From Acidihalobacter prosperus (GTDB lineage: Bacteria; Pseudomonadota; Gammaproteobacteria; DSM-5130; Acidihalobacteraceae): 64,000 nucleotides of DNA. Shown here one piece after another: positions 1 through 64,000 of the stretch (its first letter is position 1; the number at the start of each line of letters is the position of its first letter). The notes beneath the pieces are model-generated. The model had not been told where the DNA came from. It did not search any database and was given only the letters and a program-made list of their open reading frames with translations. The stretch spans positions 649,401-713,400 of the forward strand of contig NZ_JQSG02000003.1 of the NCBI RefSeq assembly GCF_000754095.2, in the 5' to 3' direction. The position numbers and the translations under genes are program-made.

Positions 1-378
1 CGCACCCGCCAGATCACGCCAGGCGATGCGGACCATTTCGCGGCGGCGACACTCGCGGATCGCGCGCATGAACGCGGCTTCTTCTTCCACGCCCCCCAAG
101 GCGTCATGGACGCGCGCCTTGAGTTTGCCGGCCCTGTCTGCGGCGACCAGCGCGTCGTCCGCGATCAGCATGCGCATCAGCGCGGACGACTGAATGCAGC
201 TTTCGGCCACGAAGTCACTCAGCGCCCAAACGCGCGGCAGGCTGTCGGGCAGGTCGGGAGACAGCACCGCATCGCCATCGTGACGTTCCAGATAGCGCGC
301 CCACTGATGCGCGAAGCGCGCTTGCAGCGGCGGCGGCAGCAAGGCCGTGGCATCCGGATGAGGCAGCTTGATCGACAT
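1..378 (-). CDS. glnE: GlnE N-terminus, bifunctional glutamine synthetase adenylyltransferase (partial)
   Basis: The first 126 residues of a minus-strand protein that continues off the left edge. The segment MRAIRECRRREMVRIAWRDL near residue 105 matches the conserved early part of GlnE, where E. coli has a similar RRRIMVRIAW block, and the preceding DFVAESC matches the SDFV motif. GlnE adenylylates and deadenylylates glutamine synthetase in response to PII and so sets nitrogen assimilation. The family is about 950 residues, so only the extreme N-terminus is present and neither catalytic domain can be checked. The start ATG was chosen because the alignment begins there. Confidence 0.85.
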   Translation of the reverse strand, partial: MSIKLPHPDATALLPPPLQARFAHQWARYLERHDGDAVLSPDLPDSLPRVWALSDFVAESCIQSSALMRMLIADDALVAADRAGKLKARVHDALGGVEEEAAFMRAIRECRRREMVRIAWRDLAGA

Positions 379-446
379 CTGCCGGAGACTACTGGGCGCC
401 CGCCGGCGAGACAAGGGCGGGTCCGTGCCACTCGTTCGCAAGCGCG

Positions 447-476
447 AAAAAAGAAGCCCCGGCGCAAGGCCGGGGC
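447..476 (-). terminator. Rho-independent terminator of the porin gene
   Basis: A perfect 8-bp GC-rich stem (456-463 pairs with 469-476, 5-nt loop) is followed on the minus strand by a U-rich tract from the A run at 447-452. It lies about 50 bp past the porin stop codon. Confidence 0.85.
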
Positions 477-528
477 AACGGCGGTTATTACCGCACCGGA
501 GAAAAATCGGTAAAGACTGCCCGCGCGA

Positions 529-1971
529 TCAGAACACCGCGGTCAGCTCCAGATCGATTCGGTTGCCCATCGAATTGGCGATCTGCTGCGCGTTGTTGCG
601 CTGCACCGGATTGGTGATCGCATCCGGGTGCGGCACGTCCAGCTTCTGGATTGCGTAGTTCAGGGTCAGGCGCGTGCTCTTGGTGAGGAAGTACTGCGCT
701 CCCAGCGTCCAGGTCTTGAAGTCGCGTTCCAGCGCCGCGTTGTTGGTCAGGCGGTTGTACTGGTCGTAGCGCAGCTGCAGCTGGACGTTGTGGGTGACGT
801 AGTAACCGCCCTGGATGTACGCACCCCAGGCCTTGTTGTCGCTGCCGGGATAGATGGTCCACTGGGTCAGGTTGTTGTATCCACCCAGAGCCTGGCCGGA
901 GTACTGGCTGGCTACGGACGCGTCGTACTGGAACGGCGCGGGCGCGAGGATCCATCCACTTGCCTGCATGTAGCCGGCGTGCATGATGTAACCGCCGGCC
1001 TGACGCTGGTGCCGCCCGTATTCGCCGCCCACACCCCAGCGGTTGAGCTTGTAGGTGCCGATCTGATCGATCTTGCGCTGGCCGTTGTGGAACCACACCC
1101 AAGCGCCAGCGTCGTTGCGATAGGCGCCCTTGCCGCCGAACACGTAGGACATGCGCAGCATGCCGTAGGTGTCCATGCCGTTGTTGTTGTTGGTGGCGGT
1201 GATCGGCCCACCGTTGCCCACCATGAAGGCGTAGGCATATTCCCAGGGGCCGCGGTCGAACCAGTTGAATACCTTGAGGCCGATATCGCGATACGAGCCA
1301 TAACCCGTCACATTGCTACTCGAAGGAATGAACTGGTATCCGCCATTGCCCGCCGATGTCACCTGCGTCTTGGGATCGATGAAGCGTTCCAGCGTATTCT
1401 GCAGCGAAGCCGTACTGTAGTTGACGAACGGCAGCACCGGGATGCCCACGCGCGACTCCCAGCTGCCCGGCACCTTCTGCAGGCCCAGCGAGAAACGCAC
1501 CAGCTTGGGATCGGCATTCCAGGTCACGAAGGCATCCGAAACCACCGGGTGCTGGCCGGCGAAGTAGGTCATGCCATTGTTGCCGAACTCGGTCAGGAAG
1601 AAGTAGTCGACCTTGTTGTCCAGCGGCGACAGCGTGCCGCGCACGCCGATACGGCCGCGCAGCAGGTTGAAGCTGTTGGTGGAACTCAGATTCGGACCGA
1701 TCAGGTTGAAGTTCGGCACCGCGCCGTTGAAGGCCCGGACCGAAGGTGGTCCCTGCAGGCCGCTGACGGTATTGCCGCTGGTGGTCGCATAGTCGGGCTG
1801 GATGAAGCCCCAGACATTGACCGGCTTCGACACGCCCGGGGGCGAGGTATTGTAGAGCTGCAGCCAGTTGGCCGCCTCGGCGGATTGCGCCGCAAGGCCC
1901 ATGGACGCGGCGACGGCCGCGGCCAGCATGCTCTTGGCGAAGACGGTCTTCGAAGGATTTTTCATAGACAC
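529..1971 (-). CDS. Outer-membrane beta-barrel porin
   Basis: A 480-residue precursor with a signal peptide (residues 1-33, cleavage after AEA) followed by alternating polar/hydrophobic beta strands, many aromatic residues and a C-terminal phenylalanine (TAVF), the outer-membrane insertion signature. Length and composition fit general or anion-selective porins of the OprO/OprP type; the solute cannot be read from sequence. GGGGAG upstream of the first ATG supports the start. It lies 56 bp downstream of the secreted DsrE-like gene on the same strand with no separate promoter seen, so the two are probably cotranscribed. That would make this the channel component of the neighbouring ECF-sigma module. 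Confidence 0.8.
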   Translation of the reverse strand: MSMKNPSKTVFAKSMLAAAVAASMGLAAQSAEAANWLQLYNTSPPGVSKPVNVWGFIQPDYATTSGNTVSGLQGPPSVRAFNGAVPNFNLIGPNLSSTNSFNLLRGRIGVRGTLSPLDNKVDYFFLTEFGNNGMTYFAGQHPVVSDAFVTWNADPKLVRFSLGLQKVPGSWESRVGIPVLPFVNYSTASLQNTLERFIDPKTQVTSAGNGGYQFIPSSSNVTGYGSYRDIGLKVFNWFDRGPWEYAYAFMVGNGGPITATNNNNGMDTYGMLRMSYVFGGKGAYRNDAGAWVWFHNGQRKIDQIGTYKLNRWGVGGEYGRHQRQAGGYIMHAGYMQASGWILAPAPFQYDASVASQYSGQALGGYNNLTQWTIYPGSDNKAWGAYIQGGYYVTHNVQLQLRYDQYNRLTNNAALERDFKTWTLGAQYFLTKSTRLTLNYAIQKLDVPHPDAITNPVQRNNAQQIANSMGNRIDLELTAVF

Positions 1972-2027
1972 TCCCCTGATCTCGAATTGTTATGAACGAA
2001 ATGAAACCCGGAACGACGCGCCGTCGA

Positions 2028-2498
2028 TCAGGGCTTGATCAGAATGTAGCCATGCTGCACGAGATCCACGATGCGCGCGGCGCCCGCCGGGACCACCTCG
2101 GCCTCGGGATTCAGCTTCGGGGTGTAGCCGAGCTGTTTGGAGAAATTCATCAGCGTGTTGTGGCAGGCGTCGAACTTGATGCCGTAGTTCTTGGCCATCT
2201 CGATGACACGCTTGCGGTTCACGTTGTTGTCGAGCAGCAGGCGCAGGCCGGGCCCGAAGGCCACAATTTCAAGATCGACCTTGTCCGGGCCGTAGTAGCG
2301 GGCCAGATTGGCCGCCACATTGAGAACCAAGGTCTGCTTCATCGGGTTGGGGTCGCTGATCTGCAGCACGATATGGTGGGTGGCGAAAGGCTTCTGTTCG
2401 ATGGGCGGCATCTTCACTTCGGCGGAAGCCGGGCCGGCCGCCAGCAGGCCCAGTGACACCAGCGCCAGCAGCGCCCTGAAAACAAATCGACTCATCAT
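2028..2498 (-). CDS. Secreted DsrE-family protein
   Basis: 156 residues: a signal peptide (1-26, cleavage near ASA) and one DsrE/DsrF-like domain (about 40-156). The family's cysteine position is occupied (Cys112, in DACHNT), and the C-terminus reads LVQHGYILIKP, resembling the end of the DsrE half of the anti-sigma protein encoded at 3462-4202. Cytoplasmic DsrE proteins carry sulfur on a cysteine; secreted members are poorly characterised, so a periplasmic sulfur- or redox-ligand role is inference. A second Met one codon in could be the start. It is divergent from the sigma factor and has the same candidate promoter motif. Confidence 0.8.
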   Translation of the reverse strand: MMSRFVFRALLALVSLGLLAAGPASAEVKMPPIEQKPFATHHIVLQISDPNPMKQTLVLNVAANLARYYGPDKVDLEIVAFGPGLRLLLDNNVNRKRVIEMAKNYGIKFDACHNTLMNFSKQLGYTPKLNPEAEVVPAGAARIVDLVQHGYILIKP

Positions 2499-2586
2499 GG
2501 TGATCTCCCTCTGGATAGCGATACTTATCGTCTTTTCTTACAACCGCACGCCATCGCACGCGGTGTGAGGCAATCCTCAATGAACC

Positions 2587-2614
2587 AAGATGCGCCCCGT
2601 TTAACACTTATTCC
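2587..2614 (-). promoter_or_regulatory. Candidate ECF promoter of the dsrE-like gene
   Basis: On the minus strand GGAATAA (2614 down to 2608) is followed after exactly 17 nt by TCTT (2590 down to 2587). The same two boxes with the same spacing lie upstream of the ECF sigma gene at 2839-2866. A GGAA-type -35 and a CGTC/TCT-type -10 are usual for ECF promoters. The predicted leader is about 80 nt. Confidence 0.6.
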
Positions 2615-2640
2615 ACAAATTCTTCACAAAAACTCACAAA
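2614..2640. repeat. Three helically phased CACAAA direct repeats
   Basis: CACAAA occurs at 2614-2619, 2625-2630 and 2635-2640, spaced 11 and 10 bp, one helical turn apart. The set abuts the candidate -35 box of the dsrE-like gene on its upstream side, where an UP element or activator array would sit. Confidence 0.6.
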
Positions 2641-2710
2641 TATTATTATCTCAATATAATCAATGTGTTGTGATTTCAAAAAAACAACAAGAGCGAACTA
2701 CAAATGCACT

Positions 2711-2730
2711 ATTTAATTAAATAATTAAAT
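2711..2730. repeat. AT-only inverted repeat, possible operator
   Basis: ATTTAATTA (2711-2719) and its perfect reverse complement TAATTAAAT (2722-2730) are separated by 2 bp. The 9-bp arms resemble a dimeric repressor site, but low-complexity AT sequence can give such dyads by chance. Confidence 0.4.
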
Positions 2731-2838
2731 ATAAATTCATAATATTAATAACTGTTGATTTACTCACGCACGCCATCCCCATCGACTGCCCGCGCGCCGC
2801 CGCGACAATGCGCCGCCCCCCGGCGGGCGCCGCCCGTG

Positions 2839-2866
2839 GGAATAACTTCGGTATACTGGACGTCTT
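2839..2866 (+). promoter_or_regulatory. Candidate autoregulated ECF promoter of the sigma gene
   Basis: GGAATAA (2839-2845), 17-nt spacer, TCTT (2863-2866), about 27 nt before the sigma-factor ATG. It matches the box pair and spacing upstream of the divergent dsrE-like gene. A TATACT at 2852-2857 could instead be a sigma-70 -10 box, but no -35 partner is visible 17 bp upstream. Confidence 0.55.
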
Positions 2867-2892
2867 AATGTCTGGAAACGAGCCCGAAACCC

Positions 2893-3462
2893 ATGGACAC
2901 GCCAGGTATGTTTGACCTCGTCAGCCTATCCAGCCAGATCAAGAAGCGTATCGCCGAAGAGCGGCCGCGCCTCTACCGCATGGCCTATGCCTGGTGTTGC
3001 GACCCCACGCTTGCCGACGATCTGGCACAGGAGGCCATCTCCAAGGGCCTGCAGAAGGCCGGGCAACTGCGCGAGGCCGAACGACTGCAAAGCTGGCTCT
3101 ACGCGATACTCCACAACTGCTGGCGCACGCATCTGCGTCGGCAGCGCCCGGATCAGCCTCTCGACGAGGAAGCCTTTCCCTGCGACGACTGCCCGGAAAC
3201 GGTCAATCAGCGGCAGCAGGTCGTGGACCGCGTGCGCGCGGCCATCAAGGCGCTGCCCCTCGGTCAGCGCGAGGTGATTACCCTGGTCGACCTCAACGGT
3301 TTCGCCTATGCGGAAGTGGCACGTATCTTGGATATACCCATTGGCACCGTCATGAGCCGTCTCAGCAGAGCGCGTCAGGCCCTGCTGGTCGCCCTGGCGG
3401 ACGTACAACAGCAATCTCCGCAGACGTCATCTCCACGCGCCTCACTCAGAAGGGTCAAGTGA
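2893..3462 (+). CDS. ECF-family RNA polymerase sigma factor
   Basis: 189 residues with the two ECF domains: sigma region 2 at about 18-85 (LADDLAQEA, RLQSWLYAILHNCWR) and region 4 at about 115-170 (ALPLGQREVITLVDLNGFAY, then a helix-turn-helix with GTVMSRLSRAR). It redirects RNA polymerase to a small regulon. Its stop codon overlaps the start of the next gene (TGATG), so sigma and anti-sigma are translationally coupled, the usual arrangement. Met6 is an alternative start. The likely targets are itself and the divergent dsrE-like/porin genes. Confidence 0.9.
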   Translation: MDTPGMFDLVSLSSQIKKRIAEERPRLYRMAYAWCCDPTLADDLAQEAISKGLQKAGQLREAERLQSWLYAILHNCWRTHLRRQRPDQPLDEEAFPCDDCPETVNQRQQVVDRVRAAIKALPLGQREVITLVDLNGFAYAEVARILDIPIGTVMSRLSRARQALLVALADVQQQSPQTSSPRASLRRVK

Positions 3463-4202
3463 TGAACACGGGATTTCGTGACGATCCTCGACTGCACGCC
3501 TACATCGACAACGAACTCGATGTGGACGATCGTGCCGAGCTGCTCGAAACGATGTATGAGGATACGGACCTGCGCAATCAGGTCTGCGAACTGCGCCGCA
3601 TCAAGGATCTGGTCCAGCAGGCTTACTTCGTCCCACCTCCACCGCCGCAGGCACACGCAAGCCGGCGCGGCTTCGGCCAACGTCGGTCCATCGCGGCCTG
3701 CTGCGCGGTACTCGCGCTGATGCTGCTGAGTTTTGCCGGCGGCTGGCTGGTCCACTCGCGCGAGGACGCGGCCTCGCTGACCGACCACCTCGCCGGACTC
3801 GGCGCCATCCGTCTCGACACAGGTCTGGGCACGGAGGCGGCACCGCCGCGGGTGCTGCTGCATGTGGCCACGGACAATCCGGTCAAGTTCGCGGGTACCC
3901 TGCAGCAGGCCAGCTATCTGCTGAACAAGGGTGGCCGAGATGGCATCGAGGTCGAAGTCGTCGCCAATGCCGGCGGGCTCAAGCTGCTGGAGGCCAACGA
4001 CAACTCCGATTATGCGACCCGCATCCGCGAAATGATGCGCAAGTATCCGAACCTGCATTTCGTCGCCTGCGGCATCACGCTGCACCATCTTGAGGCAGCA
4101 GGCGTGCCGGTCGACCTGATACGGCACGTACGGGTTGCGCCTTCAGCCGTGGAAGAGGTGGTCAAACGCCTGCGCCAGGGCTGGATGTACGTCAACATCT
4201 AA
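3462..4202 (+). CDS. Transmembrane anti-sigma factor with periplasmic DsrE domain
   Basis: 246 residues. Residues 1-55 (HAYIDNELDVDDRAELLE) resemble the helical sigma-binding part of zinc-type anti-sigma factors but lack the HX3CX2C zinc ligands; the only cysteine in the stretch is Cys42. A proline-rich linker (57-63) leads to one membrane span (about 77-98). The remainder (about 129-246) is a DsrE-like domain with cysteine at VACGIT (Cys203), predicted to be periplasmic. The ATG overlaps the sigma stop. By analogy with other one-pass anti-sigma proteins, the outer DsrE domain should sense an envelope signal and release the sigma factor; the signal itself is inferred to be sulfur/redox related. 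Confidence 0.8.
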   Translation: MNTGFRDDPRLHAYIDNELDVDDRAELLETMYEDTDLRNQVCELRRIKDLVQQAYFVPPPPPQAHASRRGFGQRRSIAACCAVLALMLLSFAGGWLVHSREDAASLTDHLAGLGAIRLDTGLGTEAAPPRVLLHVATDNPVKFAGTLQQASYLLNKGGRDGIEVEVVANAGGLKLLEANDNSDYATRIREMMRKYPNLHFVACGITLHHLEAAGVPVDLIRHVRVAPSAVEEVVKRLRQGWMYVNI

Positions 4203-4231
4203 CGGCGTCGCGCGCACGGGGCTTCAAGCCG

Positions 4232-5287
4232 CTAGGCCAGGTAGGCACGGAAGGCCTCTTTGTGCGTGCTGTGGGTGTAGGCTTCGTGCCCCTCGATGAC
4301 GCCGGCGTCGACCAGCCGGCGGAGATCGCCGTCCATGGTCTGCATGCCCACCAACGCGCCGCTCTGCATCGCAGTTTCCAGCTGTCCGACCTTGCCGTCC
4401 CTAATCAGGCTCGACACGGCTGCGGTATTGACCAGCACCTCTGTGGCAGCAACCCGTCCAGAACCCTCGGCACGGCGCACGAGCTGCTGCGACACCACGC
4501 CGCGCAGGGACGTCGAAAGCATGATCCGGACCTGCGACTGCTTACCGGCGGGAAATACGTTGATCAACCGGTCCACGGTGAGATCCGCCCGCCGCGTATG
4601 CAGGGTGCCGAGCACCAGGATACCGGTCTCCGCGGCGGTGACCGCCAGCGCAATGGTTTCGTGATCGCGCAGTTCGCCCACCAGAATCACGTCGGGGTCC
4701 TCGCGCAGCGCCGAGCGCAGTGCGGCCGCGAAGCTCGGCGTGTGCTCGCCGACCTCGCGCTGGCTGATCAGACTACGCTTGCGCGAATGCACGAACTCGA
4801 TGGGGTCCTCGATGGTGAGGATGTGGCCACGCCGCTTGGAATTGATAAAATCGACCATCGCCGCCAAGGTGGTCGACTTGCCCGAGCCGGTCTTGCCGGT
4901 CACCAGCACCAGCCCCTGCTTGTGCTGACAGAGGCTGCCCAGCACCGGCGGCAGGTCTAGCGCCTCCAGCGATCTCGGCACATGAGGGATCGCCCGCATG
5001 ACCAGGCCAAGGCCGCCGAGATGGCGGAAGAGATTGACCCGGAAACGCGCCTGATCGGCCATTTGATACGCGAAATCGACTCCGTCCTCGCGCTCGAACC
5101 GCGCCCGGGCATGCTCGCCCAGCAGCTCGCCCGCCATGGTTTCGATTTCCTCGGCGGGTAGCGGGCTGTCGGATACGGCCTGAAGTTCGCCGTCCAGTCG
5201 CATCCGGGGACGCTGCCCCGCAATCAGGTGCATGTCGGAACCGCCGCGCTGCAGCAAATCCTCCAGCCAGCGATCCACGCGGCTCAC
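4232..5287 (-). CDS. PilT/PilU-like type IV pilus ATPase (second paralogue)
   Basis: 351 residues with the full GspE/PilT ATPase set: Walker A GKTGSGKST, Asp box TIEDPIEFVH, Walker B LREDPDVILVGELRD and His box TGILVLGTLHT. It starts 2 bp after the upstream PilT paralogue ends. The PilT C-terminal AIRNLIRE motif is degenerate (VSSLIRDGK), and the short C-terminus resembles PilU. Retraction ATPases work on the inner face of the membrane, but no pilin or pilus assembly gene is nearby. Membership of an operon with a Ser/Thr kinase suggests regulated surface motility or a repurposed motor. Confidence 0.85.
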   Translation of the reverse strand: MSRVDRWLEDLLQRGGSDMHLIAGQRPRMRLDGELQAVSDSPLPAEEIETMAGELLGEHARARFEREDGVDFAYQMADQARFRVNLFRHLGGLGLVMRAIPHVPRSLEALDLPPVLGSLCQHKQGLVLVTGKTGSGKSTTLAAMVDFINSKRRGHILTIEDPIEFVHSRKRSLISQREVGEHTPSFAAALRSALREDPDVILVGELRDHETIALAVTAAETGILVLGTLHTRRADLTVDRLINVFPAGKQSQVRIMLSTSLRGVVSQQLVRRAEGSGRVAATEVLVNTAAVSSLIRDGKVGQLETAMQSGALVGMQTMDGDLRRLVDAGVIEGHEAYTHSTHKEAFRAYLA

Positions 5288-5289
5288 GC

Positions 5290-6384
5290 TCAGCCCCCGG
5301 CCAGGCCGACGCGCGGCAGCAACGATGCGTCGGTCACGAAGCGCTGGAATGCCTTTTTATCCTGCGCGTAGAGATAGGCGTCGTCCGGATCGATCAATTT
5401 GCGCTGGATCCCGTCGAGCAGACCCTGGTCAAGCAACTGCATGCCCGCCTCGCGTCCGGTCTGCATGACCGAGGGGATTTGATGCGTCTTGTCGCTGAGC
5501 AGCATCTGCGCGACCGCGGGCGTCATGGCCAGGGATTCCACCACCACGCGACGTCCGCCCCCCTCGGCCGAACGCACCAGCACCTGGGAGATGACCCCTC
5601 GCAGATTGTTCGCCAGGAAACTTTTGCCCTGCTCGCGCTGCTCGGCGGGCAAGGCGTCGATGATCCGGTCGATGGTCTTGACCGCCGTGGTGGTATGCAG
5701 CGTGGCCAGCACGAGATGGCCGGTTTCGGCGGCGACCATGGCCATCATGATGGAGTCGGGATCACGCAGCTCGCCGACCAGGATCACGTCGGGGTCCTCG
5801 CGCAGCGCCGAACGCAGACCTTCGCTGAACCCGGGCACATGGGTACCGATCTCGCGCTGGACGATCTGCGCCTTGCGGCTCTCATGGATGAATTCGATCG
5901 GGTCTTCGAGCGTGATCACGTTCAGTGCATCCTGCCCGTTGATGAGATCGAGCATGGCCGCCAGGGTGGTGGATTTACCCGTGCCGGTCGAGCCGGTCAC
6001 CAGCACCATGCCCTGACGATGCTCGGCCAGACGATGAACCACGGGCGGCAGGCCCAGATCACCAAGGCTCGGCACGAGCGAAGGGATGTGTCTGAACGAG
6101 GCGCCGATACCGGTCGCCTTGCGAAACACATTGGCGCGAAAGCGGCCGACGCCCTCGGCCATGTAGGAAAAATCGAGATCCTCGCCCAAGCGGTAGCGCT
6201 GCTTGAGATTCTCGCTGAGGATTTCGAAGACGTAACCCAGCAGCTCGCGATCGCCAAGTTCCCTGAAACGAATCGGCATGATTTCGCCGTTCATGCGCAG
6301 CAACGGCGGCGAACCCACCGCCAGATGCACGTCGGAACACCCCTGTTCGCGACCGAGTTTCAAGAAGGCATCAATACGCGCCAC
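5290..6384 (-). CDS. PilT/PilU-like type IV pilus ATPase (first paralogue)
   Basis: 364 residues. It shows Walker A GSTGTGKST, Asp box TLEDPIEFIH, Walker B LREDPDVILVGELRD and His box TGHLVLATLHT, all intact. In place of AIRNLIRE it has VAQMLLSDKTHQI, keeping only the KTHQI tail. It lies 18 bp downstream of the kinase gene and 2 bp upstream of its paralogue. A PilT-PilU pair acting as a hetero-motor is known for twitching pili; whether this pair is the organism's main retraction motor or an extra one cannot be told here. Confidence 0.87.
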   Translation of the reverse strand: MARIDAFLKLGREQGCSDVHLAVGSPPLLRMNGEIMPIRFRELGDRELLGYVFEILSENLKQRYRLGEDLDFSYMAEGVGRFRANVFRKATGIGASFRHIPSLVPSLGDLGLPPVVHRLAEHRQGMVLVTGSTGTGKSTTLAAMLDLINGQDALNVITLEDPIEFIHESRKAQIVQREIGTHVPGFSEGLRSALREDPDVILVGELRDPDSIMMAMVAAETGHLVLATLHTTTAVKTIDRIIDALPAEQREQGKSFLANNLRGVISQVLVRSAEGGGRRVVVESLAMTPAVAQMLLSDKTHQIPSVMQTGREAGMQLLDQGLLDGIQRKLIDPDDAYLYAQDKKAFQRFVTDASLLPRVGLAGG

Positions 6385-6402
6385 GATGCCGCCTCCCCAG
6401 CC

Positions 6403-8787
6403 TCACAGCCGGTGATCGTGCATAAAGGGCTCCAGCGTACGCCGCACCTCGGACATGTTGCGGAAACGTTTGTCCGGGTCGACGGCCATCATGCGGGCGA
6501 CGAAAGCACTCAACGTGCGTGAGATTTCGGGGTTGCGCTCGTGCAGTGGCGCGGCGCCACCCTGCACATGCTGATACATCACCGCTACGTTGTCCTCACC
6601 GCTGTAGGGCGAGCTGCCGGCGAGCATTTCATACAGAATCACGCCGAGGCTGTAGATGTCCGTGCGCGCGTCGATGGTCTTGCCGAGCACCTGCTCGGGC
6701 GCCATGTAGCGGGGCGTGCCGACCAGCAGGCCGGTTCGCGTCAAACGCGTATCGGTGCTGTCGACCGCAGCGGCGACACCGAAATCCACGATCTTCACCA
6801 GATTGTGTTCGTTGGTGAGGATGTTGCCGGGCTTGAGATCGCGATGCACGATGCCGATCGCATGCGCCGCGGTCATGCCCGCGGCGACTTCATGCGCGAT
6901 GTGCAACGCCCGCTCCAGGCTGAGTGGCACCTGCGCCTTGACCTCGGCGGACAGGGCCGTTGAAGGGAAGTATTCCATGCTGATCACGTACAAGCCGCCC
7001 AGCATGAAAAAATCGTAGATCCGAATGACGTTGCGGTGCTCGATGCGCTTGGCGAAATGATGTTCGCGCTGGAAGCGCCGCACCATGTTGTCGTCCACGG
7101 CCATCTGCGGATGCAGAAACTTGAGGATAACCTGCTCGCCGCGCACCAAATCCTCGGCCAGCGTCACCGTGCCGAAGGCACCGCGCCCGATACGCCGGAT
7201 ATGGCGGTATCGCTCGCCCAACAGCTCGCCTGCGCGCAGCAGCTTGAGCTTGATCGGCGGCCCCTCGATGACCGGCACCTCCGCTTCCGCGCTCCCGGCT
7301 TCCGAGGCATCCCCGGTCATCGGCGTGGCATAGGTTGCGGCGGCCGCACCCGGTGCGGCGTAGCGTTCACCTAGGCGGATCGCACAGTCGCGCGCCAGTT
7401 CGCGCACTTCGTCTTCCGGCGCGCTCTGGGCCGCTTTCTCCAGGCGCCCGCGGATTGTCGGAGCATGCGCCGCATCGGCCAGTTCCACGAGCACCAGCAT
7501 CGCTTCGCTGCGCACCGCCGGCTCCGGCCGGTTGAGCTGCGCCGATACGGCCTCGATCTGCTCCACGCCACCCAGACGCATCAGTGCCCGCAGCACTGCG
7601 ACCGCGGTCGAATCGTCACGCTCAAGCAGCGGCATCAGCGCCGGCACGGCGGCCTTGTTGCCCAGCTTGGCGAGCGCATCGACGGCTCTTTCGCGCACCC
7701 ACCAGTCCGAATCCGCCAACGCATCGATCAAATGCCGGAACGAGGCCTCGTCCTTGATCGAGTTCATGATCTCCACCGCGGCACGACGGATGAATTCATC
7801 GTCGTCACGCAGCAGGGAAACGACCGCCTGAATCACTCGGCTGCCGCCGATTCGAGCCAGGGCGTCCGCAGCACGCGCGCGCACCCACCAGTCGTCGTCA
7901 CGAATGGCCCGGAGCAGCGTCTTGATCGCCGTGGTATCCCCGATTTCGTTGAGGATCTCGACGCCGGCACGCCTGACATACTCCGACTCGTCGCGCAGGA
8001 TGTCGATCAGGTGGGTGAGTGTCTCGGGGTCCTGCATCCGGATGATGGTTTCCACCGCGCGCCCCTGTATCGACATGTCGCTGTCGCGCAGCAGGCGAAA
8101 GGCGGTTTCGATATCCAGTGCACCGGGATGGGCCGCGAGACCTTCGAGGGCGAGCTGGCGCACCGTCTTGCCCGGGTCGTCGAGCAACTGGCGCAGAGCC
8201 TCATGCGCCTGCGGATGATCGAATCGCCCCAATACACGCGCCACGCCCTGTCGAATCTGCAGATCACGGGCGTTGGCGCGGCTCGCCAGCTCGGGAATCA
8301 ACGACGGCTCCGCAATCTCCGCGAGCAGACGGAAGGCGATATTGCGTTCGCTGGGGTCCAGGTGGCTGATCTGACGCAACACGCCGGCGGCATCGAGCGC
8401 CTTGCCCTGCGCCGACAGGATATCCAGCAACGCCGCCTTGGGGACCGCCGGGTCCGCCAGAAACTCCAACAGATGATTGGGGTTATAACCCCGTCCACCA
8501 CGCAGGATCTCGACCGCTGCCTGGGCCAGGCGCGGCTCGCCGGCGGCCAGCACACGGTGGAAATGCGGTAGGCTGTCGTCGTCCAGCAGCCGCGTCAGAA
8601 TCTGGACGAGCCGGCCGCGATTGGCGCTTTCGCCGGACGCCAGCAGGCGAATCAGCCGAGGTATGGACTCGCCCGCGCACTCGCGCAACTTCTGCAGGGC
8701 CTCCACACCCTCCACCGAGCTGATCTGCTTGATAGCCAGCATCTGCGCGATGCGTCGTTCGGTGCGGAAATCTCGGAACAGACTCAT
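6403..8787 (-). CDS. HEAT-repeat / Ser-Thr protein kinase fusion
   Basis: 794 residues. Residues about 20-475 are a run of HEAT-like helical repeats (recurring DDDWWVRARAADALARIG-type units, e.g. 298-315 and 360-377). A low-complexity Ala/Gly/Glu linker (478-508) joins a complete Hanks-type kinase: glycine loop GRGAFGTV (533-540), Lys556, HRDLKPGN (648-655), DFG (668-670), APE (696-698). No membrane span is present, unlike PknB-type sensor kinases, so it is cytoplasmic with the repeats as a protein-binding scaffold. It lies 15 bp after the unknown 155-aa gene and 18 bp before the first PilT paralogue, making the ATPases plausible partners or substrates (inference). Confidence 0.88.
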   Translation of the reverse strand: MSLFRDFRTERRIAQMLAIKQISSVEGVEALQKLRECAGESIPRLIRLLASGESANRGRLVQILTRLLDDDSLPHFHRVLAAGEPRLAQAAVEILRGGRGYNPNHLLEFLADPAVPKAALLDILSAQGKALDAAGVLRQISHLDPSERNIAFRLLAEIAEPSLIPELASRANARDLQIRQGVARVLGRFDHPQAHEALRQLLDDPGKTVRQLALEGLAAHPGALDIETAFRLLRDSDMSIQGRAVETIIRMQDPETLTHLIDILRDESEYVRRAGVEILNEIGDTTAIKTLLRAIRDDDWWVRARAADALARIGGSRVIQAVVSLLRDDDEFIRRAAVEIMNSIKDEASFRHLIDALADSDWWVRERAVDALAKLGNKAAVPALMPLLERDDSTAVAVLRALMRLGGVEQIEAVSAQLNRPEPAVRSEAMLVLVELADAAHAPTIRGRLEKAAQSAPEDEVRELARDCAIRLGERYAAPGAAAATYATPMTGDASEAGSAEAEVPVIEGPPIKLKLLRAGELLGERYRHIRRIGRGAFGTVTLAEDLVRGEQVILKFLHPQMAVDDNMVRRFQREHHFAKRIEHRNVIRIYDFFMLGGLYVISMEYFPSTALSAEVKAQVPLSLERALHIAHEVAAGMTAAHAIGIVHRDLKPGNILTNEHNLVKIVDFGVAAAVDSTDTRLTRTGLLVGTPRYMAPEQVLGKTIDARTDIYSLGVILYEMLAGSSPYSGEDNVAVMYQHVQGGAAPLHERNPEISRTLSAFVARMMAVDPDKRFRNMSEVRRTLEPFMHDHRL

Positions 8788-8802
8788 AGCTCGAACGCCG
8801 GT

Positions 8803-9270
8803 TCAGTCTCGGGGGATGGCCCGAACGATATAGGCCTTGTTGATCAAGGCCACGCGTGCCTCCTCTTCCAGGAAGACACGGATGAAGCGTTCGACATTCA
8901 CATTGAGATAATCCAGCAGACGACGGCGTTCGGGCGGCAGATTCTCGCGAATGGCGCCCACGAAAACCGAACCGTCCATCAAACCGAACTCGCCGCGCAA
9001 TACCACATCGGCCGCGCGCAGGCTTTCGTCTTCGGATTCGTACTCCATGCGAACCAGCGCATTTTTGTTATAGAAACGCAACTCCCCGCCATGGCATTGA
9101 CACGCCAGGAAGGGGGCGGGTTGATTGAGCAGGTCGATCGGCAGCTCGGCAGGCAGCTCGCCAGGATGATCCGAAACGAGATAGATGCCTGCCAGCACCT
9201 GCCCTTCGGGATGAATCCACATCCGCACTTGCTTCAGCGCCTTGGGCACCACCCAGGCATGCTCGACCAT
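8803..9270 (-). CDS. Conserved-looking protein of unknown function heading the kinase/PilT operon
   Basis: 155 residues, acidic, no signal peptide or membrane span. I do not recognise the family. Notable are a CQCHGGE stretch (about 57-63), which could be metal- or redox-sensitive, and a C-terminal half rich in charged helix (PPERRRLLDYLNVNVERFI). The N-terminal part has beta-strand character (RMWIHPEGQVLAGIYLV). It is the first gene of a four-gene unit, so it may be a regulator or ligand-binding partner of the kinase; this rests on position only. Confidence 0.7.
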   Translation of the reverse strand: MVEHAWVVPKALKQVRMWIHPEGQVLAGIYLVSDHPGELPAELPIDLLNQPAPFLACQCHGGELRFYNKNALVRMEYESEDESLRAADVVLRGEFGLMDGSVFVGAIRENLPPERRRLLDYLNVNVERFIRVFLEEEARVALINKAYIVRAIPRD

Positions 9271-9474
9271 GTCCGCTCCCTACGCATTTATTGAGTTTAT
9301 CGGGGTCGCTGAACCCCTGCCCCTGGCGATTAAAGCTAACACGGCGGGCATGTTCATTACCATACAATCACTTAAGCCATTTTCCTGACAAAACGCATAT
9401 CGCGCCGCCGCGGCCTTCGACGACGCCCCGTTCGCGCGATCGGCACGAAACGCTCGCGGCCTCCGCCATGCGGG

Positions 9475-9506
9475 CAAAAAAAGAGCCCCGCACAAGGCGG
9501 GGCTCT
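9475..9506 (-). terminator. Rho-independent terminator of groESL
   Basis: A perfect 10-bp stem (9482-9491 with 9497-9506, 5-nt loop) is followed on the minus strand by a U tract from the A run at 9475-9482, about 25 bp beyond the groEL stop. Confidence 0.9.
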
Positions 9507-9531
9507 CTTGGATCGGCTTGTACGCCGGGCG

Positions 9532-11205
<1,674 letters not shown>

Positions 11206-11233
11206 TCAGATGTTGGATTCGCAGAAAGACCGA

Positions 11234-11524
11234 TCAGCCTTCGACGACCGCGACGATATCTTCCTCGCGCATAACGAGCAGCTCCTCGCCGTCGATCTTG
11301 ATCTCGGTGCCGGCATACTTGCCGAACAGCACCTTGTCGCCGACCTTGACGTCCAGCGGGCGGACGTCGCCGTTCTCGAGAATCTTGCCCTTGCCCGCAG
11401 CCAGCACTTCGCCGCGAACGGGTTTCTCGGTCGCCGAGTCGGGGATCACGATGCCACCGGGGCTGGTGCGCTCTTCTTCCATGCGCTTGATGACCACGCG
11501 ATCATGCAAGGGGCGAATGTTCAT
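11234..11524 (-). CDS. groES: Co-chaperonin GroES
   Basis: 96 residues starting [18 protein letters not shown] and containing the mobile loop ([11 protein letters not shown]) and the [17 protein letters not shown] segment. It caps the GroEL ring. It is the first gene of the operon, with GGAG about 11 nt upstream of the ATG. The leader contains the CIRCE element, indicating HrcA repression. Confidence 0.98.
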
Positions 11525-11578
11525 GTGCTACGACTCCTTATTTCAGATTAAAACCACGATGAAGTTTGGCGGTGGTAT

Positions 11579-11605
11579 TTAGCACTCCGCGTAGGAGAGT
11601 GCTAA
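11579..11605 (-). promoter_or_regulatory. CIRCE operator (HrcA binding site)
   Basis: TTAGCACTC (11579-11587), nine-base spacer, GAGTGCTAA (11597-11605): an exact match to the CIRCE consensus. It abuts the groES -10 box, so bound HrcA should block initiation until heat shock. hrcA itself is outside the window. Confidence 0.96.
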
Positions 11606-11632
11606 TAATAGTGGCGGACTTGGCAAAATCAA
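11605..11632 (-). promoter_or_regulatory. groESL promoter (sigma-70 type)
   Basis: On the minus strand TTGATT (11632-11627), 16-bp spacer, TATTAT (11610-11605). The -10 box touches the CIRCE inverted repeat, as expected of an HrcA-controlled promoter. Confidence 0.7.
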
Positions 11633-11652
11633 GGCCTCGTATCGCACGTCAT

Positions 11653-12105
11653 TCAACGGTCATCGTCGGACGGCAGATGGCGGTACTCCGCATCATAGAC
11701 CCGACCGCCGTGCGTACCGCGAACACGCGACGACACTTGCATCTCGACTACCGTCCGGCGCAACCAGAACGCCACGATCACCCGCCTCAGCGGCGGCAGC
11801 AGGCACAGCAGGCCAAGCACATCGGTAATCACGCCGGGCACGAGCAACAGCACGGCACCCAGCAGGATCACCACCCCCTCCAGCATCTCCTGCGCCGGCA
11901 CCTCGCCGCGAGCCATGCTCTGCTGCATGCGGCGATAGTTGCTCAGACCCTGACGGCGCAGCAGGAAGGCGCCGAGCAGCGCGGTGCCGACGACCAGCGC
12001 GACCGTCGGGAACGCGCCGATGACCGTCCCCAGCTTGATCAGGATATACAGTTCGAGCAGGGGAAAACCGATCAGAAGCAATGCGAAGAGCGGAAAAACA
12101 CGCAT
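11653..12105 (-). CDS. fxsA: FxsA family inner-membrane protein
   Basis: About 150 residues starting MRVFPLFALLLIGFPLLELY, with three or four hydrophobic segments and the family core TALLGAFLLRRQG and LLLVPGVITDVLGLLCLLP. FxsA in E. coli affects phage F exclusion; its basic role is unknown. I chose the Met at 12105 because the family begins there; an in-frame start at 12177 would add 24 polar residues. The C-terminal 30 residues are charged and cytoplasmic. It lies upstream of groES on the same strand but is separated by the groE promoter. Confidence 0.88.
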   Translation of the reverse strand: MRVFPLFALLLIGFPLLELYILIKLGTVIGAFPTVALVVGTALLGAFLLRRQGLSNYRRMQQSMARGEVPAQEMLEGVVILLGAVLLLVPGVITDVLGLLCLLPPLRRVIVAFWLRRTVVEMQVSSRVRGTHGGRVYDAEYRHLPSDDDR

Positions 12106-12295
12106 AGGCTCGGACGAATCCGGCGCCGGGGCGCCTTTGGCGGGTGGACCAAGAGCATTGGGGCGAATCACCGCCATTTCAATGCCGCATCGTTGAAATA
12201 TTCAGGCCACTCCCAACGTCTATATAGATAGGAGCGACCCGACCGGCACCAGGGCTGACTCGATAATGAAGCCGGTCACACCAGGGAGATCGATC

Positions 12296-12841
12296 ATGAA
12301 ATCGTTGCGCACGCTCGGCCAGGCATTACTTGCCGGCCTGCTGTTCGCCGCCGCCGCTCACGCCGCGGAACCCCGCGATCCGGGAAAATTCTTCTTCCAG
12401 GAAAGCTTCGGCAACTTCCAGGAGGAACTGACCACCGCCCGTCAGGCCGGCAAGCAAGGCATACTGATCTTCTTCGAGCAGGCGGATTGCCCCTTCTGCC
12501 ATCGCATGAAGACCACCGTACTCAACCGTCCGGAGATACAGGACTACTACCGCAAGCATTTCCTGATTTTTTCGATGGACATCCAGGGCAGCCTGCCAAT
12601 CACGGACTTCCAGGGGCACGAAACCACCCAGAAGGATTTTTCCTTCAAACAGTTCCAGGTCCGCGCCACACCGGTATTCGCCTTCTTTGATCTGAACGGC
12701 CGACTGATCACCCGATACACGGGCGCGACCTCCGGCGCACGCGAGTTCATGTGGCTGGGACATTACGTCGCGGAAGGCCGCTACAAGGACACCTCATTCA
12801 TCCGCTACAAGCGGGAGATGCGCGGCAAGGAGACCAGCTGA
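12296..12841 (+). CDS. Periplasmic thioredoxin-like protein with CPFC site
   Basis: 181 residues: signal peptide 1-23 (AHA), then a thioredoxin fold with active site CPFC (Cys65, Cys68) and the cis-proline region RATPVFAFFD. The pattern fits SoxW/DsbE-like periplasmic thioredoxins of sulfur oxidisers. AGGGAGA upstream supports the ATG at 12296 over one 30 nt earlier. It starts an operon with tolC-like, adaptor, cutA and dsbD genes; DsbD at the end of the same unit could keep this protein reduced (inference). Confidence 0.82.
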   Translation: MKSLRTLGQALLAGLLFAAAAHAAEPRDPGKFFFQESFGNFQEELTTARQAGKQGILIFFEQADCPFCHRMKTTVLNRPEIQDYYRKHFLIFSMDIQGSLPITDFQGHETTQKDFSFKQFQVRATPVFAFFDLNGRLITRYTGATSGAREFMWLGHYVAEGRYKDTSFIRYKREMRGKETS

Positions 12842-12847
12842 GCTCCG

Positions 12848-14179
12848 ATGCGCAGCCATCTCCCACTCCCAGCCTCGGCGGCCTCGCAAGCCGCGCTCAT
12901 ACTCGCCCTCGCCCTGCTGACCGCCCCCGTGGCCCAGGCCGATACGGCGCTGCCGACACCGCTCAGCCTGGAAAGCGCGCTGTCGCTCGCCTCCGCCGCG
13001 CATCCCGAGCGCGCGCTCGCGCGGTCCGCGCTGGCGCGCGCACAGGCCGAGACCCGCCGAGCGCATGCGGCAGACGGGGCACGGCTGGACGCGCGGCTGG
13101 ATGCGCGCTACATCAACCCACCGCCCGCCAGCCCCTACCCTGAACACAACGATTCCAGCGCCGCCCTGGTGCTGAACCAGCCGCTGTACGACTTCGGCCG
13201 CAGCCGCGCTCGGGACCGCGCGGCCGAGGCGGGGCTGGAAGCCGCACGCCACGCACAGAAAGAAACCCTTGCGCGCCAGCGACTGGAAATCATGCGCCGT
13301 TTCTTCGACGTGCTGCTCGCGGACCAGCGCTTCGCCGAGGCCAATGAAGCCATGGCCGTAGCCTACGTGGATTTCGACCGCGCCCGCGACCGCAACAAGC
13401 TTGGGCAGATATCGGATATCGAACTGCTCGCCCGCGAGGATGCCTACCAGGCCGCCCGCAGCCGACGCTACGCCGACGAAGCCGCGCAGCGCACCAGCCG
13501 CGCCCTGCTGGCAGCAGCCATGGGCAGACCGGACACGCTGCCGGAGCAGCTGATTCCTCCCCATCTTGCCGGCATCGACCGCCAGCCTCCAGACTATGAA
13601 GCGCTGCTGGCGAGAGCACTGCGGGACAACCCAGCCCTTGCGGCCCTGCGGGCACGGCTGGCACGCGCGCAATCCAGGCTTGCCGAACGCCAGGCCGAAG
13701 GCAACCCGCGGCTCGGCCTGGAACTGCGCGCAACGCGGTATGCGCGCGACTTCGGCACCCGCGACCCCTTCAGCGCCGGGCTGGTGCTGGAGGTGCCGCT
13801 ATACAGCGGAGGCCGCGTCGACGCCGACAGCGACCTGGCCCGCGCCGAGGTATCCCGCGCCAGGGCAGAGGCCTCGCGCTACGAGTATCGCCTGCGGCAG
13901 GCGATACTCGAAACCTGGCAGCGCCTGCTGACCCTGAAGGCGCGCGCCGAGGCGCTGGCGGTGCAGACGGACTACCGCGACCTGTATCTCGACCGCAGCC
14001 GGGCGCTTTACGACCTGCAACTCAAGACCGATCTGGGCGACGCCATGGTGCAGCAGAGCGCGACCCGATCGCGCCTGATGGCCAACCGGTTCGAGCGCGC
14101 GCTGGCCTGGGAAACCCTTGCCACCCTGACCGGCGATACCCACCTGGAGCCGATCGGGCAGCCGGAGCACAAGCCATGA
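12848..14179 (+). CDS. TolC-family outer-membrane efflux channel
   Basis: 443 residues: a signal peptide (about 1-31), then two repeats of the outer-membrane efflux protein fold, long Ala/Arg/Glu-rich helices with short beta segments (e.g. ALVLNQPLYDFGRSRARDRA and GLVLEVPLYSGGRVDADSDL). Such trimers form the exit duct of tripartite pumps. It starts 6 bp after the thioredoxin-like gene and overlaps the adaptor gene by 4 bp, so channel and adaptor are coupled. No pump gene follows. Confidence 0.88.
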   Translation: MRSHLPLPASAASQAALILALALLTAPVAQADTALPTPLSLESALSLASAAHPERALARSALARAQAETRRAHAADGARLDARLDARYINPPPASPYPEHNDSSAALVLNQPLYDFGRSRARDRAAEAGLEAARHAQKETLARQRLEIMRRFFDVLLADQRFAEANEAMAVAYVDFDRARDRNKLGQISDIELLAREDAYQAARSRRYADEAAQRTSRALLAAAMGRPDTLPEQLIPPHLAGIDRQPPDYEALLARALRDNPALAALRARLARAQSRLAERQAEGNPRLGLELRATRYARDFGTRDPFSAGLVLEVPLYSGGRVDADSDLARAEVSRARAEASRYEYRLRQAILETWQRLLTLKARAEALAVQTDYRDLYLDRSRALYDLQLKTDLGDAMVQQSATRSRLMANRFERALAWETLATLTGDTHLEPIGQPEHKP

Positions 14180-14970
14180 CCTCACGCAGACACTGCGCCG
14201 CCGCGCTGGCGACGGCCATCGCACTGGGCTCCCTCGGCATGCCTGCCGCCAACGGCGCGGAAGTCGCCGCCGTGCTGGATTACGCCGAACCGCTGACATT
14301 GAGCACACCGGCATCCGGCATCGTCACGCGGGTGGACGTCAACGCGGGGCAGACGGTCAAGCGGGGACAGATACTGGTGCGCCTCGACGACCGCGCCCAG
14401 CGCGCGCGCGTCGGCGGCCTCGAAGCCCAGGCGCGCAAATTCGCGCTGGCGCGCGACGAGGCCCGACGAGAATACGAACGCGCGCGCGCGCTGCACGAGA
14501 AAACCGTCATTTCGGATCATGACCTGCGTCTGGCCGAGATCGCCGCCGCAACGGCCGACGCCGATTATGCCGAAGCCCGCAGCCAACTGACCGCCGCCCG
14601 CATCGCGCTCGAACACGCCAGCGTGCGCAGCCCCATCGACGGCCGCGTGCTACGCGTGGCCGTGGCCGCCGGCGAGACCGTGCAGAATGCGCTGCGCGCA
14701 ACGCCCATGGTCATCGTGGCCGACCCGCGGCAATGGGTCGCGCGGACGCGGCTGAGTCCCGCTCAGGTCGCCGGCCTGCGCCCCGGCCAGGCGCTGGCGG
14801 TGCGGGTGGGCGACGCGCGTTACGAGGGCCGGCTCGCCGTGCCCGTACCGTCGCCGGACGCAGGCACGGGCAGCGAAGTGATGGTACGCTTCGCGCCGAA
14901 CCCGAGCGCGCCGCTGCAACCGGGCGGCGCCGCGCGCATCGACCTCCCCGGAGACGCCCGCCATGAATGA
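14176..14970 (+). CDS. Membrane-fusion (periplasmic adaptor) protein, short form
   Basis: 264 residues: a signal peptide (about 1-27), a lipoyl-like half (ASGIVTRVDVNAGQTVKRGQ), an alpha-hairpin (about 75-140), the second lipoyl half (VRSPIDGRVLRVAVAAGETV) and a beta-barrel. It is shorter than usual RND adaptors (about 350-400 residues) because the membrane-proximal domain is reduced. It overlaps tolC by 4 bp and cutA by 8 bp. With no transporter beside it, the pump must be encoded elsewhere or the pair works with an unlinked ABC or RND protein. Confidence 0.85.
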   Translation: MTSRRHCAAALATAIALGSLGMPAANGAEVAAVLDYAEPLTLSTPASGIVTRVDVNAGQTVKRGQILVRLDDRAQRARVGGLEAQARKFALARDEARREYERARALHEKTVISDHDLRLAEIAAATADADYAEARSQLTAARIALEHASVRSPIDGRVLRVAVAAGETVQNALRATPMVIVADPRQWVARTRLSPAQVAGLRPGQALAVRVGDARYEGRLAVPVPSPDAGTGSEVMVRFAPNPSAPLQPGGAARIDLPGDARHE

Positions 14971-15280
14971 CCCCCTGCTGGTGCTGACCACCTACCCCGA
15001 TCAGGAGGGTGCCGAACGCCTCGCCGCCGAATTGGTCCGCGCGCGGCTCGCGGCCTGCGTCAATGTGCTGCCGGCCGTGCGCTCGTTCTATCTGTGGGAA
15101 GGCCGGGAAAACAGCGGCACCGAACATCAGCTGTTCATCAAGACCCGGGATGCGCTGTATCCGCAGGTGGAATCCGCCATCCTCGACGCCCATCCCTACG
15201 AATTGCCCGAAATCATCGCCACCACCATCAGCCGCGGCCTGCCCGGCTACCTCAACTGGATCGAATCAAGCACATCATGA
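14963..15280 (+). CDS. cutA: CutA, divalent-cation tolerance protein
   Basis: 105 residues with the family signature ARLAACVNVLPAVRSFYLWE and the TRDALYPQVE and LPEIIATTISRGLPGYLNWI segments. CutA is a small trimeric protein linked to copper tolerance and to disulfide protein metabolism. It overlaps both the adaptor gene (8 bp) and dsbD (4 bp). A cutA-dsbD pair is a common gammaproteobacterial arrangement. Confidence 0.95.
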   Translation: MNDPLLVLTTYPDQEGAERLAAELVRARLAACVNVLPAVRSFYLWEGRENSGTEHQLFIKTRDALYPQVESAILDAHPYELPEIIATTISRGLPGYLNWIESSTS

Positions 15281-17562
15281 TGAAACGTCTCCTGCCGATT
15301 CTGCTCGCCCTCTTCCTGCTGCCGGTCGCCGCACTGGCCGAACAGGATGCCGCCGGCAACGTGCTGCCGCCGGAACAGGCCTTCCCCGCCAGCGCCACCG
15401 CGCTGTCCGCGAACAGCGTCGCAATACGCTGGGAGACCGTCCCCGGACACTATCTGTACCGCGACAAGTTCAGCTTCAAGAGCGAGACTCCCGGCATCAC
15501 CCTCGGCACGCCGCGCATACCCGCCGGCAAGACGAAGCACGACGAAACCTTCGGCACGGTCGAGGTCTTCACCCATCCGGTCACGGTGCGCCTGCCCATC
15601 ACCCGCGCCGCCGGCGCGCCCGACACCCTGACGCTGGAGGCGACCGCGCAGGGCTGCGCCGAGCAGAGCGTGTGCTACCCACCGTTCGCCCAGACTCTCA
15701 AAATCGCCCTGCCTGCGACTCAGGCGAACGCCGGTAGCAACGGCAAGAACGGGCTCGCGGCGCTTACCGCCAACCTCAACAACGAAGCCCAGGGTCAATT
15801 CCTGCAGCCCGAGCAAGCCTTCAAGTTCTCGCTGCAGACCGACGCCGACGGCGACCTCGTCGCGCACTGGGACGTCGCGCCCGGCTACCACCTCTACCGC
15901 GACCAGATCAAATTCGCTCTCGAACAGGGCAAGGGCCTGAGTCTTGGCCAGTTCAAGCTGCCGCCCGGCAAAACGGTCGACGACCCGATTCTCGGCAAGC
16001 AGGTGGTCTACGAGCATCCCTTCGACGTCCGCCTGCCGATCACCCGCGCGCAGGGCGCGGCTGACAAGGGCGTGCTCAAGGTTCACTATCAGGGCTGCGC
16101 CGACAAGGGCATATGCTACGCGCCGATCACCAAGACCGTCGATTTCAGCCTCAAGCCCGGCGGCGGCGGTGCCGCAGCGGGTTCGACGAGCGCCGGCGCA
16201 GCAACCGCGCAGTCGGGAACGGCCACCAACGGCAGCAGCAGCGAGCAGGACCGGCTTGCCGCCTTTCTGCTGCACAAGCCTCTGTGGATGAGCCTTGGGC
16301 TGTTCTTCCTGCTCGGCCTGGGCCTTGCCTTCACGCCCTGCATCTTCCCGCTGTTTCCGATCCTGTCGGGCATCATCGTCGGCCAGCGCGAAACCCCCAG
16401 CCCGAGCCGCACCTTCATGCTGTCGCTGGTGTACGTGCTCGCGATGGCGCTGACCTACACGGTCGCCGGCGTCGTCGTGGGACTGACCGGCGCCGGCATC
16501 CAGGCCTGGTTCCAGAACCCCTGGGTACTCTCGGCCTTCGCCGCCATTTTCGTCCTGCTGTCGCTGTCGATGTTCGGTTTCTACGACCTGCAGATGCCGA
16601 ATTTCATCCAGAGCCGCGTGACCGAGATCAGCAACCGCCAGCAGGGCGGATCGCTGATCGGCGTGGGCGTGATGGGCTTTCTCTCCGCACTCATCGTCGG
16701 CCCTTGCGTGACCGCCCCCCTGGTCGCCACCCTGATCGTGATTGCCAATACCGGCGACGCACTGCTTGGCGGCCTGAGCCTGTTCGCGCTCAGCATGGGC
16801 ATGGGACTGCCGCTGCTGATCGTGTGCACGGCCTGCGGGCGCTTCCTGCCCAAGGCCGGCCCCTGGATGGACGGCATCAAGGGCGCCTTTGGCGTGCTGA
16901 TGCTCGGCGTCGCCATCTGGATGCTCTCGCGCTTCCTGCCGGGATGGTCGATCGCCCTTTTGACCGGCCTGCTGCTGGTCGCCTCCAGCGTCTATCTCGG
17001 CGCCTTCGACCCCGTGCGCACCGGCGTGTCCGGATGGCACAAGCTGTGGAAGGGCCTGGGCATCGTGCTCGCCCTCTGGGGCGTGCTGATTCTGGTCGGC
17101 GTCGCCGCCGGCGGCGGCAGCGTATTCACGCCTCTGCAGGGATTGTCCGTCGGCAGCGCGAGCGTTGGCGGCGGCGGACAGTCCGCGGCCGAAAACCACG
17201 GGCTCGCCTTCAAGCGCGTCAAGAGCGTCGCCGACCTCGATCAGGCTCTGGCGGCGGCCAAGGGCAAACCCGTGATGCTCGACTTCTACGCCGACTGGTG
17301 CGTCTCCTGCAAGGAACTCGAGGCCTACACCTTCTCCAACCCCAAGGTGCAGCAGGCGTTATCGGGATTCGTGCTGCTACAGGCCGACGTCACCGCCAAT
17401 AACGCCGCCGACAAGGCCCTGCTCAAACGCTTCGGCCTGTTCGGCCCCCCCGGCATCATCTTCTTCAACGCCCAAGGCCGGGAACAGCGCGCATTGCAGG
17501 TCGTCGGCTATATGCCGCCCGGGGATTTCGTCAAGCACGTGCGCAAGGCCGCCGACAGTTGA
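15277..17562 (+). CDS. dsbD: DsbD thiol:disulfide interchange protein with duplicated N-terminal domain
   Basis: 761 residues against about 565 in E. coli. After a signal peptide (1-21) come two DsbD-alpha domains, about 28-147 and 174-292, each with its own cysteine pair (GCAEQSVCYPP, Cys127/133; GCADKGICYAP, Cys274/280). A Gly/Ser/Ala linker leads to the eight-span core with its paired cysteines (TPCIFPLFP near 355; IVGPCVTAPL) and a C-terminal thioredoxin domain (DWCVSCK). DsbD moves electrons from cytoplasmic thioredoxin to periplasmic thiols. Two tandem ATGs at the start are equivalent. The doubled output domain may serve two client sets. Confidence 0.95.
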   Translation: MMKRLLPILLALFLLPVAALAEQDAAGNVLPPEQAFPASATALSANSVAIRWETVPGHYLYRDKFSFKSETPGITLGTPRIPAGKTKHDETFGTVEVFTHPVTVRLPITRAAGAPDTLTLEATAQGCAEQSVCYPPFAQTLKIALPATQANAGSNGKNGLAALTANLNNEAQGQFLQPEQAFKFSLQTDADGDLVAHWDVAPGYHLYRDQIKFALEQGKGLSLGQFKLPPGKTVDDPILGKQVVYEHPFDVRLPITRAQGAADKGVLKVHYQGCADKGICYAPITKTVDFSLKPGGGGAAAGSTSAGAATAQSGTATNGSSSEQDRLAAFLLHKPLWMSLGLFFLLGLGLAFTPCIFPLFPILSGIIVGQRETPSPSRTFMLSLVYVLAMALTYTVAGVVVGLTGAGIQAWFQNPWVLSAFAAIFVLLSLSMFGFYDLQMPNFIQSRVTEISNRQQGGSLIGVGVMGFLSALIVGPCVTAPLVATLIVIANTGDALLGGLSLFALSMGMGLPLLIVCTACGRFLPKAGPWMDGIKGAFGVLMLGVAIWMLSRFLPGWSIALLTGLLLVASSVYLGAFDPVRTGVSGWHKLWKGLGIVLALWGVLILVGVAAGGGSVFTPLQGLSVGSASVGGGGQSAAENHGLAFKRVKSVADLDQALAAAKGKPVMLDFYADWCVSCKELEAYTFSNPKVQQALSGFVLLQADVTANNAADKALLKRFGLFGPPGIIFFNAQGREQRALQVVGYMPPGDFVKHVRKAADS

Positions 17563-17703
17563 GCCTGCCGGCAAGGGTGCGCCCCGCCCACCCGACGGGA
17601 AAACGCGCGCGAACGTCGGTTATTTTGCAGCGAACTGGACAGTTCATGCCGAATTCGGCACAATCCGGCGCTATTCAAGCTGTACGTGCCAGCATCGCCG
17701 CAC

Positions 17704-18156
17704 ATGTCGCGACTCCTACTTATCAACGGCCCCAACCTGAACCTGCTCGGCAAGCGCGAGCCCGGCGTGTACGGACATACCGGGCTCGATGCCATCGTCG
17801 ATGACGCCACCAGGCAGGCGCAATCGCTGGGCCACGAACTGCTCCATTTCCAGTCCAATCACGAAGGCGCGCTGGTCGACCGCATCCAGCAGGCGGCCAC
17901 CGAATCGGTTGACTACATCCTGATCAACCCCGCAGCCTACACGCACACCAGCGTGGCCTTGCGCGACGCGCTGCTCGCCACTGGCATCCCCTTCATCGAG
18001 ATTCATCTGTCCAATGTCCATGCGCGCGAGCCCTTCCGTGCCCACTCCTACCTCTCGGACGTCGCACGAGGCGTGATCAGCGGTTTCGGCCCGCTCGGCT
18101 ATCGGCTGGCCGTCGCGGCCGCGGCCGACGCGCTCGGACAACCACTCAAACAATAA
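17704..18156 (+). CDS. aroQ: Type II 3-dehydroquinate dehydratase
   Basis: 150 residues with [20 protein letters not shown] at the start, the catalytic-loop tyrosine in this block, [16 protein letters not shown] with the active-site histidine region, and [15 protein letters not shown]. It converts 3-dehydroquinate to 3-dehydroshikimate. The ATG at 17704 matches the family start; a GTG 18 nt upstream is in frame. It lies 9 bp before accB, a common gene order in gammaproteobacteria. Confidence 0.96.
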
Positions 18157-18165
18157 GGCTTCAGT

Positions 18166-18624
18166 ATGGATATCCGCAAAGTCAAAAAGCTCATCGAACT
18201 GCTCGAATCCTCCGGCATCGCCGAAATCGAGATCAAGGAGGGCGAGGAATCCGTGCGCATCAGCCGCCAGGCCACCCAAGGCGCAGCGCCGATCGCCTAT
18301 GCGCCCGCGCCGGCGGCGGCCGCTCCCGCCACCGGCGCCACTGCGCTCCTGCATGCCGAAGCATCCGAAAACTCATCGGCGATACCGGACGGTCAGCGTG
18401 TCGTTTCGCCCATGGTGGGCACGTTCTACCGGGCGTCCTCGCCGGGCGCCCCGCCCTTCGTCGAGATCGGCCAAAACGTTGCCGTCGGCGATACGCTGTG
18501 CATCATCGAGGCGATGAAGATGCTCAATCAGATCGAGGCCGAACAGGCCGGCGTCGTCAAGGCGATCCTGGTGGAAAACGGCCAGCCGGTGGAATACGGC
18601 GAACCCCTTTTCGTCATCGGCTAA
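18166..18624 (+). CDS. accB: Biotin carboxyl carrier protein of acetyl-CoA carboxylase
   Basis: 152 residues: an N-terminal [20 protein letters not shown] segment, an Ala/Pro-rich linker (about 40-62) and the biotinyl domain with EAMKM (biotinyl-Lys118). It carries CO2 on biotin between the AccC and AccAD active sites in fatty-acid synthesis. It sits 17 bp before accC. Confidence 0.97.
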
Positions 18625-18641
18625 GGGATACGCACCCGATC

Positions 18642-19982
18642 ATGCTCAAGAAAGTCGTCATCGCCAACCGCGGCGAAATCGCGCTGCGCATCCTGCGCGC
18701 CTGCCGCGAACTCGGCATCAAGACCGTCGCCGTCCACTCCGAAGCCGACCGCGATCTCAAGCACGTTCGTCTGGCCGACGAATCCGTCTGCATCGGCCCC
18801 GCCTCGTCCACCGAGAGCTATCTCAACATCCCGGCCCTCATCAGCGCGGCCGAGGTGACCGACGCGGTCGCCATCCATCCCGGCTATGGCTTCCTCGCGG
18901 AAAACGCCGATTTTGCCGAGCGCGTGGAATCGAGCGGCTTCATCTTCATCGGCCCCAAGGCGGAAACCATCCGCCTGATGGGCGACAAGGTCTCCGCCAA
19001 ACATGCCATGAAGGCCGCCGGGGTCCCCTGCGTACCCGGTTCCGACGGTCCGCTCGACGATGACGCCGACACCAATCTTCGCCTTGCCCGCGAGATCGGT
19101 TTCCCGGTCATCATCAAGGCTGCGGGCGGCGGCGGCGGGCGCGGCATGCGTGTGGTGCACTCCGAGGCCAGCCTGCTCAACGCCATCGCCATGACCCGAG
19201 CCGAGGCGCAGGGCGCCTTCGGCAATCCCACCGTCTACATGGAGAAGTTCCTCGAGGCTCCCCGCCACGTGGAATTCCAGATGCTCGCCGACCACCACGG
19301 CAATGCCGTTCACCTGGGCGAGCGCGACTGCTCGATGCAGCGGCGCCACCAAAAGGTCGTGGAGGAAGCACCGGCCCCCGGCATCGGCGAGCGCGAACGC
19401 AGCAAGCTCGGCGAGCGCCTGGCCGAAGCCTGTCGCAAGATCGGTTACCGCGGCGCCGGCACCTTCGAGTTCCTGTACGAGAACGGCGAGTTCTATTTCA
19501 TCGAAATGAATACCCGCGTACAGGTCGAGCACCCGGTGACGGAAATGATCACCGGCATCGACATCGTGCGCATGCAGCTGCTGATCGCCGGCGGCGAGCC
19601 GCTGCCGTTCCGGCAAAAGGACATCCAATTCCGGGGGCACGCGATCGAATGCCGGATCAATGCGGAGGATCCGCAGAATTTCCTCCCCTCGCCCGGCACG
19701 ATCACCCAGTATCACGCGCCAGGCGGACCGGGCATCCGCGTCGACTCGCATATTTACAACGGCTATCGCGTGCCGCCGAACTACGATTCGCTGATCGGCA
19801 AGCTGATCGCCTATGGCGAGACCCGCGAGACCGCCATCGCCCGCATGCGCGGCGCCCTGCAGGAAATCGTGGTCGACGGCATCAAGACCAACATCCCCCT
19901 GCATCAGGACATCATTTCTGACGCCGCCTTCGTCAAGGGCGGCACCAACATCCACTATCTGGAAAAAAAGCTGGGCCTGTAA
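18642..19982 (+). CDS. accC: Biotin carboxylase, acetyl-CoA carboxylase subunit
   Basis: 446 residues starting [20 protein letters not shown]. It has the ATP-grasp glycine-rich loop ([13 protein letters not shown]) and the [14 protein letters not shown] catalytic block. Full family length with no gaps. It carboxylates the biotin on AccB using bicarbonate and ATP, and is cotranscribed with accB. Confidence 0.98.
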
Positions 19983-20047
19983 GACAGGGCCACCCGCCGC
20001 CGGCGAATACGCTCGGCGGCAGACCATCTCCGACCCCGTACACGCCC

Positions 20048-20932
20048 ATGCCTTGGCAGAACCTGATCATTACCGTCCCCGAACACCTCGCCGAGACGAT
20101 CGAGGCCCGCCTCGAAAGCGCGGGCGCGCTGTCGATGACCCTCGGCGATGCGGGCGACACACCGGTGCTCGAGCCCGGCCCCGGCGAAACCCCTCTGTGG
20201 CCGGAACTGAGCCTGACCGCGCTGTTTGCCGACGATATCGATCTCGCCCCCCTGGCCGCTGCGCTGCAAGCGGAATACGGGCTGGCCGCAAGCCCGCACG
20301 TGGCGGCCGTGCCGGATCAGGACTGGACCCGCGCATGGATGGACGATTTCAAACCCATGCAATTCGGCGCGCGCGTCTGGGTCTGTCCAAGTTGGTGCGA
20401 GCCGCCCGATCCGCACGCCGTCAACCTGAGGCTCGATCCCGGGCTGGCCTTCGGCACCGGCACCCACCCCACGACGGCGCTCTGCCTTAAGTGGCTCGAC
20501 GTCCACACGCATGACGGCGACCGCGTGCTCGACTTCGGCTGCGGCTCCGGCGTGCTCGCCATCGCCGCCCTGATGCTCGGCGCCGGCGAGGCCTGGGCGG
20601 TGGATATCGATCCGCAGGCGTTGACCGCCACCCGCGACAACGCGCGGCGCAACGACATCGCCGACGAGCGCCTGCACATCGGCCAGCCCGACGCGCCTGG
20701 CACCTGGCGGGCCGATCTCGTCGTCGCGAACATCCTGTCGGGCCCGCTGATCGCACTGGCCGACACGCTCTGCGCCCACGTCAGGCCAGGGGGCAGGCTG
20801 CTGCTCTCCGGCATACTCGAGACCCAGGCCGAGGCCACTGCGGCCGCCTACGCGGACCGCATCGACTGGGACGCCCCCGTCACGCAGGAGGGCTGGGTAC
20901 GCCTGTCGGGTCGGCGAATCGACGATGCTTGA
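20048..20932 (+). CDS. prmA: Ribosomal protein L11 methyltransferase
   Basis: 294 residues beginning MPWQNLIITV, with the GTGTHPTT and VLDFGCGSGVLAIAAL S-adenosylmethionine-binding motifs and the NILSGPLIALA motif. It trimethylates ribosomal protein L11. It follows accC by 65 bp, the usual neighbourhood. Confidence 0.96.
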   Translation: MPWQNLIITVPEHLAETIEARLESAGALSMTLGDAGDTPVLEPGPGETPLWPELSLTALFADDIDLAPLAAALQAEYGLAASPHVAAVPDQDWTRAWMDDFKPMQFGARVWVCPSWCEPPDPHAVNLRLDPGLAFGTGTHPTTALCLKWLDVHTHDGDRVLDFGCGSGVLAIAALMLGAGEAWAVDIDPQALTATRDNARRNDIADERLHIGQPDAPGTWRADLVVANILSGPLIALADTLCAHVRPGGRLLLSGILETQAEATAAAYADRIDWDAPVTQEGWVRLSGRRIDDA

Positions 20933-20976
20933 CGGGCTTTGCCGCCCGCGCGGCAGGCCGTATCCTTGAGGACACC

Positions 20977-21708
20977 ATGTACGTCGAATGTCCGCAGTGC
21001 CACGCCCTCTACCGCATCAGCCGCCACCAACTCACGGCCGCCGACGGCTGGGTGCGCTGCGGCGAATGCCAGCATGTATTCGAGGCCCGGGAAACGCTCT
21101 CGGACGAAGACGAACATCACCCGCAATTACCGCTAGGCTACCCGGACCCGCCCGCCGCCGAGTCTGGCGCACCCGTCGCGACGGCACCGCTGGACACCGG
21201 CGACGACGCCGTAGCGGCATCGAAACGGCCACGCGGCTGGCTTGCCACCCTGGCGTGGAGCCTCGGCATCCTCGCCCTGCTTGCCCTGCTCGCCGGCCAG
21301 TACCTGCTCAGCGTCCGCGACCAGCTGGCGCAGACGCCGGCGCTGCGCCCCTGGCTCGCGCAGCTCTGCGAACTGCGCGGCTGCACCCTGCCGCCCCTAC
21401 GGGCTCTGAACCGCATCGAACTGATCAGCCGCAACGTGTTCACGCACCCCAATATCGCGCATGCACTGATGCTCACGGCCACCATCGACAATACCGCCCC
21501 CTTCCCGCAACCGTATCCCGTGCTGCAGATCAGCTTCTCCAATCTGCAGGGCAAGACCGTTGCCATCGGCCGCTTCAAACCCGCCCAATATCTGCCGCCG
21601 GACATCAATCCGCGGCAATCCATGCCCCCCGACACGCCGATTGCGATCAGCGTTTCCTTCAAGGATCCGGGGCCGCAGGCGGTCAGCTACGAATTCAGCT
21701 TTCATTGA
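20977..21708 (+). CDS. Zinc-ribbon / DUF3426 membrane protein
   Basis: 243 residues. The N-terminus is an MJ0042-type zinc ribbon (CPQC at 5-8, CGEC at 28-31), followed by a charged linker, one membrane span (about 88-112) and a C-terminal DUF3426 domain presumed outside the cytoplasm. GAGGA just upstream favours this ATG over a TTG 48 nt earlier. The family commonly sits between prmA and dusB-fis in gammaproteobacteria; its function is unknown. Confidence 0.85.
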   Translation: MYVECPQCHALYRISRHQLTAADGWVRCGECQHVFEARETLSDEDEHHPQLPLGYPDPPAAESGAPVATAPLDTGDDAVAASKRPRGWLATLAWSLGILALLALLAGQYLLSVRDQLAQTPALRPWLAQLCELRGCTLPPLRALNRIELISRNVFTHPNIAHALMLTATIDNTAPFPQPYPVLQISFSNLQGKTVAIGRFKPAQYLPPDINPRQSMPPDTPIAISVSFKDPGPQAVSYEFSFH

Positions 21709-21791
21709 GGCGGCGCAAGGCGTCCACCTGCTTTACAATCCCCACCCGCTCAACTATGTTTTTTCGATTCCCCGTGACGACCCCGACGCAC

Positions 21792-22793
21792 ATGCAGATC
21801 GGCGCCCATGCCATTTCCAACCGGTTGATCCTCGCGCCCATGGCCGGGGTCACCGATCAGCCGTTCCGCAATCTGTGCCGAAGGCTGGGCGCCGGCATGG
21901 CGGTCTCCGAAATGGTCACCGTGCGCCCCGAACTCCGCGCCAGCGACAAGACCCGGCACCGACTCGATCACGCCGGCGAAACCGGCATTCGCAGCGTCCA
22001 GATCGCCGGCGCCGACCCGTCGATGATGGCCGAGGCCGCGCGCGTGAACGCCGCCGAAGGCGCCCAGATCATCGACATCAACATGGGCTGTCCCGCCAAG
22101 AAGGTGTGCAGCAAGGCGGCCGGCTCCGCGTTGATGCGCGACGAGGCGCTGGTGAAGCGCATTCTCGAAGCCGTGGTCGACGCCGTCGACATCCCGGTCA
22201 CGCTCAAAATCCGCACCGGCTGGTCGCCCGAACACCGCAACGCGGTGGTCGTCGCCCGCATCGCCGAAGCCGCCGGCATTCGCGCGCTCGCGGTGCACGG
22301 TCGCACCCGTGCCTGCCGCTTCGAGGGACACGCGGAATACGGTACCATCCGCGCCGTCAAGCGGGCGGTCGGTATCCCGGTCATCGCCAATGGCGATATC
22401 GACAGCCCGCAACGGGCCCTTTCGGTGCTTGAGGCAAGCGAAGCCGACGCCCTCATGATCGGCCGGGCCGCTCAGGGCAACCCCTGGATATTCCGTGAGA
22501 TCGATCATTTCCTGCGGACCGGCGAGACCGGGGGAGCCGCCGACGCGGACGAAACCCGCGAAACGCTGCTGGAACACGTGCAGGCCCTGTACCGGTTCTA
22601 CGGCGAAGCGCGCGGTTACAGGGTCGCACGCAAGCACATCGACTGGTATCTTAAGACGATCACAATCAATACAGCACGTCACGGCATTGCCGATTGGCGC
22701 GCACGCATACTGAGCGCCGAGGGCAGCGCCGCGCAGTACCGCCTGCTCGAGTCCTTTTTCCGGAACAGCCATTCAAGGGGGCTTGCCGCATGA
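21792..22793 (+). CDS. dusB: tRNA-dihydrouridine synthase B
   Basis: 333 residues aligning from MQIGAHAISNRLILAPMAG with DusB. It contains MGCPAKKV with the catalytic cysteine, KIRTGW, HGRTRAC and the GRAAQGNPWIFREI FMN-site region. It reduces specific uridines in tRNA D-loops. An in-frame ATG 36 nt upstream is possible but lies before the family start. The stop overlaps the fis start by 4 bp; dusB-fis is a classic operon. Confidence 0.96.
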   Translation: MQIGAHAISNRLILAPMAGVTDQPFRNLCRRLGAGMAVSEMVTVRPELRASDKTRHRLDHAGETGIRSVQIAGADPSMMAEAARVNAAEGAQIIDINMGCPAKKVCSKAAGSALMRDEALVKRILEAVVDAVDIPVTLKIRTGWSPEHRNAVVVARIAEAAGIRALAVHGRTRACRFEGHAEYGTIRAVKRAVGIPVIANGDIDSPQRALSVLEASEADALMIGRAAQGNPWIFREIDHFLRTGETGGAADADETRETLLEHVQALYRFYGEARGYRVARKHIDWYLKTITINTARHGIADWRARILSAEGSAAQYRLLESFFRNSHSRGLAA

Positions 22794-23080
22794 ACGCACC
22801 ACCGTCGCAGAAACTGACCCGGTCTCTTGCGGATACGGCTGCTGCACATGCTCCCCCGCCGCTATCCGACGCGGTCAGAACCTCGCTCGAGCACTATTTC
22901 CAGACCCTGGACGGCCACGAGCCCAGCGACCTCTACCGCCTGGTTCTGGCCGAGGTCGAACGCCCGCTGCTGGAGGCCGTGCTGATCCAATGTCGCGGCA
23001 ACCAATGCCGGGCGGCCGCCTATCTCGGCATCAGCCGCGGCACGCTGCGCAAGAAGCTGCTCGACCACGGGCTCAACTGA
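22790..23080 (+). CDS. fis: Fis, nucleoid-associated regulator
   Basis: 96 residues. The C-terminal half has the Fis helix-turn-helix (NQCRAAAYLGISRGTLRKKL) preceded by the dimer helices (YRLVLAEVERPLLEAVL). The N-terminal 35 residues are variable, as usual. ATGA overlap with dusB. It bends DNA and adjusts rRNA and other growth-linked transcription. Confidence 0.94.
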   Translation: MNAPPSQKLTRSLADTAAAHAPPPLSDAVRTSLEHYFQTLDGHEPSDLYRLVLAEVERPLLEAVLIQCRGNQCRAAAYLGISRGTLRKKLLDHGLN

Positions 23081-23133
23081 GCGACACTCACCCCACCCGT
23101 CCCGACGGGCAAGACCGTAACCGGACGTCCCGG

Positions 23134-23139
23134 TATACT
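23134..23139 (+). promoter_or_regulatory. Candidate -10 box upstream of purH
   Basis: TATACT lies about 35 nt before the purH ATG in the 92-bp fis-purH gap. No good -35 hexamer is visible 17 bp upstream (AAGACC), so this is tentative. Confidence 0.35.
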
Positions 23140-23172
23140 GCGCGCTTTTCCTGAAGTGGCGGGGGTTCCTCC

Positions 23173-24741
<1,569 letters not shown>

Positions 24742-24764
24742 GGTGCAAGCGCTACGATGCGCTT

Positions 24765-26228
24765 ATGAACCCACCTCATGCAGCGAGGCCGGGGGGGCGG
24801 CAACAGCCCCCTTCATTCTGGTTAACGGACCTTCACCGACTGTTCTCGGCACGATTTGACACGCCGGCCGATGCATTCGACGCCTGCCTGGAGACCGGCT
24901 GCCGCCTGCTGAACGTCGAAACAGGCATCATCAGTCATGTAGACCGGGACGGGTATCGAATCGTCTGTTCGCGAAGCCCCTTGCAGGACATCCAGCCTGG
25001 CAGACTGGCCCAACTGACTGGCAGCGCCTACGAAGCCACGGTGCTTGAGGCCAGGACGCTCCGCTATATGGCGGATGCGGACACACCACTCCCGGACCAC
25101 CCGGCCTTCCCCGACGGAGTATCGCTGACAACGTTCATCAGCTCGCCCATCGGACTGGCCGGTTCCGTTTATGGCAGCCTCGACTTCGGCGATACGGGCG
25201 CGAATCCTTTGGCATTTACGCCAGACCAGGTCCTGCTTGTCGAATCGCTCGCCGGTTTCATCGCCCTGCACATCGAGCGCAAGGGCCGCGAAGAAGCCTA
25301 TGAGGAACTGGAGCGGCACCTAGGCGAACGCCAGGCCATATTGGACGCGAGCTTCAACCACTCGATCGTGGGCAAAGCCATCGTCGACGTGGGAAGCAGC
25401 CGCATCCTCGATGTCAATCGAGTCCTCGGCGACATGTTCGGGTATACGCGAGAAGAAATGATCGGCAACACCTTTGAGCGCTTTACCCATCCCGAAGACC
25501 GGGGCCTGACCGCACCGGAGATACGCAAGCTCATTCGCGGAAAATGCGACGCCTTCGAAATGGACAAGCGCTACCAGCATCAGGATGGTCGTACCATCGA
25601 GGCGCATGTCGCCATCGCCGTGATACGCGCCCCTGACCTGCAACCCCGCTATCTGATCGGCGAGGTTCTGGACGTTACCGAGCGCAAGGCTTCCGAGGCG
25701 GCCCTGCGCGAGGCACTGCAGGACCTCTCGCACCTGAGCATCACCGACGCCCTGACCGGTCTGCACAACCGCCGCAGTCTTGACGAGGTCATTGCCAAGG
25801 AAATCGCGCGCGCGCGTCGCTCGCATACCCCGCTGTCGCTGATCCTGCTCGATATCGACCATTTCAAGCGCTACAACGACACCTTCGGCCATCCGGCCGG
25901 AGATCAGGCACTGCGCCAGTCCGCGCGGCTGATCGTCGAATCCATCCGCACCACCGATTTGGCCGCCCGCTACGGCGGCGAGGAATTCGCCATCGTGCTG
26001 CCGGACACGCCCAGCGACCATGCCGCCACCCTGGCGGAACGCTGCCGCAGGGCCTTTCTCGACGAATCGTGGGAGCATCACGAACACCCGCTGACCGCGA
26101 GCTTCGGCGTTGCCGCGCTGGACGACGCCGCGGCGGACGGTGCGGTGCTGATCAGACGCGCCGACGAGGCGCTCTACGACGCCAAGGCCCAGGGGCGCAA
26201 CTGCGTCGTTGTCGCAGGACAGCCATAG
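24765..26228 (+). CDS. GAF-PAS-GGDEF diguanylate cyclase
   Basis: 487 residues, no membrane span. A GAF-like domain (about 20-175; SARFDTPADAFDACLETGCR), a PAS domain (about 180-315; HSIVGKAIVDVGSSRILDVN, ending in LDVTERKASE) and a GGDEF domain (about 325-485). The active-site loop is GGEEF, so cyclase activity is expected, and RTTD five residues ahead is an intact inhibitory I-site. It should make cyclic di-GMP in response to a cytoplasmic ligand sensed by GAF/PAS. It is the first gene of the block between purH and purD. Confidence 0.92.
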   Translation: MNPPHAARPGGRQQPPSFWLTDLHRLFSARFDTPADAFDACLETGCRLLNVETGIISHVDRDGYRIVCSRSPLQDIQPGRLAQLTGSAYEATVLEARTLRYMADADTPLPDHPAFPDGVSLTTFISSPIGLAGSVYGSLDFGDTGANPLAFTPDQVLLVESLAGFIALHIERKGREEAYEELERHLGERQAILDASFNHSIVGKAIVDVGSSRILDVNRVLGDMFGYTREEMIGNTFERFTHPEDRGLTAPEIRKLIRGKCDAFEMDKRYQHQDGRTIEAHVAIAVIRAPDLQPRYLIGEVLDVTERKASEAALREALQDLSHLSITDALTGLHNRRSLDEVIAKEIARARRSHTPLSLILLDIDHFKRYNDTFGHPAGDQALRQSARLIVESIRTTDLAARYGGEEFAIVLPDTPSDHAATLAERCRRAFLDESWEHHEHPLTASFGVAALDDAAADGAVLIRRADEALYDAKAQGRNCVVVAGQP

Positions 26229-26251
26229 CCGATCGCGCCAGGCCGCCGCGC

Positions 26252-26698
26252 TCAGAGCCTCGCGCCGCCGCGACGATGCTTGATCCGGCTGAGCAACAGC
26301 TTGCACTCGACCCGCAGCACGCCTTCGCGGGCGAACAGGCGCGCCTGGGTAAAGCGTTCCAGCGCCGGCATGTCGGCCGTCAGCACATGCACATGCAGGC
26401 TGGTCATGTCGCTCATCACGTACAGGCTCGCCACCTCGTCGCAGGCAGCCAGTTCCTCGGCAAGCTGCGGCAGCCATGCCGGCGTCGCCTGCACGTCGAG
26501 AAAGGCCGATATCCGCTTGTCCAGATACTCCGGATTGACGACCACCGTGAAATTCTCGATCACGCCCTGTTCGCGCAGACGCTGCACGCGCTCGCGCACG
26601 CTCGCTCGCGAGATGCCTAGCGCGCGTGCGATTTCGGCATAGGACGCACGCCCGTCCTCGACCAGTCTAGCCAGAATGTCGTGATCGATCGCGTCCAT
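26252..26698 (-). CDS. Lrp/AsnC-family transcriptional regulator
   Basis: 148 residues: N-terminal helix-turn-helix (MDAIDHDILARLVEDGR, AEIARALGISRASVRERVQ) and a C-terminal RAM/effector-binding domain. It is the last gene of a minus-strand unit, 11 bp after the TauE-like gene, and probably controls that unit with an amino acid or related small molecule as effector. Convergent with the GGDEF gene. Confidence 0.92.
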   Translation of the reverse strand: MDAIDHDILARLVEDGRASYAEIARALGISRASVRERVQRLREQGVIENFTVVVNPEYLDKRISAFLDVQATPAWLPQLAEELAACDEVASLYVMSDMTSLHVHVLTADMPALERFTQARLFAREGVLRVECKLLLSRIKHRRGGARL

Positions 26699-26709
26699 CG
26701 CCCCGCGGC

Positions 26710-27504
26710 CTATTTGAAAAACAGTATCTGTACCGCAACCGCCAGCAGCAGCATGCCGAAGATGCGCTTGAGCACCGCGACCGGCAGCCGATGCGACAGT
26801 TGCACGCCCAGCGGCGCGAACAGCACGGCCGTGGCCATGATGCCGATCAACGCCGGCAGGGAAACGTAACCCAGGCTCCACGACGGCAGCATGGGATCGC
26901 CGAACCCCGAAATCACGAAGCCCGCGGCGCCGAACAGGGCCAGCACGAAACCGAGCGCCGACGAGGCCGCCACGGCCCGCTTCATCTCGACGTTGCACCA
27001 GCTCAGGAAGGGTACAGTCAGCGTCCCGCCGCCGATCCCGACCAGGGCGGACACGGTACCGATGGCCACGCCCACGGCCCACAAACCCGGCCCTGCCGGC
27101 AGGCCCCGCCGCCCCGGCGGACGCCAGTTGAGCAACAGTTGTATCGAGGCGAGGATCAGAAAAACGCCGAATGTCAGGCGCAGCCAGTGCCCCGGAATCC
27201 AGCCCGCGACGTAGCCGCTGATGAAGCTGCCCACGACCACGGCCGGCGCCAGCGCACGGACCAGCTGCCAGTCGATGGCCTTCTTGCGCTGCTGCGCCCG
27301 CACTGCCGACAGCGAGGTGAACACGATGGTCGCGAGCGAGGTGCCGATGGCCAGGTGCGTGATCATCTCCGGCGCGACCTTGAGATAGGCGAAAGCCGCC
27401 AGCAGCACCGGCACGACCACGATGCCGCCGCCGACGCCCAGCATGCCGGCAAGCAGGCCGGCGACCACGCCGAGACCGAGAAACAGCGGAAGGGTTGCCA
27501 GCAT
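26710..27504 (-). CDS. TauE/SafE-family membrane transporter
   Basis: 264 residues, about eight hydrophobic segments, with the family's duplicated glycine motifs (GLLAGMLGVGGGIVVVPVLL near the start and VSALVGIGGGTLTVPFLSW in the second half). Members export sulfite, sulfoacetate or related organosulfur anions. The Met at 27504 starts the first membrane helix; an upstream start would overlap the preceding hydrolase gene. It lies 4 bp after that gene, so the exported compound may be its product (inference). Confidence 0.9.
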   Translation of the reverse strand: MLATLPLFLGLGVVAGLLAGMLGVGGGIVVVPVLLAAFAYLKVAPEMITHLAIGTSLATIVFTSLSAVRAQQRKKAIDWQLVRALAPAVVVGSFISGYVAGWIPGHWLRLTFGVFLILASIQLLLNWRPPGRRGLPAGPGLWAVGVAIGTVSALVGIGGGTLTVPFLSWCNVEMKRAVAASSALGFVLALFGAAGFVISGFGDPMLPSWSLGYVSLPALIGIMATAVLFAPLGVQLSHRLPVAVLKRIFGMLLLAVAVQILFFK

Positions 27505-27508
27505 CGCC

Positions 27509-29152
27509 TTACACCCCCGCCGCCCGGGCTGCGCCGTCGCTGCGCGGATCGGCCCCGGCCTCGAGATCGAGACCGCCATCGCGGCGTCCGATACGAATCA
27601 TGCCGGCATGCCCCATGATGTCGGCGAAGCGCGGCGCCCAGGAAAGATCGAGGTGACCGCGCCGCTGCAGCCCGACCATCACCTCGGGGGCGAAGCGGCG
27701 TTCCAGACGGACCCCGGCCGAGGTCTCGCCCCAGGTCCGGCCGAATAGCCAGCGCGGCGCGGCCACGGCCGCGTCCGGCGCATAGTCGAAGTTCAGCGCG
27801 CGCGTCAGGATCGCCGCCTGGGTCTGCGGCTGGCCGTCTCCGCCCATGGTGCCGTACACCAGCCGCACCCGGCCGTTTTCGACGTACAGCGCGGGATTGA
27901 GGGTATGAAACGGCCGCTTGCCGGGCGCAAGAACGTTGGCATGTCCCGGCGTCAGCGAAAAACTGCAGCCGCGGTTGTTCCAGACCACGCCGGTCTCCCC
28001 CGCCACCACGCCGCAACCGAACTCGTGGTAGATGCTCTGGATCATGCTCACCGAGCGCCCCTTGGCATCGACCACGCCGAACCAGACCGTATCGCCGGGC
28101 CCGGGCACGACCGGCGAGGGCGCAGCCCGCTGCGGATCGATCGTCGCCGCCAGCCGGTCCAGCGCATCGGCATCGAGCATTGCGGCCAGCGGCACATCGA
28201 CGAAGCGCGGATCGCCGACATAGCGGTCGCGCAGCGCGAACGCGCGCTTGGTCGCCTCGATGGCGTGGTGCACATAGGCATCGCCCTCGGGATCCATCGA
28301 CGCCACACCTGCGCGTTCGAGCAGGCCGAGCAGCATCAGCGAGGCCACGCCCTGGGTCGGCGGCGGCAGATTGACCAGTTCGCCCGCGCCATAGGCCATC
28401 CTCAACGGCTCGACCCACTCGGGCCGGTAGGCCGCCAGGTCGTCCTCGCTCAGCAAGCTGCCGGCGGCCCGTAGACCGGCGACCAGGCGCCTCGCCAGCG
28501 CACCGCGGTAAAAGCCCTCGGCGCCCGTTTCCTGCAATTCGGCCAGCGTGCGCGCCAACGCCGGCTGCGTCATCGTCTCGCCCTCGCCGGGCACCCCGCC
28601 ATGCGCCAGGAACACCTCGGCGAAGCCGGGCAGATCGCGCAGCCCATCGATGCGTTCCGCCAGCGTCGCCGCGTGACTGCGGCTGACCGGGAACCCCTCC
28701 TCGGCATAGCGGCGCGCCGGCGCCAGAATCTCGGCCCAGGCAAGACGGCCGCCCCAGGTATCCCTGCTCATCTCGTAAGCGGCGGCCCAGCTGCCGACGG
28801 CGCCGGCCACCGTTACCGCGGCCATCCCGCCCCGTTCCGGCATGGCCGCAAGACCTGCGTCGGCATAGTGCTGTGGCGTATAGGCCGCCCCCGCCGCGCC
28901 GGCGCCGGCAAGACCGCGCACCTCGCCATCGCCATCGGCGATCAGCCAGAACGCATCGCCGCCGAGGCTGTTCATATGCGGATAGACCACCGCGATCGCC
29001 GCCGCGATGGCGATCGCGGCCTCGACGGCGTTGCCGCCGCGCCCGAGGATATCGGCACCGACGCCGCTTGCCAGGGCATTCGGGGTGGTGACCACGCCGC
29101 TCGACGAGCGGGCATACAGCGGGTTCATGCCGCCTGCGGGGGTTGCGTCCAT
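27509..29152 (-). CDS. Gamma-glutamyltransferase-like Ntn hydrolase (HpxW/YwrD type)
   Basis: 547 residues. The self-processing nucleophile aligns with the Thr of DTVWFGVVDAKG, and the segment SMIQSIYHEFGCGVVAGETG follows; this wording is closer to HpxW (oxamate amidohydrolase) and YwrD than to classic GGT, which has TTHxSVVD. There is no signal peptide, so it is cytoplasmic, unlike periplasmic GGT. GGAG precedes the ATG at 29152. It may release an amine or acid from a small amide; the substrate is unknown. First gene of the hydrolase-TauE-Lrp unit. Confidence 0.85.
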   Translation of the reverse strand: MDATPAGGMNPLYARSSSGVVTTPNALASGVGADILGRGGNAVEAAIAIAAAIAVVYPHMNSLGGDAFWLIADGDGEVRGLAGAGAAGAAYTPQHYADAGLAAMPERGGMAAVTVAGAVGSWAAAYEMSRDTWGGRLAWAEILAPARRYAEEGFPVSRSHAATLAERIDGLRDLPGFAEVFLAHGGVPGEGETMTQPALARTLAELQETGAEGFYRGALARRLVAGLRAAGSLLSEDDLAAYRPEWVEPLRMAYGAGELVNLPPPTQGVASLMLLGLLERAGVASMDPEGDAYVHHAIEATKRAFALRDRYVGDPRFVDVPLAAMLDADALDRLAATIDPQRAAPSPVVPGPGDTVWFGVVDAKGRSVSMIQSIYHEFGCGVVAGETGVVWNNRGCSFSLTPGHANVLAPGKRPFHTLNPALYVENGRVRLVYGTMGGDGQPQTQAAILTRALNFDYAPDAAVAAPRWLFGRTWGETSAGVRLERRFAPEVMVGLQRRGHLDLSWAPRFADIMGHAGMIRIGRRDGGLDLEAGADPRSDGAARAAGV

Positions 29153-29495
29153 CGTTCTCCTGCATTCCTGTTGTGACCGATGCGCATTATGCGGCATTTG
29201 CGGCAGACCGCCTCGCGGCCTGCGGCCGCCAAACGACGCGGCGCGGCGGATGCCGGGCGCACGATCGGCACGAATAGCCCTTGCAAGCGGCTTCACGGAC
29301 GACAATCGGCCCCGATAGCCGACACCGGACGATCATTCGGAAAACCACCACCGGCCTTCCGCCGCCCCAGGCAACCGACGAAATGCCGCGTCCGCCCGTC
29401 GGGACGAACGCATGGCCTGCTGCCGGGTGATAAAATCGCCGGCCAACCTGCGCACAAGACGCCCCCATGATCCCCATTCCCCAAACCGGAACCGC
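29153..29495. other. Intergenic gap with no clear feature
   Basis: 343 bp between the divergent Ntn-hydrolase and NYN genes. I see no ORF with support, no hairpin with a T tract and no RNA gene. TAAAAT at 29431-29436 could be a -10 box for the NYN-purD unit, but no matching -35 was found. Confidence 0.5.
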
Positions 29496-30317
29496 ATGAC
29501 AACCACACCGCTCCGCGTCGGCGTTTACGTCGACGTTTCCAACATCCATCTCAACGGCGGCTATCGCATGCAGTTCGACATCCTGCGGGACTTCGCCTGC
29601 CGCGACGGCGCCAACCCCGTGCACCTCAACGCCTATCTCGCCTTCGATGCGCAAAGAGCGGAACGTGACAGCGGCTACCGTGCCGGCGCGCGCCAATTCC
29701 ACGCCGCCCTGCGCGACATCGGCTACAAGGTCATCGTCAAGCATGTGCGCTGGTATACCGACGAGGCCGGCGAACGCTACGGCAAGGCCAACATGGACCT
29801 CGAACTCGCGGTCGACGCCCTGCTACAGGGCGAACGTCTGGACCGCGTGCTGATCGCCAGCGGCGACGGCGATTTCGCCTATCTGGTACGCGCACTGCAG
29901 AATCGCGGCTGTCGCACCGAGCTGATCGCCTTCAGCAATATCTCCTCAGAGCTGCGTCAGGAAGTAGACCTGTTCGTATCCGGCTACCTGATCCCCGGCC
30001 TACTGCCGGTCAAGTCGGAGCAGCCCTGGGGCACCCTGGAATCGCGGTTGCGCGGTACCTGCTACCATTACGATCACGACAAGGGCTTCGGTTTTCTGCG
30101 CTACCTGAAGCACATCGACCCGCTGCTGCACATCACCGACGCCCGCGATCCGCGTTCGCCCTACGGTACCGTGTTCTTCCACGCCAGCCAGCTGCCCGCG
30201 GGCTTCGATACGCGCGGACTGCCCTCGCGCGAGCATATCTTCGAGTTCACCTTGCGCCCGCCGGCCGGAGAAGACAAAAAGGACCCGTCCGCGGCAGAAC
30301 TCGCACACGTCAACTGA
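29496..30317 (+). CDS. NYN (LabA/DUF88) nuclease-like domain fused to cold-shock-like domain
   Basis: 273 residues. Residues 5-165 are a NYN/PIN-like domain with the expected acidic residues (VYVDVSNI, Asp13; MDLELAVDAL, Asp101; SGDGDFAYLV, Asp124/Asp126). Residues about 186-255 resemble an OB-type cold-shock domain (KGFGFLR, VFFHASQL). NYN proteins are metal-dependent RNases in several systems, and the added domain would bind RNA. It is 13 bp upstream of purD and in the same direction. Function is inferred from domains only. Confidence 0.82.
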   Translation: MTTTPLRVGVYVDVSNIHLNGGYRMQFDILRDFACRDGANPVHLNAYLAFDAQRAERDSGYRAGARQFHAALRDIGYKVIVKHVRWYTDEAGERYGKANMDLELAVDALLQGERLDRVLIASGDGDFAYLVRALQNRGCRTELIAFSNISSELRQEVDLFVSGYLIPGLLPVKSEQPWGTLESRLRGTCYHYDHDKGFGFLRYLKHIDPLLHITDARDPRSPYGTVFFHASQLPAGFDTRGLPSREHIFEFTLRPPAGEDKKDPSAAELAHVN

Positions 30318-30330
30318 TCGGGGGAAGCAC

Positions 30331-31608
30331 ATGAAGATCATGGTCATCGGCGGCGGCGGCCGCGAACATGCCCTGGCCTGGAAACTGGCCCAGTCCGACG
30401 CGGTAGACACGGTCTACGTGGCGCCCGGCAATGCCGGCACCGCACGAGAACCCGGCCTGCGCAACGTGCCGCTGGCCGCCACCGACATTCCTGGCCTGCT
30501 CCGCTTCGCGGGCGACGAAGGCATCGACCTGACCGTGGTCGGCCCCGAGGCACCGTTGGTGGCGGGTATCGTCGACACCTTCCGCGACGCCGGCCTGCGC
30601 ATCTTCGGGCCGACGCGAGATGCTGCCCGCCTGGAGGGCTCCAAGGCCTTCAGCAAGGACTTCCTCCGGCGCCACCGCATTCCGACCGCGCGCTACGGCA
30701 GTTTTACCGAAATCGCGCCGGCGCTGGACTTCATCCACGACCACGGCGCACCGATCGTGGTCAAGGCCGACGGCCTCGCCGCCGGCAAGGGCGTGGTCGT
30801 CGCGCAGACTCAGGAGGAAGCGCGCGCCGCCGTCAGGGACATGCTCGCCGGCAACGCCTTCGGCGAGGCCGGGCACCGCGTGGTCATCGAGGAATTTCTG
30901 CAGGGAGAGGAGGCCAGCTTCATCTGCATGGTCGACGGCACGCATATCCTGCCGATGGCCAGCTCGCAGGACCACAAGGCGCGCGACGACGGCGATATCG
31001 GCCCCAATACAGGCGGCATGGGCGCCTATTCACCAGCCCCGGTGGTGACGCCTGAAATGCACGCGCGCATCCTGCGCGAAGTGATCGAGCCCACCGTGCT
31101 CGGCATGGCCAACGAGGGCATGCCCTACACCGGATTTCTCTATGCCGGCGTGATGATCGACGCCGAAGGCACGCCCAAGGTGCTGGAATTCAACTGCCGT
31201 TTCGGCGACCCCGAAACCCAGCCGATCATGCTGCGGCTGCGCAGCGAACTGCACACGCTGGTCGAGGCCGCTCTCGACGGCCGGCTCGACCAGGTCCGTG
31301 CCGACTGGGATCCCCGCGTTGCGCTCGGCGTGGTGCTCGCCGCCCACGGCTACCCCGAAGCCTACCGCGAGGGCGAAGACCTCGGCCCCCTGCCTGCCGA
31401 CGGCGCCGACCGCAAGCTGTTCCATGCGGGCACCCGCCTGGACGGCGAGCGGGCCGTCAGCGCGGGCGGTCGGGTATTGTGCGCCACAGCGTTGGGCGAT
31501 ACTGTTGCCGAGGCCAGAGTCCGAGCCTACGCGCTGGCCGAGGCGGTAAGCTGGCCCGGCAAGTACTATCGCACCGACATCGGACATCGCGCCCTGGCGC
31601 GATGCTGA
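30331..31608 (+). CDS. purD: Phosphoribosylamine-glycine ligase
   Basis: 425 residues starting MKIMVIGGGGREHALAWKLA with the GARS N-domain, the ATP-grasp loop (KADGLAAGKGVVVA) and the EFNCRFGDPETQ metal-site motif. It joins glycine to phosphoribosylamine in purine synthesis. GGGG(A) lies before the ATG, and the gene probably shares a transcript with the NYN gene. Confidence 0.98.
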   Translation: MKIMVIGGGGREHALAWKLAQSDAVDTVYVAPGNAGTAREPGLRNVPLAATDIPGLLRFAGDEGIDLTVVGPEAPLVAGIVDTFRDAGLRIFGPTRDAARLEGSKAFSKDFLRRHRIPTARYGSFTEIAPALDFIHDHGAPIVVKADGLAAGKGVVVAQTQEEARAAVRDMLAGNAFGEAGHRVVIEEFLQGEEASFICMVDGTHILPMASSQDHKARDDGDIGPNTGGMGAYSPAPVVTPEMHARILREVIEPTVLGMANEGMPYTGFLYAGVMIDAEGTPKVLEFNCRFGDPETQPIMLRLRSELHTLVEAALDGRLDQVRADWDPRVALGVVLAAHGYPEAYREGEDLGPLPADGADRKLFHAGTRLDGERAVSAGGRVLCATALGDTVAEARVRAYALAEAVSWPGKYYRTDIGHRALARC

Positions 31609-31701
31609 CCACCCCGCGAACGCTTGGCGCCGTGATACGGCCGGCGTGGTGGTTACTGCAGGTATCACTCGGGAATTCACCTCACTGACGGGGACGCTCC
31701 G

Positions 31702-34191
31702 ATGAACGATATCCTCCACGAAAGCCAGTTCACGCCGCTCGAAAACGACCGCAAGGCTCTGGGGGACTCGATCCGTGGCCGCCTGATCCACAGCCTCGGC
31801 AAGGATCCGCGCATCGCCACCGAGCGAGACTGGCTGCATGCCGTCGCGCTCGCCGTACGCGAGCGCATGCTCGAACGCTGGATATTCACCCGGCGCAGCT
31901 ATCAGGCGGCCAGCGCGAAGCGCGTTTACTACCTCTCGATGGAATTCCTCATTGGGCGCAGCCTCGTCAATGCCATGCTCAACCTCGGCATCTACGACGC
32001 TGCGCGCGAGGCCCTGGCGGAATTCGGCGTGGATCTCGCCGAAATTGCCGAAGTCGAGCCCGACGCCGCTCTCGGCAACGGCGGCCTCGGCCGCCTGGCC
32101 GCCTGTATCCTCGATTCCCTCGCCACCCAATGCCTGCCGGGCATCGGCTATGGCATCCGCTACGAATTCGGCATGTTCGCCCAGGAAATTCGCGACGGCG
32201 TGCAGATCGAGCATCCCGACAGCTGGCTGCGCTACGGCAATCCCTGGGAACTGCCCCGCCCCGAGGGGCTGCACCCGGTGCGTTTCTACGGCAATCTGAT
32301 CACGCACTACCGACCCAACGGCGAAGCCCAGCACTTCTGGGAAGACGGTGAAACCGTGATGGCGATGCCCTACGACCTGCCCATCCCCGGCTACGGTCCC
32401 GGCAACGTGAACAACCTGCGCCTGTGGGCCGCCAAGGCGACGCGCGACTTCGAGCTCGATTACTTCAACGAAGGCGACTACATCGGTGCCGTCGAACAGA
32501 AAAACGTCTCCGAGAACATCAGCCGCGTGCTGTACCCCAACGATGCCAGTCAAGCGGGACGGGAACTGCGCCTCAAGCAGGAATATTTCTTCGTATCCGC
32601 CTCGCTGCAGGACATCCTGTCACGCCATCGCGAGGATGGGCATCCCCTGACCTCTCTGCACGATCACGCCGCAATTCAGCTCAACGACACGCATCCCGCC
32701 ATCGCAGTGGCCGAACTGATGCGGCTGCTGGTCGACGAAAACGATCTGCCCTGGGAGCAAGCCTGGTCCATCACCGTGCGCACATTTGCCTACACCAATC
32801 ACACGCTGATGCCGGAGGCACTGGAGACCTGGCCGGTGGCACTGATGGCGCGCGTCCTGCCGCGCCACATGCAGATCATCTACGACATCAATCACCGCTT
32901 TCTCAATGACGTCCGCCATCGCTTCCCCGGCGAGCACGAGCTGCTGCGCCGGGTCTCGCTGATCGACGAGGATCACGGCCGGCGGGTCCGCATGGCCCAT
33001 CTCGCCGTGGTTGGCAGCCATCACACCAACGGCGTCGCCGCGCTGCACAGCGAACTGCTGCGCAACACGCTGTTCAGCGATTTCAGCCGCATCATGCCGG
33101 AGCGTTTCATCAACGTGACCAACGGCGTCACGCCGCGACTCTGGCTGCATCAGGCGAATCCCGGACTCGGCGATCTGATCTGCCGGCATATCGGCGAGGG
33201 CTGGATACGCGACCTGGACCAGCTCGCGTCGTTCGCGCCGCTGGCGGACGATACCGACGCGCGTGCCGAATTCCGTGCGGTCAAGCTTGCGAACAAGCGC
33301 CGCCTGGCCCAGTACGTCGCCGACAAGACCGGCGTCGCCGTCGATCCGGCGGCCCTGTTCGACGTCCAGATCAAGCGCATCCACGAATACAAACGCCAGC
33401 TGCTCAAACTGCTGCACGTCATCACACTCTACAACCGCATCCGCGATGGCCAGGCCGACGACTGCGTACCACGTGCGGTGCTGTTCGCCGGCAAGGCCGC
33501 ACCGGCCTACGTCATGGCCAAACGGATCATTCGCTTGATCAACGACGTGGCAGACGTGGTCAACAACGACCCGCTCGTCGGCGATCGGCTCAAATGCGTC
33601 TTCGTGCCCAACTACGGCGTTTCCAGCGCGACCCTCATCATCCCCGCCGCCGATCTTTCCGAGCAGATTTCGACTGCCGGCACGGAGGCTTCCGGTACGG
33701 GCAACATGAAACTGGCGCTCAACGGCGCCTTGACCATCGGCACGCTGGACGGCGCCAATGTCGAAATCCGCGACGAGGTCGGCGAAGACAATATCTTCAT
33801 CTTCGGACTGCGTACGGAGGAGGTCGAATCGCTACGCCGCAACGGCTACGATCCGCAAAGCCACTACCGGGAAAATCCGGAACTGGCCCGCTGTCTCGAC
33901 ATGATCGCAAGCGATTTCTTCGCGCCGGACGACCCGCATCGCCATCGCCCCATCGTCGATAGCCTGTTGCATGAAGACCGCTACCTGTTGCTGGCCGACT
34001 ACGCCGCCTATATCGAGGCCCAGGGCGAGATCGACCGGCTGTACCGTTCCCCGGAAGAATGGACCCGCAAGGCCATGCTCAATACCGCACGCATGGGCCG
34101 CTTCTCGATCGATCGCACCGTCAAGGAATATGCGAGCCGGATATGGGGCATCGAACCCCGCTGCGCCGGGCGCACGCGCGGCGTCAGCTGA
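31702..34191 (+). CDS. glgP: Glycogen/maltodextrin phosphorylase
   Basis: 829 residues with the whole family architecture. The pyridoxal-phosphate lysine is Lys670 in EASGTGNMKLALNG, and GNGGLGRLAACILDS, DTHPAIAVAELMR and QIKRIHEYKRQLL are conserved. It releases glucose-1-phosphate from glycogen or maltodextrins in the cytoplasm. No other glycogen gene is nearby. A strong hairpin follows the stop. Confidence 0.97.
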   Translation: MNDILHESQFTPLENDRKALGDSIRGRLIHSLGKDPRIATERDWLHAVALAVRERMLERWIFTRRSYQAASAKRVYYLSMEFLIGRSLVNAMLNLGIYDAAREALAEFGVDLAEIAEVEPDAALGNGGLGRLAACILDSLATQCLPGIGYGIRYEFGMFAQEIRDGVQIEHPDSWLRYGNPWELPRPEGLHPVRFYGNLITHYRPNGEAQHFWEDGETVMAMPYDLPIPGYGPGNVNNLRLWAAKATRDFELDYFNEGDYIGAVEQKNVSENISRVLYPNDASQAGRELRLKQEYFFVSASLQDILSRHREDGHPLTSLHDHAAIQLNDTHPAIAVAELMRLLVDENDLPWEQAWSITVRTFAYTNHTLMPEALETWPVALMARVLPRHMQIIYDINHRFLNDVRHRFPGEHELLRRVSLIDEDHGRRVRMAHLAVVGSHHTNGVAALHSELLRNTLFSDFSRIMPERFINVTNGVTPRLWLHQANPGLGDLICRHIGEGWIRDLDQLASFAPLADDTDARAEFRAVKLANKRRLAQYVADKTGVAVDPAALFDVQIKRIHEYKRQLLKLLHVITLYNRIRDGQADDCVPRAVLFAGKAAPAYVMAKRIIRLINDVADVVNNDPLVGDRLKCVFVPNYGVSSATLIIPAADLSEQISTAGTEASGTGNMKLALNGALTIGTLDGANVEIRDEVGEDNIFIFGLRTEEVESLRRNGYDPQSHYRENPELARCLDMIASDFFAPDDPHRHRPIVDSLLHEDRYLLLADYAAYIEAQGEIDRLYRSPEEWTRKAMLNTARMGRFSIDRTVKEYASRIWGIEPRCAGRTRGVS

Positions 34192-34194
34192 TGC

Positions 34195-34224
34195 AACGAG
34201 GCCCCGTCTGCACGGGGCCTCGTT
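34195..34224 (+). terminator. Terminator hairpin between convergent glgP and rho
   Basis: A perfect 12-bp stem (34195-34206 with 34213-34224, 6-nt loop) starts 4 bp after the glgP stop. There is only a short pyrimidine tail, so it is a weak intrinsic terminator or a 3'-end stabiliser. Confidence 0.65.
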
Positions 34225-34269
34225 GCCTTCGGACGGATGCACGACGCCGCGAAGGCGCCGCCCGGGCGC

Positions 34270-35529
34270 TCAGGAGCGCTTCATCGCATCGAAGAACTCG
34301 TTGTTGGTCTTGGTCTGCTGCAGGCGGCCCAGCAGGAACTCCATGGCGTCGAGATCGTCCATGCCATGCAGGAACTTGCGCAGGATCCAGAGCTTCTGCA
34401 GCTCCTCCGGATCGGTGAGCAGCTCCTCTCGGCGCGTGCCCGACCGATTGATGTTGATCGCCGGATAGACGCGCTTCTCCGCGATGCGGCGATCAAGGTG
34501 CACCTCCATGTTGCCGGTGCCCTTGAATTCCTCGTAGATCACCTCGTCCATCTTCGAGCCGGTATCCACCAGCGCGGTCGCGATAATGGTCAGGCTGCCG
34601 CCTTCCTCGATATTGCGCGCGGCCCCGAAGAAACGCTTCGGACGGTGCAGCGCATTGGCGTCGACACCACCCGTCAACACCTTGCCCGACGAGGGCACCA
34701 CGGTATTGTAGGCACGTGCCAGGCGAGTGATGGAGTCCAGCAGGATGACCACGTCGCGCTTGTGCTCGACCAGGCGCTTGGCCTTCTCGATGACCATTTC
34801 GGCGACCTGCACGTGGCGCGAGGCGGGTTCGTCGAAGGTCGAGGAGATTACCTCGCCCTGCACCATGCGCGACATCTCGGTAACCTCCTCGGGACGCTCA
34901 TCGATGAGCAGCACGATGAGATAGCAGTCCGGATAGTTCGAGGCGATGCTCTGAGCGATGTTCTGCATCATCATCGTCTTGCCCGCCTTCGGCGGCGAAA
35001 CGATCAGGCCACGCTGCCCCTTGCCGAAGGGCGCGACGATGTCGATGACCCGCGCGGTGATATCTTCGGTACTGCCGTTGCCGCGCTCGATGCGCATGCG
35101 GTTCTGCGCATGCAGCGGCGTCAGATTCTCGAACAGCACCTTATGCTTGGCGTGTTCCGGCGGCTCGAAGTTGATGCGGTCGACCTTGAGCAGCGCAAAA
35201 TACCGCTCGCCCTCCTTCGGAGGCCTGATCTTGCCGGATATGGTGTCGCCGGTACGCAGGTTGAAACGGCGGATCTGGCTCGGGGAAACGTAGATATCGT
35301 CCGGCCCGGCCAGGTAGGAACTGTCCGCTCCCCGAAGGAAACCGAAGCCGTCCTGCAGGATTTCCAGCACGCCGTCGCCATAGATGTCTTCGCCGTTCTT
35401 GGCATGAGCCTTGAGCATGGAGAAGATGATGTCTTGCTTGCGGGCGCGGGCGGTGCCCTCGATATTCATGCTGCGGGCCAGTTCCACCACTTCGGCGGCC
35501 GGCATCTGCTTGAGTTCGGTCAGGTTCAT
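34270..35529 (-). CDS. rho: Transcription termination factor Rho
   Basis: 419 residues starting [21 protein letters not shown]-binding cold-shock domain ([20 protein letters not shown]), Walker [10 protein letters not shown], Walker [17 protein letters not shown] and the R-loop region all present. Standard length without insertions. It forms the hexameric RNA helicase that ends many transcripts. It lies downstream of trxA in the same direction, the classic trxA-rho order. Confidence 0.98.
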
Positions 35530-35698
35530 CGGTACTCGGAAGGGGTCGGAAAGAAAAAGGAAGTGTTCTCATGCCAGCGCGGTTGGCATGTTGCCAACGC
35601 ACCGCAAAGCGATGTTTTTAGAATCGGGGAGATCGCAGCGAACGGGCTTATGAGGAGAGTATTGCGCGTCCGCGGGACCGAATTTATCACGGCGCCCA

Positions 35699-35732
35699 CG
35701 CGGCGTCCAGACCCGATCGTCCGGACGCCGCG
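35699..35732 (-). other. Stem-loop between trxA and rho
   Basis: A 10-bp perfect stem (35699-35708 with 35723-35732, 14-nt loop) just after the trxA stop on the minus strand, with no T tract. It may be a processing site or a weak attenuator ahead of rho; rho leaders are often autoregulated. Confidence 0.4.
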
Positions 35733-35740
35733 AACAAGGC

Positions 35741-36067
35741 TCAGATGTTCTGATCGAGGAATGCGGTGAGTTGCGACTTGGAAACGGCACCCACCTTGGT
35801 GGCCTCGACGCTGCCGGCCTTGAACAGCATCAGGGTCGGAATGCCACGGATGCCGTACTTCGGAGGCGTGGCCGGATTTTCGTCGATATTGAGCTTGGCG
35901 ATCTTGAGCCTGCCTTCGTACTCGCCCGCGATCTCGTCGAGCACCGGTGCGATCATTTTGCAGGGACCGCACCACTCCGCCCAGTAGTCCACCAGCACGG
36001 GCTGATCCGATTTGAGAACCTCGGACTCGAAATCACTGTCAGACACGTGAAGTATCTTGTCGCTCAC
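35741..36067 (-). CDS. trxA: Thioredoxin
   Basis: 108 residues, active site WCGPC at about 32-36, and [15 protein letters not shown] with the cis-proline. The start is GTG (36067-36065), supported by an excellent ribosome-binding site (GGAGGT, 6 nt upstream) and by the family N-terminus. It is the cytoplasmic electron source for DsbD among many others. Divergent from rhlB. Confidence 0.96.
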
Positions 36068-36215
36068 ATTAACCTCCGGAATAGATAACTTGGCAAGACC
36101 GCGGCTTACGGATAAGGTGCAGGCTCCGGCACCCCATGAACCGACAGCGATCCCGCATGACCGGGATTGTGGGCCGAGTACCGGACCCATTTCAAGCCCG
36201 ACGCCAATGGCCACT

Positions 36216-37550
36216 ATGACTGATACTCACCTGTCCGAGCACGCATTCGATTCCCTGGAGCTGGTTCCCGCGGTACGACAAGGCATTCTCGATTGCGGCT
36301 TTTCCAAAATGACGCCCATTCAGGCCGCGATCATGCCCATCGCGCTCGGAGGGCGGGATGCCGCCGGACAGGCACAGACCGGCACGGGCAAGACCGCCGC
36401 CTTTTTGATCGCCACCTTCAACCATCTGCTTGGCCACCCGCCAGCAGATGCCCGCAAGGCCAATCAGCCGCGCGCGCTCGTGCTGGCCCCCACCCGCGAG
36501 CTGGCGATCCAGATCCACAAGGACGCCGAAGCGCTCGGTCGCCACACCGGGCTGAATCTAGCGCTGATCTACGGTGGCGTCGACTACGAAAAGCAGCGCC
36601 AGAGCCTGGAAACGGGCGTCGACGTACTGATCGGCACGCCAGGGCGCATCATCGACTTTTTCAAGCAGCACGTGTTCGATCTCAAGCAGATTCAGGTGAT
36701 GGTGCTAGACGAGGCGGACCGCATGTTCGATCTCGGCTTCATCAAGGACATTCGCTTCCTGCTCCGACGCATGCCCGCCCCGACGCATCGCCTCTCCATG
36801 TTGTTTTCGGCCACCCTGTCCTACCGGGTCATGGAGCTGGCCTACGAGCACATGAACAATCCTCAGACCGTGCGCATCGAGCCCGAGCAGGTCACCGCCG
36901 AGCGCGTCAGGCAGGAGGTCTACTATCCCTCCAACAGGGAGAAAATCCCGCTGCTGCTCGGCCTGCTGGCACGTGAAAATCCCGAACGCAGCATCGTGTT
37001 CACCAACACCAAACGCGCCGCCGAGGAAGTCACCGCCTATCTCGAGGACAACGGCTACCCGACCGCCCTGCTATCGGGCGACGTGCCGCAGAACAAACGT
37101 CAGAAGCTGCTCGCATCCTTCAGCAGCGGCGAAATGTCGATCATGGTGGCCACCGATGTCGCGGCACGGGGCCTGCACATCCCCGATGTCTCCCACGTCT
37201 TCAATTACGACCTTCCGCAGTCGCCGGAGGACTACGTCCACCGCATCGGACGGACGGCACGCGCGGGCGCCGAGGGCGACGCCATCAGCTTCGCCTGCGA
37301 GGATACCGCCTTTTATCTGCCCGAGATCGAAGCCTACATCGGCATGAAGATCCAGTCCCAGGTGGTCGAGCCTTCGCTGCTGAAGGAGCCCCGGGCGCAG
37401 ATAAGACACGAGCGCAAGCGACGGCCGGTCCGCGGCCCTGGCCCTGGCCGCAGCGGCAAACCCGCACAGGGCGCCAAGGGAGACAGCAAGCCGCGCTCCG
37501 ACGGCGCGCACCGGCGGCGCAGGCGGAAACCGACGCCCAACCCCGGCTGA
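36216..37550 (+). CDS. rhlB: RhlB-type DEAD-box RNA helicase
   Basis: 444 residues. The N-terminus [18 protein letters not shown] aligns with E. coli RhlB. Motifs: Q-motif, [27 protein letters not shown], and [11 protein letters not shown] basic C-terminal tail (from about 395; Arg/Lys/Gly-rich) follows, as in RhlB, for RNA or RNase E contact. An ATG 9 nt upstream is also in frame. trxA/rhlB divergence next to rho is a common gammaproteobacterial layout. Confidence 0.95.
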
Positions 37551-37576
37551 ATCTCCCTCGACGCGCGGAGTCGCAT

Positions 37577-38437
37577 GTGATCGACCTCTGGGCACCCTCG
37601 GCCGGATTGAACGTCGGTCCCGCCCTGATGACCGCCTTCATGCTCGGCATCGTCCACGGCATTACCCCGGACGAGCACACCTGGCCGATCACCTACAGCT
37701 ATGCCATCGGAGGCTATTCCTCGCGTCGTGGCCTTGTGGCCGGCCTGAGTTTCTCGCTCGCCTTCACCGCCCAGCGCGCCCTCGCCAGCGAGCTGGCCTA
37801 TCTCGCGCTCGACCGCTGGTTCGATGCATCGGCGCACCTGAACTACATCGTCTATCTGGTCGTCGGCGCCGCCATGTGGCTCGGCGGGCGCTACATAAGA
37901 GGCGGACGCGATCTCCATCTTTGGCGACCGCGGGCCGGCGACCCGACGGCATTGGGCGCAGACCTGCGGGCACCGCGCCCCTGGATGCCCCTGGTGCACG
38001 GTTTCATTGCCGGCTGGGGCGTCGGCGCCTTCGCGCTGATCATCTATACCGTGCTCGCACCGGCCATGCCCGGCCCCGCGCTCGGCTGGCTGCCCGGCGC
38101 CCTGTTCGGTCTCGGCACCACACTCGTGCAGGCGGTCTCAGGCGCACTCATCGGCCTGGTTGCGCAGCGGATCGGTCTGCCTGCCGACGCAATCAGGCGG
38201 ATCGCCCTGGTCACGGCATCCAGAACGCTCACCTGGGGGGGAGTGGTGTTCGTCGGCGGCGGCCTGTTCGGCCTGCTCGCGCCGCACTGGGCGGACGCAA
38301 GCATCGCCACCGGCCTGCACATTCACAATCTCGCCCACCTCGGACTCGCCTTCGTACTGGTGATGACCGTGGTAATGCTGATCGGCATAGGCTCGCTGGT
38401 CCAGCAGATCCTGTACTGGCAGCGGCACCACCACTAG
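37577..38437 (+). CDS. NicO/UreH-like polytopic membrane protein
   Basis: 286 residues, about seven hydrophobic segments. GIVHGITPDEHTW (24-36) resembles the His/Asp metal motif of the first helix in NicO/RcnA-type nickel-cobalt transporters and UreH-like relatives (HxxDxDH type), and the C-terminus ends in three histidines (284-286). A metal or sulfur-anion export role is possible, but substrate and exact family are not certain. It follows rhlB by 26 bp, and a 13-bp-stem bidirectional terminator separates it from soeC. Confidence 0.6.
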   Translation: MIDLWAPSAGLNVGPALMTAFMLGIVHGITPDEHTWPITYSYAIGGYSSRRGLVAGLSFSLAFTAQRALASELAYLALDRWFDASAHLNYIVYLVVGAAMWLGGRYIRGGRDLHLWRPRAGDPTALGADLRAPRPWMPLVHGFIAGWGVGAFALIIYTVLAPAMPGPALGWLPGALFGLGTTLVQAVSGALIGLVAQRIGLPADAIRRIALVTASRTLTWGGVVFVGGGLFGLLAPHWADASIATGLHIHNLAHLGLAFVLVMTVVMLIGIGSLVQQILYWQRHHH

Positions 38438-38520
38438 TTCGAACACGCGGCCGCCGCGCACCCTCGGCGCACCCGAATGCCAGCCCGTGCCACATTCATG
38501 CGGTTACGCAGGCCCACAAC

Positions 38521-38552
38521 GCGAAACGCCCGCATTCAGGCGGGCGTTTCGC
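38521..38552. terminator. Bidirectional hairpin between convergent genes
   Basis: A perfect 13-bp stem (38521-38533 with 38540-38552, 6-nt loop) lies between the NicO-like gene and soeC. The GAAAC/GTTTC ends of the stem give each strand a short U-containing arm. Positioned to end both transcripts. Confidence 0.75.
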
Positions 38553-38579
38553 GGTGCAGGTGGGCCCGAGCGGACTGCG

Positions 38580-39524
38580 CTAGGTGTGCTGCGCGCCATG
38601 GTAGAGGTTCACAACATGACGGGCCTCGGCGAAGAACAGCCAGCGCTCGACGCCCTTGCCCGCTAGCGATGACAGCACCGCGAACACGGTCAGCGCGAAG
38701 GCTCCGCCATCGGCCGCGCCGGCAACCACGATCAGGATCAGCGGCAGAATGAAGCCCAACGCGAACACGGCCGTCTTGAGCAGCTTGAGACGGCCCGGTT
38801 CCACCCGATAACCGAACTCCTCGGTCAGGAAGGTACCCGCCGTGTGGCCCACGTCGAGCAACCGCACGGTGGCCCGTGTGAAGGTGGTTGCGGTGTTGAT
38901 GCTCGGACCACTGGTCTTGGCGATCCAGAAGTAGTAAATGCCCTTCATGACGCCGGTCATCACCAGCGCGGTACCCGCCACGCCGATGATGAACTGCAGA
39001 TTGGCGCCGTAGTACGCCTCGATCGCCAGATGGAACAGCGCCCCCAGGGTCAGCCCCATCAGCAGGTAGTTGGCCGGGACCAGCGGCGTGTTCCACTGGC
39101 GCATGGTCTTGAGACAGGCGTAGATCATGCCGGTGGCGAACACGGTCATGAAGCCCAGCACGATGGCGATCACGCCCATCAGCCCGAAAAACACGGGCAC
39201 GTGCGCGCCATAAAGGTACACGCCCAGCAGATACAGCAGCGCGAACGGGAAGAAGATTACCGCCAGCACAGCCTCGCGCGACAGCCAGGAGGTCTTCACG
39301 CGCATGAAGGAACGCCAGGCGTTCTTCGGATTGGCCAGATGTCCCGTGGACGAGATCAGACCGGCCACGATCAGCACGAAGGCGGTGATCAGGGCGCTGA
39401 GCAGCTCGGAACGGTCCATCGCCGGGCCGAGTCGGAACAGCTGCAGGATCGCGGTGAGCGAATACAGCCCGAAACCCGCGCCGGAGACGACGGTGAAAAA
39501 GATGACAGACAATGCCGGATGCAT
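38580..39524 (-). CDS. soeC: Membrane anchor subunit of sulfite dehydrogenase (DmsC/NrfD-like)
   Basis: 314 residues with about eight membrane helices and the DmsC-type start (MHPALSVIFFTVVSGAGFG) plus STGHLANPKNAWRSF and SWLSREAV, typical of DMSO-reductase anchor proteins. It binds or passes quinol electrons for the SoeAB catalytic pair. It is the last gene of soeABC, 40 bp after soeB. The DmsC type also occurs in DMSO reductases; assignment to sulfite oxidation rests on the cytoplasmic form of SoeA. Confidence 0.85.
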   Translation of the reverse strand: MHPALSVIFFTVVSGAGFGLYSLTAILQLFRLGPAMDRSELLSALITAFVLIVAGLISSTGHLANPKNAWRSFMRVKTSWLSREAVLAVIFFPFALLYLLGVYLYGAHVPVFFGLMGVIAIVLGFMTVFATGMIYACLKTMRQWNTPLVPANYLLMGLTLGALFHLAIEAYYGANLQFIIGVAGTALVMTGVMKGIYYFWIAKTSGPSINTATTFTRATVRLLDVGHTAGTFLTEEFGYRVEPGRLKLLKTAVFALGFILPLILIVVAGAADGGAFALTVFAVLSSLAGKGVERWLFFAEARHVVNLYHGAQHT

Positions 39525-39564
39525 GGTGACTTACCTCAAGCTTGCGTGCAGGGACCGGCGCGTC

Positions 39565-40266
39565 TCAACGCGCCACCGCCTTGTTGACCCATTCCTTGAC
39601 CTTGCCGACGAGGCTGTCGCGGCGCACGTCCTCGGTCGGGATCGGCGTGTTGATACGCGGCGGCAGATAGCGGTTGGTCGGGTTGTAGCCGAGCTCGGGC
39701 ATCAGCTGCATGCCGTCGCGCTCGCGCACCAGGCGGCTGACCTCCGAATCCGGATCGTCGAAATCGCCGAAGAAACGCGCGTGCGCCGGGCAGGTGATGA
39801 CGCAGGCCGGCTGACGATCGATCTCGGCGAGAGTCTCGTCGTAGATGCGATCGATGCACAGCGTGCATTTCTTCATCGTGCCCGATTCGCGGTCCAGCTC
39901 GCGAGCGCCGTAGGGGCAGGCCCAGGAGCAGTAGTTGCAGCCCATGCACTTGGTCTGGTCGACCAGGACCACGCCGTCCTCCTTGCGCTTGTACGACGCG
40001 CCGGTGGGGCAGACGGTGACGCAGTCGGCGTCCTCGCAGTGCATGCAGGACATCGGGAAGTTGATGGTCTTGCTGTTGGGATAGTCGCCCACCTCGTAAT
40101 GGCGGATGCGGTTGAACCACACGCCGCTCGGATCGGCGCCGTAGGGCCGGTAGTCGGTCAGCGGGCCGGTGGTGCCCGAGGTGTTCCACTGCTTGCAGGC
40201 CACCGCGCAAGCATGGCAGCCGACGCAGGTGTCCAGATCGATGACGAGACCGAGTCGCATGATCAA
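39565..40266 (-). CDS. soeB: Four-cluster iron-sulfur subunit of sulfite dehydrogenase
   Basis: 233 residues with four ferredoxin-type cysteine groups (CVGCHACAVACK; CMHCEDADCVTVCP; CMGCNYCSWACP; CTLCIDR...CVITCP), expected to hold four [4Fe-4S] clusters that wire SoeA to SoeC. It starts 16 bp after soeA. A second Met at residue 3 is also possible. No Tat signal, so it works on the cytoplasmic side. Confidence 0.92.
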   Translation of the reverse strand: MIMRLGLVIDLDTCVGCHACAVACKQWNTSGTTGPLTDYRPYGADPSGVWFNRIRHYEVGDYPNSKTINFPMSCMHCEDADCVTVCPTGASYKRKEDGVVLVDQTKCMGCNYCSWACPYGARELDRESGTMKKCTLCIDRIYDETLAEIDRQPACVITCPAHARFFGDFDDPDSEVSRLVRERDGMQLMPELGYNPTNRYLPPRINTPIPTEDVRRDSLVGKVKEWVNKAVAR

Positions 40267-40282
40267 CGCTCCTTATATTCCG

Positions 40283-43183
40283 TTATTTCTGGCCGCGGGT
40301 CAGGACATCGCCGAGATCGCGCTGCATGCGCACGGGTGCGTGCGTGTGGTAGCGCAGGACATCGGGCGATTCCGCCACGTTGGGCAGCCGCTTGATGGTG
40401 TCGAAGGTCGGCCAGCTGCCCACCTCGCCCGGCGCGGCCGGTGTGATCTTCACCCTCAGGTCGTACCACGCCGCCTGACCGGTGACCGGGTCGGAATTGG
40501 TGATGTTGTCGACCGCATCCCCCTTGCTCGGCAACAGCTCGCGGATCAGGTGGTTCATCAGGAAGCCCTTGGTGGCCTCGTTGGCATCGGGCTTGAGGCC
40601 CCAGGCACCGGACTGCTTGCCGATCGCGTTCCAGGTCCATACCGTGTTGCGCTCGACGCCCTCCATGAGCTTGACCTGGACGCGAATCTTGCCGTTATGG
40701 GATTCGACCCAGACCCAGGACAGATCCTCGATACCCATCTCGGTCGCCTGCTGGCGACTCATGAACAGGTAGTTCTGGGCCACGATCTGACGCAGCCATG
40801 CGTTCTGCGAATCCCATGAGTGGTACATGAACATGGGACGCTGATTGACCGCGTGGAACGGATATTCGTCCTCGTCGATACGGCACTGCTCCAACGGCTT
40901 GTAGTGTTCCGGCAGCGGCGAGAAGTACTTGACCAGGCGCTCCTTGTGCTCCGGCCGGGTCGGCTGCGGGCCGTCGTACAGCCCCTGGCCGGCGAGACGG
41001 AATTTCTGCAGCGTCTCGGAGTACAGCTCGATGATGATGGGATCGGTCGAGCCCACCCAACCGGCATGCTTGGCCAGTTCAAGGTAATCCTTGTTGGCGA
41101 AGCGGTAGTAGCGCGTGTTTTCCGGCAGATGGTAGGCGAAGAACGACTGGTTCTCGATGTAGCGGTCCCACTGCTTGGGATTGGGCTTGCCGCGCAGATG
41201 CACCTCGTTGCCGTTCTCGTCCAGACGCCACCCCGAGAGGAAGCCGATGCCGGGTTCCTTCTCGTAGTTGACGATGAAGTCCTTGTAGTCCTTGAACTTG
41301 CGCGAGCCGTCGGCATTGGTGAAGGCCGGGAACTTGAGACGCGAGGCCAGTTCCACCTGCACCTCCTGCCAGGCCATCACGTCGCGCTTGGGCTCGATCA
41401 CCGGCTGACGGATGGAGTCCGCGGCCAGATCCGCCTCGGAGATCGGGCGGTCGAGCATTGAGATGGTGTCGTAGCGCTCGAGATAGGTGGTGTCCGGGAT
41501 CACCAGATCGGCAAAATTCACCATCTCCGAGTGGTAGGCGTCGCTCACCACCAGGAAGGGGATCTTGTACTCGCCGTTGTCGTCCTTGGCGCGCAGCATG
41601 TCCTGCACGTCCTTGGTGTTCATGGTCGAGTTCCACGACATGTTCGCCATGAAGAACATCAGCGTGTCGATCGGGTAGGGATCGCCCTTCACCGCGTTGG
41701 TGATGACCATGTGCATCAGGCCGTGATTGGAGATCGGCGCGTCCCAGGAGAAGGCCTTGTCGATGCGCAGCGGATTGCCGTCGGCATCGATGACCAGATC
41801 CTCCGGGGCCTTGGGGAAGCCCAGCGGCGGGCTCTTGAGCGGCGTATTCGGCGCCATCTCCTTGGCCGGCTTGATCGACGGCGGCACGTGCTTGGGATAC
41901 GGCGGCTTGGCGACGTGACCGCCGGGGCAGTCGATCGACCCCAGCAGCGCCTGCACGAGATGGATCGCACGGCAGGCCTGGAAGCCGTTGGAGTGCGCCG
42001 AGATGCCGCGCATCGCGTGCATCGACACCGGCCGGCCGACGAACTTGTCGTGCTTGCGTCCGGCCCAGTCGGTCCACTCGACGTCGACCTCGATGGTTTC
42101 CTTGAAGGCGACGTGGGCCATCTCAAGCGCCAGTCGCTCGATGGTCTCGGCGGGCACGCCGGTGACCTTTTCCGCGTTTTCCGGGGCGTACTGCTCGTCG
42201 AGGTACTTCTCGGCCAGCAGCATCATCGCGCTCTTGACCGGGCGACCGTCGGGACCCTGGCCTTCCCAGAACAGGGCCGGCTGGATGTCGGCGCGCGTCG
42301 CGTCGACGAAGGACTCGCTGGCCATGTCCCAGGCCAGCGGCTTGCCGTCGGCGTCGCGCACGAACAACCCGTCGCCCTGCTCGCCGGGAGTGCTGACCAC
42401 CAGCCAGGGGCTGTTGGTGTAGCGGATCATGAACTCCCAGTCGAACTGCTCGTGCTTGAGCAGCACGTGCGCCATGGACAGGGCGAACATCGCGTCGGTG
42501 CCCGGGCGGATCGGAATCCATTCGTCGGCGACGGCCTGGTAGCCGGTGCGCACAGGATTCACGCCGACGAACTTGGCGCCTCGGCGCTTGAGCTTCTCGA
42601 TACCGATCTTGATCGGGTTCGAGGCATGATCCTCGGCCACGCCCCACATCATGAAGTACTTGGTGCGGTCCCAGTCGGGATCGCCGAACTCCCAGAAGGC
42701 GTGCCCCATGGTGTAGAGGCCACCGGCAGCCATGTTCACGGAGCAGAAGCCGCCGTGAGCGGCCCAATTGATGGTGCCGAACTGGGTTGCCCAGAGGCCG
42801 GTCAGCGCCTGCATCTGGTCGCGGCCGGTGAAATAGGCCAGCTTCTTGGGGTCGGTCTCGCGGATTTTCTTGAGGCGCTCGGTCAGGATATCGAGCGCGC
42901 GGGCCATCGGAATCTCTTCGAACTCGCCGCTGCCGCGTTCCGCACCCTGCTTGCGCAGCAGCGCCGAACGCAGCTTGGCCGGCGAATTCTGCTTCATGAT
43001 GCCCGCGTTGCCCTTGGCGCAGAGCACGCCCTTGTTGATCGGGTGGTTGCGGTTACCCTGGATGAAACGGACCTGGTTGTCCTCCACGGTGACCTTGATT
43101 CCACAGCGGCAGGCACACATGTAACAGGTGGTGTATTTGACTTCCTGTTTGGCGTGGTTTTCGAATTCGGGGATCGCGCTCAT
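40283..43183 (-). CDS. soeA: Molybdopterin catalytic subunit of cytoplasmic sulfite dehydrogenase
   Basis: 966 residues of the DMSO-reductase superfamily. An N-terminal [4Fe-4S] site uses Cys20, Cys23, Cys27 and Cys55 (CYMCACRCG...CAKG), followed by the molybdopterin domains (FTGRDQMQALTG, GGFCSVNMAAGGLY). There is no twin-arginine signal, which separates SoeA from periplasmic PsrA/PhsA/TtrA and fits oxidation of sulfite inside the cell to sulfate with electrons to the quinone pool. Divergent from moaA, whose product feeds cofactor synthesis. Polysulfide or another sulfur substrate remains possible. Confidence 0.87.
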   Translation of the reverse strand: MSAIPEFENHAKQEVKYTTCYMCACRCGIKVTVEDNQVRFIQGNRNHPINKGVLCAKGNAGIMKQNSPAKLRSALLRKQGAERGSGEFEEIPMARALDILTERLKKIRETDPKKLAYFTGRDQMQALTGLWATQFGTINWAAHGGFCSVNMAAGGLYTMGHAFWEFGDPDWDRTKYFMMWGVAEDHASNPIKIGIEKLKRRGAKFVGVNPVRTGYQAVADEWIPIRPGTDAMFALSMAHVLLKHEQFDWEFMIRYTNSPWLVVSTPGEQGDGLFVRDADGKPLAWDMASESFVDATRADIQPALFWEGQGPDGRPVKSAMMLLAEKYLDEQYAPENAEKVTGVPAETIERLALEMAHVAFKETIEVDVEWTDWAGRKHDKFVGRPVSMHAMRGISAHSNGFQACRAIHLVQALLGSIDCPGGHVAKPPYPKHVPPSIKPAKEMAPNTPLKSPPLGFPKAPEDLVIDADGNPLRIDKAFSWDAPISNHGLMHMVITNAVKGDPYPIDTLMFFMANMSWNSTMNTKDVQDMLRAKDDNGEYKIPFLVVSDAYHSEMVNFADLVIPDTTYLERYDTISMLDRPISEADLAADSIRQPVIEPKRDVMAWQEVQVELASRLKFPAFTNADGSRKFKDYKDFIVNYEKEPGIGFLSGWRLDENGNEVHLRGKPNPKQWDRYIENQSFFAYHLPENTRYYRFANKDYLELAKHAGWVGSTDPIIIELYSETLQKFRLAGQGLYDGPQPTRPEHKERLVKYFSPLPEHYKPLEQCRIDEDEYPFHAVNQRPMFMYHSWDSQNAWLRQIVAQNYLFMSRQQATEMGIEDLSWVWVESHNGKIRVQVKLMEGVERNTVWTWNAIGKQSGAWGLKPDANEATKGFLMNHLIRELLPSKGDAVDNITNSDPVTGQAAWYDLRVKITPAAPGEVGSWPTFDTIKRLPNVAESPDVLRYHTHAPVRMQRDLGDVLTRGQK

Positions 43184-43277
43184 GCAGAACCTCTGGCTAC
43201 TGTGTCTGACAATGTAGACCGTGCAGTCTGAAGGGCGTTGCGGGCAGACACAAACTAGTCTTTTTTATTTTCTAATC

Positions 43278-43290
43278 CATAAAATTTATG
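43278..43290. repeat. Palindrome in the soeA-moaA intergenic region
   Basis: CATAAA and TTTATG flank a single A in the AT-rich part of the 201-bp divergent gap. It could be an operator for either transcript, though AT-rich palindromes of this size arise by chance. Confidence 0.35.
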
Positions 43291-43372
43291 TGGCACAAAA
43301 TTTACTTATTGTAAGCATCGTACCGCTGATAACCCCCAGATGTATCGAGTGTTCGCACCTCGCAGCCGGGCG

Positions 43373-43378
43373 TATACT
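43373..43378 (+). promoter_or_regulatory. Candidate -10 box immediately before moaA
   Basis: TATACT ends 6 nt before the moaA ATG, so transcription would start at or next to the start codon and give a leaderless mRNA. The -35 region is not recognisable. Confidence 0.4.
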
Positions 43379-43384
43379 GCGCCC

Positions 43385-44365
43385 ATGACGACCCTGATCG
43401 ACCGCTTCCAGCGCCCTATCGAGTACGTCCGTCTCTCGGTGACGGACCAGTGCGACCTGCGCTGTCACTACTGCATGCCCAGAGGGTTCAAGGACTTCAG
43501 CGAGCCGGAGGAATGGCTCAGCTTCGACGAAATCGAACGCGTGATCGCCGCATTCGGCCGGCTTGGTGTCCGCCGCGTGCGACTGACCGGCGGCGAACCG
43601 CTCGTACGCAAGCATTTGCCCGATCTCGCCGGCCGCCTGTCTCGCCTGCCTGGGATCGAAGATCTGTCGCTCTCCACCAATGCGACGCGCCTGACGAAGC
43701 ACGCCCAGGCCCTGCGCGAGGCCGGCGTTTCGCGTATCAACGTGAGCCTCGACACGCTGAAACCCGAGCGCTTCAAGGCCATCACCGGCGGCAAACTCGA
43801 AAAGGTGATCGACGGCCTCATGGCCGCCAAGGCGGCCGGCTTCGGACCGATCAAGATCAACATGGTGGCCATGCGCGGCGTAAACGAAGATGAAATCGAG
43901 GATATGGTGCGGTTCTGCATCGCGCACGATTTCACCTTGCGCTTCATCGAAACCATGCCGATGGGCGAGACCGGACGCGAGGCGAGCGGCCAGTACCTCG
44001 ACCTGCAGACCGTCAAGGCACGCCTCGCCCGACGTTTCGAGCTGATCCCCGGCATGATGCCGGGCGGCGGCCCCGCACGCTACGTCCAGGTCGCCGGCAC
44101 GAATCTGCGCATCGGCTTCATCACCCCAATTTCGCAGCATTTCTGCGAAACCTGCAATCGCGTCCGACTGTCCGTCGAGGGCACGCTGTATCTGTGCCTC
44201 GGCCAGGAAGACAAACTCGAACTGCGGCCGCTGCTGCGCGCCGGCATCGACGATACTGGCCTCGAACAGGCCCTGCGTCGGGGCATCGATCTCAAACCCG
44301 AAAAACACGAGTTCCGCGAGCAACCGACCAAAGTGGTGCGTTTCATGTCGATGACCGGCGGCTGA
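43385..44365 (+). CDS. moaA: GTP 3',8-cyclase MoaA
   Basis: 326 residues, radical-SAM CxxxCxxC motif (CDLRCHYC), the second cluster at the C-terminal side (CETCNRVRLSVEGTLYLC) and the C-terminal GG. It makes the first intermediate of molybdopterin from GTP. The start was set by the family N-terminus (LIDRFQRPIEYVRLSVTDQC); an ATG 45 nt upstream is open. Placement opposite soeA couples cofactor supply with its molybdoenzyme. Confidence 0.96.
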   Translation: MTTLIDRFQRPIEYVRLSVTDQCDLRCHYCMPRGFKDFSEPEEWLSFDEIERVIAAFGRLGVRRVRLTGGEPLVRKHLPDLAGRLSRLPGIEDLSLSTNATRLTKHAQALREAGVSRINVSLDTLKPERFKAITGGKLEKVIDGLMAAKAAGFGPIKINMVAMRGVNEDEIEDMVRFCIAHDFTLRFIETMPMGETGREASGQYLDLQTVKARLARRFELIPGMMPGGGPARYVQVAGTNLRIGFITPISQHFCETCNRVRLSVEGTLYLCLGQEDKLELRPLLRAGIDDTGLEQALRRGIDLKPEKHEFREQPTKVVRFMSMTGG

Positions 44366-44382
44366 CCACCCGAGTCACGCCC

Positions 44383-45717
44383 CTAAAACATCGAACGCGA
44401 GCCGACATAAATCTGCGAACGCCGCTGCCCAGGCGCATAGGCGGCATCCACTCGCAGATCAACGTTGACCAGCCAGTCGATATGCCATCGCAGGCCGACC
44501 CCCAGGGCCTGATCGAGGCGCCAAGGTTTGGCCGTGCCTCGATACCAGGCATTGCCCAGATCCGTGAACAGCACGCCACGCAACAACGGACGCCCGAACA
44601 GCGGATGAAGGTACTCGACGTTGGCCAACACATAGGCGTTGCCTTCGAGCGAATCGCGCGCATAACCCCGCAGGGTATCGGCACCGCCCAGCGTGTAGGC
44701 CGGACCCAGCAGACGCGAGCGGCTGCTGAACCCAAAGCGCAGCTGGTAGTTCAGGTTGGACGATCCGCCGCCCGGCTGGCGGTAGCGGCGGTAATATCCG
44801 CCCAGCGCAAGCTGATCGTAATCGCTGCCGATAAAGCGCCCGCCTCCGCCCAGGCTGAGGCCGTACTCCACGCCGCGCCGATAACCGTATCGCCCCAGCG
44901 CCACGCGAGTGTAATCGACATGCACGTTCATCCCCGCGTCGCGGCCGGAAGCGGCTAGACCGGGCGCACCCGCAAGATAGCGGTAGCGAACCAGACTCAC
45001 ATCCATCCCGACACCACCGCTCCAGCCACTGTTGGGACCATTGCGGTCCAACCAGCGGGTCAGCCCGGCGCTCAGACTCAGCACCTCGTTGCGGTAGGTT
45101 CCCGAGGTGCCATCGGGCGCATACAAGCGTTCCCGCTGTTCGGTGGCGCCGACCCTGGCGCTGAAACCATAAGCGGTATTCGGAATGCGCGCTGAGGAAT
45201 ACTCGATGCTCTGCTGATCGGAGGTGCCGCCGCCGGCGATGCGCTTCTGCTCGGCGATCAGCTTCAGACGCTGATCCAGACCGAACAGATTGTCGAACTC
45301 GAGCTGCCCCCCGTAACTGATGTCCCCGTCGTTGTTGCGCCCCAGGCGAGGCAGCGCCCAGACATAGGTTTTTTCCTTCACCGCGAAGATCACGGCCACC
45401 CGCCGATCCGGCATCGGCTCGATCCTATCCTCGACGCGCACGAACAACCCGAGATTCATGATGGCTTGACGCGACGCCTCGACCGCGGGCTGCGACAGCG
45501 GCTCGCCGACACGTATCAGCAACTGCTGCCGCAACACCACACCGCGCGTCACGCGGTTCCCCTCGAAGCGGATGGCGCCGATCAGTGAGGCCGACTCGGG
45601 TGCAGCGGAAGCTGAAGCATCCGTCGACGCGCCGACGAACGCCGCGAGCGACAACAGGCATGCGTACCGGATCCCTCTCCGCCACCGGCGCGTCACGCCT
45701 CTGCTCCCGACATGCAT
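44383..45717 (-). CDS. BamA/TamA-family outer-membrane protein with a single POTRA domain
   Basis: 444 residues: a signal peptide (about 1-38), one POTRA-like domain (about 45-120; IGAIRFEGNRVTRGVVLRQQ, a typical POTRA start), and an Omp85 barrel ending in MF. The conserved loop-6 motif is present as GGADTLRGY. BamA has five POTRAs and TamA three, so this is a reduced Omp85 protein whose role (assembly, secretion or lipid-related) is not known. No partner gene (TamB, TpsA) is adjacent. Confidence 0.85.
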   Translation of the reverse strand: MHVGSRGVTRRWRRGIRYACLLSLAAFVGASTDASASAAPESASLIGAIRFEGNRVTRGVVLRQQLLIRVGEPLSQPAVEASRQAIMNLGLFVRVEDRIEPMPDRRVAVIFAVKEKTYVWALPRLGRNNDGDISYGGQLEFDNLFGLDQRLKLIAEQKRIAGGGTSDQQSIEYSSARIPNTAYGFSARVGATEQRERLYAPDGTSGTYRNEVLSLSAGLTRWLDRNGPNSGWSGGVGMDVSLVRYRYLAGAPGLAASGRDAGMNVHVDYTRVALGRYGYRRGVEYGLSLGGGGRFIGSDYDQLALGGYYRRYRQPGGGSSNLNYQLRFGFSSRSRLLGPAYTLGGADTLRGYARDSLEGNAYVLANVEYLHPLFGRPLLRGVLFTDLGNAWYRGTAKPWRLDQALGVGLRWHIDWLVNVDLRVDAAYAPGQRRSQIYVGSRSMF

Positions 45718-45878
45718 CCCCCTTGCGTCACGCGGATCACCGCATGGTTTTTTGGCAGCGTCGCGTCGATACCGGTATCATTTTTCCAAGCATCCGGATC
45801 GTGATCGCAAGCGCATCCGCTATAAAGCAGTGACCCTACCCTGCACGAGCGACTCCTCACCAGCAACGGACTCATTCC

Positions 45879-46829
45879 ATGAAGTTGACCTGCGTCAGCA
45901 TCCTCGGCGGCACCGGCTTCGTCGGTCGCCACCTGGCCGCGCGCCTCAGCGCTCGCGGACTGCAACTACGCATGCCCACCCGTCACCCGCAGCGACACCG
46001 TGACCTGCGCCTGCTCGATGGCGTACGACTGATCGAAGCCGACGTCCACGACCCGGCGCAGCTTGCGAAAACCATCGAGGGCAGCGAGGCGGTCATCAAC
46101 CTCGTCGGCATCCTCAACGAGCGGGGCCGCGACGGCCGCGGCTTCACGCAGGCGCATGTCGAGCTGGCCAAGAAGGTGCTCGACGCCTGCCAGCGTACCG
46201 GCGTGCAGCGCCTCCTGCACATGAGCGCGCTGCACGCGCAAAACACCCCCGACACCAGCCACTACCTGCGCACCAAGGCCGAAGCCGAAAGCCTGGTGCA
46301 CACCCTCAGCGGTCCGGCACTCGCGGTCACCAGCCTGCGCCCGTCCGTGATCTTCGGCCCTGGCGGCGACTTCCTCGGCCGTTTCTCCAAATTACTGGAA
46401 GACATTCCCCTTGTCTTTCCGCTCGCCTGCCCGGAAGCCCGTTTCCAGCCCGTCTACGTCGGTGACGTCGCACAGGCCTTCGACCACGCCCTGGACGACA
46501 TGGCCACTCACGGTGCCCGCATCGATCTGTGCGGACCCAGGATCTATACCTTGCGCGAACTGGTCGCCTACGTCGCCCGGCTGAAAGGACTTCGTCGGCG
46601 CATCGTAGGGCTACCGGACTGGGCCGCCAGGCTTCAGGCGCGCATGCTGGAACGCGTGCCTGGCAAACCCTTCACGATGGACAACTATCGTTCGCTGACT
46701 ATCGACAGCGTATGCGCGCCGGGCGCGCCTCACTGCCCCACCTCGCTGGAAAGCATCGCGCCGCGGTATCTCGGCGACCAGGATCTGCAGCGGCAATACG
46801 ACCGCCTGCGCGACCTCGGCCAGTATTGA
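45879..46829 (+). CDS. NDUFA9-like atypical short-chain dehydrogenase
   Basis: 316 residues. Rossmann motif [12 protein letters not shown] at the N-terminus, no classical YxxxK catalytic pair in canonical context, and long C-terminal region as in complex-I NDUFA9-type NAD(P)-binding proteins. Bacterial members are thought to bind NADPH and act in quinone or membrane metabolism, but evidence is thin. It is 8 bp before cca. Confidence 0.85.
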
Positions 46830-46837
46830 ACGAAACG

Positions 46838-48088
46838 ATGGCGACACCCACGACCCCGTCCGCAACCTTCCTGGTGGGTGGCGCCGTGCGCGACCGGCTG
46901 CTGGGGCTGCCGGTGCGCGAACGCGACTGGGTAGTCGTCGGCAGTACCGCCGAAGAAATGCGCCGCCTGGGCTTCAAGCAGGTCGGCAAGGACTTCCCCG
47001 TATTCCTGCATCCGCGGACCGGCGAGGAATACGCCCTGGCGCGAACCGAACGCAAGACCGCCGCCGGCTACTACGGATTCGCCGTGCACGCCTCGCCGGA
47101 CGTCACCCTGGAAGAGGATCTGCAACGTCGCGATCTGACCATCAACGCCATGGCCGAGGCCGACGACGGCCGCCTGATCGACCCCTACGGCGGGCGACAG
47201 GATCTGGAAAAGCGTCTGCTGCGCCATGTCTCGCCGGCATTCGTCGAGGATCCGGTGCGCATCCTGCGCGTGGCGCGCTTCGCCGCACGCCTGGCGCCGC
47301 AAGGCTTCGTCATCGCCGAGGCGACACTGGCGCTGATGCGCGAGATGGTCGCGGCCGGCGAGGTCGACGCCCTGGTGCCGGAACGGGTCTGGCAGGAACT
47401 GGCGCGCGCGCTCGCGGCGCCCGCGCCGGAGGCCTTTTTCGAAACCCTGCGCGACTGCGGCGCGCTGGCCCGACTGATGCCCGAGCTGGACCGTCTTTGG
47501 GGCGTGCCGCAACCGCCCCAGTGGCATCCGGAAATCGACACCGGCCTACATACCCTGCTGGTACTGCAGCAGGCCGCAAGGCTGTCGCCGGAACCGACCG
47601 TGCGCTTCGCGGCACTGTTGCACGACCTCGGCAAGGGCACCACGCCGCCAGCGCAATGGCCTAAACACCACGGCCACGAGCAACGCGGCGAAAGGCTCGT
47701 GCTGGACGTCTGCGCACGCTTCAGGGCGCCCAACGAATTCCGCGACCTGGCCCGTCTCGTCGCCCGCGAACACGGCAACGCCCACCGTGCGCTGGCACTG
47801 CGACCGGACACCGTACTCAAGCTGCTCGAAGGCAGCGATGCCTTTCGCCGGCCCGAGCGCTTCGAGCAGTTCCTGCTTGCCTGCGAGGCCGACGCGCGCG
47901 GCCGGCCCGGTTTCGAGTCGCGGCCCTACCCGCAGGCCGATTTTCTGCGCGCCGCCCTCGCCGCCGCACGCGCCGTCCCGGTGCAGCCGCTCGTCGCGCA
48001 GGGCCACAAAGGCCCGCAGCTGGCCGAACACCTGCACGGCGCAAGGGCCGATGCCATAGCCGCCCTGCCGCGCCCCGCCATCGATTAA
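46838..48088 (+). CDS. cca: CCA-adding tRNA nucleotidyltransferase with HD domain
   Basis: 416 residues. Nucleotidyltransferase head ([20 protein letters not shown] with the DxD region, [21 protein letters not shown]) and a C-terminal HD phosphohydrolase domain ([11 protein letters not shown]), the bacterial multifunctional form. It builds or repairs the CCA end of tRNA without a template. Full length and intact. Confidence 0.97.
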
Positions 48089-48169
48089 CCCCACCCGACA
48101 TACAACATTGCGGGCAAATTGTTCTATTCTCATCCGGCCCACCCGTTTCCAACCCGAGGCGACGAACGG

Positions 48170-49447
48170 ATGCAGGATGAAGAACCCCGGCTTGCGGACA
48201 TCACCACCCACCTGCGCGACGTGGTGTTCCGCACCCACCGCAACGGCTACTGGTGTTACCTGAGTCCGGCCTGGGCGCACATGACCGGCTACACCGTCGT
48301 GGAATCGCTCGGCACCCACCTGCTCGACATCGTCCACCCTGAAGACCGCCCCATGAACCTCAAGGTCAAGCAGTCCCTTGAGATCGGCAAGACCTCCGCC
48401 TCCCGCCACGTCAAGCGCATGGTGCGCAAGGACGGCCGCGTGATCCATGTCGAGGTCGACGTGCGCATGGCCGAAGGCGACGAGGATGAAGGCAGGGTCA
48501 GCGTGGGCACCATCCGCGACATCACCGAGCGGGTCGAAATGGAGGCGCGCATCGATGCCGAACGCCAGCGCCACGAATCCATACTCGCGGCACTTTGCGA
48601 AGGCGTCGCCTCGCTCTCGACGGATGGTCGCATCCGTTATCTCAATCCGGCAGCCCGCGAGATGACCGGCTGGGAGGCCGGCCAGTGCGTCGGCGACATG
48701 CTCGCCATCGATGAACCTCTCAATGGCGCGAATGGCCTCCGAGGTCTGCTGACGGCCCTGAGCGCGGGGCAGCCCTATCGGCTACCGCAACCAATTCAGC
48801 TGGCCGTCGGATCACGCTGGCTGGAGCTGCGGCTCGCCCCTCTGGCGCCTGCGCCGGGCGAGGATGGCGGCGTCCTGGTGATACGCGACGTCAGCGGCGA
48901 GCAGGAGCTGCTTGCCCGCCTGCGCCATCAGGCGGAACACGATGCGTTGACCGGTCTGACCAACCGCCGCGCCATGCACGACATCCTGCCACATTCGCAC
49001 GACCAGGCCACACGTACGGGCAAGCCCTACGCCCTGTTGATCTGCGACCTCGACCACTTCAAGTCGGTCAACGACCGGCACGGCCATGCGGTCGGCGATC
49101 ATGTGCTGCAGACCGTCGCCCTGAGGCTGAAGCATCTGATGCGGCCGGGCGATCGACTGGCGCGCTGGGGCGGCGAGGAGTTCCTGTGCCTGCTGCCCGC
49201 CACCGAACCGGCGGCCGCGTGGTCGATCGCCACCCGCTTGTGCCACGAGATCGCCACCCACGCCTGGGGCGACACGCTCGACGGCGGCGCGCCGACCCTG
49301 AGCATCGGCATGGCCTGCTGGCCCCAAGACCTGAGCGACCCCGAGAAACTCATGCTCTGCGCGGACGATGCGCTCTATCAGGCCAAGCGCTCGGGGCGCA
49401 ATCGCGTGTGGCGCATCTCGCCCGGCCACCCCGCTCAGGGGGCATAA
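48170..49447 (+). CDS. PAS-PAS-GGDEF diguanylate cyclase
   Basis: 425 residues from the ATG at 48170 (a TTG 51 nt upstream is open). Two PAS domains (about 10-130, ending VGTIRDITERVE; about 140-245) precede a GGDEF domain with GGEEF active site and an RPGD inhibitory site five residues ahead. No membrane span, so a soluble c-di-GMP synthase. Its 3' end overlaps the convergent uppP gene by 13 bp. Confidence 0.92.
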   Translation: MQDEEPRLADITTHLRDVVFRTHRNGYWCYLSPAWAHMTGYTVVESLGTHLLDIVHPEDRPMNLKVKQSLEIGKTSASRHVKRMVRKDGRVIHVEVDVRMAEGDEDEGRVSVGTIRDITERVEMEARIDAERQRHESILAALCEGVASLSTDGRIRYLNPAAREMTGWEAGQCVGDMLAIDEPLNGANGLRGLLTALSAGQPYRLPQPIQLAVGSRWLELRLAPLAPAPGEDGGVLVIRDVSGEQELLARLRHQAEHDALTGLTNRRAMHDILPHSHDQATRTGKPYALLICDLDHFKSVNDRHGHAVGDHVLQTVALRLKHLMRPGDRLARWGGEEFLCLLPATEPAAAWSIATRLCHEIATHAWGDTLDGGAPTLSIGMACWPQDLSDPEKLMLCADDALYQAKRSGRNRVWRISPGHPAQGA

Positions 49448-50235
49448 ATAGCCAACAGCGCGCCCCCAAGCACCAAACGGTATACGACGAAGGGCCACAT
49501 CGAAAGCCGTGCGATCAGGCGCAGGAACAAGTGGATGCAGGCGAATGCGCTTGCACCGGAGATCAAGGCGCCTATCCAGAGCGTCGACCAGTCCACCGCA
49601 GGCCCGGCGGTCGCCAGGTCGCGCAACTCCAGGCCGCCGGCAAGCACGATCACCGGGATCGACAGCAGAAACGAAAACCGCGCCGCCGCCTCCCGCGTGA
49701 GTCCGAGGGCGAGTCCCGCGGTCATGGTCGCACCGGAGCGCGAGGTACCTGGAATCAGCGCCAGCGCCTGCGCCACGCCGATCGCCAGCACTCCGCGCCA
49801 ACCCAGCGAATACTCATCGCGCCGGCGCCGCCCTGCCCAGTCCGCGAGCCCCAGCAGCACACCGAAGCCCAGGGTCGCAAGGGCGATCACCGTCGGCGTA
49901 CGCAGCGCCTGCTCGATCCAGCCCTTGAGCAGCAGCCCCGCCAGCCCCACAGGAATCGTGCCCCACAGCACCGCCCAGGCCAGCCGCGCCTCCGCGGTCA
50001 AACCGCGTCCCGCGAGCGAACCGAGCCAGTCGCGCGCCATGCGCCACAGCTCTGCCCGGAAATAAACCACCACGGCGCCGAGCGTGCCGAGATGCACGGC
50101 CACGTCGAAGGCCAGCCCCTGGTCGGACCAGTCCAGCAGGCGAGGCAACAGGATCAGATGGGCCGAACTCGAAATCGGCAGGAATTCGGTCAGGCCCTGC
50201 AACACGGCCAGAGCCAGCAAATGGGTCAACGGCAT
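49435..50235 (-). CDS. uppP: Undecaprenyl-diphosphatase
   Basis: 266 residues, about eight membrane helices, with the two BacA/UppP motifs (GLTEFLPISSSAHL and PGTSRSGATM). It recycles the undecaprenyl carrier for peptidoglycan and surface polysaccharide synthesis at the outer face of the inner membrane. The C-terminal codons overlap the GGDEF gene on the opposite strand. Confidence 0.96.
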   Translation of the reverse strand: MPLTHLLALAVLQGLTEFLPISSSAHLILLPRLLDWSDQGLAFDVAVHLGTLGAVVVYFRAELWRMARDWLGSLAGRGLTAEARLAWAVLWGTIPVGLAGLLLKGWIEQALRTPTVIALATLGFGVLLGLADWAGRRRRDEYSLGWRGVLAIGVAQALALIPGTSRSGATMTAGLALGLTREAAARFSFLLSIPVIVLAGGLELRDLATAGPAVDWSTLWIGALISGASAFACIHLFLRLIARLSMWPFVVYRLVLGGALLAIYAP

Positions 50236-50279
50236 ATCCCCCCCTAGGCGAGACCGGTCACTCGCCCACGATGACGGTG

Positions 50280-51485
50280 CTATCGGCCGGCGCCCAGCCG
50301 ATAGCGGAAGTCGCGACTTTCGAAGCCGGGCAAACGCCCCTCGTAATCCCTCGACAGCGCCAATCCCCAGAAACGCTCGCCCATCTCGTCCGGCAACGTC
50401 AGGCGCTTGACTTCCTGCGCCAGCCGCAACCGCGCCGGTTCGTCCGGCGCGGCGGCGAAGGCCTCGGCGAACACGGCCTCCAGACCGCCGTGCAGCAACA
50501 TCTGCGCCTGCGGCGCGAATCCAGCAACGTGCAGGCCGGCGGCCTCGGCGGCCTCCGCTGCGGCAGTGAAATCCACATCGGCCGTCAGGTCGCACAATCC
50601 CGGCCACCAGAATGGTGCGTCCAACAGGCGATGCCGGTAATAGGCTCGCAACGTGCCTGCCGTCCGTTGTGGTCGATAGACCTCGGCACTCACGCCGCCG
50701 TAATCGACCAGCAGGGCCACGCCTTGCGCCAGGGTGTCCGCGAGCCCCATGAACCAGGGCAGCAGGCGCTCGTTCAACTCGCCGCGATAACCTTCCGGGT
50801 AGTCCTCGACCGCACCGGGCAGACGATGGCGCACGGCCGCCTCGAAATCCGGATCCGACGGGCGGCGAGTCCATCCCAACCCCGGCTCGGACAGCCCGAC
50901 GCCGTGCTCCCAGACCTGTCCGCCGGCCAAGCCGAAGACGCGCACCGGCATGGCGTCGAGCACTTCGTTGGCGAGCACGACCCCACGCATCGGCGTCTCC
51001 GGCCACTGCGTCAGCCAATCCAGGCGCGATAGCGCCCGCGGCACGCGGGCGGCGATGGCCGCGTGCTGGCGCTCACGCAGTTCGGCGCTGAGTTCCAGGA
51101 TCGCGTAACGCACCGGCAGACAGTCGAGTCGATCCAGTTCGGCAAGCAATACGGCGGCCAGCGCGCCACTGCCGGCGCCGAATTCGAGTACCTCGCCGCC
51201 TCCCAGCGTCGCCAGCACGTCCGCCACCTGATGTGCCAGGGTGCGCGCGAACAGCGCTCCCAACTCCGGCGACGTGACGAAATCGCCGGCGGCACCGAAA
51301 TTGGCCGAACCCGCGCTGTAATAACCCGCACCCGGCGCGTACAGCGCAAGCTCCATGTAACGGTCGAAACCCAGCCAGCCGCCGCCGGCGGCCACTTCGT
51401 CCGCAATCCGCTCAAGCAGCGCCTTGCTGAGCGCCGCGGCCTCGGGCGGCGGAGTCGGCAACCGCTCGGTCAGGGACTGATGCAT
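50280..51485 (-). CDS. MidA/NDUFAF7-family SAM-dependent methyltransferase
   Basis: About 401 residues. Family signatures: ELALYAPGAGYYSAGSANFG, DFVTSPELGALFARTLA, the SAM site EVLEFGAGSGALAA and VVLANEVLDAMPV. The mitochondrial homologue methylates an arginine of a complex-I subunit; the bacterial substrate is not established. The Met at 51485 fits the family start; in-frame Mets up to 51569 would overlap the divergent folM region. Confidence 0.9.
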   Translation of the reverse strand: MHQSLTERLPTPPPEAAALSKALLERIADEVAAGGGWLGFDRYMELALYAPGAGYYSAGSANFGAAGDFVTSPELGALFARTLAHQVADVLATLGGGEVLEFGAGSGALAAVLLAELDRLDCLPVRYAILELSAELRERQHAAIAARVPRALSRLDWLTQWPETPMRGVVLANEVLDAMPVRVFGLAGGQVWEHGVGLSEPGLGWTRRPSDPDFEAAVRHRLPGAVEDYPEGYRGELNERLLPWFMGLADTLAQGVALLVDYGGVSAEVYRPQRTAGTLRAYYRHRLLDAPFWWPGLCDLTADVDFTAAAEAAEAAGLHVAGFAPQAQMLLHGGLEAVFAEAFAAAPDEPARLRLAQEVKRLTLPDEMGERFWGLALSRDYEGRLPGFESRDFRYRLGAGR

Positions 51486-51586
51486 CGCGAAACCCCGGGC
51501 CGCGCCGTCTCGGACGACCCCTAGTTGTCGTGGATAAGGTAGAGTCTGTACCTTCGTCATTCTACACACGCGATCGATTCCGCACC

Positions 51587-52318
51587 GTGAGCACCCACGA
51601 CAAGCCTCCCATACTCGTCACCGGCGCAGGTCGGCGCGTCGGCCTGCACATCGCCCAGCGCCTGCTCGACGACGGCCATCCGGTGATCGCGCATTACCAC
51701 CGTCCCAGCGAGGCCATCGAGGCGCTGGTCGCGCGCGGGGCGATACCGATTCAGGCCGCCTTCGACCGGGCTGAAGGCGCGCATGCGCTGGTCGCGGCCG
51801 TCCGCGGGCAGGCGGTCTCGCTGCGCGCGATCGTGCACAACGCATCCGCCTTCACGCCCACGCCGACGGATATGGACGCCGCCGACGCAATGTTCGAGCA
51901 TTTCTTCTCGATCCATATGCGCACGCCTTACCTGATCAACAACGGATTGATCGACCTGCTGCGCGCGGCCGCAGCCGTCACGCCTACCGATATCGTACAC
52001 ATCACCGACATCTTCGCCGTCAGCCCCAATCCCGCCTTCGACATCTACTGCGCAACCAAGGCCGGGCTCGAAAATCTGAGCCGGTCCTTCGCCATGCGCT
52101 ACGCCCCGCAGGTCAAGGTCAACACCCTGCAACCCGGTCCGATCCTGTTCAAGGACAGCCATACCGAGGCGATGCGGCAACGCGTGCTCGCGGAAACCCC
52201 ACTGGGACGCGAGGGTGGCCCCGAAGCGGTCTATCGCGCGCTAAGGGCGCTGCTCGACAACGACTACCTGACCGGTACCGCGATCCAGGTGGATGGCGGC
52301 CGGCACCTCACCCGCTGA
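51587..52318 (+). CDS. folM: FolM-like dihydromonapterin/dihydrofolate reductase (SDR)
   Basis: 243 residues from a GTG start. TGAGRRVG, HNASAFTP, the unusual catalytic region HITDIFAV...YCATKAGLENLSRSFA and C-terminal DGGRHLTR follow FolM closely. FolM reduces dihydromonapterin (and dihydrofolate) to the tetrahydro form. No clear ribosome-binding site precedes the GTG; another GTG lies at 51530. Its 3' end overlaps the convergent folK-like gene by 78 bp, part of a pterin group. Confidence 0.87.
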   Translation: MSTHDKPPILVTGAGRRVGLHIAQRLLDDGHPVIAHYHRPSEAIEALVARGAIPIQAAFDRAEGAHALVAAVRGQAVSLRAIVHNASAFTPTPTDMDAADAMFEHFFSIHMRTPYLINNGLIDLLRAAAAVTPTDIVHITDIFAVSPNPAFDIYCATKAGLENLSRSFAMRYAPQVKVNTLQPGPILFKDSHTEAMRQRVLAETPLGREGGPEAVYRALRALLDNDYLTGTAIQVDGGRHLTR

Positions 52319-52777
52319 GGCGCCGTCCAGACATACGGGCACGCCTGGCGATTCCATGGCGACCGGCGAAAGCCCCAGCAAGCCGTACAGGTCGGCAACG
52401 ACCGGCCGGAAGTACACGCCGTCGACCGCCGTCAACGACGGCGCCGAAACGCCCGGCACCAGCGCGAACAGGATGTCGAGATCGGCAACCCGATCCTTGC
52501 GTGCGCGCTCGGGATCGCATCGGTCGCGCCCGAGCGCGCACTCGATGCCGTTGCAGACATCCTTGAGCTCGCTCGCCGTCAAGGCCGTTTCCGCATAAAT
52601 CGCCAGATTGAGAAAATCTCGCTCCGAAGCCATATCCACCGGACGGGTGCGCAATATCCGGCTCATGCGCAATGCACCGAAGCGACGCAGCAGCGCATCG
52701 ATGATGCGCGGCACATTGCGCTCCGGCTCGATATTGCTGCCGATGCCGATCACGTAGCCCGACGCGCCCTCGCTCAC
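52241..52777 (-). CDS. folK: HPPK-like pterin pyrophosphokinase
   Basis: 178 residues. GIGSNIEPERN at the start and GRDRCDPERARKDRVADLDI match HPPK, including the DxD magnesium ligands (DLDI). The C-terminal third is divergent (VYFRPVVADLYGLLG replaces the usual R-x-FVL-x-PL block), so a pterin substrate other than the folate intermediate is possible. It overlaps the upstream MBL gene by 4 bp and folM, on the other strand, by 78 bp. Confidence 0.82.
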   Translation of the reverse strand: MSEGASGYVIGIGSNIEPERNVPRIIDALLRRFGALRMSRILRTRPVDMASERDFLNLAIYAETALTASELKDVCNGIECALGRDRCDPERARKDRVADLDILFALVPGVSAPSLTAVDGVYFRPVVADLYGLLGLSPVAMESPGVPVCLDGASAGEVPAAIHLDRGTGQVVVVEQRP

Positions 52778-53508
52778 AGCGCCAGGCTCCCACCCTGTTC
52801 GGCCACGCCGCCGAGTTCGCGTTCGATGGTGGCGCGGTGCGCCTCCAGGTCGTCGCCGTAGTGGATTGCCAGCACCCGGCTGCGCACCTCGGGCGGATAG
52901 GCCGCAATCAACTCGTCCAGCGTGGCGTGCACCGGGTTGTCCGCCTGCAGGCTGCAGTCGTGCAGGATCGCGCGCGCGCTGCGGTCCTGCGCGATCCAGG
53001 GCAGCGGCTTGCTGTCCGCGGTGAAGATCACGCGGTCGTCGATCTCCACGCCGTAGGTCGCCATGCCGCCCGTGTGTATCGTGGGGAAGGTGCGCAGGCG
53101 ATGACCGGCGAACTCGATGGCGTGTTCCGCGATGGGCACCACCTCGAAGAAATCCTCCAGACGGTTCTTGCCGTCGCTGCTATGGCCCATTCCGCCCTTG
53201 AGCGTTTCGTGCCACAAGGCAGGCAGCACGTCCGGCTCGGCATACAGTCGCACCCGCGTCCCGTAGCGATAACGCGTCTCGACGCCGAAGCGTTCCAGTC
53301 CGTAGACGTGGTCGGCATGCGTGTGCGTGATCAGGATGGCTTCGATGTCGGGAATGGCGAGTCCCGCGTCTCGCAGCGCGTATTTGATGGTATAGCCGCA
53401 ATCGATCAGCAGGCGCCGCTCGCCGGCCTCCAGCAGCAGATTGGTGTTCCAGAAATCGATCGCCTCGGAATCGCCGGTACCGAGAAAGCGCAGGCGGGAA
53501 GCGCTCAC
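52774..53508 (-). CDS. Metallo-beta-lactamase-fold hydrolase in a pterin operon
   Basis: 244 residues with the MBL motif HTHADH (about 82-87), a later conserved His (IHTGG), Asp (FTADSKP) and terminal His (AIHYGDD), the set for two metals. It overlaps folB by 4 bp and folK by 4 bp. The specific substrate is unknown; the context suggests a cyclic or phosphorylated pterin, for example the phosphatase step that folate pathways usually lack a dedicated gene for (inference). Confidence 0.85.
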
Positions 53509-53864
53509 GCCGCGCGCACTCCACGCTCGACGACGACCCCGACCTCCGTGCGCTGCGGCAAGCGCACGGCCTTGGTCACCGACAGCCGCACCCAGGGCGT
53601 GCCGAATTCGGCGAGGATCGTTTCCGCCGCCCTTTCGGCAAAGGTTTCCACCAGCTTCCAGGACTGCGCGTCGCCAAGCGCCCTCAGCCGGCCGGCAACC
53701 CGCGCATAATCCACCGTCAGGGCGATGTCGTCCGCGGATGCGGCGCGGGCGGCATCGGCGGCCAGCTCGATGTCGACGTGCAGCGCCTGAAGGATACGCT
53801 GTTCCCAGTCATAAACGCCGATGTGAGTTTCGATCCTCAAACCGCGAATGAATACGATATCCAC
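53505..53864 (-). CDS. folB: Dihydroneopterin aldolase (FolB/FolX family)
   Basis: 119 residues: [20 protein letters not shown] at the N-terminus, [11 protein letters not shown] and [15 protein letters not shown] with the catalytic lysine. The start is GTG with GAGGAGCGAGG before it. Aldolase and epimerase (FolX) forms look alike; the FolM neighbour makes FolX-type dihydroneopterin epimerisation a real alternative. First gene of folB-MBL-folK. Confidence 0.88.
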
Positions 53865-53995
53865 GCCTCGCTCCTCAGTACTGTCCTGGAATATCGCGCC
53901 GTGCGCGCGCCCAGGCATCATGCACCAAATCCCGCACCGGGTGGACCGTCCCCGTATCGGGCGCCGCCGGACACGCCGGCAACGCGCGAACGGAC

Positions 53996-54024
53996 TTGCC
54001 TTGCCCCCCTCGATCGGCTAACAT
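53996..54024 (+). promoter_or_regulatory. Promoter of rpmB-rpmG
   Basis: TTGCCT (53996-54001), 17-bp spacer, TAACAT (54019-54024), about 45 nt before the rpmB ATG. Confidence 0.55.
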
Positions 54025-54068
54025 CCGCTGCCTTTCTGCACGAGCAAGACGCATTCGGAGTTACGCGC

Positions 54069-54305
54069 ATGTCCAGAGTTTGTCAGGTGACGGGCAAACG
54101 CCCCATTACCGGGAATAACGTTTCCCACGCCCACAACAAGACCCGCCGCCGCTTTCTGCCCAACCTGCATACCCACCGTTTCTGGGTCGAAGGCGAGAAG
54201 CGCTGGGTGAACCTGCGTGTCTCCTCGCACGGCATGCGCATCATCGACAAGAAGGGCATCGAAGCCGTTCTTTCGGAAATCCGCAGCCGCGGTGAAAAGG
54301 TCTAA
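54069..54305 (+). CDS. rpmB: 50S ribosomal protein L28
   Basis: 78 residues starting [20 protein letters not shown]; the usual length and order. Followed after 11 bp by rpmG. Single cysteine near the N-terminus, so not the four-cysteine zinc form. Confidence 0.98.
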
Positions 54306-54316
54306 GGAGCGAAACG

Positions 54317-54484
54317 ATGGCCAAGGGTGCTCGCGAAAAGATTCGATTGATCTCCTCCGCCGGGACGGGTCACTTCTACACCACGACCAAGAACAAGCGG
54401 AACATGCCCGAAAAGATGGAGATCATGAAATACGATCCCGTCGTGCGTAAGCATGTCTCCTACAAGGAAGGCAAGATCAAGTAG
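54317..54484 (+). CDS. rpmG: 50S ribosomal protein L33
   Basis: 55 residues ([20 protein letters not shown]...), ending KEGKIK. It lacks cysteine, so it is the zinc-independent form. AAGGAG lies 8 nt before the ATG. A strong terminator follows the stop. Confidence 0.98.
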
Positions 54485-54517
54485 AACATCATCGTCGCGG
54501 CCAGGGCCGCGGGCGTG

Positions 54518-54552
54518 AAAAAAGGCTCCGGCGGCAACGCCGGGGCCTTTTT
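54518..54552 (+). terminator. Rho-independent terminator of rpmBG
   Basis: A stem of 10 pairs with one T-G wobble (54524-54533 with 54538-54547, 4-nt loop) followed by five T; the A run on the other side may also let it serve the minus-strand desaturase gene. Confidence 0.9.
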
Positions 54553-54619
54553 GTTTGGGATGAGCGTATCAAAGGCCCGCCAGCCCTTGAGGGGCGGCGG
54601 GCCTGGACTTTGCGCGGAC

Positions 54620-55828
54620 TCAGACGCGCCCGGAGACCACCGTCTTGCCCAGCGAGTAGCCGCGCAGCTCGCGCGCGAAGTCCTGCAGCGCGCGGATGCC
54701 GCTGGCCTCGGCCTGCGTACACCACTCCTGCAACGAGCCGAGCAGCTTGTCGGTGGCCTGGGTCCGGCTCCATAAGGCCTGCAGCCGCAGACGGAACTGG
54801 TACACCGTATTCAGCGACTCGCAGCTTTCCAGCGCATCGGCCAGACGCGCCCGCGTACGCTCGTCCATGCGCGACTCCTCACGCACCAGCGCCCGGCGAC
54901 CTCGCTTGAGCAGACGCCGACACGAATCGTCGGCCTTGTGCAATTCCTCGCGCAGCACGGGCAGCATCACCTGACGCGCGTAATTGGCCATCAGGTGCAG
55001 TCGCCCCACCACCACGGCCCGCGCGGTCTCCGCGTCCAACTTGTCCTTGTCGGCCACGATCACCGGGCGAGGCGCCACCTTCTTGACCAGCGCCAGCCCG
55101 AACGCCTGCAGCAGACGGATATACATCCAGCCGATATCGAATTCCCAGCGGCGCATCGAGAACTTGGCCGAACTCGGGAAGGCGTGGTGATTGTTATGCA
55201 TCTCCTCGCCGCCGACGATGATGCCGATCGGCGAGACGTTGGTGGAGCCATCGGTGGTTTCATAGTTGCGGTAGCCCCGGTAATGCCCCAGGCCGTTGAT
55301 CACGCCGGCAGCCCAGAAGGGGATCCACAGCATCTGCACCGCCCAGATGACGATACCGTAGACGCCGAACAGCGCGGCATCGATGAACGCCATCAGCGTG
55401 ACGCCCATGAAGTTGTGGCGCGAATAGAGATGGCGCTCCAGCCAGTCGTCCGGCGTGCCGTGCCCGTAGGCCTCCATGGTCTCCGGACGCAGGGATTCGG
55501 CCCGGTACAGCTCGGCGCCTTCGAGCATGACTTTGCCGATACCGTAGACGTGCGGGCTGTGCGGATCCTCCGGGGTCTCGCACTTGGCGTGGTGCTTGCG
55601 GTGGATCGCCACCCATTCCTTGGTGACCATTCCGGTGGTCAGCCACAGCCAGAAGCGGAAGAAGTGCTGCACAAGCGGGTGCATGTCGAGTGCGCGATGC
55701 GCCTGACAGCGGTGCAGGAACAGCGTGACCGTCACGATGGTGACGTGGGTCAATGCGAGCGCGACCAGAACGTAGCCCCACCAGGGAAGCTGCAGATATC
55801 CATAGAGCATGGATAATGAAAAGCTCAT
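54620..55828 (-). CDS. Fatty acid desaturase (delta-9 type) with C-terminal extension
   Basis: About 402 residues. Four hydrophobic segments and the three histidine boxes HRCQAHR, HRKHH and HNNHH of acyl desaturases. The extra 110-130 residues at the C-terminus (rich in Arg/Glu/Leu, e.g. LREELHKADDSCRRLLKRG) look helical or coiled-coil and are not part of the core. It inserts a double bond into membrane fatty acids with iron and O2. The start at 55828 has GGGGA upstream; starts up to 55999 are open. Confidence 0.9.
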   Translation of the reverse strand: MSFSLSMLYGYLQLPWWGYVLVALALTHVTIVTVTLFLHRCQAHRALDMHPLVQHFFRFWLWLTTGMVTKEWVAIHRKHHAKCETPEDPHSPHVYGIGKVMLEGAELYRAESLRPETMEAYGHGTPDDWLERHLYSRHNFMGVTLMAFIDAALFGVYGIVIWAVQMLWIPFWAAGVINGLGHYRGYRNYETTDGSTNVSPIGIIVGGEEMHNNHHAFPSSAKFSMRRWEFDIGWMYIRLLQAFGLALVKKVAPRPVIVADKDKLDAETARAVVVGRLHLMANYARQVMLPVLREELHKADDSCRRLLKRGRRALVREESRMDERTRARLADALESCESLNTVYQFRLRLQALWSRTQATDKLLGSLQEWCTQAEASGIRALQDFARELRGYSLGKTVVSGRV

Positions 55829-56086
55829 ATATTCAATCCCCATTGAACCGGTGTGCTCACTATATCCAAGGCGCCAATCAGCGTCCATGGATTCACCCCG
55901 AACGGCCAGCAGGCACTGCCGAACGGCCCGGCGGCGTTTATCATAAGACTCATGAATCGACCCGAGATCGCAGCAACGACGATCTCGGGGAACCATCACC
56001 CTGCCTTGCTGGACAAAGGCTCAGCGTCAACCACAAGGATGTCCCATGGCCATGCATTCCAACAATCGCCGGACCACAGCCGCTCC

Positions 56087-57040
56087 ATGACCGACACGCC
56101 CCTGATCGAGGCACGCGGGCTTGCCCGCTATTATGGTAGTCACTGCGCGGTGCAAGGCATTTCCCTGGAGTTACGCCCCGGCGAGGTTCTGGGCCTCCTC
56201 GGCCCCAATGGCGCAGGCAAGTCGACCACGTTGTCCATGATCAGCGGCAACCTCGCGCCCAGTGCCGGACACATCCGCATCAACGGCATCGACCTACTCG
56301 ATGATCCGCGCGGCGCCAAGCGCCATCTCGGCTACCTGCCGGAACACCCGCCGCTGTACCGCGATCTCACGGTCGACGAATTTCTGCACTACGCCGCACG
56401 TCTGCACAGCATACCGCGCAAGGCCGTGAACGAGGCCGTCGACCTGGCCAAATCGCGTACGGGCCTGGAGGATGCGGGGCGCGCGCTGATCGGCGTGCTC
56501 TCCAAGGGGTTCCAGCAGCGTGTCGGCATCGCGCAGGCCATCGTCCACCAGCCGGCCGTGATCATCCTCGACGAACCCACGGTCGGTCTGGACCCGCTGC
56601 AAATCCGCGAGATACGCGACCTTATCCGCGAATTGTGCCATGAGCACGGCGTGATCCTGTCGACGCACATCCTTGCCGAGGTGCAGGCCACCTGTCACCG
56701 CGTCATGATCATCAACCGCGGCCATACGGTCTTCACCGACACCCTGCAGCATCTGGCCGATCGACGTCCCAGCACCGCCCTCAAGGTCGGCTTCGCGAGT
56801 CCGCCAGACGCGCGCGCGCTGGCCGAGATAGAAGGCATTCTCGCGGTTCAGGCGCTCGCGGACGGGCGCTATCGCATCGAGCACGCGCCCGATCGCAGCC
56901 CGGCCGGACGCATCGCCGAGCGGGCCGTGTCACAAGGCTGGGGGCTGTGCGAGCTGACCCCAGAACGCGCCAGCCTGGAACAGGCATTCCTGAACACGAT
57001 CTATCACGAACACGATGACATCGAGGAGCTGACGGCATGA
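56087..57040 (+). CDS. ABC transporter ATPase (GldA type)
   Basis: 317 residues: Walker A GPNGAGKST, signature LSKGFQQR, Walker B VIILDEP and a C-terminal region of about 90 residues typical of CcmA/GldA-type ATPases. It is the first of four coupled genes (ATPase, permease, GldG-like protein, DUF4340 protein). The permease start overlaps its stop by 4 bp. Confidence 0.93.
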   Translation: MTDTPLIEARGLARYYGSHCAVQGISLELRPGEVLGLLGPNGAGKSTTLSMISGNLAPSAGHIRINGIDLLDDPRGAKRHLGYLPEHPPLYRDLTVDEFLHYAARLHSIPRKAVNEAVDLAKSRTGLEDAGRALIGVLSKGFQQRVGIAQAIVHQPAVIILDEPTVGLDPLQIREIRDLIRELCHEHGVILSTHILAEVQATCHRVMIINRGHTVFTDTLQHLADRRPSTALKVGFASPPDARALAEIEGILAVQALADGRYRIEHAPDRSPAGRIAERAVSQGWGLCELTPERASLEQAFLNTIYHEHDDIEELTA

Positions 57041-57792
57041 TCTTCACCATCGCCCGCCTCGAATTCCGCCGCATGTTCTATTCGCCGCTGGCCTGGGTCA
57101 TTCTCGCCATCGTCCAGTTCATTCTCGCCCTGATCTTCCTGACCATGCTGCAGAACTTCGTCGACGTGGTCGAGCCCCGGCTGACCGGCGTTTCCGGCGC
57201 GCCCGGGGTCACCGAGCTGGTGGTTTCGCCATTGATCATGTGGTCGGGGATCATCATGCTCGCGGTTTCGCCGCTGCTCACCATGCGCAGCCTCAGCGAG
57301 GAGTTCCAGGGCCGCACCCTGCCCCTGCTGACATCGTCTCCCGTCTCGGTCACCGAAATCGTGCTCGGCAAATACCTCGGACTGCTCGCCTTCATGTTGC
57401 TGATGATCCTGATGGTCTCGCTGATGCCACTGTCGCTGTCGCTCGGCACGCACCTCGACTGGGGACATCTGGCGGCGGCCTTGCTCGGGCTCGCGCTGCT
57501 GCTTGCCTCCTTCACCGCCGCAGGCCTCTACATCTCCAGCCTGACCGGCCAACCGACGCTGGCCGCGGTCGGCACCTTCGGCCTGCTGCTGTTCCTGGTC
57601 GTCCTGTACATCTCGGGCACTTCGCAGAACACGGCGAGCCAACTGTTTATCTATCTCTCGCAGTTCAGCCATTTCCTGTCGTTCCTACGAGGCGAATTCA
57701 GGAGCAGCGATCTGGCCTATTACCTATTGTTCATCCTCACCTTCCTTGTGCTCACCGTCCGCCAGCTCGACGGCCTGCGGCTGCCCCGCTGA
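57037..57792 (+). CDS. ABC-2 type permease (GldF type)
   Basis: 251 residues, six membrane helices, typical ABC-2 start (MIFTIARLEFRRMFYSPLAW). The segment MRSLSEEFQGRTLPLLTSSP is the ABC-2 cytoplasmic motif region. It pairs with the ATPase just upstream. In Bacteroidetes such modules are tied to gliding; here the cargo is unknown. Confidence 0.92.
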   Translation: MIFTIARLEFRRMFYSPLAWVILAIVQFILALIFLTMLQNFVDVVEPRLTGVSGAPGVTELVVSPLIMWSGIIMLAVSPLLTMRSLSEEFQGRTLPLLTSSPVSVTEIVLGKYLGLLAFMLLMILMVSLMPLSLSLGTHLDWGHLAAALLGLALLLASFTAAGLYISSLTGQPTLAAVGTFGLLLFLVVLYISGTSQNTASQLFIYLSQFSHFLSFLRGEFRSSDLAYYLLFILTFLVLTVRQLDGLRLPR

Positions 57793-57800
57793 GGTATCGC

Positions 57801-59168
57801 ATGCAGATATCCCGCACTACCCGCTGGCACCTCAGGCTCAATTCGCTGATCTTCGTCGCCCTGTTCCTGGTCGCCGTCGGCCTGCTGGCCTGGCTGAGTC
57901 ACCGCTACGACTTCGATCAGGACTGGACCTACACTCACCGCAACAGCCTGGCACCGGTGACCCGCAAGCTGATCGCCGGCATCCGCAAGCCCATCCACTT
58001 CATAGCCTTCGTCAGCGACGACGCCGCATTGCATGCGCGCATCCGCCGGCAACTGGCGCAGTACCGCCGCGCCGGACATGACGTCACCCTGAGCTTCGTG
58101 AACCCCGATCTTGCGCCCAAGCGCGCCCAGCAGTACGGCGTCCGCCACACCGGTCAGCTGGTAATCGAGATCGACGGGCGCAGCCGGGTGATCGACAGCC
58201 TGGGGCAACAGAGCATCGCCAACGCATTGATGCAGCTCGCGCGCAGCGGCAACCGCTGGGTGGTGTTCATCGAGGGTCAGAAGGAGCGCAGCCCGCTGGA
58301 TGACAGCAGTCGCGGCCTCAGCCGACTCGCAACCAGCCTCGCGCAGACCGGGCTGCACGTGCAGCCGATCAACCTCCTGCGTACACCTCACATCCCGGAA
58401 AACACCGCCGTCCTGGTGGTCGCCGGCCCCGAAACCGATTTCACGCCTGGCGAGGCCACCGCCATCACGCAATATGTCGAAAAGGGCGGTGACCTGCTCT
58501 GGCTGCACGACCCGGGCTCCCTGCATGGTCTGGCAGCACTCGCAAGGACGCTCGACCTGCGCTTCGTACCCGGCACGGTGGTCGATGCCAACCCCGAACT
58601 ACGCGCCATGATCGGCATCCAGAATCCGGCCGTGGTGCCGGTGCTCGACTACGGTCAGTCGCCGATCACCGAGCACCTGCAGGTCCAGACCCTCATGCCC
58701 TTCACCGCCGCCATCGCCCAGCCCGCCGGCGGCAAGGACTGGCAGGCAGAGCCGCTGTTGCGTTCGCTGCCCAAGAGCTGGAGCGAGACGGGGCCGCTTC
58801 AGGGCGACGTCAAATTCGACGCCGCGCGCGGAGACACCCTCGGCCCGCTGGTGCTCGGCGAGGCCTTCAGCCGCAAACGCACGGATGGGCATCAGCAGCG
58901 CATCGCCGTGTTCGGCACCAGCGCCTTCGTCAGCAACGCCTTCATCGGACGCGGCGCCAACCTCAACCTGGCGACGGCCACGCTCAATTGGCTGAGCCAC
59001 GACGACAGTCTCGTGCAAATACACCTGCCCTCCGCACCCGACACCCGGCTGGTGCTCAGCCGCGGCGAAGGCTATGCCATCGCCGCCGGCTTCCTGATTC
59101 TCTTCCCCATCGGCCTGCTGGTCTCCGGCACACTGGTTTGGATGCGCCGGCGGCGCGCCGCGCGCTGA
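57801..59168 (+). CDS. GldG-like substrate-binding/auxiliary membrane protein
   Basis: 455 residues with an N-terminal membrane span (about 17-36), a large extracytoplasmic GldG-type region and a C-terminal span (about 430-450) followed by a basic tail. VVFIEGQKERSP and VLVVAGPETDFTPGE belong to the ABC-transporter-associated domain. It is 8 bp after the permease and overlaps the next gene by 1 bp. Confidence 0.88.
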   Translation: MQISRTTRWHLRLNSLIFVALFLVAVGLLAWLSHRYDFDQDWTYTHRNSLAPVTRKLIAGIRKPIHFIAFVSDDAALHARIRRQLAQYRRAGHDVTLSFVNPDLAPKRAQQYGVRHTGQLVIEIDGRSRVIDSLGQQSIANALMQLARSGNRWVVFIEGQKERSPLDDSSRGLSRLATSLAQTGLHVQPINLLRTPHIPENTAVLVVAGPETDFTPGEATAITQYVEKGGDLLWLHDPGSLHGLAALARTLDLRFVPGTVVDANPELRAMIGIQNPAVVPVLDYGQSPITEHLQVQTLMPFTAAIAQPAGGKDWQAEPLLRSLPKSWSETGPLQGDVKFDAARGDTLGPLVLGEAFSRKRTDGHQQRIAVFGTSAFVSNAFIGRGANLNLATATLNWLSHDDSLVQIHLPSAPDTRLVLSRGEGYAIAAGFLILFPIGLLVSGTLVWMRRRRAAR

Positions 59169-60094
59169 TGGCCGGCACAGGTCGCCAACGTCGAGGACTG
59201 CTCAACCTCGGCATGCTGGTCGTGGTCGTGCTGCTGGCGGTCACGGTATGGCGGGTGAGCCGCCCCAAAGCGCCAGCCGGTCATATCCTCATGCCCGGCC
59301 TGCACGCTGCGGATATCCGGCATATCACGCTCACGCGCGGGGACAGGCCGAAACTGGAATTCGCCCTCGAAGCCGGCGTCTGGCGGATCGTCGCGCCGCT
59401 GCAGGCTCGCGCCAACCGCATGCTGATGCAATCCCTGCTCGCGCTGCCCGAGACCCGCAGCCAGCGGCACTATGCGGCCAAGGGCCTGGACCTCGCGCAA
59501 TACGGCCTTTCTCCCCCACGCGTCACCATCGACTACGGCGATACCCACACCCTGGCACTCGGCACGCTCAATGCCTTGAACCGGCTGCGTTACGTGCTGG
59601 CCGGCCAACAGCTTTATCTGATACAGGACGCACTCGCCGATCTGCCGGAGTCCGCCGCGCGGCGCTGGATCAGCCTCGATCTGCTGCCCCCGCACGCGCG
59701 CATCCGCGATCTCGCGCTGCCGGGCCTGAGCATCCGGGCCCTCTCTCCGAGCAGCTGGACCGTCACCCCGCACCCGCCCAAGCTCAGGTCCGACCAGGTG
59801 ACGCAGCTGCTGCGGAACTGGACGCTCGCCTCGGCCTACCGCATCACCGCCACCCCCAAGGCACCCGCCGGCGGCAAGCCCGCACAGCCTGTCGCCATTA
59901 CGCTGGACAACGGCACGCTCTATCGATTCGAGGTCATCTCCACCCAGCCCGAACTCGTGCTGCGGCGCGACAAGCTCGGTGTGGACTACCATCTCCCTGC
60001 CGCCATGGCAAAGGCGCTGCTTTCCCTGGCTCCGCCGCCCGCAACGTCGCCGCATGACAGCGGCAAGGGAAGCTTGCCTAGCAAGGCGCCGTAG
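59168..60094 (+). CDS. DUF4340 domain protein of the Gld-type ABC cluster
   Basis: 308 residues: N-terminal membrane anchor (about 12-30), then DUF4340 repeats (LEFALEAGVWRIVAPLQARA; YGLSPPRVTIDYGDTHTLAL) facing outward. Members occur at the ends of GldFG-type gene clusters. TGATG overlap with the GldG-like gene. Function unknown; probably assists the transporter. Confidence 0.86.
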   Translation: MAGTGRQRRGLLNLGMLVVVVLLAVTVWRVSRPKAPAGHILMPGLHAADIRHITLTRGDRPKLEFALEAGVWRIVAPLQARANRMLMQSLLALPETRSQRHYAAKGLDLAQYGLSPPRVTIDYGDTHTLALGTLNALNRLRYVLAGQQLYLIQDALADLPESAARRWISLDLLPPHARIRDLALPGLSIRALSPSSWTVTPHPPKLRSDQVTQLLRNWTLASAYRITATPKAPAGGKPAQPVAITLDNGTLYRFEVISTQPELVLRRDKLGVDYHLPAAMAKALLSLAPPPATSPHDSGKGSLPSKAP

Positions 60095-60121
60095 CAGTCC
60101 CGGCGAACGGCAGCGCCGGTA

Positions 60122-61117
60122 TCACCCGATTTGCAGCGGCGGCGCCAGCATCCGCTCGCGCTGCTCGCGCAGCGTGAGAATCTGCTCTTCCCAATAGCGC
60201 ACGCTGCCGAACCAGGGAAAGGCCATCGGAAAGGCGGGGTCGGCCCAGCGTCGCGCCAGCCAGGCGGCGTAATGCAGCAGGCGCAGGGTGCGCAGCGGCT
60301 CGACCAGCGCCAGCTCGCGGCGGTCGAAATCGAAGAACTCCTCGTAACCGTCCAGAATCTCGCCCAGCTGACGCTGCATGTCCGCGCGCTCGCCGTTGAG
60401 CAACAGCCAGATGTCCTGCACCGCCGGTCCCATCCGGCTGTCGTCGAGATCGACCAGATGCGCGCCACTGTCGGTCCACAGCACGTTACCGGCGTGCATG
60501 TCGCCGTGCAGGCGGATCGTGCGGAAATCGGCTGCCGCGAAGCGCGCATCCACCTCGCCCATCAACGCTTCGGCCAGGGAGCGGTATTCGCCCGCGTATT
60601 CGCGCGGAACGCACTCGTTGGCCAGAAGATACTCGACGCTCGCATGACCGAAATCGGCCGGCGTCAGCGTCGGCCTGAGACGAAAATCCCGCGCCGCGCC
60701 GACCGCATGCAGGCGCCCGATGAACTGCCCCAGGCGATACAGCGTATCGGGATCGTCCAGCTCCGGCGCGCGGCCGCCGCGCCGGGGGAACAGCGCGAAG
60801 CGAAATCCGGCATGACGCGACAGCGTATCCCCGTCCTCGCCCGCAATCGGCGCCACCACCGGAATCTCCAGCCTGGCCAGCGCCTGCGAAAACGCATGCT
60901 CCTCGTAGATCTGCCCGTCGCTCCAGCGCCCCGGGCGATAGAACTTCGCGACCAGAAACCCCGCCTCCTCGTCGCCGATCTGATAGACGCGGTTCTCGTA
61001 ACTGTTGAGCGCCGACACCGATCCCGTCGGCCGACCGCCGGCCGCTTCGATCGCATCCAAAACCGTATCGGGCGTCAGCCCGACGTAAGGATGTTCGCTG
61101 TCCGCCATATCCGACAT
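60122..61117 (-). CDS. srkA: Stress-response Ser/Thr kinase SrkA (YihE/RdoA)
   Basis: 331 residues. LNSYENRVYQI, AKFYRPGRW, RLHGDMHAGNVLW and VDLDDSRMGPAVQDIWLLL all match SrkA, an aminoglycoside-kinase-fold protein kinase that limits stress-induced death and affects Cpx signalling in E. coli. AGGAGGCG directly precedes the ATG at 61117. Convergent with the DUF4340 gene. Confidence 0.95.
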   Translation of the reverse strand: MSDMADSEHPYVGLTPDTVLDAIEAAGGRPTGSVSALNSYENRVYQIGDEEAGFLVAKFYRPGRWSDGQIYEEHAFSQALARLEIPVVAPIAGEDGDTLSRHAGFRFALFPRRGGRAPELDDPDTLYRLGQFIGRLHAVGAARDFRLRPTLTPADFGHASVEYLLANECVPREYAGEYRSLAEALMGEVDARFAAADFRTIRLHGDMHAGNVLWTDSGAHLVDLDDSRMGPAVQDIWLLLNGERADMQRQLGEILDGYEEFFDFDRRELALVEPLRTLRLLHYAAWLARRWADPAFPMAFPWFGSVRYWEEQILTLREQRERMLAPPLQIG

Positions 61118-61172
61118 CGGCGCCTCCTGGCGGCCATCAGGTTTTGCACCCCTAACCACGGACGCCAGCCAC

Positions 61173-61197
61173 AAAAAAAGCCAGCACCCGGCTGGCT
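61173..61197 (-). terminator. Rho-independent terminator of the EAL gene
   Basis: A 7-bp stem (61179-61185 with 61191-61197, 5-nt loop) followed on the minus strand by seven U (61179-61173), about 85 bp past the EAL gene stop and just before srkA. Confidence 0.85.
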
Positions 61198-61282
61198 TCT
61201 TCAAGCGATTCTATGGTGCCGTTGAGAGGAATCAATGCATAGTTTATATTCAAAAACTTAAATAAAATTGGCGTAATAAAAT

Positions 61283-62044
61283 TCAAACACCCATCCTGGC
61301 AAGCTGCCGTTCCAACGCGCCATTGAAGTAACGCCCCTGCAGATATCGACACCCGATCTTTCGCGCATAGGCCACATGCGCATCGTGTTCCACCCACTCG
61401 GCCACCACCACGGCGCCCAGGTCTCGGGCGATCTCAACGATCCCGCGGCACGCGATGTCTGCGGCACTCCGGTAGCCCGCCGCCCCGGCCTGAAACAGCG
61501 CGCCATCGATCTTGATCCAGTCGGGTCGCACACGGGTCGCGCGGTCCATCCAGTCGTGGCCCGCACCGGCATCGTCGATGGCGACGCCTACGCCCTCCGA
61601 TCTCAACGCATGCAAGCGTTTCGTGGCCTTCTCAAGCTGCGCTGGCGAGGCCGGCGTTTCCACCCATTCGACGACAATGCGCCCATGCAACGGCAGGCGC
61701 AGGATTTCACGATAGATGCGATCATCCGCCAATTGCCGGGTGGTCAGGTTGAAAGTGACATAAGGCGCGCGGTCGAGCGCAAAGGCCATGCCGCGGTCGG
61801 CTAGATGGCGGTACCACGATAGCCAGCGGCGGCTGTCTTCCGACGGCATTGCGCGAAACGGGAACTGCGGCCGGTACAGGATCTCAACCCCGCAGACCTG
61901 GCGCAGGCTGCTGGCGGACACCAGCGGCTCGAGACACAGGCGTCCCGGACGCATGCGCGCGGTGGCCCAGTGAGTTTGATACAGGCCGCCGGCTGCGGTA
62001 CTTGCCGCCTCAACGCCCGTCAACAGATGTCCGATAGGTAACAT
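61283..62044 (-). CDS. EAL-domain protein (possible c-di-GMP phosphodiesterase)
   Basis: 253 residues, a stand-alone EAL domain without sensor or membrane span. Motif variants: EIL for EAL, DDAGAG for DDFGTG, EWVE at the two glutamate positions and QGRYF for QGYLF. The metal-binding Glu, Asn (FNLT), DD, Lys (KIDG), Glu and Gln positions are kept, so activity is possible. GAGGTGA before the ATG at 62044 decides the start over one 27 nt earlier. Confidence 0.85.
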   Translation of the reverse strand: MLPIGHLLTGVEAASTAAGGLYQTHWATARMRPGRLCLEPLVSASSLRQVCGVEILYRPQFPFRAMPSEDSRRWLSWYRHLADRGMAFALDRAPYVTFNLTTRQLADDRIYREILRLPLHGRIVVEWVETPASPAQLEKATKRLHALRSEGVGVAIDDAGAGHDWMDRATRVRPDWIKIDGALFQAGAAGYRSAADIACRGIVEIARDLGAVVVAEWVEHDAHVAYARKIGCRYLQGRYFNGALERQLARMGV

Positions 62045-62172
62045 GGCTTCACCTCGAAGCCAGTCTATCAAAGATCGCGATGCGCGGGCCGCCTACCAAA
62101 ACCTGCACAATCGGCTTGCGTTTCGCGCTCTCGCGGTAAACTGGGGATACATAGATTTTTCGGAGCTTTTCG

Positions 62173-62739
62173 ATGTGCTGGCGCCCCATGTTTCTCCTGA
62201 CTGTCACCCTGTTCGCTGCGTTCTCAGCGTCGCCGGCCAGCGCCTGGTGGCATGACTACCGCGACGCCCGGCACCCGGTGTTCCCGCGCCGCGATGCGCT
62301 GCCAAATCCGCGCCTCACGCCGGGCGCCCTCAACCCCGCCGTGACCCAGGCGAACATCCACGAAACCATCTGCGTGCGCGGCTATACGAGAAGCATACGA
62401 CCGCCTGAACGGTATACCGAATCGCTCAAGCGGCGCCAGATTCGCGAATACGACTACCCTCAGGATATGAACCGGCTGTGGTTCTTCGAGGAAGACCACC
62501 TCATCAGTCTCGAATTGGGCGGATCGCCGTCTTCGCCTCGCAATCTCTGGCCTGAGCCTCATCGCGTTGCCGGCGGATGGGGGTCCTATGCCAAGGACCG
62601 TCTCGAGAACAAGCTCAACCATCTGGTCTGTTCCGGCAGGCTGCCGCTCGCCGACGCTCAGCGCATGATCGCGCGCAACTGGATCTCGGCCTATCGTCGT
62701 TACATCGGACCCATCCCGGACGACAGGAAGGTCTGGTGA
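62173..62739 (+). CDS. Secreted HNH-like protein
   Basis: 188 residues with a signal peptide (1-24, cleavage after ASA). The core EEDHLISLELGG (106-117) followed by NLWPEPH (124-130) is the D-H...N...H arrangement of small HNH/His-Me nuclease-like proteins, and KDRLENKLN is a shared flank. Two cysteines (67 and 153) could form a disulfide. Either a periplasmic nuclease or a non-catalytic relative. It overlaps the helicase start by one base. Confidence 0.7.
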   Translation: MCWRPMFLLTVTLFAAFSASPASAWWHDYRDARHPVFPRRDALPNPRLTPGALNPAVTQANIHETICVRGYTRSIRPPERYTESLKRRQIREYDYPQDMNRLWFFEEDHLISLELGGSPSSPRNLWPEPHRVAGGWGSYAKDRLENKLNHLVCSGRLPLADAQRMIARNWISAYRRYIGPIPDDRKVW

Positions 62740-64000
62740 TGACGCCCGCCACAAAGACCGCCGATGCTTTCGATTCGTCGTCGTTTTTGACGATGAATGC
62801 AGATCAGGCGCGCGCGTTCGAGGCACTGCGCCGCTTCATGCAGGGGCCTCCCGGTGAATGCGTGCTCAGGGGCTATGCCGGTACCGGCAAGACCTGGCTG
62901 CTGGTGCAGGCGGTGCTGCTAGCAGCCGAACTCGGCATCAAAACCGCAGTTTGCGCACCGACCCACAAGGCCGTCGCCGTCATTCGTGACAAGCTGGACG
63001 CTGCGCTCGCCAGCGCTGACAAAACCACCGACCAGATAGCCATCCGGACGGGCACCCTGCATGCGCTGCTGGGCCTGCGCCTCAAAGAGGACCGATTCGG
63101 CGCTTATCGGGTGGAAATCGACAGAAACCCCGGCAACGAATACTTCGACGATTACCCGTTGGTCGTGATCGACGAATCTTCCATGGTGGGCGACACCCTG
63201 CTCTATCACATACATGAGGCGATGCAGGACAGCGATGTTCGGGTGCTCTATGTCGGCGATCCGGGACAGTTGCTGCCAGTCGAGGACAAGCCCGATAAAA
63301 ACGCCGGCACGAGCGCTTTGCTGGCGAGGCTCCCCCCCGTCTTTGAAACCGTTTCGATGCAGCACGAGCTGAACGAGATCGTGCGCCAGAAAGCGACCGG
63401 ACGCCCCCATCCGATCGTGCAGTTCGCCCAAGTCGTCCGTGGTTATATCGAGGGTGACACAGAGGGCGTGTTTACGCCGGAACGCGTCCGTGAATATGTC
63501 GTTCGGCAAAGCGATAATCTGGCTGGCCGGGTCCGCATCGCCTCGGTTTCGGATGTCGGAGCAGGACTCGTCAAGCTCAGGCGCGCGAGGCCCGATCAAG
63601 ATATTCGCGCCGTCGCATGGCGCAACCGCGTCGTCGACCATCACAACGCCTTCGTGCACCGGGAACTGGCCGACCTGTACGAGAGCCAAGAAGGCACGGG
63701 TGACGCACCCTTCTGGCCCGGCGAAACGATCATCGCGCGCGAGATGCTGCATGCGTTTCCCGCCGGATGCGGCAGCGAGTGGCGAGACGAACTATTCTGG
63801 GAGGCGATGCTTTCGCCCGCGAAAACATCTGGAAATAGCAAAGCTCAGCGCAAGGCACGGGAAAAAGCCGCGGCCGGGTTCAAACCCATTTCCATCCAGA
63901 ACAACACTGAAATGGTTGTGCGCGAATGCCGTGCGATGGAGCACCCTTATCTGCACATCCCCAGCTGGCGGATACTGACCTCGACTCCGGAGGACGGCGA
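62739..64000 (+). CDS. Dda/RecD-like superfamily 1 DNA helicase (partial)
   Basis: The first 420 residues; the reading frame is open to the window end. Walker A GYAGTGKT (45-52), motif Ia CAPTHKAVAV (72-81), Walker B VVIDESSMV (142-150) and motif III YVGDPGQLLPVED, as in phage T4 Dda and RecD2 5'-3' helicases. An insert of about 50 residues with a KAQRKAREKAA helix lies near 365. ATG overlaps the upstream stop (TGATG), so it is coupled to the HNH-like gene. Mobile or phage-like origin is possible but no integrase is in view. Confidence 0.88.
   Translation, partial: MTPATKTADAFDSSSFLTMNADQARAFEALRRFMQGPPGECVLRGYAGTGKTWLLVQAVLLAAELGIKTAVCAPTHKAVAVIRDKLDAALASADKTTDQIAIRTGTLHALLGLRLKEDRFGAYRVEIDRNPGNEYFDDYPLVVIDESSMVGDTLLYHIHEAMQDSDVRVLYVGDPGQLLPVEDKPDKNAGTSALLARLPPVFETVSMQHELNEIVRQKATGRPHPIVQFAQVVRGYIEGDTEGVFTPERVREYVVRQSDNLAGRVRIASVSDVGAGLVKLRRARPDQDIRAVAWRNRVVDHHNAFVHRELADLYESQEGTGDAPFWPGETIIAREMLHAFPAGCGSEWRDELFWEAMLSPAKTSGNSKAQRKAREKAAAGFKPISIQNNTEMVVRECRAMEHPYLHIPSWRILTSTPEDG

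What the first reader, a model, noticed from the sequence alone, without database searches (positions are those of the whole stretch)
529..4202. ECF sigma / DsrE-fused anti-sigma / secreted DsrE / porin module
Seen: an ECF sigma gene is overlapped by a one-pass anti-sigma gene whose outer half is a DsrE-like domain, and a secreted DsrE-like protein plus a porin are encoded divergently. Known: anti-sigma sensor halves usually match the signal, and DsrE proteins carry sulfur on cysteine. Inference: the secreted DsrE protein and the anti-sigma DsrE domain bind the same ligand or each other, reporting envelope sulfur or redox state and switching the porin. I do not know of a described switch of this design.
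Basis: partly seen in the sequence, partly recalled or inferred. Interest (0 to 1): 0.85.

Follow-up and report, generated by a model that had tools for sequence, protein, structure and literature searches.

The report
Sulfur-sensing sigma switch for sox genes
A pair of gene-control proteins found in many sulfur-oxidising bacteria is likely a switch that reads reduced sulfur outside the inner membrane with a DsrE-type domain and is predicted to turn on a secreted DsrE protein, an outer-membrane channel and the sox sulfur-oxidation genes.

Summary
The window (an Acidihalobacter-type genome) holds an ECF sigma gene (2893-3462), an overlapping one-pass anti-sigma gene with a C-terminal DsrE-fold domain (3462-4202), and, divergently, a secreted DsrE gene and a porin gene. 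It is no local oddity: 66 of 369 sampled class genomes carry a full-length DsrE-fused anti-sigma; 38 of 87 such genes examined face a divergent secreted dsrE, 36 of these with a porin, and 15 more have dsrE downstream. The candidate active cysteine is kept in 87 of 87 sensor domains. One ECF-type motif, GGAATAA-N15-C(G/A)TC, sits before both the sigma gene and the divergent dsrE, and recurs before soxX, soxB and a YeeE/SoxT-like transporter gene at conserved distances in three Acidihalobacter genomes. 65 of 66 genomes with the fusion have soxB, against 97 of 303 without. The motif precedes soxB in 17 of 60 genomes with the fusion, 0 of 39 without. Best reading: a trans-envelope sulfur sensor controlling sulfur oxidation. 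Direct pairing of the two DsrE domains is not supported by coevolution. Ligand and regulation are untested.

The parts
2893..3462 (+). ECF sigma factor gene (189 aa)
   Evidence: Pfam Sigma70_r2 and r4_2 above cut-off; a sigma gene lies beside 82 of 87 DsrE-fused anti-sigma genes
3462..4202 (+). Anti-sigma gene (246 aa): N-terminal helices, one membrane helix, DsrE-fold domain predicted to lie in the periplasm
   Evidence: 87 such genes in the loci fetched, window included
3684..3752 (+). Membrane helix of the anti-sigma (about residues 75-97)
   Evidence: hydrophobic run in the sequence; helix 74-103 in the model
3843..4199 (+). DsrE-fold sensor domain (residues 128-246)
   Evidence: 1l1s match on residues 130-244; Foldseek 2pd2 TMt 0.83
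4068..4070 (+). Codon of Cys203, candidate sulfur-binding cysteine
   Evidence: invariant in 26 of 26 aligned and kept in 87 of 87
2839..2866 (+). Predicted ECF promoter of sigma/anti-sigma: GGAATAA-N15-CGTCTT
2587..2614 (-). Predicted ECF promoter of dsrE-porin: GGAATAA-N15-CATCTT
2028..2498 (-). Secreted DsrE protein gene (156 aa; signal peptide about residues 1-26, read by eye)
2163..2165 (-). Codon of Cys112 of secreted DsrE, aligned with Cys203
   Evidence: BLASTP alignment; invariant 22 of 22; Cys kept in 39 of 39 divergent copies
529..1965 (-). Outer-membrane porin gene (ORF open to GTG at 1971)
   Evidence: AlphaFold2 barrel, nearest solved fold OprP 2o4v; a porin lies behind dsrE in 36 of 38 divergent loci

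Best explanation
This is a membrane-spanning ECF sigma/anti-sigma pair that likely senses reduced (sulfane) sulfur in the periplasm through a DsrE-fold domain on the anti-sigma and is predicted to switch on a secreted DsrE protein, a porin and the sox thiosulfate-oxidation genes. Shown: the gene order, the DsrE fold by prediction and sequence match, the conserved cysteine, one shared promoter-type motif before sigma/anti-sigma, dsrE-porin, soxX, soxB and a YeeE/SoxT-like transporter gene in three Acidihalobacter genomes, and near-complete company with soxB. Inferred: without signal the N-terminal part of the anti-sigma holds the sigma factor at the membrane; when sulfane sulfur (from thiosulfate, polysulfide or SoxYZ) loads Cys203, the sensor changes shape and frees the sigma, which transcribes its own operon and the sulfur genes. 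Inferred: secreted DsrE is a target that carries or buffers the same periplasmic sulfur, and the porin lets the sulfur anion in; both would set the level of the signal rather than dock on the sensor.
For: Conserved module: 66 of 369 class genomes (own included), in 40 GTDB families, carry the full-length fusion; 38 of 87 genes face a divergent dsrE and 15 have dsrE downstream. Sensor cysteine kept 87 of 87, secreted divergent DsrE 39 of 39. Promoter motif read off the window alone: among 36 other loci with divergent dsrE, sense 29, antisense 25, both 23, shuffle means 0.06, 0.12 and 0; where dsrE is downstream, sense 12 of 14 and antisense 0 of 14. Genome-wide: 20 sites in three Acidihalobacter genomes against 3 with the reversed pattern; 14 of 20 precede sigma, dsrE, soxX, soxB, a second secreted DsrE or the Sulf_transp gene, at near-constant distances (soxB 143-147, soxX 207-210, Sulf_transp 79-83 bases). 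Nine other genomes: 26 sites against 1 control, 13 of 26 before the same kinds of gene. soxB present in 65 of 66 genomes with the fusion, 97 of 303 without. Motif within 450 bases before soxB in 17 of 60 against 0 of 39 genomes, p 7e-5. Module inside or beside a sox cluster in three loci.
Against: No expression, binding or chemistry data. 43 of 60 genomes with the fusion show no motif before soxB with this pattern, and for soxX the contrast is weak, 9 of 23 against 2 of 20, p 0.03. 30 of 87 anti-sigma genes have neither dsrE nor porin beside them. 6 of 20 and 13 of 26 motif sites lie before other genes or none. The co-occurrence test is not corrected for phylogeny. 20 of 80 named dsrE loci show no fusion in the stretch fetched, 77 of 80 a porin, so dsrE-porin also occurs without the pair next door. 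Other ECF sigma factors of the same cell might use a similar motif. The cysteine could serve redox or metal sensing instead.
Confidence: 0.64

Rival explanations
1. The secreted DsrE protein is the direct ligand: it docks on the DsrE domain of the anti-sigma (as DsrE proteins form oligomers, recalled) and so reports envelope sulfur state.
For: The two domains are homologous, 29% over 115 aa, encoded face to face in 38 of 87 loci and share a motif.
Against: No specific coevolution: r 0.23, partial -0.10 over 32 loci, while anti-sigma/sigma and dsrE/porin pairs reach 0.70 and 0.71. Anti-sigma DsrE domains are a clade apart (87 of 87, support 0.70). The downstream dsrE genes group mostly apart from the divergent ones (13 of 15 in one split, support 0.92), and 34 of 87 anti-sigma genes have no neighbouring dsrE.
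Confidence: 0.17
2. The sensor is a general thiol redox or metal sensor (oxidant, arsenite, metal stress) that happens to live in sulfur oxidisers; Cys203 is oxidised or metallated.
For: A single conserved cysteine fits oxidation as well as persulfidation. DsrE/F-like genes and, in one strain, sox genes respond to arsenite in Thioalkalivibrio (PMC6620896, passages).
Against: Many predicted targets are sulfur-oxidation genes, and the fusion tracks soxB in 65 of 66 genomes; thiol stress is not confined to sox-bearing bacteria.
Confidence: 0.13
3. The sigma factor controls only itself and dsrE-porin; the motif before sox genes is used by another sigma factor or activator.
For: 43 of 60 genomes lack the motif at soxB. 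In Arcobacter two different ECF sigma factors act on sox in opposite ways (PMC3445524, passages).
Against: The same boxes at the same distance occur at soxB and soxX in all three Acidihalobacter genomes, and the motif is seen before soxB only in genomes that have the fusion (17 of 60 against 0 of 39).
Confidence: 0.12
4. The pair watches envelope or porin folding stress, like RpoE/RseA (recalled), and the DsrE domain is only a structural scaffold.
For: A porin is among the predicted targets; one-pass anti-sigmas often sense envelope stress (general knowledge).
Against: The DsrE cysteine is kept in 87 of 87; the targets that could be named are mostly sulfur genes, and none seen was a chaperone or periplasmic protease.
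Confidence: 0.04

Closest known systems
SoxR / sHdrR with SoxT1B of Hyphomicrobium denitrificans (PMC10451225, passages; PMC11582611, passages)
   Same: Works like it: a cysteine-based response to sulfane sulfur that controls sox genes, with a YeeE-like SoxT protein in the same system; a Sulf_transp gene carries the motif here.
   Different: SoxR is an ArsR-type repressor that binds DNA. Here the predicted sensor is a periplasmic DsrE domain on a membrane anti-sigma and the output is an ECF sigma factor. [quoted passage not shown]
   Same: ECF sigma factors that change sox transcription, shown by mutants.
   Different: Another bacterial group; DsrE occurs 0 times in the text, the regulons are broad (nap, tct, sox), and the signal is not known from the passages seen. 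Whether its anti-sigma has a DsrE domain was not tested.
RpoE4/RpoE1 of Sinorhizobium meliloti, ECF26 (PMC3511301, passages)
   Same: ECF sigma plus anti-sigma answering sulfite/thiosulfate and driving a sulfite oxidase (SorT).
   Different: Regulates sulfite oxidation, not sox; no DsrE domain mentioned (the only DsrE hit in the text is DsRed).
RsgI-type anti-sigmas of cellulolytic clostridia (recalled)
   Same: The outer half of the anti-sigma is of the same family as the secreted proteins that the sigma controls.
   Different: Polysaccharide-binding modules and SigI-type sigma, not DsrE and ECF.
DsrE/DsrF/TusD sulfur-carrier family; MTH1491 (1l1s), ST0148 (2pd2)
   Same: Fold and the single cysteine, aligned in 1l1s and 2pd2.
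   Different: Those are free proteins (recalled as cytoplasmic); here the domain sits across the membrane on an anti-sigma.

Membership tests
ECF sigma factor | Sigma-70 regions 2 and 4 without a full region 3 | tested here: met
   Pfam r2 45.5 and r4_2 59.5 bits, no region 3 match, 189 aa; TIGR02937 74.9 against cut-off 42.9
ECF sigma factor | Assignment to a named ECF group | not tested
   No ECF-group models at hand; the NCBIfam equivalogs among the 25 shown are below their cut-offs
Class I anti-sigma factor | Gene overlapping the sigma gene, N-terminal helical domain before one membrane helix | tested here: met
   Overlap; helices 9-15, 21-33, 35-54 then 74-103
Class I anti-sigma factor | Sequence match to an anti-sigma domain model / zinc motif | tested here: inconclusive
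   zf-HC2 14.3 against 22.2 bits, NF052375 16.9 against 100; no HxxxCxxC in the sequence. PMC7406223 passages mention non-zinc groups
DsrE/DsrF-like family (anti-sigma C-half) | Pfam DsrE curated cut-off | tested here: not met
   13.9 against 22.7 bits
DsrE/DsrF-like family (anti-sigma C-half) | DsrE fold and conserved cysteine | tested here: met
   2pd2 TMt 0.83, E 1.5e-6; 1l1s 4.2e-5; Cys 87 of 87. So: DsrE-like by fold, outside Pfam's curated cut-off
DsrE/DsrF-like family (secreted protein) | Profile match and conserved cysteine | tested here: met
   22.8 bits with its neighbours in the frame, cut-off 22.7, but 22.3 in hmmscan; profile of relatives against 1l1s 3.7e-12
TonB/FecR cell-surface signalling | TonB-dependent receptor as partner | tested here: not met
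   The partner is a porin-type barrel, nearest OprP, MOMP and OmpF types
SoxR-type regulation | ArsR-family repressor | tested here: not met
   None of the four genes of the module is ArsR-type. Whether the genome has a separate SoxR was not tested
Sulfur-responsive regulator (functional likeness) | Sulfur loads the sensor cysteine and frees the regulator | not testable with these tools
   Needs biochemistry

The most novel reading that the evidence does not exclude
A previously undescribed, widespread way of sensing sulfur across the membrane: a DsrE domain, known as a sulfur carrier, has become the periplasmic receptor of an anti-sigma factor, takes sulfane sulfur on its cysteine, and releases an ECF sigma factor that is the sox regulator of many gammaproteobacterial sulfur oxidisers.
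Probability: 0.52. Interest if true: 0.9.

Novelty: new variant of a known kind. Interest (0 to 1): 0.83.

Why it matters
Little is known about how sulfur-oxidising bacteria sense inorganic sulfur compounds (PMC10451225, abstract). Apart from the Arcobacter ECF factors, the sox regulators met in the papers seen here are ArsR repressors of alphaproteobacteria. A conserved sigma/anti-sigma pair with a sulfur-carrier domain as its outer half, a readable promoter motif and a short target list would give many gammaproteobacterial sulfur oxidisers a candidate sox regulator and make the question directly testable by one deletion, one C203S mutant and one promoter fusion. It would also give the DsrE fold a role as a signal receptor, which I do not know to be described. 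The ten literature searches made here listed no description of such a pair; they cover only open-licence PMC papers, and most hits were seen as listings.

Tried and rejected
Direct DsrE-DsrE partnership was tested by comparing distance matrices over 32 loci and not supported. A shadow-ORF or artefact reading of the anti-sigma was rejected: 28 database proteins, its own included, and 87 genes in fetched loci. True SoxB divergent from the sigma gene looked likely in three loci (cluster c7 in L063, L082, L101), but the two tested (L082, L101) are SoxB-like proteins at 175-180 bits, below the SoxB cut-off of 550; L063, cut by the contig end, was not tested. A copy of the second secreted DsrE with the motif was not established in G000: L031 has only a one-mismatch site and was matched by the dsrE query, not by the dsrE2 query. 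The S. meliloti system was considered as the same family; the paper shows no DsrE. Conservation outside the class: 3 of 398 phylum-wide genomes have the full-length fusion, own genome included, all of the same class; the other matches cover the DsrE part only, or that part with some residues before it. The zinc-binding anti-sigma class was considered, but the motif is absent. ECF group assignment was left undone for lack of models. PWM scores were trained on the sites they score and are not used as evidence.


Full report
Place. The window lies in a 3.36 Mb genome (G000, 8 contigs). The closest named relative of the anti-sigma is from Acidihalobacter aeolianus (81%); its contig length, 3,363,634, equals that of G002, which the tools rank in the same genus as the window, so I infer the genus Acidihalobacter, acid-loving sulfur and iron oxidisers (recalled).

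Genes. Sigma 2893-3462 (+) has regions 2 and 4 of an ECF sigma factor. The anti-sigma 3462-4202 (+) starts on the last base of the sigma stop codon. It has an N-terminal helical part, an Arg-rich stretch, one membrane helix and a C-terminal domain. Pfam gives that domain only 13.9 bits for DsrE, below cut-off, but the PDB search finds DsrE-like MTH1491 (1l1s, 4.2e-5, residues 130-244), BLASTP aligns it with the window's own secreted DsrE (29% over 115 aa, 8e-11), and the AlphaFold2 model (26 sequences, mean pLDDT 77.7, pTM 0.52) finds DsrE-like ST0148 (2pd2, E 1.5e-6, TM 0.83 over the target) as its only match at E <= 0.001; YchN (1jx7) and 3mc3 follow at 8e-3 and 1.6e-2 among unrelated low-TM matches. 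The divergent gene 2028-2498 (-) encodes a DsrE protein with a signal peptide (by eye); 1338 relatives lie at E <= 1e-8. The gene after it, 529-1965 (-), is an outer-membrane barrel (pLDDT 83.2) nearest OprP, then MOMP and OmpF types, with anion-selective Omp32-type porins further down; many relatives carry PF07396 (accessions; recalled as the phosphate-selective porin family).

Conservation. With the window protein, 16 of 56 genomes (own included) match at E <= 1e-3, DsrE-only matches included. With an alignment of 18 fusions, 106 of 369 genomes of the class match at 1e-8, and 66 (own included) hold a full-length fusion (model positions at most 10 to at least 239; counted by hand from the list), in 40 GTDB families. 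I fetched 86 loci around these and earlier hits, two of them without a fusion; with the window they hold 87 fusion genes. By a sigma gene lies beside 82 of 87 (one search shows one in two more, L064 and L078); a divergent secreted dsrE faces 38 of 87, with a porin behind it in 36 of the 38; 15 have dsrE downstream in the same direction; 4 have a divergent porin only; 30 have neither dsrE nor porin. Some loci are cut by contig ends, so these are lower bounds. Two loci (L080, L086) have two sigma/anti-sigma pairs in tandem. Among 80 named genome loci found from the secreted DsrE (the best 80 of 275), 60 also have the fusion, 63 a sigma and 77 a porin within the 5 kb flanks or what the contig allowed; names include Thiohalobacter, Thiogranum, Halothiobacillus, Hydrogenovibrio, Guyparkeria, Sedimenticola and Thiolapillus, and, without a fusion nearby, two Rhodanobacter MAGs. 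Phylum-wide, 3 of 398 genomes have the full-length fusion, own included, all of the same class.

Cysteine. Cys203 is invariant in 26 of 26 aligned fusions. In the 87 fusion genes a motif search finds it in 85, and the other two show Cys at the same place when read. The secreted divergent DsrE proteins keep the aligned cysteine in 39 of 39 (36 by motif, 3 read), the downstream ones in 14 of 15.

Promoters. Counting pairs of 4-mers upstream of the sigma genes gave GAAT or GGAA with CGTC at fixed spacing in 40 of 82 regions against 0.15-0.5 expected from shuffles, and the reverse complement as well. The window has GGAATAA-N15-CGTCTT at 2839-2866 (+), 26 bases before the sigma ATG, and GGAATAA-N15-CATCTT at 2587-2614 (-) before dsrE. 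GAA and GT elements are often found in ECF promoters (PMC3511301 passage). With the pattern GGAATA-N15-17-C(G/A)TC read off the window, the other 81 regions gave: divergent dsrE (36) sense 29, antisense 25, both 23, shuffle means 0.06, 0.12, 0; divergent porin only (4) 4, 4, 4; dsrE downstream (14) 12, 0, 0; others (27) 18, 6, 5. So the antisense site is found in 29 of 40 regions with a divergent dsrE or porin and in 0 of 14 where dsrE lies downstream; three of the six in the last group face a SoxB-like gene (L063, L082, L101).

Regulon. In the three Acidihalobacter genomes the strict pattern gives 20 sites against 3 with the reversed pattern. Fourteen of 20 precede sigma (3), dsrE (2), soxX (3), soxB (2), a second secreted DsrE (2) and a Sulf_transp (PF04143, YeeE/SoxT-like) gene (2). 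With the last two bases relaxed, the missing dsrE (G001), soxB (G002) and Sulf_transp (G000) sites appear. Distances from the CRTC box to the gene start are nearly constant across the three: sigma 26-30, dsrE 86-91, soxX 207-210, soxB 143-147, Sulf_transp 79-83, second DsrE 54-59 in two genomes, while the bases between the boxes differ. The other six sites lie before genes without a known sulfur role, or before none. In nine further genomes 26 sites (1 in the control) include sigma 5, secreted DsrE 3, porin 1, soxB 2, soxX 1 and Sulf_transp 1, that is 13 of 26; the other 13 lie before other genes or no ORF.

Link with Sox. SoxB (TIGR04486) is in 162 of 369 genomes at 1e-20, 148 over cut-off; at 1e-20 some non-SoxB nucleotidases may be counted, as the control genomes ring (6 of 14, none over cut-off). 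Of the 66 genomes with the fusion 65 have it, of the other 303 97 do (Fisher p 3e-26, not corrected for phylogeny; with a stricter set of 148, picked by eye, 64 of 66 against 84 of 303). In 60 fetched sox regions of genomes with the fusion the motif lies within 450 bases before soxB in 17; in 39 of genomes without, in none (p 7e-5; reversed pattern 0 and 0). For soxX it is 9 of 23 against 2 of 20 (p 0.03). In L114 the module adjoins soxZ, soxA, a SoxAX-binding-like gene (below its cut-off), soxB and a second dsrE; in L087 it adjoins soxA and soxB; in L071 soxB lies three genes from the anti-sigma (positions).

Evolution. The 87 anti-sigma DsrE domains form one group apart from the secreted ones (exact split, support 0.70). 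Over 32 loci with all parts, distances correlate for anti-sigma sensor with sigma (0.70) and for secreted DsrE with porin (0.71), but hardly between the two DsrE domains (0.23; partial -0.10 given sigma and porin). This speaks for two units joined by regulation, not for a tight complex.

Mechanism. Shown: architecture, fold (by prediction and sequence), cysteine, motif, target list by motif, company with soxB. Inferred: the anti-sigma holds sigma until sulfane sulfur reaches Cys203; sigma then drives its own operon, the periplasmic DsrE and porin, and sox and transport genes. Untested: ligand, direction, release step (shape change or proteolysis).

Prior work. Searches for DsrE with anti-sigma or ECF terms listed nothing on point (of the papers they listed I read passages of PMC3511301 only). 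ECF control of sox is known from Arcobacter butzleri sigma 2 and sigma 7 (PMC3445524, passages). Sulfane-sulfur control of sox is known for the ArsR repressor SoxR with SoxT1B (PMC10451225 and PMC11582611, passages; PMC12423496, listing only). Extra domains of class I anti-sigmas are described as conserved within groups (PMC7406223, passages; DsrE occurs 0 times). So the parts are known kinds; the DsrE receptor, the module and its predicted tie to sox are, as far as searched, new.

Noticed in passing
L063, L082, L101 (divergent to the sigma gene): A SoxB-like protein (710-724 aa in L082 and L101, 175-180 bits to TIGR04486, below cut-off 550; cut by the contig end and untested in L063) takes the place of dsrE-porin; pattern sites occur on the antisense strand in all three.
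   Followed up: partly
L140, L328, L341: The motif also precedes a periplasmic phosphonate-binding-type protein (PF12974) in three genomes; a possible extra target, perhaps for a sulfur anion.
   Followed up: partly
L136 and L346: The motif precedes a HAD-type hydrolase with a signal-like N-terminus and a shared stretch (IKAIAFDxFPIFDPRPIFGL) in two genomes of different families.
   Followed up: partly
L080, L086: Two sigma/anti-sigma pairs in tandem followed by dsrE, with a divergent dsrE-porin: possible two-input version.
   Followed up: no
L144 (G001): The Sulf_transp gene after the motif aligns as two overlapping pieces (query 10-84 and 82-408), suggesting a frame break or sequencing error.
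   Followed up: no
window 4232-6384 (-): Two adjacent ORFs that read as PilT/PilU-like ATPases (by eye) follow the anti-sigma gene; ORFs of the same cluster follow it in G001, G002 and G003 and also turn up near three other loci (L055, L056, L083). Probably unrelated neighbours.
   Followed up: partly
window 6403-8787 (-): A 794-aa ORF that reads as HEAT-type repeats fused to a Ser/Thr protein kinase domain (by eye, not searched).
   Followed up: no
L263, L268, L279, L299, L323: dsrE-porin with the motif upstream but no fusion or sigma found in the fetched stretch: the sigma may act in trans there, or lie beyond the contig end.
   Followed up: no
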